The notes beneath the pieces were generated by a model. It was not told the DNA's origin and made no database searches. It saw nothing but the letters and a program-made list of their open reading frames with translations. The position numbers were made by a program, and so were the translations under genes. A DNA stretch of 64,000 bases from Liolophura sinensis (taxonomy: Eukaryota > Mollusca > Polyplacophora > Chitonida > Chitonidae): the NCBI RefSeq assembly GCF_032854445.1, contig NC_088304.1:29335732-29399731 (forward strand), in the 5' to 3' direction. This document shows, in pieces, positions 1 to 64,000 of this stretch. Position 1 is the first letter of the stretch, and every line of letters starts with the position of its first letter.

Positions 1-232
1 GGAAACCGGACAGAGGAAGACACAGAACCACTATCATAAAATACGAACAAAAGCGTGCCGTTAAAGGCTTGATAGATGGTTACGCTGAATTTTTCATTTT
101 AGAAACACATAAAACCCATCCTTTACGTATAAAACACGTCAAATCACTAAAACCCAACGACACAACTGAATTCAACCTAAAACTTTAATCGTTAAACAAA
201 GCTGAGACTTGCTTTAAATAAACCTGCTAAGA

Positions 233-722
233 CAAGCGTATTTCATAACCCTAAGGTGTAGAACGAAAATCAAACAGATGTGTAGTTCATAACCCTGAGG
301 TGTAGAGGGAAAATAAAACAGACGTGTATTTCATAACCCTGAGGTGGAGAGGGAAAATCAAATAGACGTGTATTTCATAACCCTGAGGTGTAGAGGGAAA
401 ATAAAACAGACGTGTAGTTCATAACCCTGAGGTGCAGAGGGAAAAATCAAACAGACGTGTATTTCATAACCCTGAGGTGTAGAGGGAAAATCAAACAGAC
501 GTGTAGTTCATAACCCTAAGGTGCAGAACGAAAATCAAACAGACGTGTATTTCATAACCCTGAAGTGAAGAGGGAAAATCAAACAGACGTGTATTTCAAA
601 ACCCTGAGGTGTAGAGGGAAAATCAAACAGACGTGTATTTCATAACCCTGAGGTGTAGAGGGAAAATCAAACAGACGTGTAGTTCATAACCCTAAGATGT
701 AGAGGGAAATTCAAACAGAGGT
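233..722. repeat. 44-bp minisatellite, about 11 copies
   Basis: The unit starts CATAACCCTGAGGTGTAGAG and contains CAGACGTGTATTTC. Copies vary at a few fixed positions (CCTAAGG/CCTGAGG, GTATTTC/GTAGTTC). It has no coding meaning. Confidence 0.9.
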
Positions 723-736
723 GTATTAACACGTGG

Positions 737-2404
737 TAAGAATCAACAAATAAACATGAATAAAATCTAAACTTGATAGCACGGTGACAACCACAGGCAC
801 TGCTGGGAAATGAAGATTACCCCAGCACATGTGGGAAGAATTAAATCAACGTGAACGTATAGAATTTATTTATTAGACTGGCACTTTAAGACGTAAACAA
901 AAATATCCAAACGTCAATTTTACAACGGAATTCAACCAAAGGTCATCTGAGACACATATTTTGATAAACGGCATCTTATAAACCAGCATGGTGCACGATT
1001 TAGATACTGATTTAAGTCATTTGCCTGGAACATTCCATTCAAATCCATCTTAATTTCTCGTGTTATATCTTTTATTACATATTTAGCGCTGCTTTGTAAA
1101 TTTTTCTTCATTTTGTTTAACGTTCATAATTGGTTGAAGGCTGATATACGAATTTCTATTTCGACGCCTATATATACTGGCGTGGACCACACAGCAAAGT
1201 AGGTTGAGAAAAGGTGTCCGTTAAGACACCTACTTATGGCAGACCTTTTGCGGTGAAGCACAAGATAGTTTTGGGTGATTAAATTAGATTATTTGAGGAG
1301 AGCTAGTGTTGCCCAAAACACTAAGGAAGTCTTTAAAGTGAGGTGTAACTTGACATTAATCCCCGAATTTTGGCGAGATTTACCAAATAGATTTGGTTTA
1401 TTAGGCGTGATGCCTTATAACGAGAGTTATTATATAATCACTGAAACATATGGTGGCGTACCTAGAACACACGTGTCTTACATAATCAACTTCATATCTT
1501 GGTGTAACCTTCAAAGGAAACGAGACTTACTTAATAACGGGAGTTATTAAACTTCCGTACACCCCGAGAATCAACCAAACAAATGTAACTTTAAAACGAG
1601 TCTGGTTTGTGTATCTTCTTCACTCCGTACTCTCTAAACACCGGTCGTTTTTATCTCATTCCATGAAGAGAACTTGTGCCAAGTGTTTATGCCCCAACAG
1701 CTGGTGCGAAAATAATATCATCAGAGAAGCAGGTGTGATGGGTGAACGTTGGACCAGCTGATGGTCGGCTGTTATATCTGCCGTGTTCACCCGCCTCACT
1801 AATGTCATGTGCATGCACAGAGCACACACCAGCGCCCGTTGGCGATTAATTACTCTGTGATGAAAACACTGTATTAATAGCAGTATATCTCTCCGCCAGG
1901 CTCTGAAGCGCCATAATGTGTATTATGATGGACTTTATAGACTCATAGTACCGCTATATGTCTCATTAGGGTAACATTTAATCTGAGTATACACCTATAA
2001 ATCATTTCCAAAGTTTAAACCTGATTATTAATTTTTTATACGTAAAAAGTTTTGATATTCCTGAACATCAGTTGGATGTATTACTGTATTTCTCCTTAAA
2101 GTAAGCATGCATGAATTTGAAAAGCATTGCTATGAAAAATGCAATAAGCCAGAAATAAAGGTAGTCGTTTCCAATTGTAACTTATATGGTACCAATCTGA
2201 CCTACACCACTTTTGATCTCTGAAATTCTCTTCGAACGACTTGCCTATGGATACTTCACGAAGTTGATACTGAATAAATACAGTGTGTGAACCAACGGAA
2301 TCACAGTTTGCTAAGCAGTGCAAAGTTTGAAAATTCAAAGGATAAAGAATCATCGTCGAATGTGCGGAAATATACTGTCATATCTTCTAAAAAATCGTCA
2401 GGGA
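737..2404. other. No gene recognised
   Basis: Only repeat E (985-1175) stands out. The 91-residue frame at 1275-1550 begins with a GTG and has no family features. Confidence 0.5.
985..1175 (+). repeat. Diverged repeat E, copy 1
   Basis: Shares AGCATGGTGCACGATTT, GGAACATTCC, CTAATTTCT-like and GGTTGAAGGCTGAT with 50890-51145, in the same order. Confidence 0.5.
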
Positions 2405-2412
2405 GACAAAAA

Positions 2413-2793
2413 CTTGTTGGCAATTGTAACTAAAACCATATGTTGGCAATTGTAACTAAAACCAACATGTTGGCAATTGTGACTAAAACCAACATGTTGG
2501 CAACTGTAACTAAAACCAACATATTGGCAATTGTAACTAAAACCAACATGTTGGCAATTGTGACTAAAACCAACATGTTGGCAACTGTAACTAAAACCAG
2601 CATGTTGGCAACTGTAACTAAAACCAACATATTGGCAATTGTGACTAAAACCAACATGTTGGCAATTGTAACTAAAACCATGTTGGCAATTGTGACTAAA
2701 ACCAACATGTTGGCAATTGTAACTAAAACCAGCATATTGGCAATTGTAACTAAAACCAACATGTTGGCAATTGTAATTAAAACCAACATGTTC
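2413..2793. repeat. 27-bp minisatellite, about 14 copies
   Basis: The unit starts TTGGCAATTGTAACTAAAAC and ends CAACATG. Being a multiple of three, it gives open frames on both strands with nine-residue repeats (MLAIVTKTN on plus). One copy has lost three bases (near 2680). Confidence 0.9.
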
Positions 2794-2805
2794 AAGTATT
2801 CCCAC

Positions 2806-5103
2806 ACATAAAGAACAAGGGGATAATAGTCATCTACTTGCCACCACATCCTCGAAATGGACAACTTTTATCGCCAACCATCAACTCCTGAACATGGATC
2901 ATTTAAAATGAAGTTCATGGCCCTAGAAACTATACTCTAGGCATGAACACTGATTTACATATTTCTAAGGAATGGATCCGAATCCGGTGGAAAACATGAA
3001 AGTGCGAAGGCCGAAACCATCAACGGGTCAAAAACCCGAAATGGACAGGCCACATCCCAATGGTAACTGACACTGGCTTGAACCTCCAAGGCTGTCTCTG
3101 CAGCCGAGTTCGTAGGCTCAAATATAGTTAGTTATAGAGAATTGGCGATCTGGCTTCCATCTAATCCCCTAATGTGAACAAATGTTATCATACATACAGA
3201 TGTATCTATATGCAGAAATTGGAACCTGATATTATATTTATTGACTTTACAAAAGATAAACTTCAATTCATTTATACCATGGTAACTGGTTAATTGTATA
3301 GCATGCGTCTTTTAGTGCGGTAAGACCCTAGACTCAGTATAATAACTTAAAAGTTGCCCAGGGAATAAAGATGACCACTGATATAACACTATGTCAAGTT
3401 TATTGTGTATTAATAATATTTACTGCTACTGTTACTAAAATGCTATAATCAGATAAGCCGATATAGAAGTGCAGCTGTATTAAAATCTCCTTATTTCTGG
3501 TACAAATAGGAGAAGTAACGAGCGCGTTTTCCCTCTTAATTTTGTCCGAAAAGAAGACAATAGCGACATTTATATGTAACGACATATGTGAAGTCTGATT
3601 TGCGGTAGTATTTGATTGATCGAAAACACAACCAATGGAAAACACCGCGCGATAGGTAGATCTGAGCCGGAAAGCATATGGTTGCTAAAGGTGCATGCGA
3701 CGTGAGAGGTATTCGTACGTCCTACCTGTTCTGGCGTCTTTATTCGCAGCTACAAGGTCGTGTCTGCACAAGTCGGCGTGAGTTTACAGAGTTACATGTC
3801 GGTGGGCCTTCAGCTCTGTTGTGGTTCATAGGATTTGACTACCATGTCATCGTGCACCAAATCCCCGTTTTATCTTTGTTATATATAAACGGGCTAGTGT
3901 GTCATGCATGTATAAAATACACGCTTGTTGCACCTAATGGAAGGTTATCGCGGCCCGTGAATTCCAGAGATAAGAAAAAATGAAAATGAAGATATCGTTC
4001 GTGATGAATGTATCGCTGAATTTATTGGTGTCGGATGGGAGAGTGTGTTTGAAGTTGCCCAGCAGTCGGCGAATGTCTTCATTAGGTGAAATGAATTATG
4101 ACTTAGCTAACAAGATGCCAGTGTCAGTACATGCACAGATGTTTGTATATTTATAGCGATGAAGATACGACCAGAATCCATTTGCACGCTTTATCTTTTC
4201 CTTTCTTATTCTCACACGATGCAGCTGATGAATTGTGCAAAACTGTACGTCCGTATATGCTCGGCATATAAACGACAGCTTAAGACGCGACTAAACTCAA
4301 CTCAACTCAAACGGTCAAACCACTCTCTTATCAACGAACCAAAAAGGTGGGTATAGTAGAAAACAATCCGATTCCAATAGTAGATATAGCTGCAACCTTT
4401 ACAATGCGATAGGTCAGCGCGAAAGTACGCATGCGCTGTAAGTCAAAGCGTCTAAACAAAGCCGCCCGAAAAGTAAATCAGCCTATAACCATCGCTCCTA
4501 ACAAATACCATCAGTTACAAGATGGATTGCGGCAGATGTCGTCCCCACCCCCTCCCTCTTAATCCTGGGCAGTGGTAGTAACGTGAGTGCGGCTGTTTCT
4601 CCGTCAAACCAAAAGGTGATTTCCGCCAACAAGGTAGCCGCGGGTCTCAGCAGTGCAAACAGTATAGGCCATTTCGGGGAAAGTGCAGGAGATGGGTGTA
4701 GAGTGATTGCGATTTTTCAGCAGATGGGGAAAGTCGAAACACGGACCAAAAATTGCACACTTTTAACACCACGATAACGATCTAACGTGCTCTGAGCCGA
4801 CAACATCCGGTGCTAGATAAGTTTTTGTTTGTTACACTTGCACCATACGCAAGGAATACCAGACAGGCTTAAGCTAGTCTTGGTGTTTTTGCAATGGTTG
4901 TTTTGCTACATGTTATAATCCCGGACCAGTTTGCTCAGCACGGAACGGCCTGTACACAGTTAACCAGCACCCTGAATTATTCCCCTGTACACGACTGAAT
5001 GGAAATTTTTCAATGTCTTTATGAAATATTACATATATGGGGGGCTTGTCATTAACAATAAATAGATTGCAACACTAAAATGTGATTAATTATTTTGTGT
5101 GCT
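2806..5103. other. No gene recognised
   Basis: Frames of 81 residues (minus, 3400-3645) and 101 residues (plus, 3678-3983) have no recognisable motif or splice context. GACTAAACTCAACTCAACTC at 4288 is a tiny simple repeat. Confidence 0.5.
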
Positions 5104-5398
5104 TAGAATGAATGCAGGGGCCTCCGTGGCTCAGTCGGTTAGCGCGCTAGCGCAGCGTAATGACCCAGGAGCCTCTCACCAATGCGTTCGCTGTGAGTTC
5201 AAGTCCAGCTCATGCTGGCTTCCTCTCCGGCCGTAAGTGGGAAGGTCTGTCAGCAACCTGCGGATGGTCGTGGGTTTTCCCCGGGCTGTGCCCGGTTTCC
5301 ACCCACCATAATGCTGGCCGCCGTCGTATAAGTGAAATATTCTTGAGTGCGGCGTAAAACACCAATCAAATAAATAAATAAATAAATAGAATGAATGC
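5104..5398 (+). mobile_element. Full-length family A SINE with target duplication
   Basis: The tRNA-like head has box A GTGGCTCAGTCGGTTAGCG and box B-like GTGAGTTCAAGTCC. The body holds CCGGCCGTAAGTGGGAAGGT, and the tail GGCGTAAAACACCAATC is followed by (AAAT)n. The 12-bp flank TAGAATGAATGC is duplicated exactly at 5104-5115 and 5387-5398, marking insertion by target-primed retroposition. The head is intact enough for Pol III boxes. Confidence 0.93.
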
Positions 5399-5479
5399 CT
5401 GGCGTAAGGACTCTTGCAATTGTACAGATGACTTATCTAGAAATCTATTGCAATGATGCTATTTTGAATAGGCATGGTT

Positions 5480-6060
5480 TTCTGTTACTGACACCTAAAT
5501 GCATGTCATTGGACTATTTTTTCAAGAGGAATCGTTTTCTAACCACCCACTGCATGTCTTTCAACCAGGTTTATAAGGTATCTCTCTTTATCAATAACAA
5601 TTATGTGCAAAATATTGAACTAATATTAAGCACCACTTTTCATTTTCTTTTGCTGACAAACACTTTGACTTCATTCAGCTACATTTAAGATCCATCTTTT
5701 TCTGTCGATGACGATCAGTCATGTGCCATTGGTACTTGACTTCTGGTATCGACAACCACATTCATGCCTTTTGACTATTTTTAAGAGGTGTTCCCCGTTG
5801 TCAATCAGTTAAATGGCGTCAAATATTTAACATTATCAATGTCTGTTGTTAAAAATCATTTTTTTGAAACCGAACTACATTTTAAATGCATCGGTTTCTG
5901 TCGTTCACAAACAACTATGTGGATTAGACTACTTTTGAAGAGGTTTTTGCCATTTTATAACATCTAACTGCATCTGAGTACATCTGAAAAGTGTCATTTT
6001 TCTGTTGTTGAAAGTACCATTTATGAAATATGTCTTTGGAGTACTTTTGAGAATCGCCTG
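5480..6060. repeat. Degenerate tandem-like stretch
   Basis: Recurrent phrases TGCATGTCATTGGACTA, GACTA.TTTT.AAGAGG and TTTTCTGT.GTTGA appear every 100-130 bases. It is too decayed to define a unit, and no gene is seen. Confidence 0.35.
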
Positions 6061-6227
6061 TTGGTGCTGTCTAAAACTTGTTGCAACAGAAGTGGAAACA
6101 TGGTAACAAACGCCAATGTATATTGTTACAAAAATTTTGCTCTTGTGGCACTTGTGATAATTATTGATATTTAGATTAAGAGCTTTGGAGATGTAATATA
6201 GACAAGAACGGAATCTACACAGGCCAT

Positions 6228-6398
6228 CTCCTCTCCGGCCGTACGTGGAAAGGCCTGCAGCAGCCTGCCGATGATCGTGGGTTTTCCTCCAGGCTCTGCC
6301 CGGTTTCCTCCCACCTTAATGCTGGTCGCCGTCATATAAGTGAAATATTCTTGAGTACAACATAAAACACCAATCAAATAAATAAATCAATGGAATAC
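6228..6398 (+). mobile_element. 5'-truncated family A SINE
   Basis: It starts inside the body (CTCCTCTCCGGCCGTACGTG) and ends in (AAAT)n. Imperfect flanks GGAATCTACACAGGC and GGAATACACAGGC look like the target duplication. Confidence 0.85.
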
Positions 6399-6399
6399 A

Positions 6400-9300
6400 C
6401 AGGCTATCAAGTTAGTAATTAAGAAATCCATGGACCTGAAGTATCCTGAGTAAGAATTAACGAAGTCACTTTATCAAATAGTATGTTATCAGACGTAGTA
6501 TTTGATTGTGAAAGCATAATTTCCTGTCAAGATGGTGAATGATGAATGGCAGGACTGTTAGCTGTGACTTTTCTCGCTGTTATTTAAAGATATGTTTCCA
6601 CCTCTATATGTTTAACCTGAATATTTTTACGCCAAGCGATGAATTATCCTCAAACTATGACAGGGGCCTACATAATCGGCTGTAATCATTTTAATATAGC
6701 GGTACAGTGAACTTTTCCAGCTTATAAAACGCAAATTGCCTTTAAATATCTAAGGGAATAAAAGAATCCTACACGCAGAGCATCAAGTCAGCCCTCGCCA
6801 AGCCGCTGAATATACAGTTGTAGTGTGTCCCGGGGGTATAGAGAGACCGTTTTAGAGTATGGTACAGGGGATAGATTTTGACGTGTGTACACAACAGTCC
6901 ACCCACCGGCTGCCACTTGTAATTATATCTGCCGGCATTAGGCTCTGCTACTGCAGCAATAATAAACCGAGTAATACCTAGTCAGTCTTGAAGGTATGAT
7001 ATTGTATACTGACGTGTTCTACATACCCTACATAGATTACCCATCGTGCAGACCTAAACACGCTGTATAAGGACGAAAAGTTTCATTTCCGTACAATTAC
7101 CTAAGGTTGAGTTCGAATACCGCCTTTAATATTTGGGCAGTTTAGATCAAAACACCTAAAAAATTAACCGGAAAGGAAATGATTTGCGCAATTTTTTCTA
7201 ACTAATTTAAGTAAATTAAATGTTCTAGAAAATATAAAACAAGTAATGCGTATAAATGGAACAATGTTGCATTAAAAACAAAATGGTCTTGGCGATCAAA
7301 CAGAATGGCGCTTCATACGACATAAAAACGTTGAGTCGATTTTAGAAAGACATCAAACGTCAATATCACGTCAAGGTTGTATTTGCTGCATCATACGTGA
7401 AATGTCGATTCTGTCGACACTGACACCGACGGTTTTATTACCTGGTACAGAAAGCTGTCTCATTTTTGCCTAACCCGCTGATGTTTTTATAGGGGTATAT
7501 GCCTTAGGTACAGTTATACCGGTACTAAAACACCTCACCAAAACACATCAGAACTTCGCAAGGTAAATAAACGGAACTGCCTGTAAAGCCAGCGGTATTC
7601 CACTTGATACGGCTTCGAACGCTTATCGGGAATCTCTCTCTCGTTTTAGAAACCATATATAAATACGAACGGTATCTTACACATCTCAGCCATGGCGTTG
7701 ACATGGGTTAAATCCGTGGTACCAGCGGTGAGGTGTGCCGGTAGGGGTGAGGGGGGAAAAGGTGAAAGATGGGGTCTGCTTTTGTCATCAACCGGTCACT
7801 AACAACCCCTGCCCTGAACACTTGTTGACCCTTGTGTCTCTTCTCACCCCCAAAGTGCTGAAGCTACACCCCTGCTATCCCGAGTTACCGTGAATAGATC
7901 ATCGACATTAAGGCGTAAGGCTGCAGGCATGAGATGAAGGAGGATAGATCAAGCGGCTTCCGAAATACAACAGTGTCGGTGAAAAGTGTTAAACCGTGAA
8001 CATGAATTGTTAGAATAAACCTCCATCTGCGGTAAAACGACAAGCGGTCGGATTTCACAGGGTCTCCATGTTCAAATCTTTTGCAAAACCTTTTTGAATT
8101 ACTTCAAGGCTTTTGTCATGCATTCCTGCTAATGTATTCCGTCGGAATAACTATATAAAAGTGGAATGATGGTCATCAAGCCATCAATAAATCAATAATT
8201 AAAAATAATGAATAGACGATGTCATCAAAGTGAGGTGTTTGGTGGTGTTGGGCAGATAAACTGCTCGTACAATTTCCTGCACAGAGCGATAACAGTTTCG
8301 AAAACTGTTCGAGACGCGACATTATAAATGATGTCCGTTACCTCCGGCTTAAAGATAACTAACAGAAGTGGTCTTGGCGAATGCTTTTAGCCATCCACAA
8401 GTAGACATATTATTGTTGTGTTAAAATCGTTAAAATTGCATAAGGCTGATGTACATGGCAGGATGTCTGTCGGGGAAATGAAATAAAACTATGTACATAT
8501 TGTTAAAATCTCATTGCAGATATCCCTTTATCTTCAGCATATATGTGTGTACAGTGAAGATCCCCTGCGGATCTACGTTGATAACGTTGAACAAGTTTTC
8601 ATGCAGCCACAATCCGCTCTCCATCTGTTTTGGATGAAAATCCTTGTTTGTATGCTGTAAAGGAGGTCATTGCTCTGACCACATCTGGACTAAGATTAGT
8701 TCAACAAGCTAATAAAAGAATCAAAATTTATCTTTGGACAGACATTTGCTATTCTAGCCAAAGAAATATCGTGGGCAATCGTAAGCACATCATAACATGC
8801 AGGATATCAAATACATCCCAGTTTGAATGATACCGCCTGTTGGTTGCAGTTGTTGCCGAGTGAATGGCCGTCCCCACCCAGGCTATCACCACCCTCACCC
8901 CCAGAGGCGGTGTAATGAGTTTTGAAACGCCCAGGGAGAGGCTGCCTTGTTTACATCTGTATCTATAATGTTGGTTGGATTAACCCAGATGTGCCGTCAC
9001 TGGATAGGACCATAAAATAAACAACAGCGGTAACCGGGAGAGATGGGTTGATCATTATCCAAATAAAACAAAGAAGCGTGTCTGTGGGTAAGGAATCCGT
9101 GCGGTATTTATATACCTCATATTCCGGGGAGACGCGACCATCTTTGATTCAACCCAGGGGTCACGTGTCTGTACAGTCTTACACTTCACATTTACTGAGC
9201 ATGTTACAGGAGAGAGGCGTCATCGCAACGCCAGAGAGAAGCAGGAAGTCACGAGTTAACCGCACTACGCACTCGCATACGCACGCGCACGCGATGTATC

Positions 9301-10675
9301 TCATGACTAACTCTGGAAGTAGACGTCTATACATAAAACGAGTGCGTTGATTTTCCTCACCATTCATGAAGCAAATTTATCAACATCATTCCAAAATTAT
9401 ACCATGTCAATAGCATAATGGGTGCCATTTTGCTTCCAAATTCATTTCCCATCTAAGATATGCTGGACTTTGTTCTCTTTAGTGACACAGCTACACATGT
9501 ACATTCAGTAGATCAGATGAATGACAAGAAACAAGGCTATTATAACATTTCCCAAAGTCTTTTGCTTTGTCCAAAAAAAGCCCCACAAAAACCTCAATAC
9601 ATTCACACGGTTAAAACAAAGGCAACACTGACCTGTTGATAAATTTGTAAAAAATTACTGTTTGGTGATAAAATTGTAAAAGGATTAGCACCACTGTGCA
9701 GCTTGTTTCCAAGAACTGAAAAAAGGCATAGGAAAATTTTGACTAACAAACCATTATTGAAATAATCCCCCGAATGATTTATGCTCATATGACGCATATC
9801 GATGGAAGGAAAGGTTTGGTGAATTAGCAAAAATAGCGTATTTTTGTCGACATGGAATATTTGTTCACCTAGTAAGATGCATTTAAAACTTTAGATCCTG
9901 CTGTGGACTTTTCTGACCATATTGAGACCAGTCACTTCAGCTTTCTGCCACTTGACACACACAGATTACGATATTTCATCATTGAAAATGCATCTTCATT
10001 TAGAGCTACGAATTAATTCAACAAACGAGCCCTGAAACGAACTATTTCAAAAATATTGCTGTGACGTCACTGATACCCTTTGGCTCCCAACAGCCACTAT
10101 GTAATCCTAAATGCAGTTTAGTCGGTTTGAAAATTTTTTTAAAAATCAATTTTAACTATTTAAAAACTATTTTCCTGGGCAGTGTTTAATGGTCTTTCAT
10201 CTGATATACACTTCATTAGAGTGTTTTCTTTGCCTGTAATTAGCTGTTAGTGGGTGTTTTTCTAACAGGTTGCCTTCGAGACGCCACACAGAAATTAAGA
10301 CTAGAGAAATCTGATGATGCTATTATCTAATGTGTACCCCGCCTTACGTACTTCGGTAGATTTCAGGCAAACATGGTTCTTAGAGTGGTAAACCCTCATA
10401 AACAATCCTACCGTGCGGAGTGTCAGGTGTTCAGGAGAGGAGTGAGAGGTTGTGGGATGGCGAACGCTGTTCATGAGTGGATAAATGTACTGACAAGGGG
10501 AGGTTGTTTCTCAAAGCGGTCGTAATGTTACGCCGGTCGCAAGTACCGGACGGCGTGTGCCGTCAGAATGCGACGTCATGTGGATTAGGTCGGTGTAATG
10601 TTAGGACCCCTTTGAGAAACCGGGCCCAGTTCACAACGAGGCGTCGTGTCTAAAGTCCATATTAATGGGAGAGTG
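6400..10675. other. No gene recognised, 4.3 kb
   Basis: No convincing coding stretch, SINE or array. CG-rich ACGCACTCGCATACGCACGC at 9269 is a short purine-pyrimidine alternating run with Z-DNA potential. Confidence 0.5.
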
Positions 10676-10814
10676 TTAATGCGATGACAACACGGAAATG
10701 TGATGACAACAGAGCAATGTGATGACAGCACAGCAATGTGACAACAACACAGCAATGTGATGACAACACGGCAATGTGATGACAACAGAGCAATGTGATG
10801 ACAGCACAGCATTT
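10676..10814. repeat. 19-bp minisatellite, 7 copies, abutting repeat D
   Basis: The unit is GATGACAACAGAGCAATGT. It runs straight into a repeat D copy whose first bases (GACAACACAGCAT in other copies) match the unit. Confidence 0.85.
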
Positions 10815-11070
10815 TGAATAATTCTAAACCTGCGGCGTGTGCTAAATTGCAATTTAACATCACTGCCTTTTTGTTTTACTTAATTCTGCTTCAGGCCTGG
10901 TGCGTGTTCGTTGCTATTTAAGCATTTATGCAAACTGTTAAAATAACACTCTAGCTGAGATAAATAGGTAAGTGGACGTATTTCACCGGTTACGCGTGAC
11001 CATTTACAGAATATCACACTGTTTTCGCTGCTCTGATTTTACTCTCTGTGTTGTACGTCTTTTATATTCG
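10808..11070 (+). repeat. Repeat D copy
   Basis: Contains TTGAATAATTCTAAACCTG, TAATTCTGCTTCAGGCC, GGTTACGCGTGACCATTTAC and TTTTACTCTCTGTGTTGTAC, in the order common to all D copies. The family is unclassified. Confidence 0.8.
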
Positions 11071-11649
11071 ACGGGAAAACAAGTTTTCCTTCTGAGGATA
11101 TACTCCCTCACTTTGTCCAATTTTATCAGACGCTGGAGCAGTTTCCTCTAGACGGTATAGTCTACAGGTCAATCCAAACACAAATCTGTCCTGAAGTTAA
11201 CTGCCAATAAAACAAAACGAGGTTAGCAGTTGCACTGCTCTGCCCATCAGTGTCAGCTGACCGACATTCCCATCAAACTGGCGATTCCAACCCCTTCAAG
11301 TAAGAGTGATTCGCTAGAATGGCGATATTAGTGTTTTTCAAGCTAAGTTGGGTTATCCTGTTCTGCTGAAGACTTACAATGCGTGTCAGACTCGATTTGC
11401 TACGACTTGATTTCTCTCATATCTTAGCTAATTGGCTATCAGTTTGAACTCAAACCTTTTCCTATCGTTTGTAGAATGGTGGAAGTTTTGACTACTTACA
11501 TGACCTTTATGCGACATTTAGAAATTGAGAATTTACACCATTTCTTAAGCTTGAAAAATTGGGAAGTGCGGACACCTAATTTCAGGTTTGACAACCTGAA
11601 GTTCTTGGTGCTTCTTGGCCATAAAATTACCGGCTTGCCAATTTTTACT

Positions 11650-12135
11650 GATTTATCATTCCTGATTGGCTACATGTTTGGCTGTTTCAATGTTACATTG
11701 TTCCTGATTGGCTACATGTTTGGCTGTTTCAATGTTACATTGTTCCTCACTGGCTACAAGTTTGGCTGTTTTCATGTTACCTGGTTCTTCTTTGGATACA
11801 TGCTTGGCTGTTTCCATGTTACATTGTTCTTAAATGGATACATGTTTGGCTGTTTCCATGTTACATTGTTCCTCATTGGATACATGTTTGGCTTTTTCAA
11901 TGTTACATTGTTCTTCATTGGATGCATCTTTGTCCATTTCAGTGTTACATTTTTCCTCACTGGATACATGTTTGGCCGTTACCATGTTACATTGTTCTTC
12001 ATTGGATACATCTTTGGCTGTTTCAGTGTTACATTGTTCCTGACTGGATACGTGATGGCTGTTTCCATTTTACACTATTCTTTATTGGATATATGTTTGC
12101 CAGTTCAAGCGTTACACTGTTCATCACTGGACCCA
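11650..12135. repeat. 42-bp minisatellite, about 11 copies
   Basis: The unit starts TTCCTGATTGGCTACATGTT and continues TGGCTGTTTCAATGTTACATTG. A 229-residue plus-strand frame (11476-12165) runs through it with a 14-residue hydrophobic period. It looks like a membrane protein but follows from the array; the 58 residues upstream show no family. Confidence 0.88.
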
Positions 12136-14283
12136 TGTTCCAGTTGTAAAATATCGTACATGTAAGCTTACAGAGAAGATAAATGCATTTGAGCTTCCAT
12201 CTCAAGTAAATGTTAAAACAGACAGGAGATCGTTTTAGCTCAGCTAACTAGCTGGGAAAGCGTGTTAAGAGCTGAACCAACTGTTGCTGACATTACACCG
12301 TGAGAGTATAGATATCTGTCGATGACTTGCTGCCTCTAAGGTATTTCAGGCCCTTAAAAATGTCAAGCTAGAAATTCCTCTTTGAAACAAACAGCCATTT
12401 AATCACTTGCCGTGGAGCGATGACTTGAGATTTGCATCCTATAAACGCCTGAATGATTCACGGTCATGTGGAGAAAAATGTTGTCCGCTGTATGTTATCT
12501 CTGGAGGAATAATCTGACAGTGAAACACTATAAATACGATCAGGGGAAAGCAATGTAACAGCTCACAAACAGTGAACATAATTTTGTCCAAACATGTTTT
12601 GTTTTTAACACCTGTGAATTAATTCCACAAAGCGATTTTTGACACAATTCTCAAAAAAGCTGAAATTCTGACAACATTGTTTTAAGTTGATATTTAATGG
12701 GCCTACCAATTTAAATGCCAAAGCCCGGAAAATAAGCATGGCTTTGAGAATTGGCCTTTCTGTGATTGATCTGGAACTCCATTTCGGTTTGTACACGAAC
12801 CCTGTTTTGTTGCACACATTCAAGCCAGATTTGAAATTATAAATTAAGTCAACCAGATTTGAGGAATCCGTTTCAGATAAATCTGATACTGATTTCTAGA
12901 TAAGTCAAGTCTGATTTCCGAAAATATCCACTCGCATTATTATCTCATGTAAGCTTTCAGAAGATATGACAACATTTTCGTGATAAAGTAAACCACATTT
13001 CTTCATGAATTACTCATAACGTCAAGGAAAAATTCTCGTCTGATAAATAAGGTCTAATTTTATTATAAAATAGAGCCAATTTCTGTATATTTATATCACA
13101 TTTATACTGCCTCTTTTATGTCTGAAAAAACATATAACTTCAACAGACCAGACTTCTGAATCGCATCCATGGCGTTTCATAAAGGGAAGCCACTGCACCT
13201 TATTTATGAACATATATAACACCTGTTTCCTTAATAAATAACGCCTGGTTCATTAAATAATTAGAACGCCTGCATCTTGAACAAACCGCGCTTGCTCCAG
13301 GGTTATGTTAAGAGCTGCAAAAAAGTTTTTTAGCAAATAAAGTGGCGTCAAAGTTCAGATGTATGAATCGACAGGTGCCATAACTCAATTTTTTACAGTG
13401 TATAATGTATTTTTTGTTGTTGATGGCGTTCTCTCATTAAGCCGTACTTATGTCACGAAGAGCACGTGCATTTAAACAGGGCTGAGTTAGTCAGAGCTGG
13501 GTACTCTAATGGATAAGTTACCAATCTAGATCAGCCGGAGAGAAATGAGGCCCAGGTGTATTTAGACACCAAAAATAGACCCCCTATAGTAGAAACCTTA
13601 CCGTGGCCTTGTAGCGCGTATAGGCGCGCGTATACAAGTATACTGTGGGTCCGTGTTGTAGAAGTCCTGATCCTACCACAGCATCGTGATGTGATCGTGT
13701 ATATAACAAACTGTCTAAAGTGTCTGTGTATATAGCTCAAATCTTGCTGTATTTGAGTGTAAATAAAAGTACTTTTTTGTTCCTCAACAAATGGAGTAGA
13801 TCTGCAAAAAACCCCCAAAAAACAAAAAAATAAAATAAAAAAAGAACAGGCTAACGTACAAATATCAGTGCCTACGGTATCATCCAGTTATATACGTTGG
13901 TTTTTCTTTCACATGCTGGTGTTTATTTTATACATCGTCTTTTGTACATTTACAACGCTTTGGTTGCAAAAAATACACACGGTTATAGGTTGGATTTTCG
14001 CTACACCTTGCTTCCTTACCGAAGCCATTGGTTGTCATTTTACATTTAAAAAATGAGCTGGTTATCTACAGAAACATACGATGTAACCCAAACTGCCAGT
14101 AAGCCACAAAAATATACAATTTGTTATTACATTGTGCGATATGTGCACAGTGTGTTTGTGTCAGTATGATATATTCTGTTCTATTTTATTATACATTCTG
14201 TGCAAATACACATGTGATTTGTGTGATGCCTCTACTGTGCATAATTTAAAGATTCGTGACCGAAAATGTCACGGATTATATAT

Positions 14284-14377
<94 letters not shown>

Positions 14378-15904
14378 CCGTGACATTTTCGGTGATCCTC
14401 ATGACTTGGCACACTGTCTGATCCCTCTTAATAGCTTGGGTTGTGAGATCTCTTCTTCTTTCAGTTGTGTATACTATAATATTCTAGTATAGTACATAAA
14501 TATAGTTATATAGTATAGACTATATAATATCATATTCTATAAGCATTTTGTTGATACAGGCCCCTATTATACTTAATGTGTTTCATGATTACATCGTGTT
14601 TTACAGATAACATTTCCAGGTGGTGTTTGGTGTGTTCTGTTTACGACCATTTGTATACACGATGTTGTGTGTGGTTGCGTATAGTGTTATGTAGACATCA
14701 TTTACTACATGTCATATGTCCACAAATTATTATCAATCACACGTGCATGAGAATGCAAAAGAGGTACTGAAGACATAATTTTCTTGAATTACAAAACGTA
14801 TTACGATCGGGACAACATGGATCAATAGCTATTGTCTATTTGCTCATTTCGCATCGTTCCGCTTTAACAGCTCCTGATCAAAATACATGTTTCCAGGAGT
14901 TTGTGACTAAGAGGGCGGGTGAATTAAAACACAACAGGAGATTTGTTTGAGTTTGATAGCTTATTACAAGCTAATCTGTCAGAGGAAGACCCGTTGAGAT
15001 AGTAAATAGATTTCCTGTGCAATGCTACACCGGGTCAATGTCGCCTGCTTTCCTCCGCACTATTTTCATGGCATTCACCAACGAGATGCTTCCAGGATGA
15101 CGTAACTCCTATATCTGACCCCGGAGCCTGACCGCTTGCAGCTGTTCACTATATATTGTTTCATCCCTGTTTCTGCTGAAGAAACAACGCCTAAAGTCTC
15201 AGCTACAGTACGTTACATTCTGTTTACAGTGGCTCAGTTGGTTAGCTGTCCTTTAAGATCCTGTGGCCCAAATATATCACCATGCTTCAAGTATATCAGA
15301 CACAGAAAGAAACCTAAAAATCACAGTGGTTGTGAAAGTTCTCAGATAAGAACAATCTTTGCTGTAATCTTGTCTTATTTTCTCTCGATTTTTTAAAAAA
15401 TTGAACGAAAACAAATAATATAGAGTCCAATTTTAAATTAGTTTCTACCTATGTTGTCCACAAAATTATATTACCTTCATTGACTATAAAACTGTGTTAA
15501 CCCATCTATAACAAACAAAACTTGTTTTGCGTACTTTAGCTGCAAATGTCTGTGTATTCAAATACAGACGGAATGATTCACATTGCAATTCAAAAAATAA
15601 ATGTTTTTAATAAATATTTGGGTATTTCAAAGTGTCCGTTTATTTGCCATGGCGTAATGTAGAAGTGAAAACCTGGTGGTGTGCATAAAAAGAATGTCCA
15701 AGATTTCCAGTAACGGGTATTACAAAAAAATACATGAGATTCTCGTTACAGTAAGCTTGAAAGATGCGTGTGATATGCAACATGAGAATTGGATGAGATC
15801 TGAACGTGTGTGAGGATATGGTGAGATAATGCTGCTGTCAGTTCTACCTGTACCCGTCATATTTTGTAATGCTCTATTTTATTATAAACAGAATAGTACA
15901 TCCT
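12136..15904. other. No gene recognised apart from the (TA)n inverted repeat
   Basis: AT-rich sequence. Near 12830-12920 the words CCAGATTTGA and TCTGATTTC recur loosely. An 86-residue frame at 15136-15396 has no family features. Confidence 0.5.
14259..14393. repeat. Perfect inverted repeat around a (TA)n core
   Basis: 23-base arms starting ACCGAAAATGTCACGGATTA (14259-14281 and inverse 14371-14393) flank about 90 bases of TA. It could extrude as a cruciform or be a tiny fold-back MITE. Confidence 0.85.
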
Positions 15905-17700
15905 TCGTGCTCTACCCGGTTTCCTCCCACCATAATGCTTCACTCGTATAAGTGAAATATTCTTGAGCACAGCGTAAAACAAGCCTCACTGAAGTTAGCA
16001 GCGGGTTAGTTATTAGTTATTAGCTATTCGAATAACTAATAACTAACTCAGCAGAGGGTTAGTTATTGAGTAACTAATCACTAACCAGCAGCGGGTTAGT
16101 TATTTGAATAACTAATAGCTAACCAGCAGCGGGTTAGTTATCCGAAATCAGTTATTTATTCCAATAGCCAATAACTAACTAACAGCGGATTAATTATTCG
16201 AATTACCAATATCTAACCCAGCAGCCAGTTAGCTATTCGCAATCAGCTATTTGAATAACTAATAGCAAACGCAGCAGCAGGTTAGTTATTTGAAATCAGT
16301 TATTAAATCGAATGACCAATAACAAACAAGCAGAGGGTTAGTTATTTGAATTACTAGTAATTATAACCAGCAGGGGGTCAGTTATTTGAATAACCAATAA
16401 GTAACCCAGCTGTCGATTAGTTATTATCAGTTATTCAAATAACTAATAAATAACTCAACAGTGGGTTAGTTTTTCGAGCTATCAGCGGTTAGTTATTTCA
16501 ATAACCCAGCGGTGGGTTAGTAATTCGAAATCAGTTATTAAATCGAATAACCAAAAACTCAGTTATTTGAATAACTAATAGCAAAAACAGCAGCAGGTTA
16601 GTTATTCGAAATCAGTTATTAAATCGAATAAACAATAACTCAGTTATTTGAACAACTAATAGCAAAAACAGCAGCAGGTTAGTTGTTCCAAAAACCAATA
16701 ACTAATTAGCAGCGGGTTAGTTATTCGCATTACTAGTAACTAACCGGCAGCGGCTTAGTAATTTGAATAACTAATAACTTACCCGCAGCTGAGTTAGTTA
16801 TTAGTTGTTTTATTAACTTACCCACTTCTAGTTAGTTATTCGAATAACTAACCTGCTGCTGTCATTAGTAATTGGAGTAACTGATTTTGAATAACTACAC
16901 CGCTGCTGTGTTTGCTTTTAGTTATTCAAAAAACTAATTTCAAATAATTAGCCTGCTACTGGTCAGTTACTAGTTATTCGAATGACTAACCCGCTACTAG
17001 TTCAAATAACTAACCCGCTGCTGAGTTAGTTATTAGTTATTCAAATAACTGAGTTTTTGTTTATTCGGTTTAATAATTAATTTCGAATAACTAGCCCGTT
17101 GCTGGTTAGCTATTGGTTATTCGATTTACTAACCCGCTGCTGGTTTGTTACTAGTTATTCGAATATCTAACCCGCTGCTAGTTCGAATAACTCGTTGCTG
17201 TGTTAGTTATTCAAATAACTGATTACAAATAACTAAAGAGCAGCAAGTTTGTGATTAGTTATTCGACTACCTAACTCACTGCTAGTTACTTATTAGTTAG
17301 TCAAATAACTATCCACCGCTGTGTTAGTTATTAGTTATTCAAATAACTAATTTCGAATAACTAATGCGCTACTTGTTAGTTATTTGTTATTCAAACCACT
17401 GGATCCCTGCTGAGTTACTTATTAGTTATTCAAATAATTGATTTCAAATAACTAGCCCGCTGCCGAGTTAGTTATTAGTTATTCAAATAACTAGCTCGCT
17501 GCTGGTTAGTTATTGGTTATTTGATTAACTAACCCGATGCTGGTTAGTTACTAGTTATTTGAATAGCTAACCCGCTGCTAGTTCGAATAACTAACTCGTT
17601 GCTGTGTTAGTTATTCGAATAACTAATTTGAAATAACTAACCCGCTGCTAACTTCAGTCTCCCCGTAAAACACCGGTCAAGCAATCAAACCGAATAGTGT
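15905..17700 (+). mobile_element. Family A SINE tail split by fold-back element
   Basis: The body end ACCCGGTTTCCTCCCACCA and TTCTTGAGCACAGCGTAAAAC are at 15915-15980; the rest (ACACCGGTCAAGCAATCAAA) resumes at 17671. The break is at CGTAAAAC, which is duplicated on both sides. Confidence 0.85.
15981..17663. mobile_element. 1.68-kb fold-back element with 8-bp target duplication
   Basis: The ends are inverse copies sharing ACTGAAGTTAGCAGCGGGTT. The left half is a run of units with CAGCAGCGGGTTAGTTATTC and the right half the inverse (AACCCGCTGCTGGTTAGTTA), switching near 16.82 kb. Inner units also hold the palindrome AGTTATTCGAATAACT, so each arm is a chain of small hairpins. CGTAAAAC at 15973-15980 and 17664-17671 is the target duplication; 8 bp is the length made by hAT-type transposases, but the terminal bases are not a clear hAT end. 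No coding sequence. Confidence 0.85.
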
Positions 17701-18082
17701 GTCACCTATTTGTTAATTATATCTCTTGATTATTTTTAAAACTGGTTCGATTGTTTTAGATAGCTTGATTTCATAAAACTGTTACAATATAGCATATATA
17801 GCACACGATCAGTTTCCTAATATATCGTTTTCTTCAAATATCCGCATATAAACATGCAGTTACACGAATTTTAACACAGATTTCTTAAAATTTCTAGTAC
17901 CGGTATTACTTGCATACCTTTAGAGGCCATCTTTGCCTTGTAGCAGATTTTAAATTCAATGTTTTCAACCGAGAAACACGGAAAACTGTGCTTTGTAAAG
18001 AGGTCTTCCAAACTGCAACTTTTGACAATGCTTGACCATTATTGTGCACGGGATAAACGCATACTTTGGTTATAGTGATTGA

Positions 18083-18435
18083 GTGGGAGCTAGGGGTTTA
18101 ACATCGTACTTAACAATTCGTGAGTCATATGACGACGAAGAAGTGCTTAAAAATTATTTACGTGTAATGTGCCTCCTTGCTGCAGGACGGATTTCCACCG
18201 CTCCTTCATCTAGTGCTGCTTCACTGAGACGACTTACCACAGGCTAGTAAGCCGCCAACACCCAAGCCATTATACTAATGCGAGTCACCCAGTCGTTGTA
18301 CTATCCCTTTAATGCTGAATGCCAAGCGATAAAGCTGCAATTTCCTCTTTTAATGTCCTTGGTGTGACCTGACCAAGGATTGATCTTGGATTTACCATCC
18401 CCGATGCGGGACGTTTTATTAAGCCATCATCAGAA
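18083..18435 (+). mobile_element. Family B SINE-like repeat
   Basis: Starts GAGCTAGGGGTTTAACATCG and TCATATGACGACGAAG, with middle CCTCCTTGCTGCAGGACGGA and end AGGATTGATCTTGGATTTAC. In better copies the end, read in reverse, looks tRNA-like. It is followed at once by repeat D. Confidence 0.85.
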
Positions 18436-18465
18436 GTATTAAATGTTCAAATAGGAAATGAAGCA

Positions 18466-18618
18466 TTTACATGAACATTTAGATAAAAAACCCTAACTGA
18501 GGAAATCGACAAGAAGCCGTAGTTTACCGGTTATGTACGTGTGACCATTTGCTGACTATTACACTGTCGTGATTGCTCTGGTTTTACGCTCTATGCTGTT
18601 TGTCTTTTTCTTATAATG
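18466..18618 (+). repeat. Repeat D copy, 3' half
   Basis: CATTTACATGAACATTTAG, ACCCTAACTGAGGAAATCG, GTGACCATTTGCTGACTATT and TTTTACGCTCTATGCTGT. Confidence 0.75.
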
Positions 18619-18760
18619 TAGAGCAACCTGCGGATCGTCGTGGGTTACAAACGGGCTCTGCCAGGATTTCAGCTACCATAATGCTTGCCGCCTTCGTAAA
18701 AGTGCAATATTCTTGAGTGTGGAATAAAACACCAATAAAATAAATACATAAATAAATAAA
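18618..18760 (+). mobile_element. Truncated family A SINE
   Basis: Begins GCAACCTGCGGATCGTCGTG and ends TTCTTGAGTGTGGAATAAAACACC with (AAAT)n. It directly follows a repeat D copy. Confidence 0.8.
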
Positions 18761-19204
18761 TGTAATGTACACATATACGACTTGCATCTGTGGAATTAGC
18801 GAGTGACGCAAGACTGTTAAACTAAACTAAAGTGTACAGCACGCAGTTTTATGAAGTGTTTACTTGAGTATTCTCCATGATTGTTCATTCAGTACTGCTG
18901 ATGATAACATGAACAAAAAGCTGAAACACTGAATGCATAATCGTTTAATAATTCTGAAAATTAGCAGTGAAACTATTGCATAAAGGCACATGTTGCGAAT
19001 AAAACTCGTCTCGCTTTTGTGGAGGTTTAATAAACACGTGGTGAACAATTTATTACTGTGCACAAGGATATTTGAGTTCTAAATGATTATGTATGGGCAT
19101 ATCATAAACTATTGGCAAACACAACTTAAGGCTGAGTAAAGTTATATAGCTATATAGTCGGGGCAAGTGTAACATACTGTAAGGCTGTTAGGTGTGTCCT
19201 AATA

Positions 19205-21405
19205 CACAGTATGTTTATACCTATGCTACAATATGGCAATCGGTACGATGTACACACGGTATGTTTATACCTATGCTACAGTATAGCAATCGATACGATG
19301 TACACACAGTATGTTTATACCTATATTACAGTATGGCAATCAGTACGATGTACACACAGTGTGTTTATACCTATGCTACAGTATGGCAATCGGTACGATG
19401 TACACACAGTATGTTTATACCTATGGTACAATATGCCAATCGGTACGATGTACACATGGTGTGTTTATACCTATGCTACAGTATGGCCATCGGTACCATG
19501 TACACGCAGTGTGTTTATACCTATGCTACAGTATGGCAATCGGTACGATGTACACACAGTATGTTTATACCTATGCTACAGTATGGCAATCGGTACGATG
19601 TACACACAGTATGTTTATACCTATGCTACAATATAGCAATCGGTACGATGTACACACAGTATGTTTATACTTATGCTAAAGTATGGCAATCGGTACGATG
19701 TACACACAGTGTGTTTATACCTATGCTACACTATGGCAATCGGTACGATGTACACACAGTGTGTTTATACCTACACTACTGTGTGGCAATCGGTACGATG
19801 TACACACGGTATGTTATACCTATGCTACAGTATGGCAATCGGTACGATGTACACGCAGTATGTTTATACCTATGCTACAGTATGGCAATCGGTACGATGT
19901 ACACACAGTATGTTTTAAATCTATGCTACAATATACCAATCGGTACGATGTACACACAGTATGTTTATATTTATGCTACAGTATGGCAATCAGTACGATG
20001 TACACGCAGTATGTTTATACCAATGCTACAATATGCCAATCGGTACGATGTACACACAATGTGTTTATACCTATGCTACAGTATGGCAATCGATACGATG
20101 TATTCGCAGTATGTTTATACCTATGCTACAGTATGGCAATCGATACGATGTACACACAGTATGTTTATACCTATGTTACAGTATGGCAATCGGTACGATG
20201 TACACACAGTGTGTTTATACCTATGCTACACTATGGCAATCGGTACGATGTACACACAGTATGTTTTAAATCTATGCTACAATATGCCAATCGGTACGAT
20301 GTACACACAGTATGTTTATACTTATGCTACAGTATGGCAATCAGTACGATGTACACGCAGTATGTTTATACCAATGCTACAATATGCCAATCGGTACGAT
20401 GTACACACAATGTGTTTATACCTATGCTACAGTATGGCAATCGATACGATGTACACGCAGTATGTTTATACCTATGTTACAGTATGACAATCGATACGAT
20501 GTACACACAGTGTGCTCATACGTATGCTACAGTATGGCAATCGGTACGATGTACACACAGTATGTTTATATCTATGCTACAATATGCCAATCGGTACGAT
20601 GTACACACGGTGTGTTTATACCTATGCTACAGTATGCCAATCGGTACGATGTACACACAGTATGTTCATACCTATGTTACAGTATGACAATCGGTACGAT
20701 GTACACACAGTATGTTTATACCTATGCTACAGTATGGCAATCGGCACGATGTACACACAATATGTTTATACCTATGCTACAATATAGCAATCGGTACGTT
20801 GTACACACAGTATGTTTATACTTATGCTAAAGTATGACAATCGGTACGATGTACACACAGTGTGTTTATACCTATGCTACAGTATGGCAATCGGTACGAT
20901 GTACACACAGTATGTTTATACCTATGCTACAGTATGGCAATCGATACCATGTACACACAGCATGTTTATACCTATGCTACAGTATGGCAATTGGTACGAT
21001 ATACACACGGTGTGTTTATACCTATGCTACAGTATGGCAATCGGTACGATGTACACACAGTATGTTTATACCTATGCTACAGTATGACAATCGGTACTAT
21101 GTACACACAGTGTGTTTATACCTATGCTACACTATGGCAATCGGTACGATGTACACACAGTGTGTTTATACCTACACTACTGTGTGGCAATCGGTACGAT
21201 GTACACACGGTATGTTATACCTATGCTACAGTATGGCAATCGGTACGATGTACACGCAGTATGTTTATACCTACGCCACAGTATGGCAATCGGTACGATG
21301 TACACACAGTATGTTTATACCTATGCTACAGTATGGCAATCGGTACGATGTACACACAGTGTATTTATACCTATGCTAAAGTATGGCAATCGGCACGCTG
21401 TACAC
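19205..21405. repeat. 50-bp minisatellite, about 44 copies, with higher-order structure
   Basis: The unit starts GTATGTTTATACCTATGCTA and contains GGCAATCGGTACGATGTACA. Blocks recur at longer spacing: 19.68-19.92 kb matches 21.08-21.32 kb (1.4 kb apart), and the block at 19.96 kb matches that at 20.31 kb (351 bp apart). Because 50 is not a multiple of three and the plus strand is stop-poor, all plus frames stay open, giving a 431-residue frame with a 50-residue period. It lies within the K2P first intron, on the opposite strand sense. Confidence 0.92.
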
Positions 21406-21687
21406 GTCAAGCACCAATTTTTAATGTGTAATTTCCAAAAATAAAAATTTATGAATATTGCAGTGAAATAAAATTTTGCCGCACCCTACCCCATCTTATA
21501 TAGCGGCTAACCAGTAAAGTACGGGAATCGGTATGGTGTACACGTTACAGCCAAACCAATATTTATTAAGTACTTTGCAAAAAATAAAATATTGCAATGA
21601 AATAAAATTTTGCCTTCCCATGGTTAATCAATGCTATAACAGCGATATTAATAATCCGATAAAACTCGGTAGGAAAAGCTTACTTAC
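21405..21687 (-). other. Start of K2P intron 1
   Basis: Sequence 3' of the GTAAGT donor at 21687, between the exon and the 50-bp minisatellite. It is AT-rich and no further exon is visible. The words TGCAATGAAATAAAATTTTG and CAGTGAAATAAAATTTTGCC recur about 130 bases apart (21460 and 21593), which suggests a small old duplication. Confidence 0.5.
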
Positions 21688-24670
21688 CTATTGTCGTCAT
21701 TACAGTTATTGCGTAAAGCAGTGACGATGCAAAGGACCATTGCTTTACAGATTCTAGCGAATCGTCCTTTCCATCCCATCCTTTTTCCTTTGTAGCAACG
21801 TAAATCTCCGTTTGAAAACTTTTCAACAACTGTTCCGCATTCTCCGTAAAATTCGATTTTTCTAACATGTTAGTTTGTACCAGTAAAGCATTATCCAACA
21901 GGTTCAAAACTATTCTGGTACGGGATTCCCGGATCTCTATCTGGTGCTTAATTTCATTGGGACGCTCGATAGATTGGAAAAGGAAGCCTCCAACGATGGC
22001 GTAGACGACGACAGAAGAGATCAAGCCGATGTGCGAAAAGAGGACGGCAATGAACTGTTTACAGCAAGACACTATTTCACGGCGCCTGTCTTCCAGCCTT
22101 TGATATTTACTTTCGCGTCTTCGCGCTAGATCCGGCAAATTTGGAGGGGTATCATCTTCACCCGGCAAAGGTTCGTCCGAAGCGACGGGTTCGAACTGTA
22201 GCTCCTTTTTCAGAATTCCCCTATCGTCTATAACTGGGCCGCTAGTACCACCGAAAGGAAAAGGGTTTAAGTTATCGCTTTTGCCACATTCATTTTCTAT
22301 CACAACGAATTCCTTCTCATGACTGTCTCCTCTTTTGGTTTGATCGTCATAATCCTCTATTCTCACATCTGGAAGCGAAGACCTCTGTGTCTGTGGCTTT
22401 TTCTTAACTTTCAGACTTCGGCTGCGGCGCGACAGACGTTTCACTAACACCAACGCTCGTATTGAGAGTTTATTACTTTTCTTGGTTTCCTCTACGACTC
22501 CGGACTTAGTACTAGAGCTGTCAGGAGCTGCCTGTATACACGGTATATCGTCGGTGACCAAACTGCCCCGTTGTTGCTCGGAAATGCTAGGGACGGGCGA
22601 ATATCTCTCAGAGCTTCTCCGCTTCTCTGCGGCGTCACTCAACACGTCCTTGGCGTCGTAGAACAATTCCTCTTCTTCGCTCTGTGATGAACGAGGTTCT
22701 GGGGACAATCGATTCCGATCGCCAGCATCTTTAGAAGCCTGTGTGAACGGTGCTAACGTCGCTTTGGCCGAGGGACCACACGCTGCCGATTCTTCAACAG
22801 GATCACGTTCCACACTATCACGATCCCCTGTCGCTTCTATAACAACTTTACATTTTATCTTGTCCCAATTAGATCGGGCCTTGGTCTGGTCCGCGTTAGC
22901 TAGAATTGTTTCAGTGCAGTTGCGTTGTGGACTGACGCTGTCGGATAGTAATTCTTCCCTAGGCGCGCCATGAGGCAGTGTGGTGGAGTTTGGACAAGAT
23001 TGGGCTGATTTCTCCACGGTACAATTTATTCTACCGACGGGGGAGTTTGACATTGAATCCACACTCTCAGCCTCAGCACTGAGAGTTTCATTACATTCGG
23101 TGTCTGATTTATTTGCTGACGCCACTGGACATGCATTATCCGCTGACATATCGTCTTCATTTTGTTTTCTTGTCGGAGAAAAAGTCCTGTTGTATTTCCC
23201 TGATTTACTCTTACCCGGCGAGGGACTGTTTGGCTTGCTTTCTGAGCTTTTCGTGCTCCCTTTCTTCCTGTGTCCGCTTTCCGATCGAGACCGTTTTGAT
23301 TGTTCCCTAGCTTGAGGTTCACAGGTGTCCCCTGGACCATGTGTTTCCTCATGGCTAGACACGCTTCGGCCAAACGAACGAGGAGATTTGTACTTCTCAG
23401 GAGTAGATCTCCTGAAAATATCGTCCCATCTAGCTCTCGGTGCTTCACTTTTGGATGGTGGGGGGACATTAGCGCATACCCTACCAGCAGTACTAGAAAC
23501 ATCAATGCCATCGCGTATATCACTAGATGTTGAATCAATTGATGGCGTTTTACTGAGAGCCAGGAAAGTTGCGCGAGACTGTCTCCTTCTCTCACTGACA
23601 TCTTCACTGGTAACATTCCAATCAACCTTTTCACCTTCATCCTGGAATTTCTGTACATCGGAATCTCTTTGGTGAATTGAAGTCTTTTGTTTTGTTTTCC
23701 TATTGTTGAGACCAAAGCGTCTTGTTTTGTTGTTTTTGTTCTTGTTGTTGTTTTTCTCTGTCTCAGATTTTTGTCTAGTTTTATCAGTACGTACCGTTTT
23801 ATTGTCGGAATGATTATTGTTCCCTTTGTATGCCTTAGGTTCTGGTGACGTGGGAACAGATCTGCCTCCTCCTTTTCCCGTGGTATTCACTGTCTTGTTG
23901 ACAGAGGGAGTTAATTCACCAATATTCTGAGATGTGCATGATTCCTTTGATAATATAACTGAACTGGATTTAACTTTTGGGGATTTTTCACTTGGAGTTT
24001 TATCACCTTTCCCTTCTACAGTTTCTTCAATGCCAGTCTGGTGACATTTGCGAATGTCGGGCATAGATGAAGATGTCCCCGAACGTGATCGGAACGCACC
24101 AAAGTTTGCTGAGTCAAATTCACCGTCGGTTTTGTCCGCGAATATTGGGAGCTGATTAACAGAATCTAACAGTCTCTGTTTCTGCTCCTCCCTGGCCTCG
24201 TGAACGGTCATCTTTCTTAACCTGCCCCTGGGCTTTCTGTGCGGATCAAACGTTCTGTAAGAGACCTCCACATCGCTTCCAACAACAACAACACTGTCCG
24301 TTTTGCAGCGTTCGCTAGATTTGCTGCGTCGCTTGTGAGACCTGGTTCCACTCAGAGATCGCGACCGTTTCATAGATGGCGACGACCGTCGAAAGAGTCT
24401 GCTTATGTTTCTTTTCTGAGAATTGTTCCTGGATGGCAGCGCCACGACAGCTATGTCTGACTCCAGCATCGCGGCATTAGACGTCGTTGGTGTGTCAGGA
24501 CGCGTCTCCCGGTCGGCGGACTTAGCTCGCCTCCCAAATCGCCTTGGGGACTTGGCTTTCTGCATCTTTTTGTCCTTTTTGCCTGCCTGTCCGTTCGAGG
24601 CTAGGACCGTTGTTCCTTCTGTCATGGTGGTCAATCCGCTTGTTGCTCCGTCACTTTCCACGCCATCCAT
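21688..24670 (-). CDS. Two-pore-domain potassium channel, first coding exon (partial gene)
   Basis: K2P channels are plasma-membrane background K+ channels that work as dimers, each subunit with four TM helices and two pore loops. This exon codes 994 full codons plus one base. TM1 is at about residues 873-902 (hydrophobic run ending FLFQSIE), followed by the extracellular cap with an N-glycosylation site (NFT, Asn940), then the first pore helix ending in VMTTIG. The donor ATAG/GTAAGT at 21688/21687 splits the first Gly codon of the selectivity filter; from memory, K2P genes often have an intron here. The start chosen is the ATG at 24670: an in-frame TAA at 24739-24737 lies upstream and only a GTG (24727) precedes the ATG. 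Residues 1-870 are polar and rich in Ser, Lys and Arg, with RS-like stretches and an Asn/Lys run; no domain was recognised. Most K2P N-termini are far shorter. TM2, pore 2 and TM3-4 must lie in later exons at lower coordinates; I did not find them, so the first intron may exceed 21 kb. Confidence 0.88.
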
Positions 24671-25300
24671 GATACGTCTACTACGCAGATACGGCCAATA
24701 TAACGGCTGACGTAATCGCCCAGCCACTCTTATGCCTTAAACTTATGTCGTTTTTTCGGATTCATTGTTTACAATGGTAATAACTTGACAGAAACATTAG
24801 CACAGCTTACACAACTCACAGCTTCTTAAAAGCTCCCACTTGCGGTAAGCGTGCGGAAAGAACATCCACTGGCACAACTTCTGCAGGTAGTGCGGGAAAG
24901 CGTGCTCAGCTTCATCATGTCTGCTATCTCAGCGAGTTATATCCACTTTGTGTAGGACTCCACAGCTGTTCTTACACCGGAGTACGATCCAATCCAAAAC
25001 AGAACCGCTGCTTGCGTAGTCGTCAGCATTAGCTGATGTTAGTGAGCACATATTGGATACGCGGTGTCTTCAGTCCCAAAATAACCGTGCGCCGAGGTGC
25101 GTGTGTTGCCCGTTCCTCGCTCATTGCGCGAGCGACTCGGGCAGAGTGAGCGGAGCAATACACGGCAAGATCGCGATAGAGCCTGTATGAACCGCAGATG
25201 CAGTCGTGCTTTGAGCCAGCACTTGGTTGAGACTTATATACTCCAGGTATCACGTTACACCTGTTTGCTGTGTTGACTTCAGCCGTTGGGCATATCAACA
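24671..25300 (-). promoter_or_regulatory. K2P 5' UTR and probable core promoter
   Basis: Reading on the minus strand, TATATAAG occurs at 25240-25233, about 560 bases before the ATG at 24670. Transcription would then start near 25.21 kb. The stretch in between is richer in CG than the flanks (for example 25090-25200), as expected of a promoter or first exon. An intron inside the 5' UTR cannot be excluded. The TATA match is seen; its use as a promoter is inferred. Confidence 0.4.
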
Positions 25301-25309
25301 TGCTCAATG

Positions 25310-26530
25310 CATCTACATATTTATTTATTGATTGAATATCCCGCGAGAGAAAAAAGTACTTTGCTTATAGTTATTGTGTAACTACTTAAGTAAGTAGCAC
25401 ATTAGTCCAGCAATCGCAAGAGGAGGAAACATTATGTTGTTTATGTGGTGTTCTCGAAGGCTGAGTCATAAAACAGCTGGTCACAAAATTATTAAAAATA
25501 TCACCTTTCAACGTAAAACCAATATGGAACTAGTTTGATAAGTTATCCTACTGTATTTATTACATGTAGATCTACATTGAAAATGATAACATAGAATGAA
25601 GATATTCACCCCTGTATCTACATATTTACATCAAGGTAGCATCTGTACACTGGAAAAGACAACGGAAGACAACAGCTTGTTGTCATTTATTCACTGTGCT
25701 AAGTAACTGATATGGAAAGTCATGTATTACAGCTGACATGCGCGAAGGCCACTCAGGGGAATGATTCATCATTGGGCAGAGTTCCGTACGTGCTTTTACA
25801 GCATTTGAGAGGTAATGAGGCGTGTGAAGTCATTTGTCCCAGGATTTAAAAAAAGCACCAACCGGGGAAGGTTTAGGTCTATACACACATGCCATAAACA
25901 TTGTAGAATAAACTGCTTTCTTCGCATCAAGCAGTGCTTAATTTTACAAAATTTGGCAATTTGAATAACGACTTTAACTATATTCCAGACCTCAATAATC
26001 AATCAACCAAATATAAAAAGATATAAAGCAGGATGGATAAAAATCTTTCTCGCAGTCTTCATTTCTTGACCTAAAGGAAAACAGGGCAGTTAAGCATTTA
26101 AAGTGAACGCATCAGCGAGGTGTGTTAGCTTTAATTTCGTTTACTTTTTTACTGATTTGTGTTTCTGTCAAACAAAGATCTTCTGTATTTCTATTAGGTG
26201 ATCCAAATGCCCGAGTATCTCTGCACTCCTGCCTCAATGCAACACCATTCCAAAAAAAAAAGACAACATATATATAGGGCTGTTTGCCTTTAGCGTATGT
26301 TCTTTCGATATTTGCATGTGCAACTTCACTGTGATTTATGTCATGCTAATATGGTTCATTTCCCTTTAGTGTGATTAGTCTTATTTGAGTGTGTTTCATT
26401 TACGTAAGTCTTGCCTATTCACAACTGTCTTTTTGTGAATGTATTTTATGTGTGTGTCTGATTTCAATTATAAAACGCATACTTTTCACTTCCGTTTTAT
26501 AGTTGAGATAATAACATGTGTTTTTTACAC
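25310..26530. other. Upstream flank of K2P gene, nothing recognised
   Basis: Ordinary AT-rich sequence up to the 80-bp minisatellite. Confidence 0.5.
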
Positions 26531-26534
26531 CCCA

Positions 26535-27290
26535 GGGCTTATGACTATTGCCATGGCCCTGTTAGTCTGTCTGTATGTCTGTCCGTCCCTCTGTCTGTCT
26601 ATGTTAGGGCTGAAGAGTATTGCCATGGCCCTGTTAGTCTGTCTGTATGTCTGTATGTCTGTCCGTCCCTCTGTCTGTCTATATTAGGGCTGAAGAGTAT
26701 TGCCATGGCCCTGTTAGTCTGTCTGTATGTCTGTATGTCTGTCCGTCCTTCTGTCTGTCTATGTTAGGGTTGAAGAGTATTGCCATGGCCCTGTTAGTCT
26801 GTCTGTATGTCTGTATGTCTGCCCGTCCCTCTGTCTGTCTATATTAGGGCTGAAGAGTATTGCCATGGCCCTGTTAGTCTGTCTGTATGTCTGTATGTCT
26901 GTCCGTCCTTCTGTCTGTCTATGTTAGGGCTGAAGAGTATTGCCATGGCCCTGTCAATCTGTCTGTATGTCTGTCCCTCCTTCTGTCTGTCTATATTAGG
27001 GCTGAAAAGTATTGCCATGGCCCTGTTAGTCTGTCTGTATGTCTGTATGTCTGTCCGTCCTTCTGTCTGTCTATGTTAGGGCTGAAGAGTATTGCCATGG
27101 CCCTGTCAGTCTGTCTGTATGCCTGTCTGTTCTTCTGTCTGTCTATCTAAGGGCTGAAGAGTATTGCCATGGCCCTGTCAGTCTATCTGTATGTCTGTCC
27201 GTCCTTCTGGCTGTCTACCTAAGGGCTGAAGAGTATTGCCATGGCCCTGTCAGTCTATCTGTATGTCTGCCTGTCCTTCTGTCCGTCTAT
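26535..27290. repeat. 80-bp minisatellite, about 10 copies
   Basis: The unit is GGGCTGAAGAGTATTGCCAT, then GGCCCTGTTAGTC, then a variable run of (CTGT/ATGT) tetramers. Copies differ in length mainly in the tetramer part (72, 76 or 80 bp). The plus strand is strongly pyrimidine-biased in that part. Confidence 0.9.
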
Positions 27291-27299
27291 CTGTTTGTT

Positions 27300-30160
27300 C
27301 TCATCGTTCATAATTTAGTCTCCATCTTTCTCACCGTGATATCTCTTAATCTAAGCTATGAATCCAAACGAATTTTATGAACTTAACAATAAATTGGACA
27401 TAGAAGTGCATTGCCAATTTAGGATCTATTCTTGCATTAATTTGTATATTCATCGGATTAACTGCTATAAGTGTCAGTTATTTTTGTAACTGCTATATGT
27501 TTGATGCTATGAAAACTATATCCCGGAAATTCTGCTGAGATGTTCATCTAAAGATGTCTCGGGCGGCTCGCATGGGGTACAGACTTGATTATAGAAGTTC
27601 ACATCCACGGTACATCGAGAAATCATGGAATTATTTCCTTAGCTTCCTCTGAAATGTTGTCAGTTCCCAGTTGATCTACTATAAACAACACCGGTGAGAA
27701 TTGGGGAAGGGTTAGCCCACTCAGCTCTACGTGCGGCCAGACGGTCGACCACAGAACAAGGATCAAGAAAACATACGAAAACCATCAGTCAGATAGCTGC
27801 CGGTACATTAACATTACATCGGGCACCTCGGTAGTGCCTAGGTCAGGATTTGCCAGCACGCTTTTTTGCAGTCGCGACTTATATCTGGGCGGGCTTTGAT
27901 AAAACACGCACAATCTGCTATTCAGCAAATTTCGCCTCATCCCTAACATCCGATAAATCTACGTAAGAACAAACGTAAGTTTCTCACTTATACTCCATCA
28001 CTTTGAAAAGACGTTAAATCTCAAATATTCAGTAAAGAAATTTCAAAAACATTTCAACTCAATTTGTTTTTGTTATTCTGCGCATATTTAATGAGATCTC
28101 AGTGTAGGACATTGGAAGGGAACTGCAGTTTTATATACATCGTTAGGACACCCCTTTCATGCAAGTGTTTGTCAAAGCTAATTGTCAGTCAGGAGATATT
28201 AGGGTACAAAACGATTTAGGGCCGAGCCCTATTTAAGCGGATAATTTGACATCGGAGTTTTCCGTGCTGGAAAGTTTTTCAACCCTCGTCCCTCCCTCTT
28301 CATGGTACCATGATCACAGTAGGGTTTTGCTTGTAAACGACGAGTTAGCCAAGAGAATATAAATATACAAACACATTAGCACGTGTGTCACACGTGTGCA
28401 AGGCTTTGCCAATTAAACAGGTAATACTCAGGTGTCCTCAACACGGCACAGCACTGACCGTGGTCGTACTATTTAAACATCCTTCCGTAGTCTGCAGCGT
28501 TAAACACAAGTCAAACACATAAATCAAATATTTGTGAAAATAGCATGTATGTATGTGTATACATGTATGTATGGCTGGGGTTTAACGTCGTACTTTTTCA
28601 ATCATATGACGACGATATTATTAGGGTGTAAGAAACGTACGTTTGCAATAAGGTCTACACGTGTTAAAATGTTAACAATTTACGGCTTTCCAATAGTAAA
28701 ATCATCACTACCTATCAAAAAAGGAATAAATAAATAAATAAATAAAATTAATTAATTAATTAATTAATTAATCAAAAAGTAAATAAATAAACAGAAAAGT
28801 TGTTTTTGTTCTTTAAAAGGCCCAGATGAATATTTGCATAAATATTGAATAGGGTCTCTTGAAGACAATTTAATAATGCGATCCCACAATGTCTTCTAAC
28901 ACCAGGTAGACATTTGACCTATAGAATAGTAAAGGTCTCTTCTCTGCTTAGGAAGCAGCGTTAGTTTGAGTGTAGACTGTGGATGTTTGGGCGTAAAATA
29001 AACGGCATTAGCATTACTTAAGGAGCTGGTTGTTGCTGCTCCTCGGTAAGCTTGCCTTTTGGCGGATTGGACTCTGGTTTACCTCAGGTTTACAGCTGTT
29101 CCCCGGCATTATCCATAAACACACAGTCCACAGCGGAACGTGGCCTGACAGAGTGTACGATTCGTGGTTCGTGTATGCTAGTAGGGTGATGGTCTGATCC
29201 CCCATCGCTACTGCACTCTTAAACAAGCCTCCCGGCCAACGTATACATGCACGCCTAACCCAGACAGCCACCAGAAAACGAATGGGTCAATCCGTCTGAT
29301 TCGCTCGCCAAAACCTGGAGAATATATATTTTACTCTAGGCTATCTTGACTAATTCATTTATACAAAACGAGCTTTCTGGGCCATGGAATTTGCGTTTGC
29401 GTTGGGGTTTCATGTATACTCAGATGCCACTGATGTTATGAGTTCCAAACCGTTATAATTAATGTGCGTTTTAACAAATGTTAGAAAATCGGAAGATTGT
29501 CGGTGCAAACCAGCGAGCCATGATTCATACTCCTTTAACATCAAAAATTCATCTTACAAGCATTCAGCTTTTAATTAAATCAGCTTAGTGTTCATGGTTT
29601 ATTATGTTTTGTGGATTTTGTTAATTTGGCTAGTTGAAGGCTTGTTGACGTCACCTCCAACATTATTTCGGTCATTTCACAGCGAAGCCCCTTTGTAGCA
29701 TGTCATATTCAGGGTCGAAAAAATTATGCTGCCTCAGTAGAACACAATTCCAAATACACCTGACACTCGTTACAGTCGTTAAAGAGACACCGCACCAACC
29801 AATACTTGACCAGTCCCCTTATAGCACACACAAAGCGGTGTAGTGTAAATGCACACAGATATCCTTCAGGTCAGCTTTCATGGTCTATAGAATGAGCCCT
29901 GTTGGCCTGCTCAGGACGTGGACACTCCAAATTTGCGATTATCAACCACTGAAGGTTTGTGTTTGATTGAGCCCGGGTGATCTTAAATACCTCCAGTTAT
30001 AAACATAACCTTAGTTTGCAACTGTTAATGTATTAAACATTAAATTCAGTACTCAAAAATGTGCAACGGTAATGCGGTTTTTTTAAAATTTACGCTCTTG
30101 GAATGTTCTAGGAGTATAAATGTAAATCAGTATCAAGAGCGTGTAACATGCAACAAAATA
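27300..30160. other. No gene recognised
   Basis: Contains the family B fragment at 28566 and the (AAAT)/(AATT) run at 28728-28790. The 85-residue minus frame at 29014-29271 is unsupported. Confidence 0.5.
28566..28628 (+). mobile_element. Family B fragment
   Basis: TGGCTGGGGTTTAACGTCGT and ATCATATGACGACGATATT; only the first 60 bases of the family remain. A (AAAT)/(AATT) run follows at 28728-28790. Confidence 0.75.
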
Positions 30161-30164
30161 TGCA

Positions 30165-30780
30165 TGTATGTATGCTTGGGTTTTACATCTCTATTAATTT
30201 TAGGCGACGACGAGGAGCCATTTGGTGTGGTGGATATAGACTGTGTCTTCTTGTGACAGGGCGAGTCTATGACGCCAAAGTGCTGTTGCCACTGAGTGAG
30301 TGAATGAGTGAGTGCTTGGGGTTTAACGTCGTGCTTAACAATACTTCAGTCATATGACTATGAAGAGAATACTCAGAGTGCATGTAATGTGCCTCCTTGT
30401 TGCATGACGGATTTCCACCACTCTTTTATCTATTGCTGCTTCATTGAGACGTCTTACCGAAGGCAAGTAAGGCCGCCCCGCCTTACTGATACAGATCAAC
30501 CGGTAGCACTATCCCCTCCATTCTGAACGACAAGCGAGGAAGTTACAACTGTCTCTTTTAAGGTCTTAAGCGTGACTCCTCCCAGGATTGATCCTGGATC
30601 TACCGCTCCCAAAGCGGACGCTCTAGCAACCATGCTATTGGGGCCGGTCTGCCGTCACTGAAGTATAATGCCCAAGACACCAGACATGAACTGACACTTT
30701 GTCAACCAGTCCGGTTTTCTTGCTCTAACCTGTCAGTCCTGAGTGCCAAGCTAGGCAGCACGTTACGATTTGTTACGAAA
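30165..30780 (+). mobile_element. Family C repeat, split by family B
   Basis: Left part 30165-30293 with ACAGGGCGAGTCTATGACGC and CAAAGTGCTGTTGCCACTGA; right part 30655-30775 with CACTGAAGTATAATGCCC and TGTCAACCAGTCCGGTTTTC. Confidence 0.8.
30293..30652 (+). mobile_element. Family B SINE-like repeat nested in family C
   Basis: Starts GAGTGCTTGGGGTTTAACGT and ends CTATTGGGGCCGG. The end segment AGGATTGATCCTGGATCTAC with GCGGACGCTCTAGCAACCAT is an inverse tRNA-like block (boxes B and A on the minus strand). It splits a family C copy, with CACTGA on both sides. Confidence 0.88.
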
Positions 30781-31034
30781 TGAGAAAGTGCCGGTGATGT
30801 TGATCGACCGATGAAAGGTTTCCTCATTCTCAACACACGATCGCCTATAATGGTGTAAACCTCGAGTAATTTTGGGAATGTATCCATGTAATTTAATCAA
30901 GCATCTCTTTTTTTAAAATCTGCTGCACCTTTGTGGTAGGTGGTTATCAAGTGTCTGGTGAAGGGTAGTGCTTTATTCCCGGTAGGTATATTCCCCGCAG
31001 GTATGTTCCCGTTTGTCCCGACCGTACGGGCATC

Positions 31035-31215
31035 CGTAGTCGAATGATAATGGTTACTAGCGCAGCACTATGAATCAGGAGTCCCTCACCAATTTGACTC
31101 CAGGTCTGCGGATAGTAGTGGGTTTCCCCCTGGGCTGTACCGGATTTTCTCCCCCAATAGTGCTGGCCAATAGTGCGAGAAATGAAATATCTTACGGAAC
31201 GCCGTATAACAGCAT
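31035..31215 (+). mobile_element. Decayed family A SINE
   Basis: Recognisable pieces: TTACTAGCGCAGCACTATGA, GAGTCCCTCACCAAT, GTCTGCGGATAGTAGTGGG and GCTGTACCGG. Internal deletions are large. Confidence 0.65.
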
Positions 31216-31219
31216 TAGA

Positions 31220-33540
31220 TCAAAATTTTCGCCAATAAACATTGATGTATGTAGGCAGAAAATTCCTGCATTCGTTCTGTATTATGATTTTATTATTTTA
31301 TGACAAAGTTTTACTTCACATATTGAAAACGCCAAAACGAATTTCTTTTGAGTATTTTTGCTAAACTGCTGAGTTGATCAGCGAGAGAATAAAAGTGCAG
31401 TCATGCAAATTTATTTCCCTGAGAGGTGAAAAGAGAGCACCGACAAAACTGTGATAGTTGGCAAATGGTCACATGCAATTAGTAAAATACGACCTCAATT
31501 TACCTCAGTTTTACTCTATTTATGGGCATATCCAAAGTCATTACATTTAATAAAACAATTCAAAGGAAACAAGCCACGGGAATCTTCAGTCCACCAAAAA
31601 GCTGATTTATTCATTTCTGCGCTTTCCGTTCCTGTCCTGACGCGATCAAGCCCCACGTGTGCAATTACTGCCTTAATGTGTTATGAGATACCAGATACAA
31701 CAGTTCCAACTCGGTTTGGGTGAGAATCGTCAGGTTGTAATTCCATACTGATCATGTGGGCTGTCTATTATATACTGTGGCAGAGTTTCACCTGATCGTA
31801 CCGTGTAACCCGAATGTACCACTGTGATCTACCGGAGATCAGGACTAACGTCATAATGTCAGAGTACACGGAAGACTTAGGAAATGTTACCGAAATATTG
31901 TTCTAGTTAATAAAAAGCGTGTCTACCGTTGAATACCGCGTGGTCTTTCGTCTCTGTACCTTTCCCATGTGCTTAAAACCTGGCATGTAATTCATCAGTG
32001 CCTTTGTTTTGAAGGAGACCTATCTGGCTCTACACCAGAATGAGTGCGAGTTAACGGCATACCGGTATGCGACGATGTAGCTGATACCTTTTTGTGCTTA
32101 GATTCTAACATGCAGTATTTTGGCACACATTGCGTCATATTTTATGTAGTCTTAAACATCCGTGCCTTATTTAATTGTAAAGGCGCTGTTGTTGTTGTTG
32201 TAGTTGAACTCACCGGTATATACACAAGGTTTAGTTTCTCCAAAATCCGGTTCTTACATGATGGTGTTTGCTTATGCTATATCAACCAGCCGTTTACATA
32301 ATTGCCTGCAAACTGAATTTACTAGTTTGGACATGTGTCAAGGAAAATGTTCTTGCGAAATATAGTTTCTCACTTCGATGTGGAGTTTTACACCGTATTC
32401 AAGAATATTCCACTTATACTACCGTGGCCAGCAATATGATGGGAGCAAACCTAGCAGAGATTGAGGGAGCGATTGATAATAAAGCCATACTTAGTATATT
32501 TCACTTAGGTGATGTCAGTCAGTTTTATTGTTGAAGGAAACCGATTGCCCAGAGAAAACCATCACCATTTGGTGTATAGCTAGCGAACTTGCCCACGTGT
32601 GACCTAGACCTACAGACTTGAATAAGCCACGTTAGTGTTTTCTTAAACGTTACGAGCCATGTCGAAGAATTGGTCACCAACGACTCATAAACAAGGGGAG
32701 CTGGGAACAAGAAATGATCAAGCTAGGAACAATCAACTCTCAATGACGTTCTTAACGGTCGACATCGCTGACCTGCGGAAGTATTCAAATGTATCATTGT
32801 GTAATGCTAGATAAGTACGCGGAATAAAAAAAACTGGCTACAACAACAAAATATACATGTATTTTGTGGTGGAAAATACGAAAACTGAAAACTGAACTAA
32901 AGCGTACGGGAGCAGATATCATTTATCATCATGCGTCACTTACTTTTGCAATGAGTTTATATGCACTGCGGAATGTTAGTCCTGATATAACAGTTTCCGG
33001 TCGCTTGTGTCTACTGGGGACTGTTAGTGAGATTAGGACACGTGTGGTTAACAGATTGTTTTCATAATATATGTAAAAACTGGACAAAAACCTTCTGCTA
33101 TTGAATTGATTGCGCTAGGTATGTCCTGTATCATTGAGTACTTTTTTTCAAGCCAATCACCATGTGCTTTTTAATTTACGTTTTATTTGTTTGTTGTATT
33201 TAGTAGATGCTGTCTACTTCTCTCTATTCAATAAAGAAAATGAGTTTATCTTAATTCATGCCACTCCACTTCTAAAATAAATCGATGGGTTGTGGAAAAG
33301 GGGGTTTCGAATTACCAGCAGAAGTCGTGGGCTTGAAGTGTAAATGGCATATACAAGCTATAGATTTGAGGGATATTCAATGCCTTCACTGAAGAGCGGC
33401 TATCACTCACCAAAAGACATAAATCTGGCATTATCGGGTACCTTCCTGTCAGACTCCCAAACGGCCGTCATAAACATGTCAGAAGGAAGTTGTGAATGTC
33501 TGTTTACTGCAAATTAGGGTTAGTGGCTCCACTGTCATTT
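31220..33540. other. No gene recognised
   Basis: Only the decayed SINE-like piece at 32370-32640. Short frames (up to 90 residues) lack motifs. Confidence 0.5.
32370..32640 (-). mobile_element. Decayed SINE-like element, minus strand
   Basis: TTTTACACCGTATTCAAGAATATTCCACTTATAC is the inverse of the family A tail (quoted here as one decayed match). A following segment with AACTTGCCCACGTGTGAC resembles the one at 49120-49160, so a second body type is possible. Confidence 0.6.
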
Positions 33541-33541
33541 G

Positions 33542-33893
33542 ACCGGCCACGAGAGAACAGTTGAGAGAGCCTCCGCTTCGGAAGCGGTAGATCCAGGGTC
33601 AATCCTGGGTCGAGTCATACCTTACATCCTTAAAACAGGAAGTTGTAACTTCCTCGCATGGCGTTCAGCATGAAAGGGATAGTGCAACGAGTGGTTGACC
33701 AGTATCAGTATAATGGCTCGGGCGGCCGCTTACATGCCTTCGGTAAGGCGTCACAGTGATGCAGCACTAGAAAGAGCGGTGGAAATCCGTCCTGCAACAA
33801 GGAGGCACATTACATGCACTCTAAGGATTCCTTCGTCGTCATATGAATGAAAAATTGTTAAGTACGACGTTAAACCCCAAGCACTCATTCACT
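33542..33893 (-). mobile_element. Family B SINE-like repeat, minus strand
   Basis: Full-length inverse copy: ACCGGCCACGAGAGAACAGTT at its tRNA-like end through TTAAACCCCAAGCACTCAT. In this orientation GAGCCTCCGCTTCGGAAGCG and AGGGTCAATCCTGGGTCG resemble tRNA anticodon and T arms. Confidence 0.9.
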
Positions 33894-34051
33894 CTTATGT
33901 CATGTGGCCACTACAGAGGTTACACTAAATGCAAATACCGGAAATGCGACAAATTCGACACCAATGACTGGGTTAACAGCAGAGTATTTACATATTTACC
34001 TGAAAAGGCGTGTGATTTCAGTAATTGCTCTATGTACTAAGTTGGGCCATT

Positions 34052-34455
34052 AGGTGAAGGAGGGCACCTCAGTTGTGAAGGAGGACACCTCCGTGGTGAA
34101 GGAGGACACCTCCGCGGTGAAGGAGGACACCTCTGTGGTGAAGGAGGGCACCTAAGTTGTGAAGGAGGACACCTCCGCGGTGATGGAGAACACCTCTGTG
34201 GTGAAGGAGGACACATCAGTGGTGAAGGAGGACACCTCCGTGGTGAAGGAGGACACCTCTGTGGTGAAGGAGGGCACCTAAGTTGTGAAGGAGGACACCT
34301 CCGAGGTGATGGAGAACACCTCTGTGGTGAAGGAGGACACATCAGTGGTGAAGGAGGACACTTCAGTGGTAAAGGAGGACGCCTCCGTGGTGAAGGAGGA
34401 TACCTCCTTGGTGAAGGGGGGCACCTCAGTGGTGAAGGGGGACACCTCCGTGGAG
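34052..34455. repeat. 21-bp minisatellite, about 19 copies
   Basis: The unit is GAAGGAGGACACCTCCGTGGT with GGTGGA-type purine bias. Each unit contains GGAGGACACCTCC, a short palindrome, so the array can form many small hairpins. A 126-bp higher-order block (34.11-34.20 repeated at 34.24-34.33 kb) is visible. Frames on both strands stay open (SPRRCPP-type heptads on minus) and are not genes. Confidence 0.88.
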
Positions 34456-34494
34456 GAGTATTTATTAACTCTCAACAAAGCAGTCGCATTGAGC

Positions 34495-34640
34495 TGAAGT
34501 CCAGCTCATGTGGCTTATCTCCGGCCGTACGTGGAAAGGTCTGTCAGCAACCTGCTAATGGTGGTCGGTTTCCCAATTTCCTCTCAACATAGTGTTGGCC
34601 GCGGCATCGTATAAGTGAAATATTCTTAAATACAAATAAA
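34495..34640 (+). mobile_element. Truncated family A SINE
   Basis: Contains GAAGTCCAGCTCATGTGGCT, CCGGCCGTACGTGGAAAGGT and GTATAAGTGAAATATTCTTA. It abuts the 21-bp minisatellite. Confidence 0.8.
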
Positions 34641-34644
34641 TTAC

Positions 34645-36250
34645 AGTGTGAAAATCAAATATAAGCCGTCAGTTATAACTGTAACATCTGATATGAAAAG
34701 ATTGACAAAGAAAGGATACCTCGTGAGGTTTTCTCACACTTTAACGTTTGGCTCCCGACTATTTTGGCAGGTCGTTAACCTTAATCGTTTACCGAAATGA
34801 ATGAGCCCTGGTGGCATTACATGGGCTTTTGAAGTAGCGTGTGGTGGAGCCATAAATGCCACCCAAGACTTATAGTTCCATCCAGACAGAGGTGTAGAGC
34901 TAAGCCTGTGAGAGCAGGTGATAGCCAGAGGCGTAGGGGTGAGCCTGTGATAGCAGGAGACAGCCAGGTGTTAAAATAACGCTCGCATGATCTGTGGAAA
35001 ATCTAACCTAGAAATTTCATCTCACGATAGGCGACGATGGGGAACTGATCTGATATAAAATTAATGAAATGAAACAAGTGCATTAACCGGCAATGATTCG
35101 GAAATTTGACTTAAAGGTCTAAAACAGTTAGATGAGATCTTTCAAGATTTATACATCTGTAAAATCCCAGTATTTCCTTTTCTGATAAAAATGATATCTT
35201 CGCTAGTTAGATATCACTTTTATTATTACATTTTGCTATTACAATGCTGGAGACCTTGAACCTTCGTGGACCGCATCACGTGCACTTCCGCGCAATATAT
35301 AGTTCGCCAAAAAAAAGAGGTAGAAATTCTTCATGTGCTTAATTTACGTAAATACCTATATTGCATTAGCATTAAGCAACCTTGTAAAATGTATAATTAC
35401 TTACAGACAGCGTTTAAAACTGTAAAAAGGTTTTGTGTGCGCGGACGTGAACGAAATTGCCGCGCGTATCAGTAGAATCAGAAATACGACGAAGATGGCG
35501 CATTGCTTATTTCTTTCACGGATGCAACAGACAAACTGATACACATTTATATACATGTAAAGAAAATGTCAGAGTATAAATAACAAATAGAATATTGCAC
35601 AGTGAAGGTTGAATACCATAAATATTATTCTCGTGAAACGCGCTTGAGGCTTCGCGTCTCGTGGGTTATCATTTCCACCTCCCACTCGAACAACATTTAT
35701 GGTATTCAACCTTCATTTTGCAATATCCTCTATACCTACACAGACATACACTGGTATTTAAAAGCAATGTCTATGATAAAGGGTAAGACAGCACTTGGTT
35801 AATGCTTATATCCACGGAAAGACTGGGTACTTTTTATATATATCTTAAACCTGCCTCTTTCCGTTTTAATATCTTTGAACCAAGTGCTGCTTCATCCTTT
35901 GATCATGAAGACAAAACACATTTATCTGGTTCTCAAAACGACATGAATATCTGCATATTGGCCGCATTCATGGTTCATCATTCACACTATGTTAAGTTAT
36001 TATGCCAAATGATACAAGGAATGAAACAAATCTTTGTTCTCTTTTTACAAAATAAAAATCCGGACGATATCGTGTCAAACAGCAGAGGTATTTTATTCAT
36101 TTTCGACCCTCATTGTTCATTATTTATTACACCAAGGTCAGACCCACTTTACAGAGTCCAACTAAATAACACTATATATTATACATTTAACAAAAACTAT
36201 TTAGACACAAAGAAATCATTCGTAAATATATGATTATATGGTGTTCTCTC
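34645..36250. other. No gene recognised
   Basis: Holds the MITE at 35592-35726. A 143-residue plus frame at 35802-36233 is the longest non-repetitive unassigned frame in this part; it is AT-rich with no recognisable domain and no obvious splice sites. Confidence 0.4.
35592..35726. mobile_element. Short inverted-repeat (MITE-like) element
   Basis: TGAAGGTTGAATACCATAAA at 35603 is inverted exactly at 35695-35715, and the arms extend outward imperfectly to ATATTGCA/TGCAATAT. About 135 bp, no coding. Confidence 0.75.
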
Positions 36251-36257
36251 TTGCCAA

Positions 36258-36512
36258 ACCAGAGCAGTGTAAAACCAGAGCAGTGTAAAACCAGAGCAGT
36301 GTAAACCAGAGCAGTGCAAAACCAGAGCAGTGTAAAACCAAAGTTGTGTAAAACCACAGCAGTGTAAAACCACAGCAGTGTAAAACCACAGCAGTGTAAA
36401 ACCAAAGAAGTGTAAAACCAGAGCAGTGTAAAACCAAAGCAGTGTAAAACCAAAGCAGTGTAAAACCAGAGCAGTGTAAAACCAAAGCAATGTAAAACCA
36501 GAGCAGTCTGAT
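36258..36512. repeat. 16-bp minisatellite, about 16 copies
   Basis: The unit is AAACCAGAGCAGTGTA with variants AAAG and CACAGC. Minus-strand frames encode FTLLWFYTALVLHC-like repeats that follow from the array. Confidence 0.88.
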
Positions 36513-36730
36513 TGTAGGCAATTTGTCTCACGTACGGTGAAATCCGGCCTCGTATCAATTTTCCTCGGTTATAGTTTTATTCGAACTGCCCGTGTAAATG
36601 CATACAAAGTGGCAAATTACACATCCCATCAGTCACATCTGAGATTCTTGAAGGTAGGACTTGAAAAGAGAATGAAACTGAACGTAATCACCATAGGATC
36701 TAAGCTTGTTTCTAAGAAGTGTATAGCGTC

Positions 36731-37225
36731 AAAGGGACATGGCGGTTGTCTTTTTTTTCACTGAGCCTTTCTTAGTCTTTCCACTTTTGCATTCGGAGTT
36801 TTTCTTTTTTCAAGCAGGCCCAAGAAACAAAGAGAAAATCTCCCAGAAAAAGAAATCGAGTCCTGAGATAATAAGCCAATCAGAATACGTTTTGCTCCGC
36901 GCTTTTGTTGAAACACTCATGTATGTGACACTGTTATTGGGTGATTATCTCTGGGCTCAAGATAACTAAGTCGGACCCCGAGATAAGCGACCAATCATTT
37001 TGTCGCAGTTTGCCGATTTAGACGAAACCACGAACCAAGCTCTAATCCGACTGGCTGATTATCCCCCTGACCGAGATCTTTTTCTGTGAGTTTTCTCTTT
37101 TCTTTGGGGATGGGGGGTGGGGGGGGGGGGGGGTATGGCTGCTTAAAAAGAAAAGCTCCTACTGTAAAAACGGAAATTTTTTTTAAAAAGGTACAGTTAA
37201 AAAAAGGAAACCGCCATGTCCCTTT
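36731..37225. mobile_element. 495-bp TIR element
   Basis: The 17-base ends AAAGGGACATGGCGGTT are perfect inverse copies (36731-36747 and 37209-37225), with T-rich sequence just inside both. It contains a run of about 17 G at 37118. No target duplication is clear, and no transposase is seen. Confidence 0.72.
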
Positions 37226-38367
37226 TAGGGCTCCAAAGTATTCAACGTCATTGAAAAATCAATCATCTTCAACATCGCATTCTTTATGTACGTTGCTTGG
37301 ACGGCTGTAAGGCTTTATGTCGTCTTGCATTCAGTGCCAGTGTTAACAGGCAGGATGTCACTTGAAACATTTTACCGACCTACTGACCGACCGGCAGAGA
37401 GAACGAAAGGTTTGGAGAGCTCCTTTTGCCGAAGTTGAAAATGCATGGCCTGCGTTGATGCTGTTCTGGTTCTAAATCCAGAACTAATGAGACGCCACAA
37501 AGAGTTTTGTTGTTAAAATTAGCCACGCTTTCCGTTTGTTAGTTAATTATGCTGGTGAGACAAAAGCAAGGTACGTGTCTGGTTTATAAACTTTTGGTGT
37601 AGAGGGGCAATACCATTCTGCACCATCAGTCCTTCAGCTATTACACAATGCCTGTTACGCTGTGAACTGGTTTTCATCTGCTCACAACACGCCAGGCCTC
37701 AGCTGCTAGCTGTACACTGTAACGGGAAGAACGCTGGTAGAGTTATGTAAGTTGACGCCGGGTGCACGGACGTACACAACACACGTACACAACACATGTA
37801 CAGATATAATTAACACGTACATAGGAACACAACACACGTACTCATTTACAACGCACATGTACACGAAACATATATATACATGTACACACACTTCAGCACG
37901 TTTTCTTTTTCTGTAACGTATTAAGTATAGTGTGCAAGATTGCATAAAACACTCGTCTAAAGTCAAACGCCATTTTTTATCTTCAAAAACGTGGAAGGTT
38001 TGTGATCACAAGGCTGACACATTTGAAGCAGTCATTTATTAGGCACTAAAGTCCGCTGTGAATATGGTACTTGTGCGATGGAGTTCATTTTTATAGCGGA
38101 TTTCCAGAAAACAAGCCACCTACCTTTCCTAATTGTCACAGTAATTCTTACCCACAGAGATCTCAAAGTATCTACCATATATGTGGGTGTCAACGTCAAA
38201 TAAATCAAACAATTTTAAAGCGCTCTTATACAAGCACTGCTGACAACTGTCCTGTGAAGGGACAGTGAAAGAAATGGTAACAGTGGAAAGCATATAACAC
38301 GCGTAAAATATGTCGGTTGAAGAGGTGTGCTCTTGATCGTTTCTGAAATATGCCGCTGTTTGTGTAA

Positions 38368-38618
38368 AACTGTACTCGTTACCTCAGCGTGACATTGTAC
38401 TCGTCACCTCGGCGTAACATTGTACTCTTCCCCTCAGCGTAGCACTGTACTCGTCACCTCGGCGAAGCACGGTACTCGTCGCCTCAGCGTAGCACTGTAC
38501 TCATCACCTCAGCCTAACACTATACTCGTCACTTCCGTCTAACACAGTATTCGTCACCTCAGCCTAACTGTACTCGTCACCTGAGCCTAACACTGTACTC
38601 ATCACCCCAGCGTAACAG
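38368..38618. repeat. 25-bp minisatellite, about 10 copies
   Basis: The unit is ACTGTACTCGTCACCTCAGC then GTAAC, with point variants and one shortened copy. Confidence 0.85.
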
Positions 38619-39967
38619 CACAGAATGGTGTGTTTTTCCACAGCTTGGAACCGACTAATTTAGGAGGGAAATTGTTCCTGGTTCCTTATTAGGCCTCAGA
38701 CATTTGATATGGATATGATGAGCTCTCTTAGACCCATCTGCAAACTCTTCCAAACTGCAGGTGTTCTTGTCTAAAAGTCTTTGCCAAATACCTGTTTAAA
38801 TCATGGCCCTTGTTTTGCAGAACTGTTTAGCTTTGTAGAACTGTTTAACTCTGTAGTGGTTTGGGGATACAATTAATTAGTGACTTGGTTTTTGCATAAA
38901 TGGAAGCGAAGAACAGTTAGCATTTATGATTTCAAAAGCTGCCAGTATCCTTTCATTCCAAATACGGGGTTAATTTATTGTACTTAACGTATTATAATTA
39001 ATACTTTATAGCAAGGTCTATTTGTACATTTCTTTATTTTTGGGAATACAATTTTTTATATATTCCAAACCCTTCTACGAAATAGCAAAGTCATATTATT
39101 TGTTGTCATTTCTTTAAAATGTGTAGAGTAGGTAGAATAATCAGCGATAAGAGGATGAACACCAGTCCAGTCCTTTAGCTTCCGGTATACATGTAGCTGT
39201 AGGCGCATTGTACAGAGATAAAAATAAGCTTGCCTGACTTTTTTAATTGATAAACTCTGTTGTAGCCATCCTATTGTTTACGGCACAACGTAACGGTATA
39301 TAGCTGCCGTCATCAGCGTAAAGTAACACAAACAGCCCGTAGCTATTGTAGTGGTTGTGTTCGGTGCGTGTGTGGTCTGTGAAAGTGGATGATGTTTTGG
39401 TCCTATTTAAACAATCACCGTTAGCTGATTGCCAGAACAAAGCGGCTTGTCCCTGGATAAGTGAACACTAACTTAACCGATCCTGCGCACAGAGTAACAG
39501 CTGCAACTCTCCATTATCTCACTGTTCTGGAAGAGTTTTACACGAAAAATCGAGATATACCACAGACATGGAAAATATTCCAAGAAGAAATGATTGGTAT
39601 ACAGCGCAATAGACTGGCGTGGAAATGTCCGTTGAGCGATGGGCTAACCGGTGGTTATACAAGGCACAGATCTTGTTAAAAAATTTTGATGGCCACTCTT
39701 TATCGTGAATGGCAGAAAGCCTGAAATATTCACACACACACACAGTCCGGTAACAACTTATAAAATGTAAGATGCATGAATGCTTATTTCAGATGAGAAG
39801 GCTAAATTTTAAAGACATAGATGGGTGTACTTTAGCAGGCTACAAATAACACCATGCCTCAGATATATCTATCACGTTCGGAACACATCTCATAAATAGC
39901 GTATTCAAAGGGCGTTTCAGTTAGTAACAAGTTTAAAGTACAGACTACGTACATTTATATACATTTT

Positions 39968-40330
39968 TAGTTCCGATATCTAAATAGGGAGATTTCTGTA
40001 GGTGGCACGTGTATTAGTCATGGACAGTATACCAATATCCCTTTTCCATTATATCCAGCATTGTTGCTATTTTGGTTCTCATGTATTTTTAAGCATATTT
40101 TATTCAAGAATTCAGTACCTCAGAAATCGCAGGCATTTTACATGGAACAACCCCATAACGATATTTTACTTACTCTTCAGTTCCAGTATCAAAATATGAG
40201 GACTTCTGATCAACAATACACGGGTATTAGTCATAATCAATACCAATCGTTCTACTGAGCTATACCAAGCATCGCAGCTGTTTTGGTTCCAACGTTTTTG
40301 GGTTTAAACGTATCTTATTCACGTGTATTC
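39968..40330. repeat. Diverged tandem duplication of about 210 bp
   Basis: 39968-40176 and 40177-40330 share AGTTCC.GTATC, CACG.GTATTAGTCAT, GC.GTTTTGGTTC and the closing CTTATTC. The second copy has small deletions. Confidence 0.6.
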
Positions 40331-42654
40331 AAAAACATAGAATAAGGACCAATCTCAACCCAACGTTTAGAACTTCATTCGCTGGATAGCTAAAACAAAT
40401 TGCTGCCTTGATGCAAATCACTCTGTGGAATGAAGACATCATCCAGATCTTGTCTATGTATGTATGTTTTCAAACTGTGTCAACCTTTACAAACAATCAG
40501 GTGACAGCACATGCTGATAGCATAATTTCATTGCATAGCTTTTAATCGTTATCACACTAAAATCGGTTTGTAATTAGTTCAGTTCCTCTCCAAGCCTGCA
40601 GAAGTTCACGACGTACTGGAATATGCAGCTATGGAGCAAATTGCACATAGCCATTTCTGATATAAAACAAAATTTTAATCCTCGATCATCACAATAAATA
40701 GTTGACAAATTCACACATTTTTTCTTAACTTCTTCCATATTTTGGTCAATATTTTCTAGAACCCCAAATAAACCCTAATTTCGTATATTTCAAATTTTTG
40801 ACATCAGCAGGGAGTGACATTTTGGGAATGGCACCTGACCTATTTTGGTCTCTTATCTGATACAATCTTTTAAATTCGGAACTTCTTTCGAACATGTATA
40901 TAGGCGTGCTTGGTGCAAACTCGGTGGAGGTTGGCGCGACCACAGTTTGTCAGTGCACATTCTGAAGCCAACTTGTACTGTTGTTACCTTCGTTATTTCG
41001 CAGTTAATTCCCACCAACTATGAACTGTGGAGATGAACTGCCGTTCAAGCCTGCCGTCGCGCTTCTACCCGCGTGTATTTATCGCTCATTGTATCAGGAT
41101 AATGAAGGTCTTACTACTCCCCTTAACTTCCTGTTAATGAGTCAAAAGGAAATTGCTCCAGAGTGTTTTGGTTCCGTGGCCTGCTGCGTATTAACAAATT
41201 GCTGAACAAAACAACTCTTATTGGGCGAAAAAGGAGTGAGCCGGTGCTCTGATCAGTGGTAAGGTTCCCAATTCGGAACGTACACGGGGCACTACGCATC
41301 GGTTCAGTTCCTGCTTTATGCATGCAATTTCTCCAGCTCTTACTCCTCGTGGAGCTTTTGGGGTATAACTTATCAAGTGAGACAGCCTGACTTCCACCAA
41401 TATTACAAAACATGCCATGTCGGTCGGCCACCGACCACCATAGTGTATTTTTATATTTAGCTATAGGAGTGAAAATTCCTCCAGTATGGCTATTAACATT
41501 AGCCAATTAAATGAACAGTTTACCGACTGTTTTCACTTTACAACGAAACATTAAAAGGGCGTGTATGAAGCCTTGTTCTCATACATTGGGTGAAGGACAA
41601 ACGGTGGACCTTCGACGATACAACGTCACCGGTGGAGGGACCCATGACTGTTTGAAAACCAGGCTTATCTGCGTACTGAATCGCCACAGTAAATCTGTTA
41701 TCCGGATATTACCGTTTTTCTAATTATGTAATTCATATCGTTATAAAATTAAATTCTGTAGAAAAATAATTCGGAATTGTTACCGTGATGAGAGCGTATC
41801 GCTATGGGTTAGCACCGATGCACCTCCATGGGGTTAGTAAGTGAACTTGTGGTTTCTCGTCAATGTCTCTGAGTTTATTCACAAAATTGGATACACTGGC
41901 GACTCCGATCCCCCTTGATCCGCCCTGCTTGTCAACTTTTTATGGAATCAACAGCTGTTTTCTGAGTGGATACAAGACGTGATGGTTTTAACAGCAATCC
42001 GAAACCTGTTGGCTCTTTTGAGATAGTCTGCAGGTCTTCCCCAAATAGATCGGAACATGGTTCTCGATGGCGCTCTGATGGCAGATGGTCTTTCCCACAG
42101 CTGTCCGTTATTTCTCAAACCTTAAAACACCCAACGCAGGCGTCCGTGTCAGATGATACAACGTTAAAAAATCTTTCATGGTCGCCTTCGCAGTCATATA
42201 AATGTTAGTAGGCGCTCGACTAGATGTAAGAATCTCTTGAAGTGTAGAAAACTATCCAAGCAAGAAACTGTTGGATGCGCAGCTTTTCGAAGGAATCTAA
42301 AATAATTTTTACTTACTGGATATAAGTGACTGCACGGGACCGATTCCTCAAAGCAATTTCTGACTTATGTCACAATTAAAAAAACGACTTTAAACTTATT
42401 TTTGGGCTCGATAATTACAAATTTTCACCACTTCAGAAATGTTATCTGAAGATAATTGCGCCAAAATTTCAACTTGCAGTACCCAAAACTGAGCAAAGTG
42501 TCGAAGGTTTAAATTTTGCCTTAAGTCAGAAAGGGTTTTGTGAAATGGCCATCTGATTACATATAGCATTATGTTTTAGCTGTAGTATTACGAATGACTG
42601 AATCATCAACGGCGTCTTAAACTGTCATGCCCACGCCGCTATGCATCAAGTATT

Positions 42655-42735
42655 TCGTCGGTTTGGCGTGATCCTTTGTCAAATATCATACTGTTTTCGC
42701 TGTTCTGGTTTTATTCTTTATGCTGTAAGTTTTTT
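42655..42735 (+). repeat. Repeat D fragment
   Basis: CATACTGTTTTCGCTGTTCT and GGTTTTATTCTTTATGCTGT, the family's last 80 bases. Confidence 0.6.
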
Positions 42736-42819
42736 TAATAATATGTTCGAACCTATATAATATATTCGTTATAGCCTTACTTGTGAATTACAATTATCTT
42801 GCTAAACTTTTCCATACCA

Positions 42820-43214
42820 GCATGCGTGATGTCTTACTAAAATACCCTGTAATTGGGACCAGGTCCAGCATGCGTGACGTCTTACTAAAATACCCTCTAA
42901 CTGGGACCAGGCCCAGCATGCGTGATGTCTTACTAAAATACCCTGTAATTGGGACCTGGGCCAGCATGCGTGATGTCTTACTAAAATACCCTGTAATTGG
43001 GACCAGGTCCAGCATGCGTGATGTCTTACTAAAATACCCTGTAATTGGGACCAGGTCCAGCATGCGTGATGTCTTACTAATATACCCTGTAATTGGGACC
43101 AGGTCCAGCATGCGTTATGTCTTACTAAAATACCCTGTAATTGGGACCAGGTCCAGCATGCGTGATGTCTTACTAAAATACTCTGTAATTGGGACCTGGG
43201 CCAGCATACGTGAT
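42820..43214. repeat. 48-bp minisatellite, 8 copies
   Basis: The unit starts CAGCATGCGTGATGTCTTAC and ends GGGACCAGGTC. It continues directly into the related 53-bp array. Confidence 0.9.
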
Positions 43215-43855
43215 GTCTTGTGCTACCAAACAACCCTGTATTTGGGACCAGGTCCAGCACACGTGCTGACTTGTGCTACCAAATGACCCTGCCATTGGGA
43301 CCAATTTCAGCACGCGTGATGCCTTGTGCTACCAAACAACACTGTAACTGGGGCCAATTCCAGCACACGTGATGTCTTGTGCTACCAAACAACCCTGTAT
43401 TTGGGACCAGTTCCAGCATACGTGATGTCTTGTGCTGCCAAACAACCTGTATTTGGGACCATTTCCAGCATACGTGATGTCCTGTGCTACCAAACCACAC
43501 TGTAGTTGGGACCAGTTTCAGCATGAGTGATGTCTTGTGCTACCAAACAACCCTGCATTTGGGACCAGTTCCAGCATGCGTGATGCCTTGTGCTACCAAA
43601 CGACCCTGTAGTTGGGACCAGTTCCAGCATACGTGGTGCCTTGTGCTACTTAACGACAATGTAATTGGGACCACTTCCAGCATACCTGATGTCTTGTGCT
43701 ACCAAACAACCCTGTATTTGGGACCAGTTCCAGCATACGTGATGCCTTGTGCTACTTAACGACAATGTAAATGGGAGCAATTCCAGCATGCGTGATGTCT
43801 TGTGCTACCAAACGACCCTGTAATTGGGACCAGTTCCAGCATACGTGATGTTTTG
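43204..43855. repeat. 53-bp minisatellite, about 12 copies, sister of the 48-bp array
   Basis: Same outer parts as the 48-bp unit, but the core TACTAAAATACCC is replaced by TGTGCTACCAAACAACCC. The sequence is more diverged, so this half is older or less homogenised. Confidence 0.88.
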
Positions 43856-43859
43856 GTAT

Positions 43860-46108
43860 ACATAAATACATTACACATCTCTTGCAAAACTTGTCAAAAA
43901 ATGAAGAGATATATTTCACCCAGGACGTTCTGTCTAACCCTTACGGAGAAGCCGTTCACACAAATTTTACACAAATAGAAAATAAAACGTTAGTTCCTGA
44001 TACCTCCAGATGGTAAGAAGAGATTTCTAAACGGATGGCAAAATGGCGACATATGCTAATCCATTTCCCATTTCAAAATTTGAATGAAATATCCGGACAT
44101 TTTAAGATGAATTTTTAAAAAAAATTGTGCTGTGCTATTAACTCGTCTGTCAACAGTGGCGTATTATACATGTCTGTTCTAACTTTCTCACTTTGATTAT
44201 TTGCCCCCCCTCCCCACCCCTCCCAATTCCTCTCCATATATAATTATATTGTTTTTCACAAGTTTTCTTGCCATTTTGAAGCAACAAGATGAAGAGCCTG
44301 GGTGGTTACTAACAGAGCCAACGGTATGATGTGGCCAAAAATGAAAGCACAAAGAGATTTTCAACATTCTTCTGGGGTTTAAAATTGACTACAGTGTTCC
44401 TTGGGTACTAGCGGTCAGTCCGGAAATTATGTAGACAGCTGTGATGACGTCAACGGGGGGTAGGCGTCAAAACAACTGTGTTGGAGGGAGAGCCCGAATT
44501 AGCTATGCCAAGCTGGCCCGGGGTTCTCATTACGTTTGTCGATGACGTCATTTCCAAATACTTCCGGCCATTGACCGAAAATACGCATACAATATAGGGA
44601 TTATTAAGAAATATAAAATACGTTTCAAAAATGATTTTTTTCTTCTTATTTATACGCATACCTTTCTGAGCTAGGCCTGTCTCCTACCTGTCTCTCTCGA
44701 TTTTTATCCAGTATTATTACGATAGATCAATTAAGATGAATATCTGAGATAAATTCGATATCAGAAGTTACAGAGCATTTCTTGCCATACCTATAATGAA
44801 TATATACTTCCATATATAACCGGCTGCAATTTCATGTGATTGTATGTTAAAGGTGATGACAAAAGCATTCTGAGTAATTCTAGACCAGTGGCATCTAATA
44901 ATTTGCTATTACTATCACTGCATTTTTTTTACCTAATTCTGCTTAAGCCATTATGCCAAGGGGCTTGTAATTTCTTGTGTATTGTGAATGTGTCAGCCCT
45001 GTTCTGTACATTATTCTGTACATTGTTCTGTACATTTTTCTCTACATTTCCTCGGCTTTGAACAAGCATATAAACAACAATTCTTCTAGGAAAACATATC
45101 TCGTAAACTTCTTCTGATGGCAAATGAAATCTACACTGTGGGATTGTATTTAACTTAAGTAAAATAAATTACCGCAGCATGGTAATGAACAGCTAAAATT
45201 CGTTTTTGCAAGTCAGTTCATTTTAAAGAACAATGCTCTGATTTCCTTCGTCCTATAGAAACAAAATTCAATAATAATCTTTCGTAATGTACTATCCATT
45301 GAAGTCGACGGGGTGCTCAACTGCTTCGACAGTTTGTATCGTACAGTTAAGAAGTATTTTAACATTGTCATTTACCAATTTACCAGCGTAGTATAAACCA
45401 GCCCCGTACATAAACAAACAGTAGAAGGCGCTGTGTATTAGCTTCCAGTGAAACCGTTTTCTTCGCTGCTATTTGATATACTCTCTGGCTGGGTTTCAGT
45501 TTCAAACCAGATCGCTTGAGCAAATAGTTAACTTTTCCTTGGAAAACAAATGCTTGGTAACAAACTCTGTATGAAACACATTTCACAAGTTGCTGATAAA
45601 CTTTCTCGTATGTAATATAAAATCAGGTATGCACGTCATATGGGTGGAAAAATGTCTGTATGTCCACAAGAGCGTCTTTGAATCTCTTAATTTTCACCAA
45701 GACCCGTAAGAAGAGCGCCGGTGCGAGAGGGGAATTCTGCGTCTCCAAGTCAGATATACAGGTCAGTCCTCTGGTTTCGATGGAACTTACATCGTCTCAC
45801 CAATGTCATGATTACGTTCCACGGAAAGCCACTGTGTTATCCTACTTGAAAAACACAATCTACAATATATCCATTTTAGTATTCATAGGCTTTATTACAG
45901 AAATCTATTCACCTGATTACAATGACAGTCATAATATCAGATTTTACGGTAAAGCTGATGACACAATATCCAAATTTCCTGTTATTGTGTGTTTGGCACC
46001 GGAACAGGTATTCCTTCTGCGTATGTAAAATTATACAACACCAGATAGTCTTATATGACATTCCTACAGGTATAGTATAAGGCATAGCTTTTTTTAGTCA
46101 ACATTTCT
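43860..46108. other. Downstream flank of lysozyme gene
   Basis: Pyrimidine tract CCCCCCCTCCCCACCCCTCC at 44203, a repeat D half copy, and a 122-residue plus frame at 45660-46028 without recognisable motifs. Confidence 0.45.
44845..44990 (+). repeat. Repeat D copy, 5' half
   Basis: TTCTGAGTAATTCTAGACCA, ACCTAATTCTGCTTAAGCCA and GCCAAGGGGCTTGTAATTTC. A 14-bp run (CTGTACATTGTT, 45000-45050) follows it. Confidence 0.75.
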
Positions 46109-46217
46109 ATATTACAGGATATCACTGTATTACAGGATATTCTTATATTACAGGATATTCGTATATTTCAGGACACGCCTTTATTATAGAACATTCCTAT
46201 ATTACAGGGCATTCCTA
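46109..46217. repeat. 18-bp tandem repeat beside lysozyme stop
   Basis: About six degenerate copies of TATATTACAGGATATTCC. The run ends four bases before the lysozyme stop codon, so it forms the gene's 3' UTR. Confidence 0.6.
46181..46186 (-). terminator. Polyadenylation signal of lysozyme gene
   Basis: AATAAA on the minus strand, 35 bases past the stop codon. It falls inside the short 18-bp repeat run at 46109-46217, so the short 3' UTR is itself repetitive. Confidence 0.5.
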
Positions 46218-46220
46218 CAT

Positions 46221-46511
46221 TTATCCATGGTGACACATTGTCTGGAACTGATCGGCATTCCATTTCATCCTAGTGCACACCCCTGGAATCCCCAACTGGT
46301 GACAGTGAGTGTACTGGTAATAGTTCAGGTACTCGGCCGGTACAGAACACCAGTTACCGGCCCTCATGTACTGAGCAGTTTTGTGAGAATACGCCAGATC
46401 TCCCCGATAGACGGCACTGACTAAGGCGATTTTCACGTTAACAGGAAGTCCGCAGAACTGACTTCCGGCGACTGTCTGTGCCCGCGGAATGTAGGTCTTC
46501 GTCAAGTCGTG
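46221..46511 (-). CDS. Lysozyme gene, last exon
   Basis: The acceptor TTGCTTTCAG/CAC is at 46511 and the stop TAA at 46223-46221, giving 96 codons. It begins HDLTKTYIPRAQ and carries the conserved LPVNVKIALVSAVYRGDL and AGNWCSVPAEYL. Five Cys are present, four of them in the last 50 residues, an extension rich enough in Cys to suggest disulfide stabilisation of a secreted enzyme. An AATAAA signal lies at 46186-46181 on the same strand, 35 bases after the stop. Confidence 0.78.
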   Translation of the reverse strand, partial: HDLTKTYIPRAQTVAGSQFCGLPVNVKIALVSAVYRGDLAYSHKTAQYMRAGNWCSVPAEYLNYYQYTHCHQLGIPGVCTRMKWNADQFQTMCHHG

Positions 46512-48243
46512 CTGAAAGCAAAAATATAATTGTCAAGAAGATAACTGAACTTTATCGAAAATCTGCATTGTCTTTCAGAAATATAACTGTACACCAAATA
46601 ACAGTTTTGAGTCTTGGGGCGAGGTGAATAATATGGGTCTAATGTACTGCTAATTATGAAGTCAAGGCATCACAACGTAAACGTAACAAGGATTTCACAA
46701 GCTTTAAAGCTACATACCGGGATCATTATCAAGTGACTAACCACTTTATTTTAAAAAATATAAATGGCGTAAAGTTATAGAAGTTTATCTGTTTATGTAG
46801 AACACATGTCTAACTTTACAGTAACATGATGTTACATCTTACCCCCAAACAGTGACATGCACTGAGCCCTGCTCAGTGACGTGTGGCCGGCGTAGACAGA
46901 GTCAAAGCTTACTCCTGGAAGAACGGTGCTGAACACAGATCGAGCCTCGCTTCTCTTCAGGTTAAATCCAACGCCTGGAAATAGATTATTTCAAATGTAC
47001 AATTATTTATTGATTTATTTATTATGGTTAAGACAATAAAATTAAAAATTGGGTTTTGCGAACTGATTTCACGTTTGGCTATCCTTTAAGGAGGAGAAAA
47101 CATAGACCTTACAGACCAAAGTGTGCAAAACATTAGGAAATAAATGCGTCATATCTTTATTTAGAGCATTATTAAGCAAAGACGATATATACAAAATTGT
47201 GGTCATAAATACGCACCATACAAAAATATTTTCAAATATCCTTTTCTCCTGAAAGAAAAAAGATCGAAGACCATATCTGGAAATAAAATTTCAGGCTCTC
47301 TCATCTGATTTTGGCATCATTTTTATGTTTTCTGTCCCTTTAGGTCGGAGATCAAACGCACTCTGATACCAAGGGAGATAACCTACATATCGTCCAGTCC
47401 ACATAGCTGTTTGAAGGCTGTGCGTCATATGCCGTGTAGCGGATGCCTTCGTACTCGATTAACTTGTTTTCCAGGGCCGCCATTTCAGACGACGTCAGGC
47501 AGGAAGATCCGGCTGGAAAGAGGAAGGTATTTCACCTTAAATATTGGCGCAACAGACATCGTTTTATATGAGTTCAGACATCCAAAAATGTTAACAATGT
47601 GATCTTAATAACAGGCGGTGTGGGAGAAAAAAAGTTACTGTTACACCATAGGAAAATGCCTCCTTTGAATCGCTTTCAGCGATGGGGTATCCGTTGGACA
47701 TATACAATTTTCAACTTTCCAGATAGTCTGGATATTCCGCAGAGATTAAACAGTATTTTTTGTACTATTAGGGCTTACTGGTCACTAACAAATTGGCAAA
47801 CATGAGCCTTTTTCTGTGTGCTTCAGCACCAAGCGGTCAGTTTGTTTTGGCCCACGTCAGGGTGATCATCTCCAACTTCCGGTCCGTGTTACAGAATACA
47901 AGAAACTTGGTGCAAAACAAATACATCAATACCACGATATACCATAATGGTGTCTCAATGGTCTTCCTGTAGATAGAGCATACATTTTACTCTTAACTGG
48001 TAGAAATTTTCCAAAAATCACAATGAGTAATTATATTGATTACTGTTCCCAGATCAATGCGGACGTTTTTCTAAAACTTTTATGAATAGAGTACATCCTA
48101 CCTGAATGACCGCAGATGTCTGACGAATAGCAGCAAACTTTAGAACCAGAGCATCGAGAGGCAACCACCAGACCGTACTTACAACATCCCTCATTGGCTA
48201 CACACCCCACAGCATGATGGGTACCGGAAGTTGTGCCAAGCAA
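46221..48243 (-). CDS. Phage (T4)-type lysozyme with Cys-rich N-terminal module (5' end missing)
   Basis: Four minus-strand exons were assembled by eye: 48243-48102, 47512-47387, 46974-46843 and 46511-46221. Lysozymes of this fold cleave the MurNAc-GlcNAc bond of peptidoglycan; animal copies are usually secreted and act in defence or digestion. The T4 lysozyme active site E11-D20-T26 is matched by Glu in YEGIR, Asp in AYDA and Thr in DWTI, followed by VGFNL (T4: IGIGH region). The C-terminal half has the family pattern LPVNVKIALVSAVYRGDL and YMRAGNW. The signal peptide and initiator Met are not seen, so at least one exon lies above 48.24 kb. Phage-type lysozymes in animals are commonly explained by ancient transfer from bacteria or phage; the introns show this copy is settled in the host. 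The exon 3/4 junction is one base out of phase (separate finding), so the gene could be a recent pseudogene or carry a homopolymer error. Confidence 0.75.
46843..46974 (-). CDS. Lysozyme gene, GFNL exon
   Basis: The acceptor is CTATTTCCAG/GC at 46974 and the donor TTTGGGG/GTAAGA at 46843/46842, 132 bases. It encodes VGFNLKRSEARSVF and later RAQCMSLFG, matching the segment after the active-site Thr in phage-type lysozymes. Only one frame is open through the whole exon. With five G at the donor the exon ends in phase 1; with four it would end in phase 0 and match the next exon. Confidence 0.72.
47387..47512 (-). CDS. Lysozyme gene, catalytic Glu/Asp exon
   Basis: The acceptor is CTCTTTCCAG/CC at 47512 and the donor ATAT/GTAGGT at 47387/47386, giving 126 bases with phase 1 at both ends. 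The peptide holds LIEYEGIRYTAYDA and ends YVDWTI, which lines up with the N-terminal catalytic segment of T4 lysozyme. Joining to the next exon makes a TGC (Cys) codon where relatives usually have Gly in TIGxG, an unusual residue next to the active-site Thr. Confidence 0.75.
48102..48243 (-). CDS. Lysozyme gene, Cys-rich module exon
   Basis: The open frame reads ACC.CAT.CAT.GCT.GTG.GGG.TGT and ends at the donor TCAG/GTAGGA (48102/48101), phase 1. It contains seven Cys in about 32 residues, with paired CC in EGCCKYG and KVCCYSS, ending DICGHS. I do not recognise the module; disulfide-rich modules of this size occur at the N-termini of secreted hydrolases. In-frame TGA and TAG stand just upstream (to 48249), so the exon must begin near 48243, with GATAG/TTG as the only nearby acceptor candidate. 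That acceptor has a poor pyrimidine tract, so the 5' boundary is uncertain. Confidence 0.5.
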
Positions 48244-48657
48244 CTATCACCAGAAGCCGCTGTAATTCATCAAAAGTCAGGCATATATGGAGAAGCTGTG
48301 AGATGTTTTGAGAAGCGCTATTTGTTCGTTGTTCTTGATGTTATGTGTGTTCTAAATAAGGATGTGATGCATGTGTCGTGAATTGATTTGAGTACCGATT
48401 TGTTGTTGATATCCAAATACATTCGTTTAATTTTATTTATTTATGAATGCATGTATATTAAAATAAAAATATAATTTAGGTTGATGGTTGATCTTAGACG
48501 AGACCAGATTTTAGCAGAAACATATTTGTTAAAGATGGGTTACATTCTCATTTAGAACATTATTACGTACAACCAAGAGTTCGTTTCAAGTATTCACCAT
48601 AGAAAAATTAATTTGCAATCTCTTTTTCACTTTAAAGAATCATCGAAAAACGCAATG

Positions 48658-48930
48658 GAGATTTATTTATTTATTATTTTGATTTTTTTATTCCGTACCC
48701 AAGAATATTTAACTTATACGACGGCGACCAGCATTGTGGAGGGGGGAATCGGGCAGGGTCCGGAGGAAACCCACGACCAACCGTAGATTGGTGGCAGACC
48801 TTCCCAGGTACGGCCGAGGAGAAAAACAGCATGAGCTGGACTTGAACTCACAGCGTCCGCATTGGCGGGAGGCACCCTGGTCATTGCCCCCACGCTGGCG
48901 TGCTAACCCCTCGGCCACGGAGGCCACTAC
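48658..48930 (-). mobile_element. Near full-length family A SINE, minus strand
   Basis: The inverse of the tail (TTTATTTATTTATTATTTTG) begins the copy, and the inverse head ends at CCTCGGCCACGGAGGCCAC. Box B inverse GGACTTGAACTCACAG is intact. It lies just upstream of the visible lysozyme exons and may sit in that gene's first intron. Confidence 0.88.
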
Positions 48931-49287
48931 AAACGGAGGAAGTCCTAATAATACCGAGATAATATACATATATCCCCGATCAAATTTATTACTTATTTAT
49001 TTTTTTCATTATTTAATCGATTATTTACATATTGTGCTTTCACCCGCTACTGTAGAATGTTTCATTTATACCACGGCGATCTGTTTTAAGGGTGCATGGA
49101 GGACGCCGGAGTGCTCGAACTAAACCACTGGCCCTTGACAGGTTACTGACGAACTTCCCCACATGTGACTCAGTGATGATCACCAGCTGAATGAGTTAAG
49201 TGAGTGTGTCATGTCGGTGGAAGGTAAGTCATCTCCAACTAAGTTCAGGCAACACTGCATAAAGGGCCATATGATCATCATATATCT

Positions 49288-49408
49288 GTGATCATCGATG
49301 AATTCCATGCAACGCTACATAAAAGACAAGTGATCATCGATGAATTCCATGCAACGCTACATAAAAGACAAGTGATCATCGATGAATTCCATGCAACGCT
49401 ACATAAAG
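49288..49408. repeat. 42-bp tandem repeat, 3 copies
   Basis: The unit starts GTGATCATCGATGAATTCCA and ends CATAAAAGACAA. Copies are nearly identical, so the array is recent. A weaker relative of the unit precedes it at 49250. Confidence 0.9.
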
Positions 49409-49594
49409 TCTACACGAGCGCTCTCGATCATTTATTGTCACCAAGGCCTCGATATCAACCGACGAAGGGGAATATCGAAGATTGCCTATATTCGACATCG
49501 TTTAATACAACCTTGATTTACATGTACATATATCGTTAAAATTTTAATGTGAACCTAATTTATTGTAACATGCATATTCGACAAAAGTCAGTTA

Positions 49595-49632
49595 TTTATT
49601 TATTTTATTCGATTGATGTTTTACGTCGTACT
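49595..49632 (-). mobile_element. Family A SINE tail relic
   Basis: TTATTCGATTGATGTTTTACGTCGTACTC is the inverse of the tail only (a decayed match). Confidence 0.5.
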
Positions 49633-49649
49633 CACAAAAGTAAATATCC

Positions 49650-50012
49650 CAGTAAATATTTAAAGTGGGACAATCGACATGTGTGATTGGCTGAAAATGC
49701 CAGTAACATTTGGTTATCGCTAGTAAGTATTCAAAGAGGAACAAGCGACAGGCGTGATTGACTGAAAATTCCAGTAACATTTGGTTATCGCTAGTAAGTA
49801 TTCAAAGTGGAACAAACGACGGGCGTGATTGACTGAAAATGCCAGTAACGTTTGGTTATCGTGAGTAAGTATTCAAAGTGGAACAAACGACAGGCATGAC
49901 TGACTGAAAATGCCAATAACATTTGGTTATCGCTAGTAAGTATTCAAAGTGGAAAAAGAGACCGGCATGATTGACTGAAAATGCCAGTTACATTTGGTTA
50001 TCGCTAAGGTCA
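49650..50012. repeat. 71-bp tandem repeat, 5 copies
   Basis: The unit starts AGTAAGTATTCAAAGTGGAA, contains GATTGACTGAAAATGCCAGT and ends TTTGGTTATCGCT. Confidence 0.9.
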
Positions 50013-50889
50013 AGCATATGTATAAAGATAATCTCTTATCTTCTTTGGGATTAATGGCACCTGGCCATGTATGGTAGGCTACTGTTTCCATCATTCAAGG
50101 AGGCGACGCAATTTTAATGTAAATGCACTGTGTGTGTTTTCTTACCTCTTAGGCCATTTTGGCATACAAATTGCAGCAAAGAATTTGTTGTCGTCAACTG
50201 GATTAAAAAATGTACTTATTGTGGCATGGATTAATGTGGCATGGATATGTGAAATATTTGCATTTCAAAAACGTTCAAATAATTTATGTATGCTTGGTTT
50301 TTTATGTCGTACTAACAGTTTTTTGTGGAATATTGCAGAATATTGCCATTACGATGCCTCGGCACAAACCTTAACAAATCTTATTGTTTCAACTTAGGCG
50401 TACATATAATGTATATATACTACAAACGACAAGGTTCATACTCCTACATGTGTCATTTGTATTAATGAAAACGTTTTCCTCTCTCGTAGACTTTACGACA
50501 AGAGGAATGGTTCCAATTTTTGACATTACTAATTACCATTACTTGGAAAGCAACTTACCAAAGGGCACTTCATATGGCGTGACATTTCTCGTAGCATATG
50601 TCAGATCCTTTGTGTTGTGTGACGATGTCAGTCAACGTCACAAGTTATTACAGCAAAAACTATGTGTCAAGCCTATCCCACCAAACCCATTTACAAGTTT
50701 GTTAAATTTTACAATGGGTATTATTCTCTTTTAAGTTAATATGTACAGGGCGTCAAGAATTTCTGGCAGTCTGCTTCATGATTGTGTCTATTTCGTGGTC
50801 TTGAATTAGATCGCCACGTTGGATATATGAACAGTTTCAAAGCAAAGTGCCACCAAGATACATATTTTGTTATTGATAGTTTATATTCT
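50013..50889. other. No gene recognised
   Basis: Two adjacent plus frames (108 and 116 residues, 50071-50734) look AT-rich and lack motifs. TATGCTTGGTTTTTTATGTC at 50288 is a possible family B trace. Confidence 0.4.
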
Positions 50890-51145
50890 AGCATGGTACA
50901 CGATTTGAATATAGATTTCACTAATTCGCGTGGAACATTCCTTGCGTCTTTCCAACATCACTGAAAACTACTGACTACTTCTCTTTGCATCACTCCGTCC
51001 TAATTTCTTTCTTTATATGCTGTCTTAGTTCCTGGATGGTTTGTCCCGTCGCTTCGGGAATTGTCTTTGTAATTATTGACCTGGAATGTCCATCTAGGTT
51101 GACGGCTGATGTTCGAATGTCTGTTTCGACGCATAGATTGAGAGT
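50890..51145 (+). repeat. Diverged repeat E, copy 2
   Basis: AGCATGGTACACGATTT, GGAACATTCC, GGTTGACGGCTGAT and TCTGTTTCGACGCA correspond to copy 1. The nature of the repeat is unknown. Confidence 0.5.
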
Positions 51146-51159
51146 TTAATGTTATTGTA

Positions 51160-51365
51160 CGTTAAATGTTATGACAACACAGCATTTTGAGTAATTCTAG
51201 ACCTGTGACATCAAATAAATTCCGGTTGACATCACTGCATTTTCGTTCCCTAATTCTGTTTAAATCATCGTGTTTGGGGATGTGTAACGTGCTAGTATTT
51301 AAGCATTTGCATAAACAATTAAAATAAAATCGTAACTGAGGTAAATTGGCAGGAGGCTGATTCTT
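51160..51365 (+). repeat. Repeat D copy
   Basis: TGACAACACAGCATTTTGAG, TAATTCTAGACCTGTGACAT and ACTGAGGTAAATTGGCAGGA. Confidence 0.8.
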
Positions 51366-51529
51366 CTCTTCCTCCGATACAGCGGGTATGTGTACACAGC
51401 AAATGGATCGGAGCTGAAGCAGCGATTGAATTTTTTCTCCGCACCTGTGTCAGATGTTTACAATATAAATGTATGTACACCATACTTAACTACTGCCACA
51501 ACCCGGCGTGTACATATACTGTGTTCTCT

Positions 51530-51745
51530 TGTAGCAGGGCGATTTTATGCCGCCAAAAGGCGCTGAAGTATTATGACACCCCATCCAGTCATTTTATACT
51601 GACACCTGGCCAACCAGTCCTGTTTTCTTCGCTCTAATCTCTTATTACTGAGCGTTCAGTGAGGCTGCATCAAGTGTCATGTTTAGGTCTTTGGTATGAC
51701 CCAATCCGGGGTTGATCCAAAGTCTCCCGACTTCAAGGCATATCT
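51530..51745 (+). mobile_element. Family C repeat
   Basis: Contains GCAGGGCGATTTTATGCCGC, GGCCAACCAGTCCTGTTTTC and, near the end, GGTATGACCCAATCCGGGGT with CTCCCGACTTCAAGGC, an inverse tRNA-like block as in family B. Confidence 0.8.
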
Positions 51746-52169
51746 AGAAGATCACAAGCAAGAAAGGGTTGGCTCGTTTTTCTTCGAGGAAGTCTTACCT
51801 GATATCAGCGCAACACAAACCAGAGCAGCTAACATCATCTGTTTTGTACAACCCGTGTGGAGTCTGACAGTAAAGCCGACTATATACGTCTTTAGTATGC
51901 TCTCTCAGAACATAGATAGTCAGCAGATAAGCCTATTCCCTTCATGAGAACCAAACACGGCGATTATCTCGATTGTGACTCAGCAGTCCATAGCGTTTTG
52001 GAAATTTACCCCAGTGTCAATGTTAATAACTCGATAGCATATTTCACAGAGGTAACTAAACTGTAAGCCTATCTCACAGGTTACGAAGAACACGATTTTT
52101 AAATAAATTATACAGCATGTATAAAATAGGGTTCTTCTAAAGTAGAAAAAGGTAGGAAATAATATCCAG

Positions 52170-52306
<137 letters not shown>

Positions 52307-52664
52307 AAGGTGAATCTGGTAAGCTAAATCAACAAGTTAAGTTTGTCATGATTTTTTTCTATAATATATAATTTTACCAAGACAGTTTTACTTTACACTT
52401 TATCCTTCCACTTCTACTGTGCGTGAAGATGACACTCAAGACTCACTCATTGCGGCAGCAGACAGATTTACTAAGGAAACTTTATCACCAGATTAAAACC
52501 TTCGTGTAGGAACAAAGACGAAATACAGACACACTGGAAAAGCTTAATTTAACCCAGCCCGTCATTGAAGAACGTCAGGAACGTCGAAAACGTCAAATGT
52601 CTTGGATTTCAATTCTCGACTTTCACTGAAGCATGGGCCTTCGAGAAGGAAACTTCATTCCTAA

Positions 52665-53260
52665 CTCTATAACGATGATGAAACATTTTGTATCTTAGAT
52701 GCAACCAATCTTTGCAGCAATATATCTCATGAACTTGGGATTATAGCCATTGAAAATTGGCTCGATAAACATCCCGGCCACATCAACAACCATTTTTCTA
52801 AAGAATTTTTACTGTCCGGTACACTGTCAACATTTTAGGATCAGCTCGACCCAATTTTTCAGGGTCACAGGCAAACTGACCCTGAAATGTAGGATCGGAA
52901 AATAAGGGTTGAATTATTTGAAGCTAACAATAAGGGTCATTGTTCTAAACAAGATAGATTTTTGGGGGTTGAAACAGGACACTGACCCTAAATATTTGGG
53001 ATAAGTGTCCCTATTATTTGGAGTTGGTCATGTCTATACCCTGAATATCAGGGTCATATCTGACCATTTTCTCTTAACGGCGTATACGAATTATTTTAGA
53101 AAATAACACATCTGAATTTGGAAAAAAATACCTTTCTTAGACATTCTCCTTACTCGCAAAGGGAATGAGATCATCACAGATATTTTCTACAAACCAACCG
53201 ACACAAAACATTAACTAGATTAAAGATCTACCCACGTCACGCAAAAAATCAAGTTAAGTG
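52665..53260 (+). pseudogene. Degenerate Penelope-like reverse transcriptase fragment
   Basis: Two coding relics in the same direction. 52665-52838 reads DDETFCILDATNLCSNI then HELGIIAIENWLDKHPGHIN and stops at TAG; this matches the RT motif with D(A/V)xSLYSNIPHE typical of Penelope-like elements. 53134-53260 reads FLDILLTRKGNEIITDIFYKP then TDTKH, the conserved C-terminal RT segment, followed by stops. The piece between, which should hold the YADD catalytic box, is replaced by 52839-53090, a stretch with repeated AGGGTCA/TGACCCT words and no homology I can see. The element is dead. Non-LTR assignment is less likely because of the KPTDT motif. Confidence 0.65.
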
Positions 53261-53299
53261 ATATGGTTTTATCTTGTTTTAATGTGTGTATATATTAAC

Positions 53300-53545
53300 A
53301 GTGATGGCAATGCAGCATTTGTAGTCGTTCTGGACCAGTGGCCTGTAATAAATCGCAATTAACTTAATTCTGTTTAAGCCATTTTGCTATGGGGCCTGTA
53401 ATTTGTTAATATTAAAGCGTGTACATGAACAGTTAGAGTAAAACCCTGACTGAGCTCATTCACAGGAGGCCATATTTCACCGGTTACATGTCACTATTTA
53501 CCAGCTATCACACCGTCGTCGCTACTCTTGTTTTACTCTCTATGC
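53300..53545 (+). repeat. Repeat D copy
   Basis: Near full length: GTGATGGCAATGCAGCATTT, TAATTCTGTTTAAGCCATTT, GGAGGCCATATTTCACCGGT and TTTTACTCTCTATGCTGTAC. Confidence 0.82.
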
Positions 53546-54242
53546 TGTACCTCTGTATTATATTGTACCGTCAACTCCACGAGAACAGCTCTGTCAAAGA
53601 CTGCAAGTATTCACTTATTCACTACAATTTAGTGTACAACACAAATCCCTGGAAGATCAGTTCAACGAACTTAAGCCTGTAAATCACCAATATCGATCCA
53701 TACATGTAACCCCAGTAACAGCAACAACGACAAACCCGCGTCACATGGCTCTACTTCGGGCATGTCCGTTAATGTGTTCGGGCTTGTCTGCCGATATGCG
53801 CTGACATGTCCGTTGCGTGTTCACGGGTGGGTTTACCAAACCCACGTGACGGAACGACCCCCTCCTTCACAACAGCGGGTATTGCCGGGTTTACAACCTA
53901 GGCGAAAACTATTCTAATGTGAGGTGTTTATTGCTCATTAAGGAAACTCACAGAAATATTTACGGTAAGAGAATTAATTTGCACACCTGCAGTGGGGTGT
54001 GGCTATAGTTGCGTGATAGCCTATGTTGCTTAGTAGCCTAGCTATATCTGATCGCGTTTACACTTGATATCTAAAAGCCGCCCTGTATATATACCTATAT
54101 ATATATATGTGTGTGTGTATGTATAGTCTAGATTTAGGTCATTTATGCCATGTTGTATATACAAGCCTACCTCCACTTATCCGTTTTACCTACCAACAGA
54201 TCCGCTTAGCGAATTTATTGACGATATATCAAGTTTACCGCT
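53546..54242. other. No gene; one hairpin
   Basis: CACGGGTGGGTTTACCAAAC continuing to CCACGTG (53820-53847) is a strong small hairpin. The rest is ordinary. Confidence 0.5.
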
Positions 54243-54625
54243 CTGTTGCATTTTGAGTAATTCTAGACCAGTGACGTGATAGTCGTGGCTTTCCCCCGGA
54301 CTCTGCCCGGCTTCCTCTCACCATAAAACCGGTCTCTGTCGAATCAGTGAAATTCGGTGTAAAAGTTCGGTGTAAAATACCAATCAAATAAATAGACCAG
54401 CGATGTCTAATAAATTGCAGTTAACATCATCGCATATTTAGTTAATTCTACTTAAGCCATGGTGCTACTAGTTAAACAATTTACATCAAAGGTTAGAATA
54501 AAGCCCTAACTGAAGTGAATTGACAAGAGGCCATATTCACAATGGTTACGTGTGACGATTTGAGGATTATGAAACGGTTGCCAGTTAGTCGTGGTTTTAC
54601 TCTCTATGCTGTTAGTCTTTCAGTA
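54243..54625 (+). repeat. Repeat D copy split by a SINE
   Basis: Left part GCATTTTGAGTAATTCTAGA; right part resumes AATTGCAGTTAACATCATCG and ends TTTTACTCTCTATGCTGT. Confidence 0.82.
54285..54396 (+). mobile_element. Truncated family A SINE inserted in repeat D
   Basis: Begins near TAGTCGTGGCTTTCCCCCGG and ends AATACCAATCAAATAAATA. The flanks GACCAGTGACGT and GACCAGCGATGT are a target duplication of repeat D sequence. Confidence 0.8.
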
Positions 54626-55164
54626 TACAGCATAGAAGACATTTGGTACGGTTGCGTGTTCTTGTAAAGGTCGCTTTTGGAGACATGCGTTATCTTAATC
54701 GGACTAGTGGATACATTTCGTACTGCACATTCTTAAATAATAATTTAATAAATCTTGCCGATTTGAAACTACTCGCGATTTCAACTTCGACCAGAATAAA
54801 TTCGGCTTCATTTAAAGAAGCGTCCTTTCTCACATGTACATATAGGGCTTATTACTGAGTTAGGGGTAGTGGTAGGGTTGGGTGGTCCTTTTTAGTTCAT
54901 TTGCTTCTCATAACATACTACATCATAAATTTAAATCTGCTGTGACTTGCCTTGGTGTTATGTGTGGTGTCATATCTGGCGTCATATCTGCTGTCAATGT
55001 GTGGGGTCACACATGATGTCATGCCACTGTAGCGTATCGCTCCCCCCAATAGGGGTTACTCGGTATACAAAGAAATAAAGAAGACTCTTGAAAATGGCTG
55101 CATTTAAGATGAGATGTTACAATTTGAGCACCACGCTACGCATTGTATATTGTGTACAGTTTGC

Positions 55165-55320
55165 TTGATTTATTTATTTTGATTGGTGTTTTACGCTGTA
55201 CTCAAAACTGCTTCATTATACCACGGTGGAGGTAGGAGGAAGCTACATGTAAGCCAACGTGAACTGGATGTGAACTTATGGCAACCGCATTCGTAAGACA
55301 TCCAGGGAGTTTCCTTGAAG
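55165..55320 (-). mobile_element. Decayed family A SINE, minus strand
   Basis: ATTTATTTTGATTGGTGTTT and TACGCTGTACTCAAAACTG give the inverse tail; GAACTGGATGTGAACTTATG marks the inverse box B region. Confidence 0.7.
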
Positions 55321-55526
55321 CCACCTCCTTAGAAGTAGTAAAGAACATTTTCATTTTCCGAATCACTTGAACTCTGTCGAACAAAACAGGAACTATTCTC
55401 TCTATCATTCTGCCGTTTATAAAAAGGCCAAACATATTTTTCAACCAGTTATCCATGCCTATGCCATGTGCTTCTGGTTTCTACCATATATCCTATCTAC
55501 TGTCTAATTTTTTTTTAAATTTAAAA

Positions 55527-55703
55527 GTCTGTTATCTGAGTGATGGTAGAATGTTCTGTTATTGCAGCAGATTATTCTGTTAAATATAACACTCATAATC
55601 TATTAATTCTACCTAACGATTCTATTAGACTAACAGAATATTATGTTAAATATGACAGAATACTATGTTATAATAACAGAATACATTCTATCATCGCTCA
55701 GAC
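55527..55703. mobile_element. Short inverted-repeat (MITE-like) element
   Basis: The ends GTCTGTTATCTGAGTGATGG and GTCTGAGCGATGATAGAATG (inverse) are imperfect copies. The interior is built of TCTGTTA/TAACAGA words, so it can fold on itself throughout. Confidence 0.65.
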
Positions 55704-55709
55704 CACAAA

Positions 55710-56494
55710 TTTTCTGTTAAATTTAACAGGTTTTGAGTGAACAAGTGATAACAAGCGCTCAGCTCTGGTTGGGTACAACTGTCGGCGCCTGGATGGTAAC
55801 ACGGGGCACAGGCGTCAGGCAATCGCGAGAACAAACGCTAACGCACTCGCACATCCATTTAACCACAGACTTAACTGTCATCAAAATGATGATGTTTGTT
55901 TTAAAGTTAGATGGCTAATGTGAATATTGCGTCAGTACACAATTGGCTATTAATACCTATGTTACAATTTTCTGCTGGCTGCCTAGTATCCAGTTCAATT
56001 TTAATTTGGTTTTCTGTGTGCATTAATCAAAGTTATCTACAGAAAACTATGCTAAAGGTAAAGATTTATGTGTTTTACAAATATTAACGTAAAATGTACG
56101 AAAATTTCTGAACTATGTATGACTACCGAACAACACAGTTCTTTAACTTGGATTATTTGTTTGTCTCACACGGGCTGGAGACAGATATATGGCTTATTCA
56201 GAAAAAATTAACTGACCGCAGTATCTACCCTATAAGGTCTTTTTAAGCCTACAAGTGAAACCAAGGCGAATATAGAAATGAAACAATCATAAATTTGAAT
56301 ACAATAAAAAATTATCCAGTCATCATTTTTTCGTCATGTGCATGCAGTGCACTGTTTTTTTGTTGTTTTTTTTTTCATTTTTTTTATTTATATGTTAATT
56401 ATTGGATCATATTTATACAGGGAAGTTTGTTCAGTGAAATGACACCGCTCGCCCCATTTATATATTCTGTGACATTCTCTCACAGATCATAGTG
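55710..56494 (+). other. Upstream flank of VWA gene
   Basis: Includes a long T-rich tract (56350-56390) leading to CTCTCACAG at 56485, consistent with an intron end before the start codon. No upstream exon was identified. Confidence 0.5.
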
Positions 56495-57249
56495 ATGGCG
56501 GGTGTGAAGAGAAAGGCATCGAGAGCCTCATCTTACGAACGGCCGTCCAAGCTGGTTAAGAGCAGTACAAGTTCTGGGGTAGCCATGAGGAAGGACGACA
56601 CCCTTCCCCGAACACCATTTACCCCTGTAAAGCTGGGCAGTAAGAAAAAGTCATCGAAGTCGCCCTCTGGGAGTGTACCTGTAGAGGGAGATGTGGTTGG
56701 ACTGCGACGGGCGCCCACTTTGCCGCTGGTAGAAGAAAACTCCTCCAACGGTCTCTCTACAGGTGAGCACATAACGACCATTAGACGACTTCCCTCAGGA
56801 ACCTCTGTGGGGTCCACCGCCGATGAAGGCGCTGTGCCGAAATTAACATCGAAGAAATCAAGTCTGTTACGTCGAGAGAGCATCACTAAGACCCCATCGA
56901 AAAGTTCTAGGGAGAACTCTTTAGTTGTCCCCCCTCCTTTGCCGCCAGGTGGCCTCATGGAAATCGTCTTCTCCTTCGATACGACGGGGTCTATGTCCTC
57001 CTGCCTAGAACAAGTCAGAGGTCGCCTCTCGGATATGATGCAACGCCTCCAAGCGGACATCCCTGGCATCCGGATCTCCGTTTTCGCTCATGGGGATTAT
57101 GTTGACGCCGGAAAATACGTCACCAAATGGATAGACTTCGGAGCCACGCTTCCGGAACTTTGTGATTTTGTCAAAAACGTTGAATCCACCGGTGGTGGAG
57201 ACTTTGAAGAATGCTATGAGCTTGTTTTGCATCAGGTGGGTAAGGAGCT
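56495..57249 (+). CDS. VWA gene, exon part upstream of insertion
   Basis: Encodes residues 1-251 and the first two bases of codon 252. It covers the disordered N-terminus and the first half of the VWA fold with MIDAS Asp162 and Ser166 and the TGGGD loop. Without splicing, translation would run into the inserted element and stop at TAG 57266-57268 after only six more codons, truncating the VWA domain. A plausible donor, CAG/GTGGGT at 57235/57236, lies 14 bases before the insertion. Confidence 0.8.
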
Positions 57250-60200
57250 GGCCACAGACCCCCATTAGTTTTCCATAAGCGACAATGTTAACGTTTAGCG
57301 CTGTAGCTCAGTCCCAAACATTCCGAGGCCAATAAGCTTTGGTGCATACCTGGCCCAGCCTGAGAGAAAGAAGCTGTAAAAATCTTGACATAGGTTGACC
57401 GTCAAAATCTGGACCTTTACATGCCGGCAGCTGGGAGGGGTGCCTAGCAACGCCAAGGGGACGTCACTCGCAGCCTCATCACCACCTGTCTCCTTGTGTC
57501 CTTTCGCCCAGAATTTCAAACTTTCACCATTAAAACTCATACCTGCCCAAAGCTTAGACAATTTCCATCATTTTGATACCAAGCATGCACTTGTACACCA
57601 AAAACGGCAGGCTGGCAGCAAAAAAAGACTTTACACCCTAAAATACACAGAACTACAATCGTCCCTACTGAAAAACGGAAGTTGTAATGGGGGTCTGTGT
57701 CCTATCACACCAGCCAACTTTTTTCAAAATCGATAATTTTTGCACCACATAATGCTTACTACCTCTAAACCTCACACATAAAGTTACAGCTTGATACATG
57801 CAAAAACTTTTGAGTAGGAGGAATTTAACTTGGGGTACCCCTATCTTGGAAATGTGTCTGTTTGTCCGTCCTCAAGCACGAAGTTCAAAGCTCTGTAGTG
57901 CACATACCGTTCAAAATATCTTAACCAGGTCAAATGTTTTGGAAAGCTGGTATGTATATCTGCAAGAAAAATGAAAAAATTCCAATGACAAAGTATTTTA
58001 CATTTTCCATTGACAAACATTTAGAAAATTATGGATTTTCAAGTAGATTTTCTTGTTTACAGCAGTGTTAAGAAAATACTTAAAAGCCAAAAGTGTCAAA
58101 ATATATATCAAAAGACAGGTAATTTATCTGAAAATTCACTTACAAAATATAGGACATACCTTTTAGCAACTTTGTGCAAAATTTGACTTAAAGTGATACA
58201 GGTGGGTAGCAAAGCGGAGTTTCAAAATTCCAGAAAAGTACATTTTGATCACCATCAAAGTAAACATATGCATCCAAATTGATATAGAAATGCTCATAGG
58301 CACAGTTTCCATGGATAGGGCTAAAGAAAAGACTAGTATCCCTTTTACATAGTGATTCACATGATAAAACCCTTTAAAAGATCACCCACTACCCCCCCCC
58401 CCCCCCACTACCCCCCTTTCCCGTCTCCCCCATGGCTGCCATTGGTTGGCTGGCTTACCTCAACTCACAGTGCAAAAGAATCCCACCACCTGTGTTGTGG
58501 CCTCAGACTAAATTAGTACTTTCCACATAACAAACACCAAAGTGTGACACTGGCATCTACAAGAGATAAGTAGAGGGGAGAAATATGAATTTGCCACTTA
58601 CAAAAATAAAGCCACACAGTACATGCACATTGGTCATTCAGACAGTCAGCAAGGCAACCCTCCCAAGACAGGTTGAAGGGACCCAAGAAGAGGGGAAAAG
58701 CTGTACTTTTTAACCTGTAACAACACAGAAATCCTCAAATAATCAGTGAGAAATTACATCCGTAATCAGGTTCCACACTGGGTGTTCCTGGGTGGGCATG
58801 AGGAATGGACATTCAAACTGTCCGTACATATATGAGAAACCTGTGACGTTTCCCCGGTTGGGGGTGGGTGGGGGGGGGGGGGGGGGGGGCTGGAGGGGTA
58901 TGTGTCATGGTGTAGTACCGGACCAATGACGGGGATTCTAGGTCGGCCAAGGGAGTGGAAGACTGCATCCGAATGGTCAGGCCTTTGAGGAAGCTGAACG
59001 GCTAGCAGACCCCACTCACCTAGGTAGATCCCAGTTCAATATATGCATAAACCAGGCAAAGTTCACTGACGCCATGTTTGGGAGACACGATCTAAAGAGG
59101 GAAACCAAGACAAAAGCTCAATAGGTATTAAACTAGGATGTGAAAGCCATATGTAGCTGTCTAATTTCTAACTTGTGTGTGAGGACATTGGAAACATAAA
59201 AAAAATCCCAGTTGCCCAGGGAGGTGGATGCCACACTGGGCCAGATACTAAAACAAAAACTCCTTGAGATGTCGCAGGAACAGCGTACTATGTTCTGGTG
59301 GAAAAACAGACACCTGGTGGGGCAGAGACTCATTTTCACAAGGGCAATATTCCAACAGATCACACTCACATGTATGCTAGAAACTTGAAATTGATCATTT
59401 TTGTTCCAACGCCACAAATACGGTGTGAGTGCACATGTAACTTGTCAGAGGAATGAATATACACATGCAATGAAAACTACATGCCTACAGTGGTTTATTT
59501 TTAAGTTTAAAGAGGAAAATTTACCTTGTCCACTTCAAGTCTATGCCCAAAACAGCAGACAGTGTTCCAGCAGAGATGCCTGTTTTTAATGTTTTGTGAC
59601 CTGCAGGATGATTTGAAGCACATTTACCTAGTGTGTGGTGGCACACATGGGAGGAACCTGACTTGGTTTGTAAATTAAATGCACACTGGCCCTCTCTACT
59701 ACTCTAGCCAAGTAAATTAATCTGCTGATGTGTTTTTATCCACCTGTGTGAGGCTGGGCCCTTATATGTGATGCAAGGCCTTCTTGACCATCCTTAATCA
59801 CACCACCCTATCTATCAGCCACATACTCCAATTTCACTCGCAGCACTCAAATTTTGCATTATTTATCAAATGTCAGCCCCAAAAGAGACATTTTAAAAAC
59901 CAGGAACAATGAAACATTGTCTGTGTTTGTTCCAGTCTGTTTATACTCCTGTACTACCCTTGACCACAGAGCGTTTTAGCCGATTTTTAGACAAAATGGA
60001 TATGTGGGGAAAATATAGAATTAAAAAGCTTTAAAACTGCTCAATCAAGTTCCATGTCAATGCAAACCACATCGCATATGTACCCACCAAATATTATCAG
60101 GCTGCTGCGAAATCTGAGCACACAGTGACATATTACATGTTTTGGCACAAGTGGACAGATCAGGCCACAGACCCCCATTAGTTTTCCATAAGCGACAATG

Positions 60201-63200
60201 TTAACGTTTAGCGCTGTAGCTCAGTCCCAAACATTCCGAGGCCAATAAGCTTTGGTGCATACCTGGCCCAGCCTGAGAGAAAGAAGCTGTAAAAATCTTG
60301 ACATAGGTTGACCGTCAAAATCTGGACCTTTACATGCCGGCAGCTGGGAGGGGTGCCTAGCAACGCCAAGGGGACGTCACTCGCAGCCTCATCACCACCT
60401 GTCTCCTTGTGTCCTTTCGCCCAGAATTTCAAACTTTCACCATTAAAACTCATACCTGCCCAAAGCTTAGACAATTTCCATCATTTTGATACCAAGCATG
60501 CACTTGTACACCAAAAACGGCAGGCTGGCAGCAAAAAAAGACTTTACACCCTAAAATACACAGAACTACAATCGTCCCTACTGAAAAACGGAAGTTGTAA
60601 TGGGGGTCTGTGTCCAGCTGTCCTGGACCCCAGGAAGTCAGCGCTCCTTGGTGATGATAGGGGACGCAACTCCTCACGATCCAGATTACCCCGACAACAA
60701 ACTAAAACTTGACTGGCAAGATGAGTGCAAAAAACTACAACAAATGGTAAGGCTATGCTTTGTATTTGCATATATACGTCTTGTTCTTCTGTTAGTTCTG
60801 ATGAATTTCATTTCTGGACATTGTACCCTTGCATCTGTTCGTTTGTTATTTGTTCGTTTGTCATCTGTTCGTTTGTCACTATTTAATTCCGCTGAGACCA
60901 CTGGGGCTATAAGATAACTGCACTTTGAAGCCATTTTTACCCCCCAAAGTTAAAATTAAAAAATTTGTTTGTAGTCTTATCTGTTATTGCACATGATAAT
61001 CTGCACATTAAGAAATAAAACCAAAGCATTTCATCTGTCTAATATTTAATAATTTAAATGAATAGTCAGAATAAAAGCTGAACTGAGGTAAAAGACATAA
61101 GATCATATTTCACGAATTATTTTTAACCATTTGTCAACCACCACACTGTAACTGATGCTCTTATTTTACCGTCTACACTGTAGCCCTTCATACTGCAAAC
61201 AACATGCGTTCTTGTTTTAAGTAAGAGTGGCCCTCCGTGGCCGAGGGGATTATCACGCCAGCTTGCTCAGTGACACAGGAGTCTCCCATCAATCCGGTCG
61301 CTGTGAGTCCAGCTCATGCTGGCGTCCTCTCCAGCCCTCCGTGGGAAGGTCTGACAGCAGCTTACGGATGATCGTGTGTTTCCCCCTGGCTATTCCCGGT
61401 CAGTCGTATAAGGGAAATATTCTTCAGTGCGGCGTAAAGCAACAATTTGATAAATAAATAAATATTTTATGCAATAGAATTTTCTATTTTCTAGATGATA
61501 TAATATTGTCTACATTTCCTTTCATCAGATAAGGGCATAACATTTCAATAAATGAGCAGTTTAAAAATTGTGTACATATATCTTTATTTTAGGGAGTTCG
61601 CATCTACTCTGTCCAGGCACTCAACAACTCGACATCAACGGCGTTTTACAGAACAATGGCTGCGCTAACCGACGGGATACACCTTAAGCTTGACCAATTC
61701 TCCAATATTTTTGACCTGATTATGGCCATTTGTTACAGGGAAGGCGGTGTCGACCTATTCCAGGTAAGAGTTAGCAGTTTGTGGCGCATTTCATTGTTTT
61801 CCTCGCTGGGGAATGATGTAACCGAATTTTGACGCAGCAGCCGTCTGATTCGTGCTTCTGGAAAATTTCCTTTATTTAATTCTAGACCAGTGACGTTTTA
61901 TAATTGCAACTAAGATCACTGCAGCGTTTATCCTAATTTTGCTTAAGCCATGGTTCCAAGGGACGTGTACATCGCTACTTTTAAGCATATACATGAACAG
62001 TCGGAATAAAATTCTGACTGAGGAAAACTGAGACCGTATTTCACCGGTTACGTTTGACCGTGTGCCGATCACCACATTGTCATCACTGTTCTGGTCTTAC
62101 ATCTGTATGTAATAACCTTTTATATTCAAAATGGTTCAGGCCTATGAGGACGAAGTTCGGGGGCGTCATGTTGGCGGTGCTCTTAACAAGGACTTAGAGA
62201 AATTGTTTGGTGACCTCCGCACGGACAGGGAAGGTCCGGAGGAGAACGCACGCAAACCTAAGGCGAAGACAGTAAAAGCTGCACTGAAGCTGAAACCACC
62301 GGCCCTCGCATCTAAGCCCAAGTCGCTAAAGGCTGTGAAATTAGCGAAAGCTAAATCTGGTGCAAGAAAATCTGCGAAATTGGCAAAAAAGGTAGGCTGT
62401 CAACGCTGCCGTTGTTCAGTATATTTATGTATATAGACAAAAGTTTTTTTTTTGTCTTGTGCATTAATCTGATGGTTACATTTACATCTGTTGATCTAAG
62501 AAGTTCTTGTTTGTTTTTTTTTCTTGGAGTGGGGGACGGGGGGGAGTGGTTGTCTGGTAAAGTGATTAAGTACCTAGGCAAACTCAGTTTCTGGGCAAGT
62601 GAGTACAGAATTACAGATCAAAGGGAGACAACTATTCGTGCTATAGTGGTTTTATTGTTGAGAATGCGCTTACCCAATTATGTTTTTGGTTTTCAAGGTA
62701 AGGTATTTATTGTGAACCATACAAGCTGTCGTCTCAGTAACCTTCACAAATTCATGAATATTATACCAAATTACATGACGTCTTAAATGTATTATTTTAC
62801 TTTCAGAAGAAAACAGTGAGAAAGAAATGTCGTGAAAATGTTTCGGATAAATTGTTCCGCCAACAGTTCCCTAATATTTCCTGGAGTCAGTGGTACCTTG
62901 CATTTTCCTCCGAACGCCCGGATGTGGGAAACTGGCTAAAGAGATCTGCGGGGACAAAGCAGGGGTTCCGGAGAAAAGGACATTTTACGTGTAATGCTGA
63001 TGGACCCCGTGTCTTTGAAGTTGGTGTACAGGTCCGACCAAGAGAGAAAATATATGCTACATTTGTTGGCAAGAGGTCAGCCCCAAAGTCCGTTTCAAGC
63101 TGGGGCTTAGGCCTGCTCTCTGCACCTTTGCTGGCGAAGCAAGTGAACGCAGTGCTGTCTGGGAAAGTCCGAGTTTTCGTAAGATTAGGAAAGGCTAATT

Positions 63201-63352
63201 TCAAAGGAAAAAAGGCGCAGTCCAGCACGGTTGACAAGACCCAGGCAACTGCAGTGGGGACTTACGATTACGCCTGGATGAAGAGTAGACCCAACAGAAA
63301 ACCCCGATTAGTTAAAAAGGCAGGGACAAAAATATCGTATGACACAGTTTAA
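56495..63352 (+). CDS. VWA-domain protein, 616 residues, coding exon interrupted by insertion
   Basis: Coding blocks are 56495-57249, 60616-60746 (AGCT duplicated at the junction), 61593-61763, 62140-62391 and 62807-63352. The VWA (von Willebrand factor A) fold binds partners through a metal ion. The MIDAS motif is complete in its visible parts: FDTTGSM (Asp162, Ser166) and TGGGD (Asp236). Later conserved pieces are LVMIGDATPHD, LNNSTSTAFYRTMA, DGIHLKLDQFSNIFDLIMAICY and LFQAYEDEV. As I recall, this intracellular-type VWA occurs in bacteria and scattered eukaryotes; there is no signal peptide. Residues 1-150 are Ser/Lys-rich and disordered-looking with KRK near the N-terminus; residues 352-440 include a very basic Lys/Ala linker; the last 180 residues form a domain I do not recognise. 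CTCTCACAG/ATC at 56485 looks like an acceptor, so a 5' UTR exon probably lies upstream. The start is the ATG at 56495, preceded only by GTG. Confidence 0.8.
57250..57702 (+). mobile_element. Left 453-bp copy of TIR repeat
   Basis: It begins GGCCACAGACC and ends GGTCTGTGTCC; the two ends are inverse copies over about 17 of 18 bases. The inner flank is TATCAC, which does not repeat the AGCT seen on the outer side, so this copy alone lacks its own target duplication. Confidence 0.75.
60163..60615 (+). mobile_element. Right 453-bp copy of TIR repeat
   Basis: Same orientation and, by eye, same sequence as the left copy. The inner flank ends AGATCA; the outer flank is AGCT. Its last bases CC plus the duplicated AG form a CCAG/CTG acceptor candidate that is in frame with the downstream VWA coding block. 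Confidence 0.75.
60616..60746 (+). CDS. VWA gene, exon part downstream of insertion
   Basis: After the duplicated AGCT, the frame continues CTG TCC TGG ACC and codes LSWTPGSQRSLVMIGDATPHD, a central VWA strand and loop, ending KKLQQM at the donor ATG/GTAAGG (60746/60747). Read with the upstream part minus one AGCT, the joint is GGT AAG GAG CTG TCC TGG, with no frame change. Confidence 0.8.
61000..61195 (+). repeat. Repeat D copy in VWA intron
   Basis: GAATAGTCAGAATAAAAGC, GAACTGAGGTAAAAGACAT, CATTTGTCAACCACCACACT and CTTATTTTACCGTCTACACT. It is among the more diverged copies. Confidence 0.65.
61228..61463 (+). mobile_element. Family A SINE in VWA intron
   Basis: The head reads CCTCCGTGGCCGAGGGGATT, the box B region GTCGCTGTGAGTCCAGC and the tail GGCGTAAAGCAACAATTTGA with (AAAT)n. 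It has a small deletion in the body. Confidence 0.88.
61593..61763 (+). CDS. VWA gene, exon 3
   Basis: The acceptor TTATTTTAG/GGA and the donor CAG/GTAAGA give 171 bases in phase 0. It codes GVRIYSVQALNNSTSTAFYR and ends DLFQ. This is the C-terminal half of the VWA fold, including a DQFSNIFDLIMAICY helix. Confidence 0.85.
61878..62125 (+). repeat. Repeat D copy in VWA intron
   Basis: TTAATTCTAGACCAGTGACG, CTAATTTTGCTTAAGCCATG, TTCTGACTGAGGAAAACTG and TCTGGTCTTACATCTGTATG. It fills most of the intron before exon 4. Confidence 0.78.
62140..62391 (+). CDS. VWA gene, exon 4 (basic linker)
   Basis: The acceptor GGTTCAG/GCC and the donor AAG/GTAGGC give 84 codons, phase 0. It starts AYEDEVRGRHVGG, which continues the preceding DLFQ, then becomes a Lys/Ala/Pro-rich, histone-tail-like stretch (LKLKPPALASKPKSLKAV). 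This linker is probably disordered and could bind nucleic acid or acidic partners. Confidence 0.82.
62392..62806 (+). other. VWA gene last intron
   Basis: This intron runs from GTAGGC to TTTCAG. It has T-rich and G-rich runs (62440-62545) and no recognised repeat. Confidence 0.65.
62807..63352 (+). CDS. VWA gene, last exon (C-terminal domain)
   Basis: The acceptor TTACTTTCAG/AAG is at 62807 and the stop TAA at 63350-63352. It codes 181 residues: a short basic start (KKTVRKKC), then a globular-looking domain with ISWSQWYLAFSSERPDVGNW, VFEVGVQVRPREKIYATFVG and YDYAWMK. I do not recognise it. The aromatic spacing and alternating hydrophobics suggest a beta-rich fold. Confidence 0.82.
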   Translation, partial: KKTVRKKCRENVSDKLFRQQFPNISWSQWYLAFSSERPDVGNWLKRSAGTKQGFRRKGHFTCNADGPRVFEVGVQVRPREKIYATFVGKRSAPKSVSSWGLGLLSAPLLAKQVNAVLSGKVRVFVRLGKANFKGKKAQSSTVDKTQATAVGTYDYAWMKSRPNRKPRLVKKAGTKISYDTV

Positions 63353-64000
63353 CACTGAACACACTTGTAATATTAGAAGAGGGCATACATTATAATGCCG
63401 TGTAGCAAGTGCTAGAAGATAAACCCGCGCAGATGCTGAAGTGTGTTCTATTAAAAGATGACTGTAGTATAGTTAAACGACGAATATTTGGATGAGATCG
63501 TCATTTACAAATTGTAACATGATGCACATGTACACGGGAAATGACATCCATTCAAAGTTTAAACAGTCATATTTATTCCACATTAACGAAACTGAGACTG
63601 ACAAAAGGGCCACGGTATTAATTTCATGGTTTGTCTCTCAATATCATGAGATAAATTGCAAAAATGTGTTCATGCAAGAATGGCCTTGACAACCTTGACA
63701 AGGGTTCAACACCGAACTTATCCTGAAGCAGATGAATTGCTGCTCTATACTACCTGTAACCAAGGCCCAATAGAACTGCACTGAATTACCGCCCTTGATA
63801 CTTTTTAGGAGTGTACTTTGGTTTGGTTAAAAAAGCCTAGGATAAAAGTTTTATACATTTTAAGTAATTTTTAAAATCCCCTAATGAAAATACATATACA
63901 CGAACAACAGATGCATAGTTTCTACGAACACGTCAAATATGTGTATTCTGCCTGAGGCAAAACATATAGGCACACCCTCATAGGGATAGGGTTGCCTGGG
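63353..64000 (+). other. VWA gene 3' flank
   Basis: No further gene is seen. ATTAAA at 63450-63455 is a possible polyadenylation signal about 100 bases after the stop. The remainder is unremarkable AT-rich sequence. Confidence 0.45.

Follow-up and report, generated by a model that had tools for sequence, protein, structure and literature searches.

The window analyzed here is a 64-kb stretch of the Liolophura sinensis genome (C10:29335732-29399731), and all window positions count from its first letter. Toward its end lies a VWA-like gene on the forward strand whose first coding exon is interrupted by a long insert. The exon runs from 56495 to 57249, where its reading ends in AAGGAGCT, and the same frame resumes after the insert and a second copy of the four bases AGCT. 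The two AGCT copies (57246-57249, the last bases of the exon, and 60616-60619) constitute a target-site duplication, and the insert proper occupies 57250-60615, a length of 3366 bp. The rest of the interrupted exon (60620-60746) ends in the donor ATG/GTAAGG and is followed by coding exons at 61593-61763, 62140-62391, and 62807-63352. When the insert and one AGCT are removed, the resulting empty-site model is a single frame of 616 amino acids in five coding exons, from 56495 to the TAA at 63350-63352.

This exon model is based on reading frame, splice signals, and homology. The first coding exon matches three VWA Pfam models with E values from 2.5e-5 to 8.7e-4, none of the matches reaching the curated cut-off of its model, and a search of solved structures with the VWA part as the query returned one poor match. 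Searches of Rfam (56400-64000) and for tRNAs (whole window) gave no matches. The five exons are otherwise open, and the gene shows no visible decay that would predate the insertion.

An earlier, sequence-only reading of this DNA had described a young transposable-element insertion with a target-site duplication that splits a VWA coding exon (AAG GAG CT, then AGCT again), has identical ends, and, once removed together with one AGCT, leaves the frame intact. Each of these points is borne out by the letters themselves. The interval given at the time, 57236 to 60620, corresponds to the intron then proposed plus a few bases and is wider than the insert.

The insert has a repeat-internal-repeat structure. 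Its left and right long terminal direct repeats (LTDRs; 57250-57702 and 60163-60615, both on the forward strand) are each 453 bp long and match at all 453 positions. Each begins with GG, ends with CC, and carries imperfect inverted ends of 18 nt, of which 17 of 18 positions (94%) are complementary. Because the two repeats do not differ at any position, the insertion is, as far as sequence can date it, a recent one. Together, the exact 453-bp repeat, the 4-bp duplication, the unbroken empty-site frame, and the 40 copies of the repeat scored in the genome argue that the arrangement did not arise by chance.

Relatives of the gene indicate what the site looked like before the insertion. In the related protein P0121, which is 83% identical, HQVGKELSWTPG spans the site without a break, and the reading continues beyond the exon end. 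This protein, from a 3919-bp contig, extends beyond that end in much the way that a reading of the window's own intron would, which suggests that it was translated from genomic DNA. Within L. sinensis, the two nearest paralogs, both on C6 (66% and 63% identity), are likewise uninterrupted, and the L. sinensis protein P0097 includes the translated stretch of one of them. Two distant C6 matches (29% and 26%) also cross the site, each within one frame, and another match, on C11, stops short of it. In a protein-based search for a second copy of the exon with an empty site (15 candidates, 13 matches), one near-identical match covered the part before the insert, and this was the window's own. Homologs with an unrelated intron at exactly this position had been named as the observation that would tell against a recent insertion; P0121 and the two C6 paralogs have continuous coding sequence instead. 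Judged by these comparisons, the insertion site is ancestral coding sequence.

The 2460-bp internal region (57703-60162) has no long open frame, and its affinities became apparent from a better-preserved element elsewhere in the genome. A search of the L. sinensis genome for PF05551 (homing-endonuclease zinc-loop) yielded 54 matches, all over the cut-off, compared with none in any of 14 control genomes. Four of the matches lie on C9 and are spaced 4132 bp apart. Around the last of these is a 139-amino-acid endonuclease frame on the complementary strand (PF05551, 6.1e-8); the six-frame match from the genome search overruns the stop codon of this frame, and its match to I-PpoI is weak (E 0.039). 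Adjoining the endonuclease frame is a 453-bp repeat that shares 92% identity with the window's along its full length, and upstream, on the direct strand, is a 665-amino-acid frame matching PF20700 (Mutator-like transposase) at 1.1e-76. In a search with the C9 repeat, in which the best 40 copies were scored, five 453-bp repeats with an exact spacing of 4132 bp were found at C9:31862897-31879877. With a PF05551 match in each of its four units, this array looks like a tetramer. The same search identified several further repeat pairs, ~4.1 kb apart, elsewhere in the genome. Besides an array whose period is exact, L. sinensis also has near-identical elements bearing both transposase and endonuclease frames.

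Both genes have left decayed remains in the window's insert. A tblastn search of the 64-kb window with the 665-amino-acid frame (L053) identified two overlapping pieces of the transposase gene in different frames, at 58990-59238 (E 5e-18) and 58904-59335 (E 1e-10), with stops inside, and an additional weak piece at 58573-58788 (E 0.004). The endonuclease frame (L052) matched 59632-59886 on the reverse strand (E 4e-5), in two frames and again with stops inside. Aligned to the part of the C9 element that was retrieved, the insert is 69% identical over its positions 896-1549, 71% over 1673-2072, and 76% over 2319-3366. The alignment and the remains of both genes identify the insert as a degenerate, non-autonomous relative of the C9-type element.

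These features point to a known kind of DNA transposon. In the consulted parts of Kojima and Bao 2022 (PMC9587614), KolobokP elements are described as having two direct repeats of ~450 bp, with inverted ends of 11-18 bp in each of the repeats, termini of the form RR..YY, and target duplications of 3-5 bp. They also occur as solo repeats and as multimers with outer duplications, and they encode a transposase on the direct strand and a His-Me endonuclease downstream on the other strand. The chiton family agrees with this description. Its two long direct repeats (453 bp, identical in the window's element) are found in 17 complete copies; the inverted ends within each repeat span 18 nt with 17 complementary; GG..CC conforms to 5'-RR and YY-3'; target duplications fall in the 3-5-bp range without strong sequence preference; and solo repeats as well as one dimer flanked by TACT are present. 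The C9 transposase (PF20700) and endonuclease (PF05551) frames have the published order and strands, and the C9 monomer (4132 + 453 bp) falls within the 4022-4748 bp of autonomous oyster elements given in the same source. Two differences stand out from the consulted parts of that paper: at 3366 bp, the window's copy is slightly longer than the non-autonomous families of Crassostrea gigas (1738-3261 bp), and the host class, Polyplacophora, is missing from its Table 1.

On the strength of these shared features and of the match of the C9 transposase to a Pfam "Mutator" model, the insert is very probably a non-autonomous DNA transposon of the KolobokP kind. Judging by Table 1 of PMC9587614 and by a literature search in which one paper names KolobokP, KolobokP in chitons appears to be previously undescribed, the host being of a molluscan class outside the published host table. 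The part of an eLife study of chitons that we consulted (PMC12005716) contains nothing bearing on the present insertion. What had been put forward as a possible intron birth becomes a named and checkable case of KolobokP interrupting a chiton coding exon.

To place the window's copy within its family, we searched the genome with the 453-bp repeat and scored the best 40 of 2072 first-look candidates, the window's two repeats included. The 29 regions fetched around the scored repeats, together with the window, contain 17 complete repeat-internal-repeat elements (one of which lacks a short piece of its right repeat) and 9 solo repeats, "solo" meaning that a second repeat is absent within ~3.6 kb. 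The remaining copies in this set comprise L036, a multimer; L018, which lacks the left repeat; L020, which runs into an assembly gap; and L025, which is truncated. Of the 17 complete elements, 14 (L010 included) lie between exact 4-bp duplications, as do 8 of the 9 solo repeats; L031 has AGACT on both sides, and L017, L033, and L028 have no exact duplication. The multimer is a dimer of the form repeat-internal-repeat-internal-repeat, with TACT at both outer ends. The start of L051, its outer left repeat, is altered; the full-length repeats listed otherwise have GG..CC termini. L018 (C10:9148100-9155800) retains only the internal region and the right repeat between two copies of ATTA, with five internal bases gone. 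In this respect it looks like the excision footprints published for KolobokP (PMC9587614, in the part consulted), as if the left repeat had been excised; another reading of the junction is the loss of one base plus one substitution.

The set of complete elements also allowed us to compare paired repeats. The comparison covered 16 of the 17 complete elements around the best 40 repeats, without L010, the dimer, or the truncated copies; as the best matches to the window's repeat, the 16 form a biased sample. Within an element, the two repeats differ by a mean of 1.56 bases, with no difference in 9 of the 16 and 6 or 7 differences in three. Between a left repeat of one element and a right repeat of another, the mean is 5.02 bases, and none of 20,000 reshuffled pairings came as close as the true ones. 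Among 34 repeat variants, 17 are found in a single repeat; of the 17 present in more than one, 12 are in both repeats of every carrier and 3 are mixed, with 1 present in right repeats only and 1 never present in both. Eight of the 12 both-repeat variants are confined to one element each. The window's own variant is among these: at alignment column 258, it is present in both window repeats and in none of the 15 other complete elements compared. No variant is limited to the left repeats of several elements, and one is limited to right repeats.

Since variants are shared within elements, the left and right ends do not evolve apart, unlike what would be expected under plain cut-and-paste transposition. 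This pattern bears on how KolobokP keeps its paired ends alike. We tentatively suggest, at rather less than even probability, that both long repeats of each new KolobokP insertion derive from one template, such as a circle with a single repeat. If this is true, the LTR-like identity of the two ends would arise in a DNA transposon with no reverse transcription involved. The competing account of the same pattern would be that the two repeats often undergo gene conversion or unequal crossover with each other, and circles and crossover are both discussed, and left open, for the KolobokP pathway in the consulted part of PMC9587614.

The same long identical direct repeats, the solo repeats and tandem form, the short duplication, and the variants common to both repeats of one element would also be seen in a non-autonomous LTR retrotransposon of the TRIM or LARD kind, its 453-bp repeats being LTRs made by reverse transcription. 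The chiton element nevertheless has GG..CC rather than TG..CA termini and 18-nt inverted ends in each repeat, and no primer site was noticed in the self-complementarity and repeat-adjoining bases that were looked at. Its kin, moreover, encode a transposase and not a reverse transcriptase: the related repeat on C9 adjoins the PF20700 and PF05551 frames, and the insert holds remains of both genes. This origin is now highly improbable, and we dropped it as largely refuted, since the KolobokP features together with the C9 endonuclease, transposase, and repeat fit better.

What the KolobokP insertion does to the gene depends on whether it is spliced out. Read from the exon into the insert, the frame (56438-57268) ends in ..VGKELATDPH, with its first stop codon at 57266-57268, inside the left repeat. 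The sequence-only reading had instead envisaged a nascent intron, with the insert removed between a donor at 57235/57236 and an acceptor at 60617/60618 whose AG comes from the right copy of AGCT. The pair does keep the frame, giving 612 amino acids and losing only V-G-K-E. Splice sites were scored with generic position frequencies, which are uncalibrated and not drawn from Liolophura sinensis. On this scale a rank of 3 among 225 marks the donor CAG/GTGGGT at 57236 as strong, whereas the acceptor at 60617, with a score of -4.16, ranks 60th among 220 and is weak. The top two acceptors by the same generic frequencies, 57511 and 60424 (score 7.17), are the same site, TCCTTGTGTCCTTTCGCCCAG, in both repeats, and such strong acceptor-like sites could cause exonization of the repeat in host transcripts. 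A stronger acceptor also lies shortly downstream, at 60633, and its use would shift the frame as followed by hand. The native acceptors of the gene score 0.9, -3.09, and 1.48 with these frequencies, so that one of them is almost as low as the proposed site, which falls ~1 unit under it.

In the predicted model of P0121 (mean pLDDT, 73 overall and 96 at residues 241-250), the equivalents of the four residues that splicing would remove are residues 245-248, which close a confidently predicted helix (238-248); their removal would take away one helix turn. Among the 120 homologs listed, all four positions are present in 106, one is absent in 14, and more than one is absent in none. We also looked for an L. 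sinensis protein from this locus and found none among the best 120 of 631 matches or the best 120 of 366 matches, in searches covering lengths of ~339-1078 and 141-450 amino acids, the first of which scored the 7993 candidates sharing most words. As a positive control, the neighboring gene retrieved L. sinensis LOC135477085 with 100% identity over the searched part. The absence of a locus protein is weak evidence for loss of function; according to the consulted part of PMC11068029, the donor of the published L. sinensis RNA was a different individual.

Splicing of the insert would also invite comparison with introners, which, as described in the consulted part of PMC9860276, may derive their donor and acceptor alike from the place of insertion, with others altering neighboring codons. 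The chiton element resembles these in having a duplication inside a coding exon and a frame-keeping splice pair on paper. It differs in that its family shows, in the sites examined, no tendency toward host coding exons. Across 25 insertion sites whose flanks we joined (16 complete elements and 9 solo repeats), the window's spans an open frame of 369 codons, the next longest being 219 codons (L014), followed by 156 and fewer. By frame length and inspection by eye, only the window's own site lies in a recognizable host coding exon. Many copies serving as introns in genes are accordingly not seen in this sample. Among the literature matches listed, judged by title and the start of the abstract, there was no paper on Kolobok-made introns.

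Because the frame meets an early stop, the proposed acceptor is weak, a helix would be shortened, the four positions are present in most listed homologs, and no locus protein is listed, loss of function is the likeliest outcome, and the interrupted gene is most probably a knockout allele. The birth of an intron, which the earlier reading had raised ahead of a knockout, is very improbable given the weak acceptor and the better ones in the repeats; a partly working spliced product is possible, given the strength of the donor at 57236 and a splice that keeps the frame. Uninterrupted in relatives, the site is a clean one for studying whether splicing ever removes a new insertion that has a strong donor upstream of it. 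A broken gene copy may also be of little consequence where related VWA genes remain, a reading compatible with a KolobokP insertion and only somewhat short of an even chance. The two C6 paralogs that read through the site speak for it, but they are distant, and the gene had not visibly decayed beforehand.

The best explanation, and a very probable one, is that a non-autonomous KolobokP element (453 + 2460 + 453 bp) entered the first coding exon at AGCT in recent times and that the gene copy was lost or reduced. The insert with its duplication, its kinship to a transposase/endonuclease element of the same genome, and the uninterrupted site in relatives are shown by the sequences. The element would have been mobilized in trans by one with transposase and endonuclease frames, with four bases duplicated on insertion. 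Transcripts would then run into the insert and reach the stop at 57266-57268, and the VWA-like gene copy would be lost or reduced as a consequence.

Several further observations concern the surroundings of the gene and the family. The solo repeat L014 (C6:49421000-49428800), flanked by a GTCT duplication, sits inside the 219-codon frame mentioned above, which we take, by eye, to be a Tc1-type transposase. The 3' part of the VWA-like gene (window 61644-63716, from inside the third coding stretch) recurs ~11.9 kb downstream (L044/L050, C10:29407782-29411357) at 99.3-99.5% identity, with an extra G in that exon; this copy stems either from a tandem duplication in the recent past or from a second haplotype that was not purged. 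On the reverse strand, window positions 21683-24736 hold a 1018-amino-acid open frame that is part of L. sinensis LOC135477085 (precomputed Pfam matches PF00520 and PF07885). Next to it, at 19204-21405, self-comparison revealed a tandem array with a period of ~50 bp and units that are ~90% alike.
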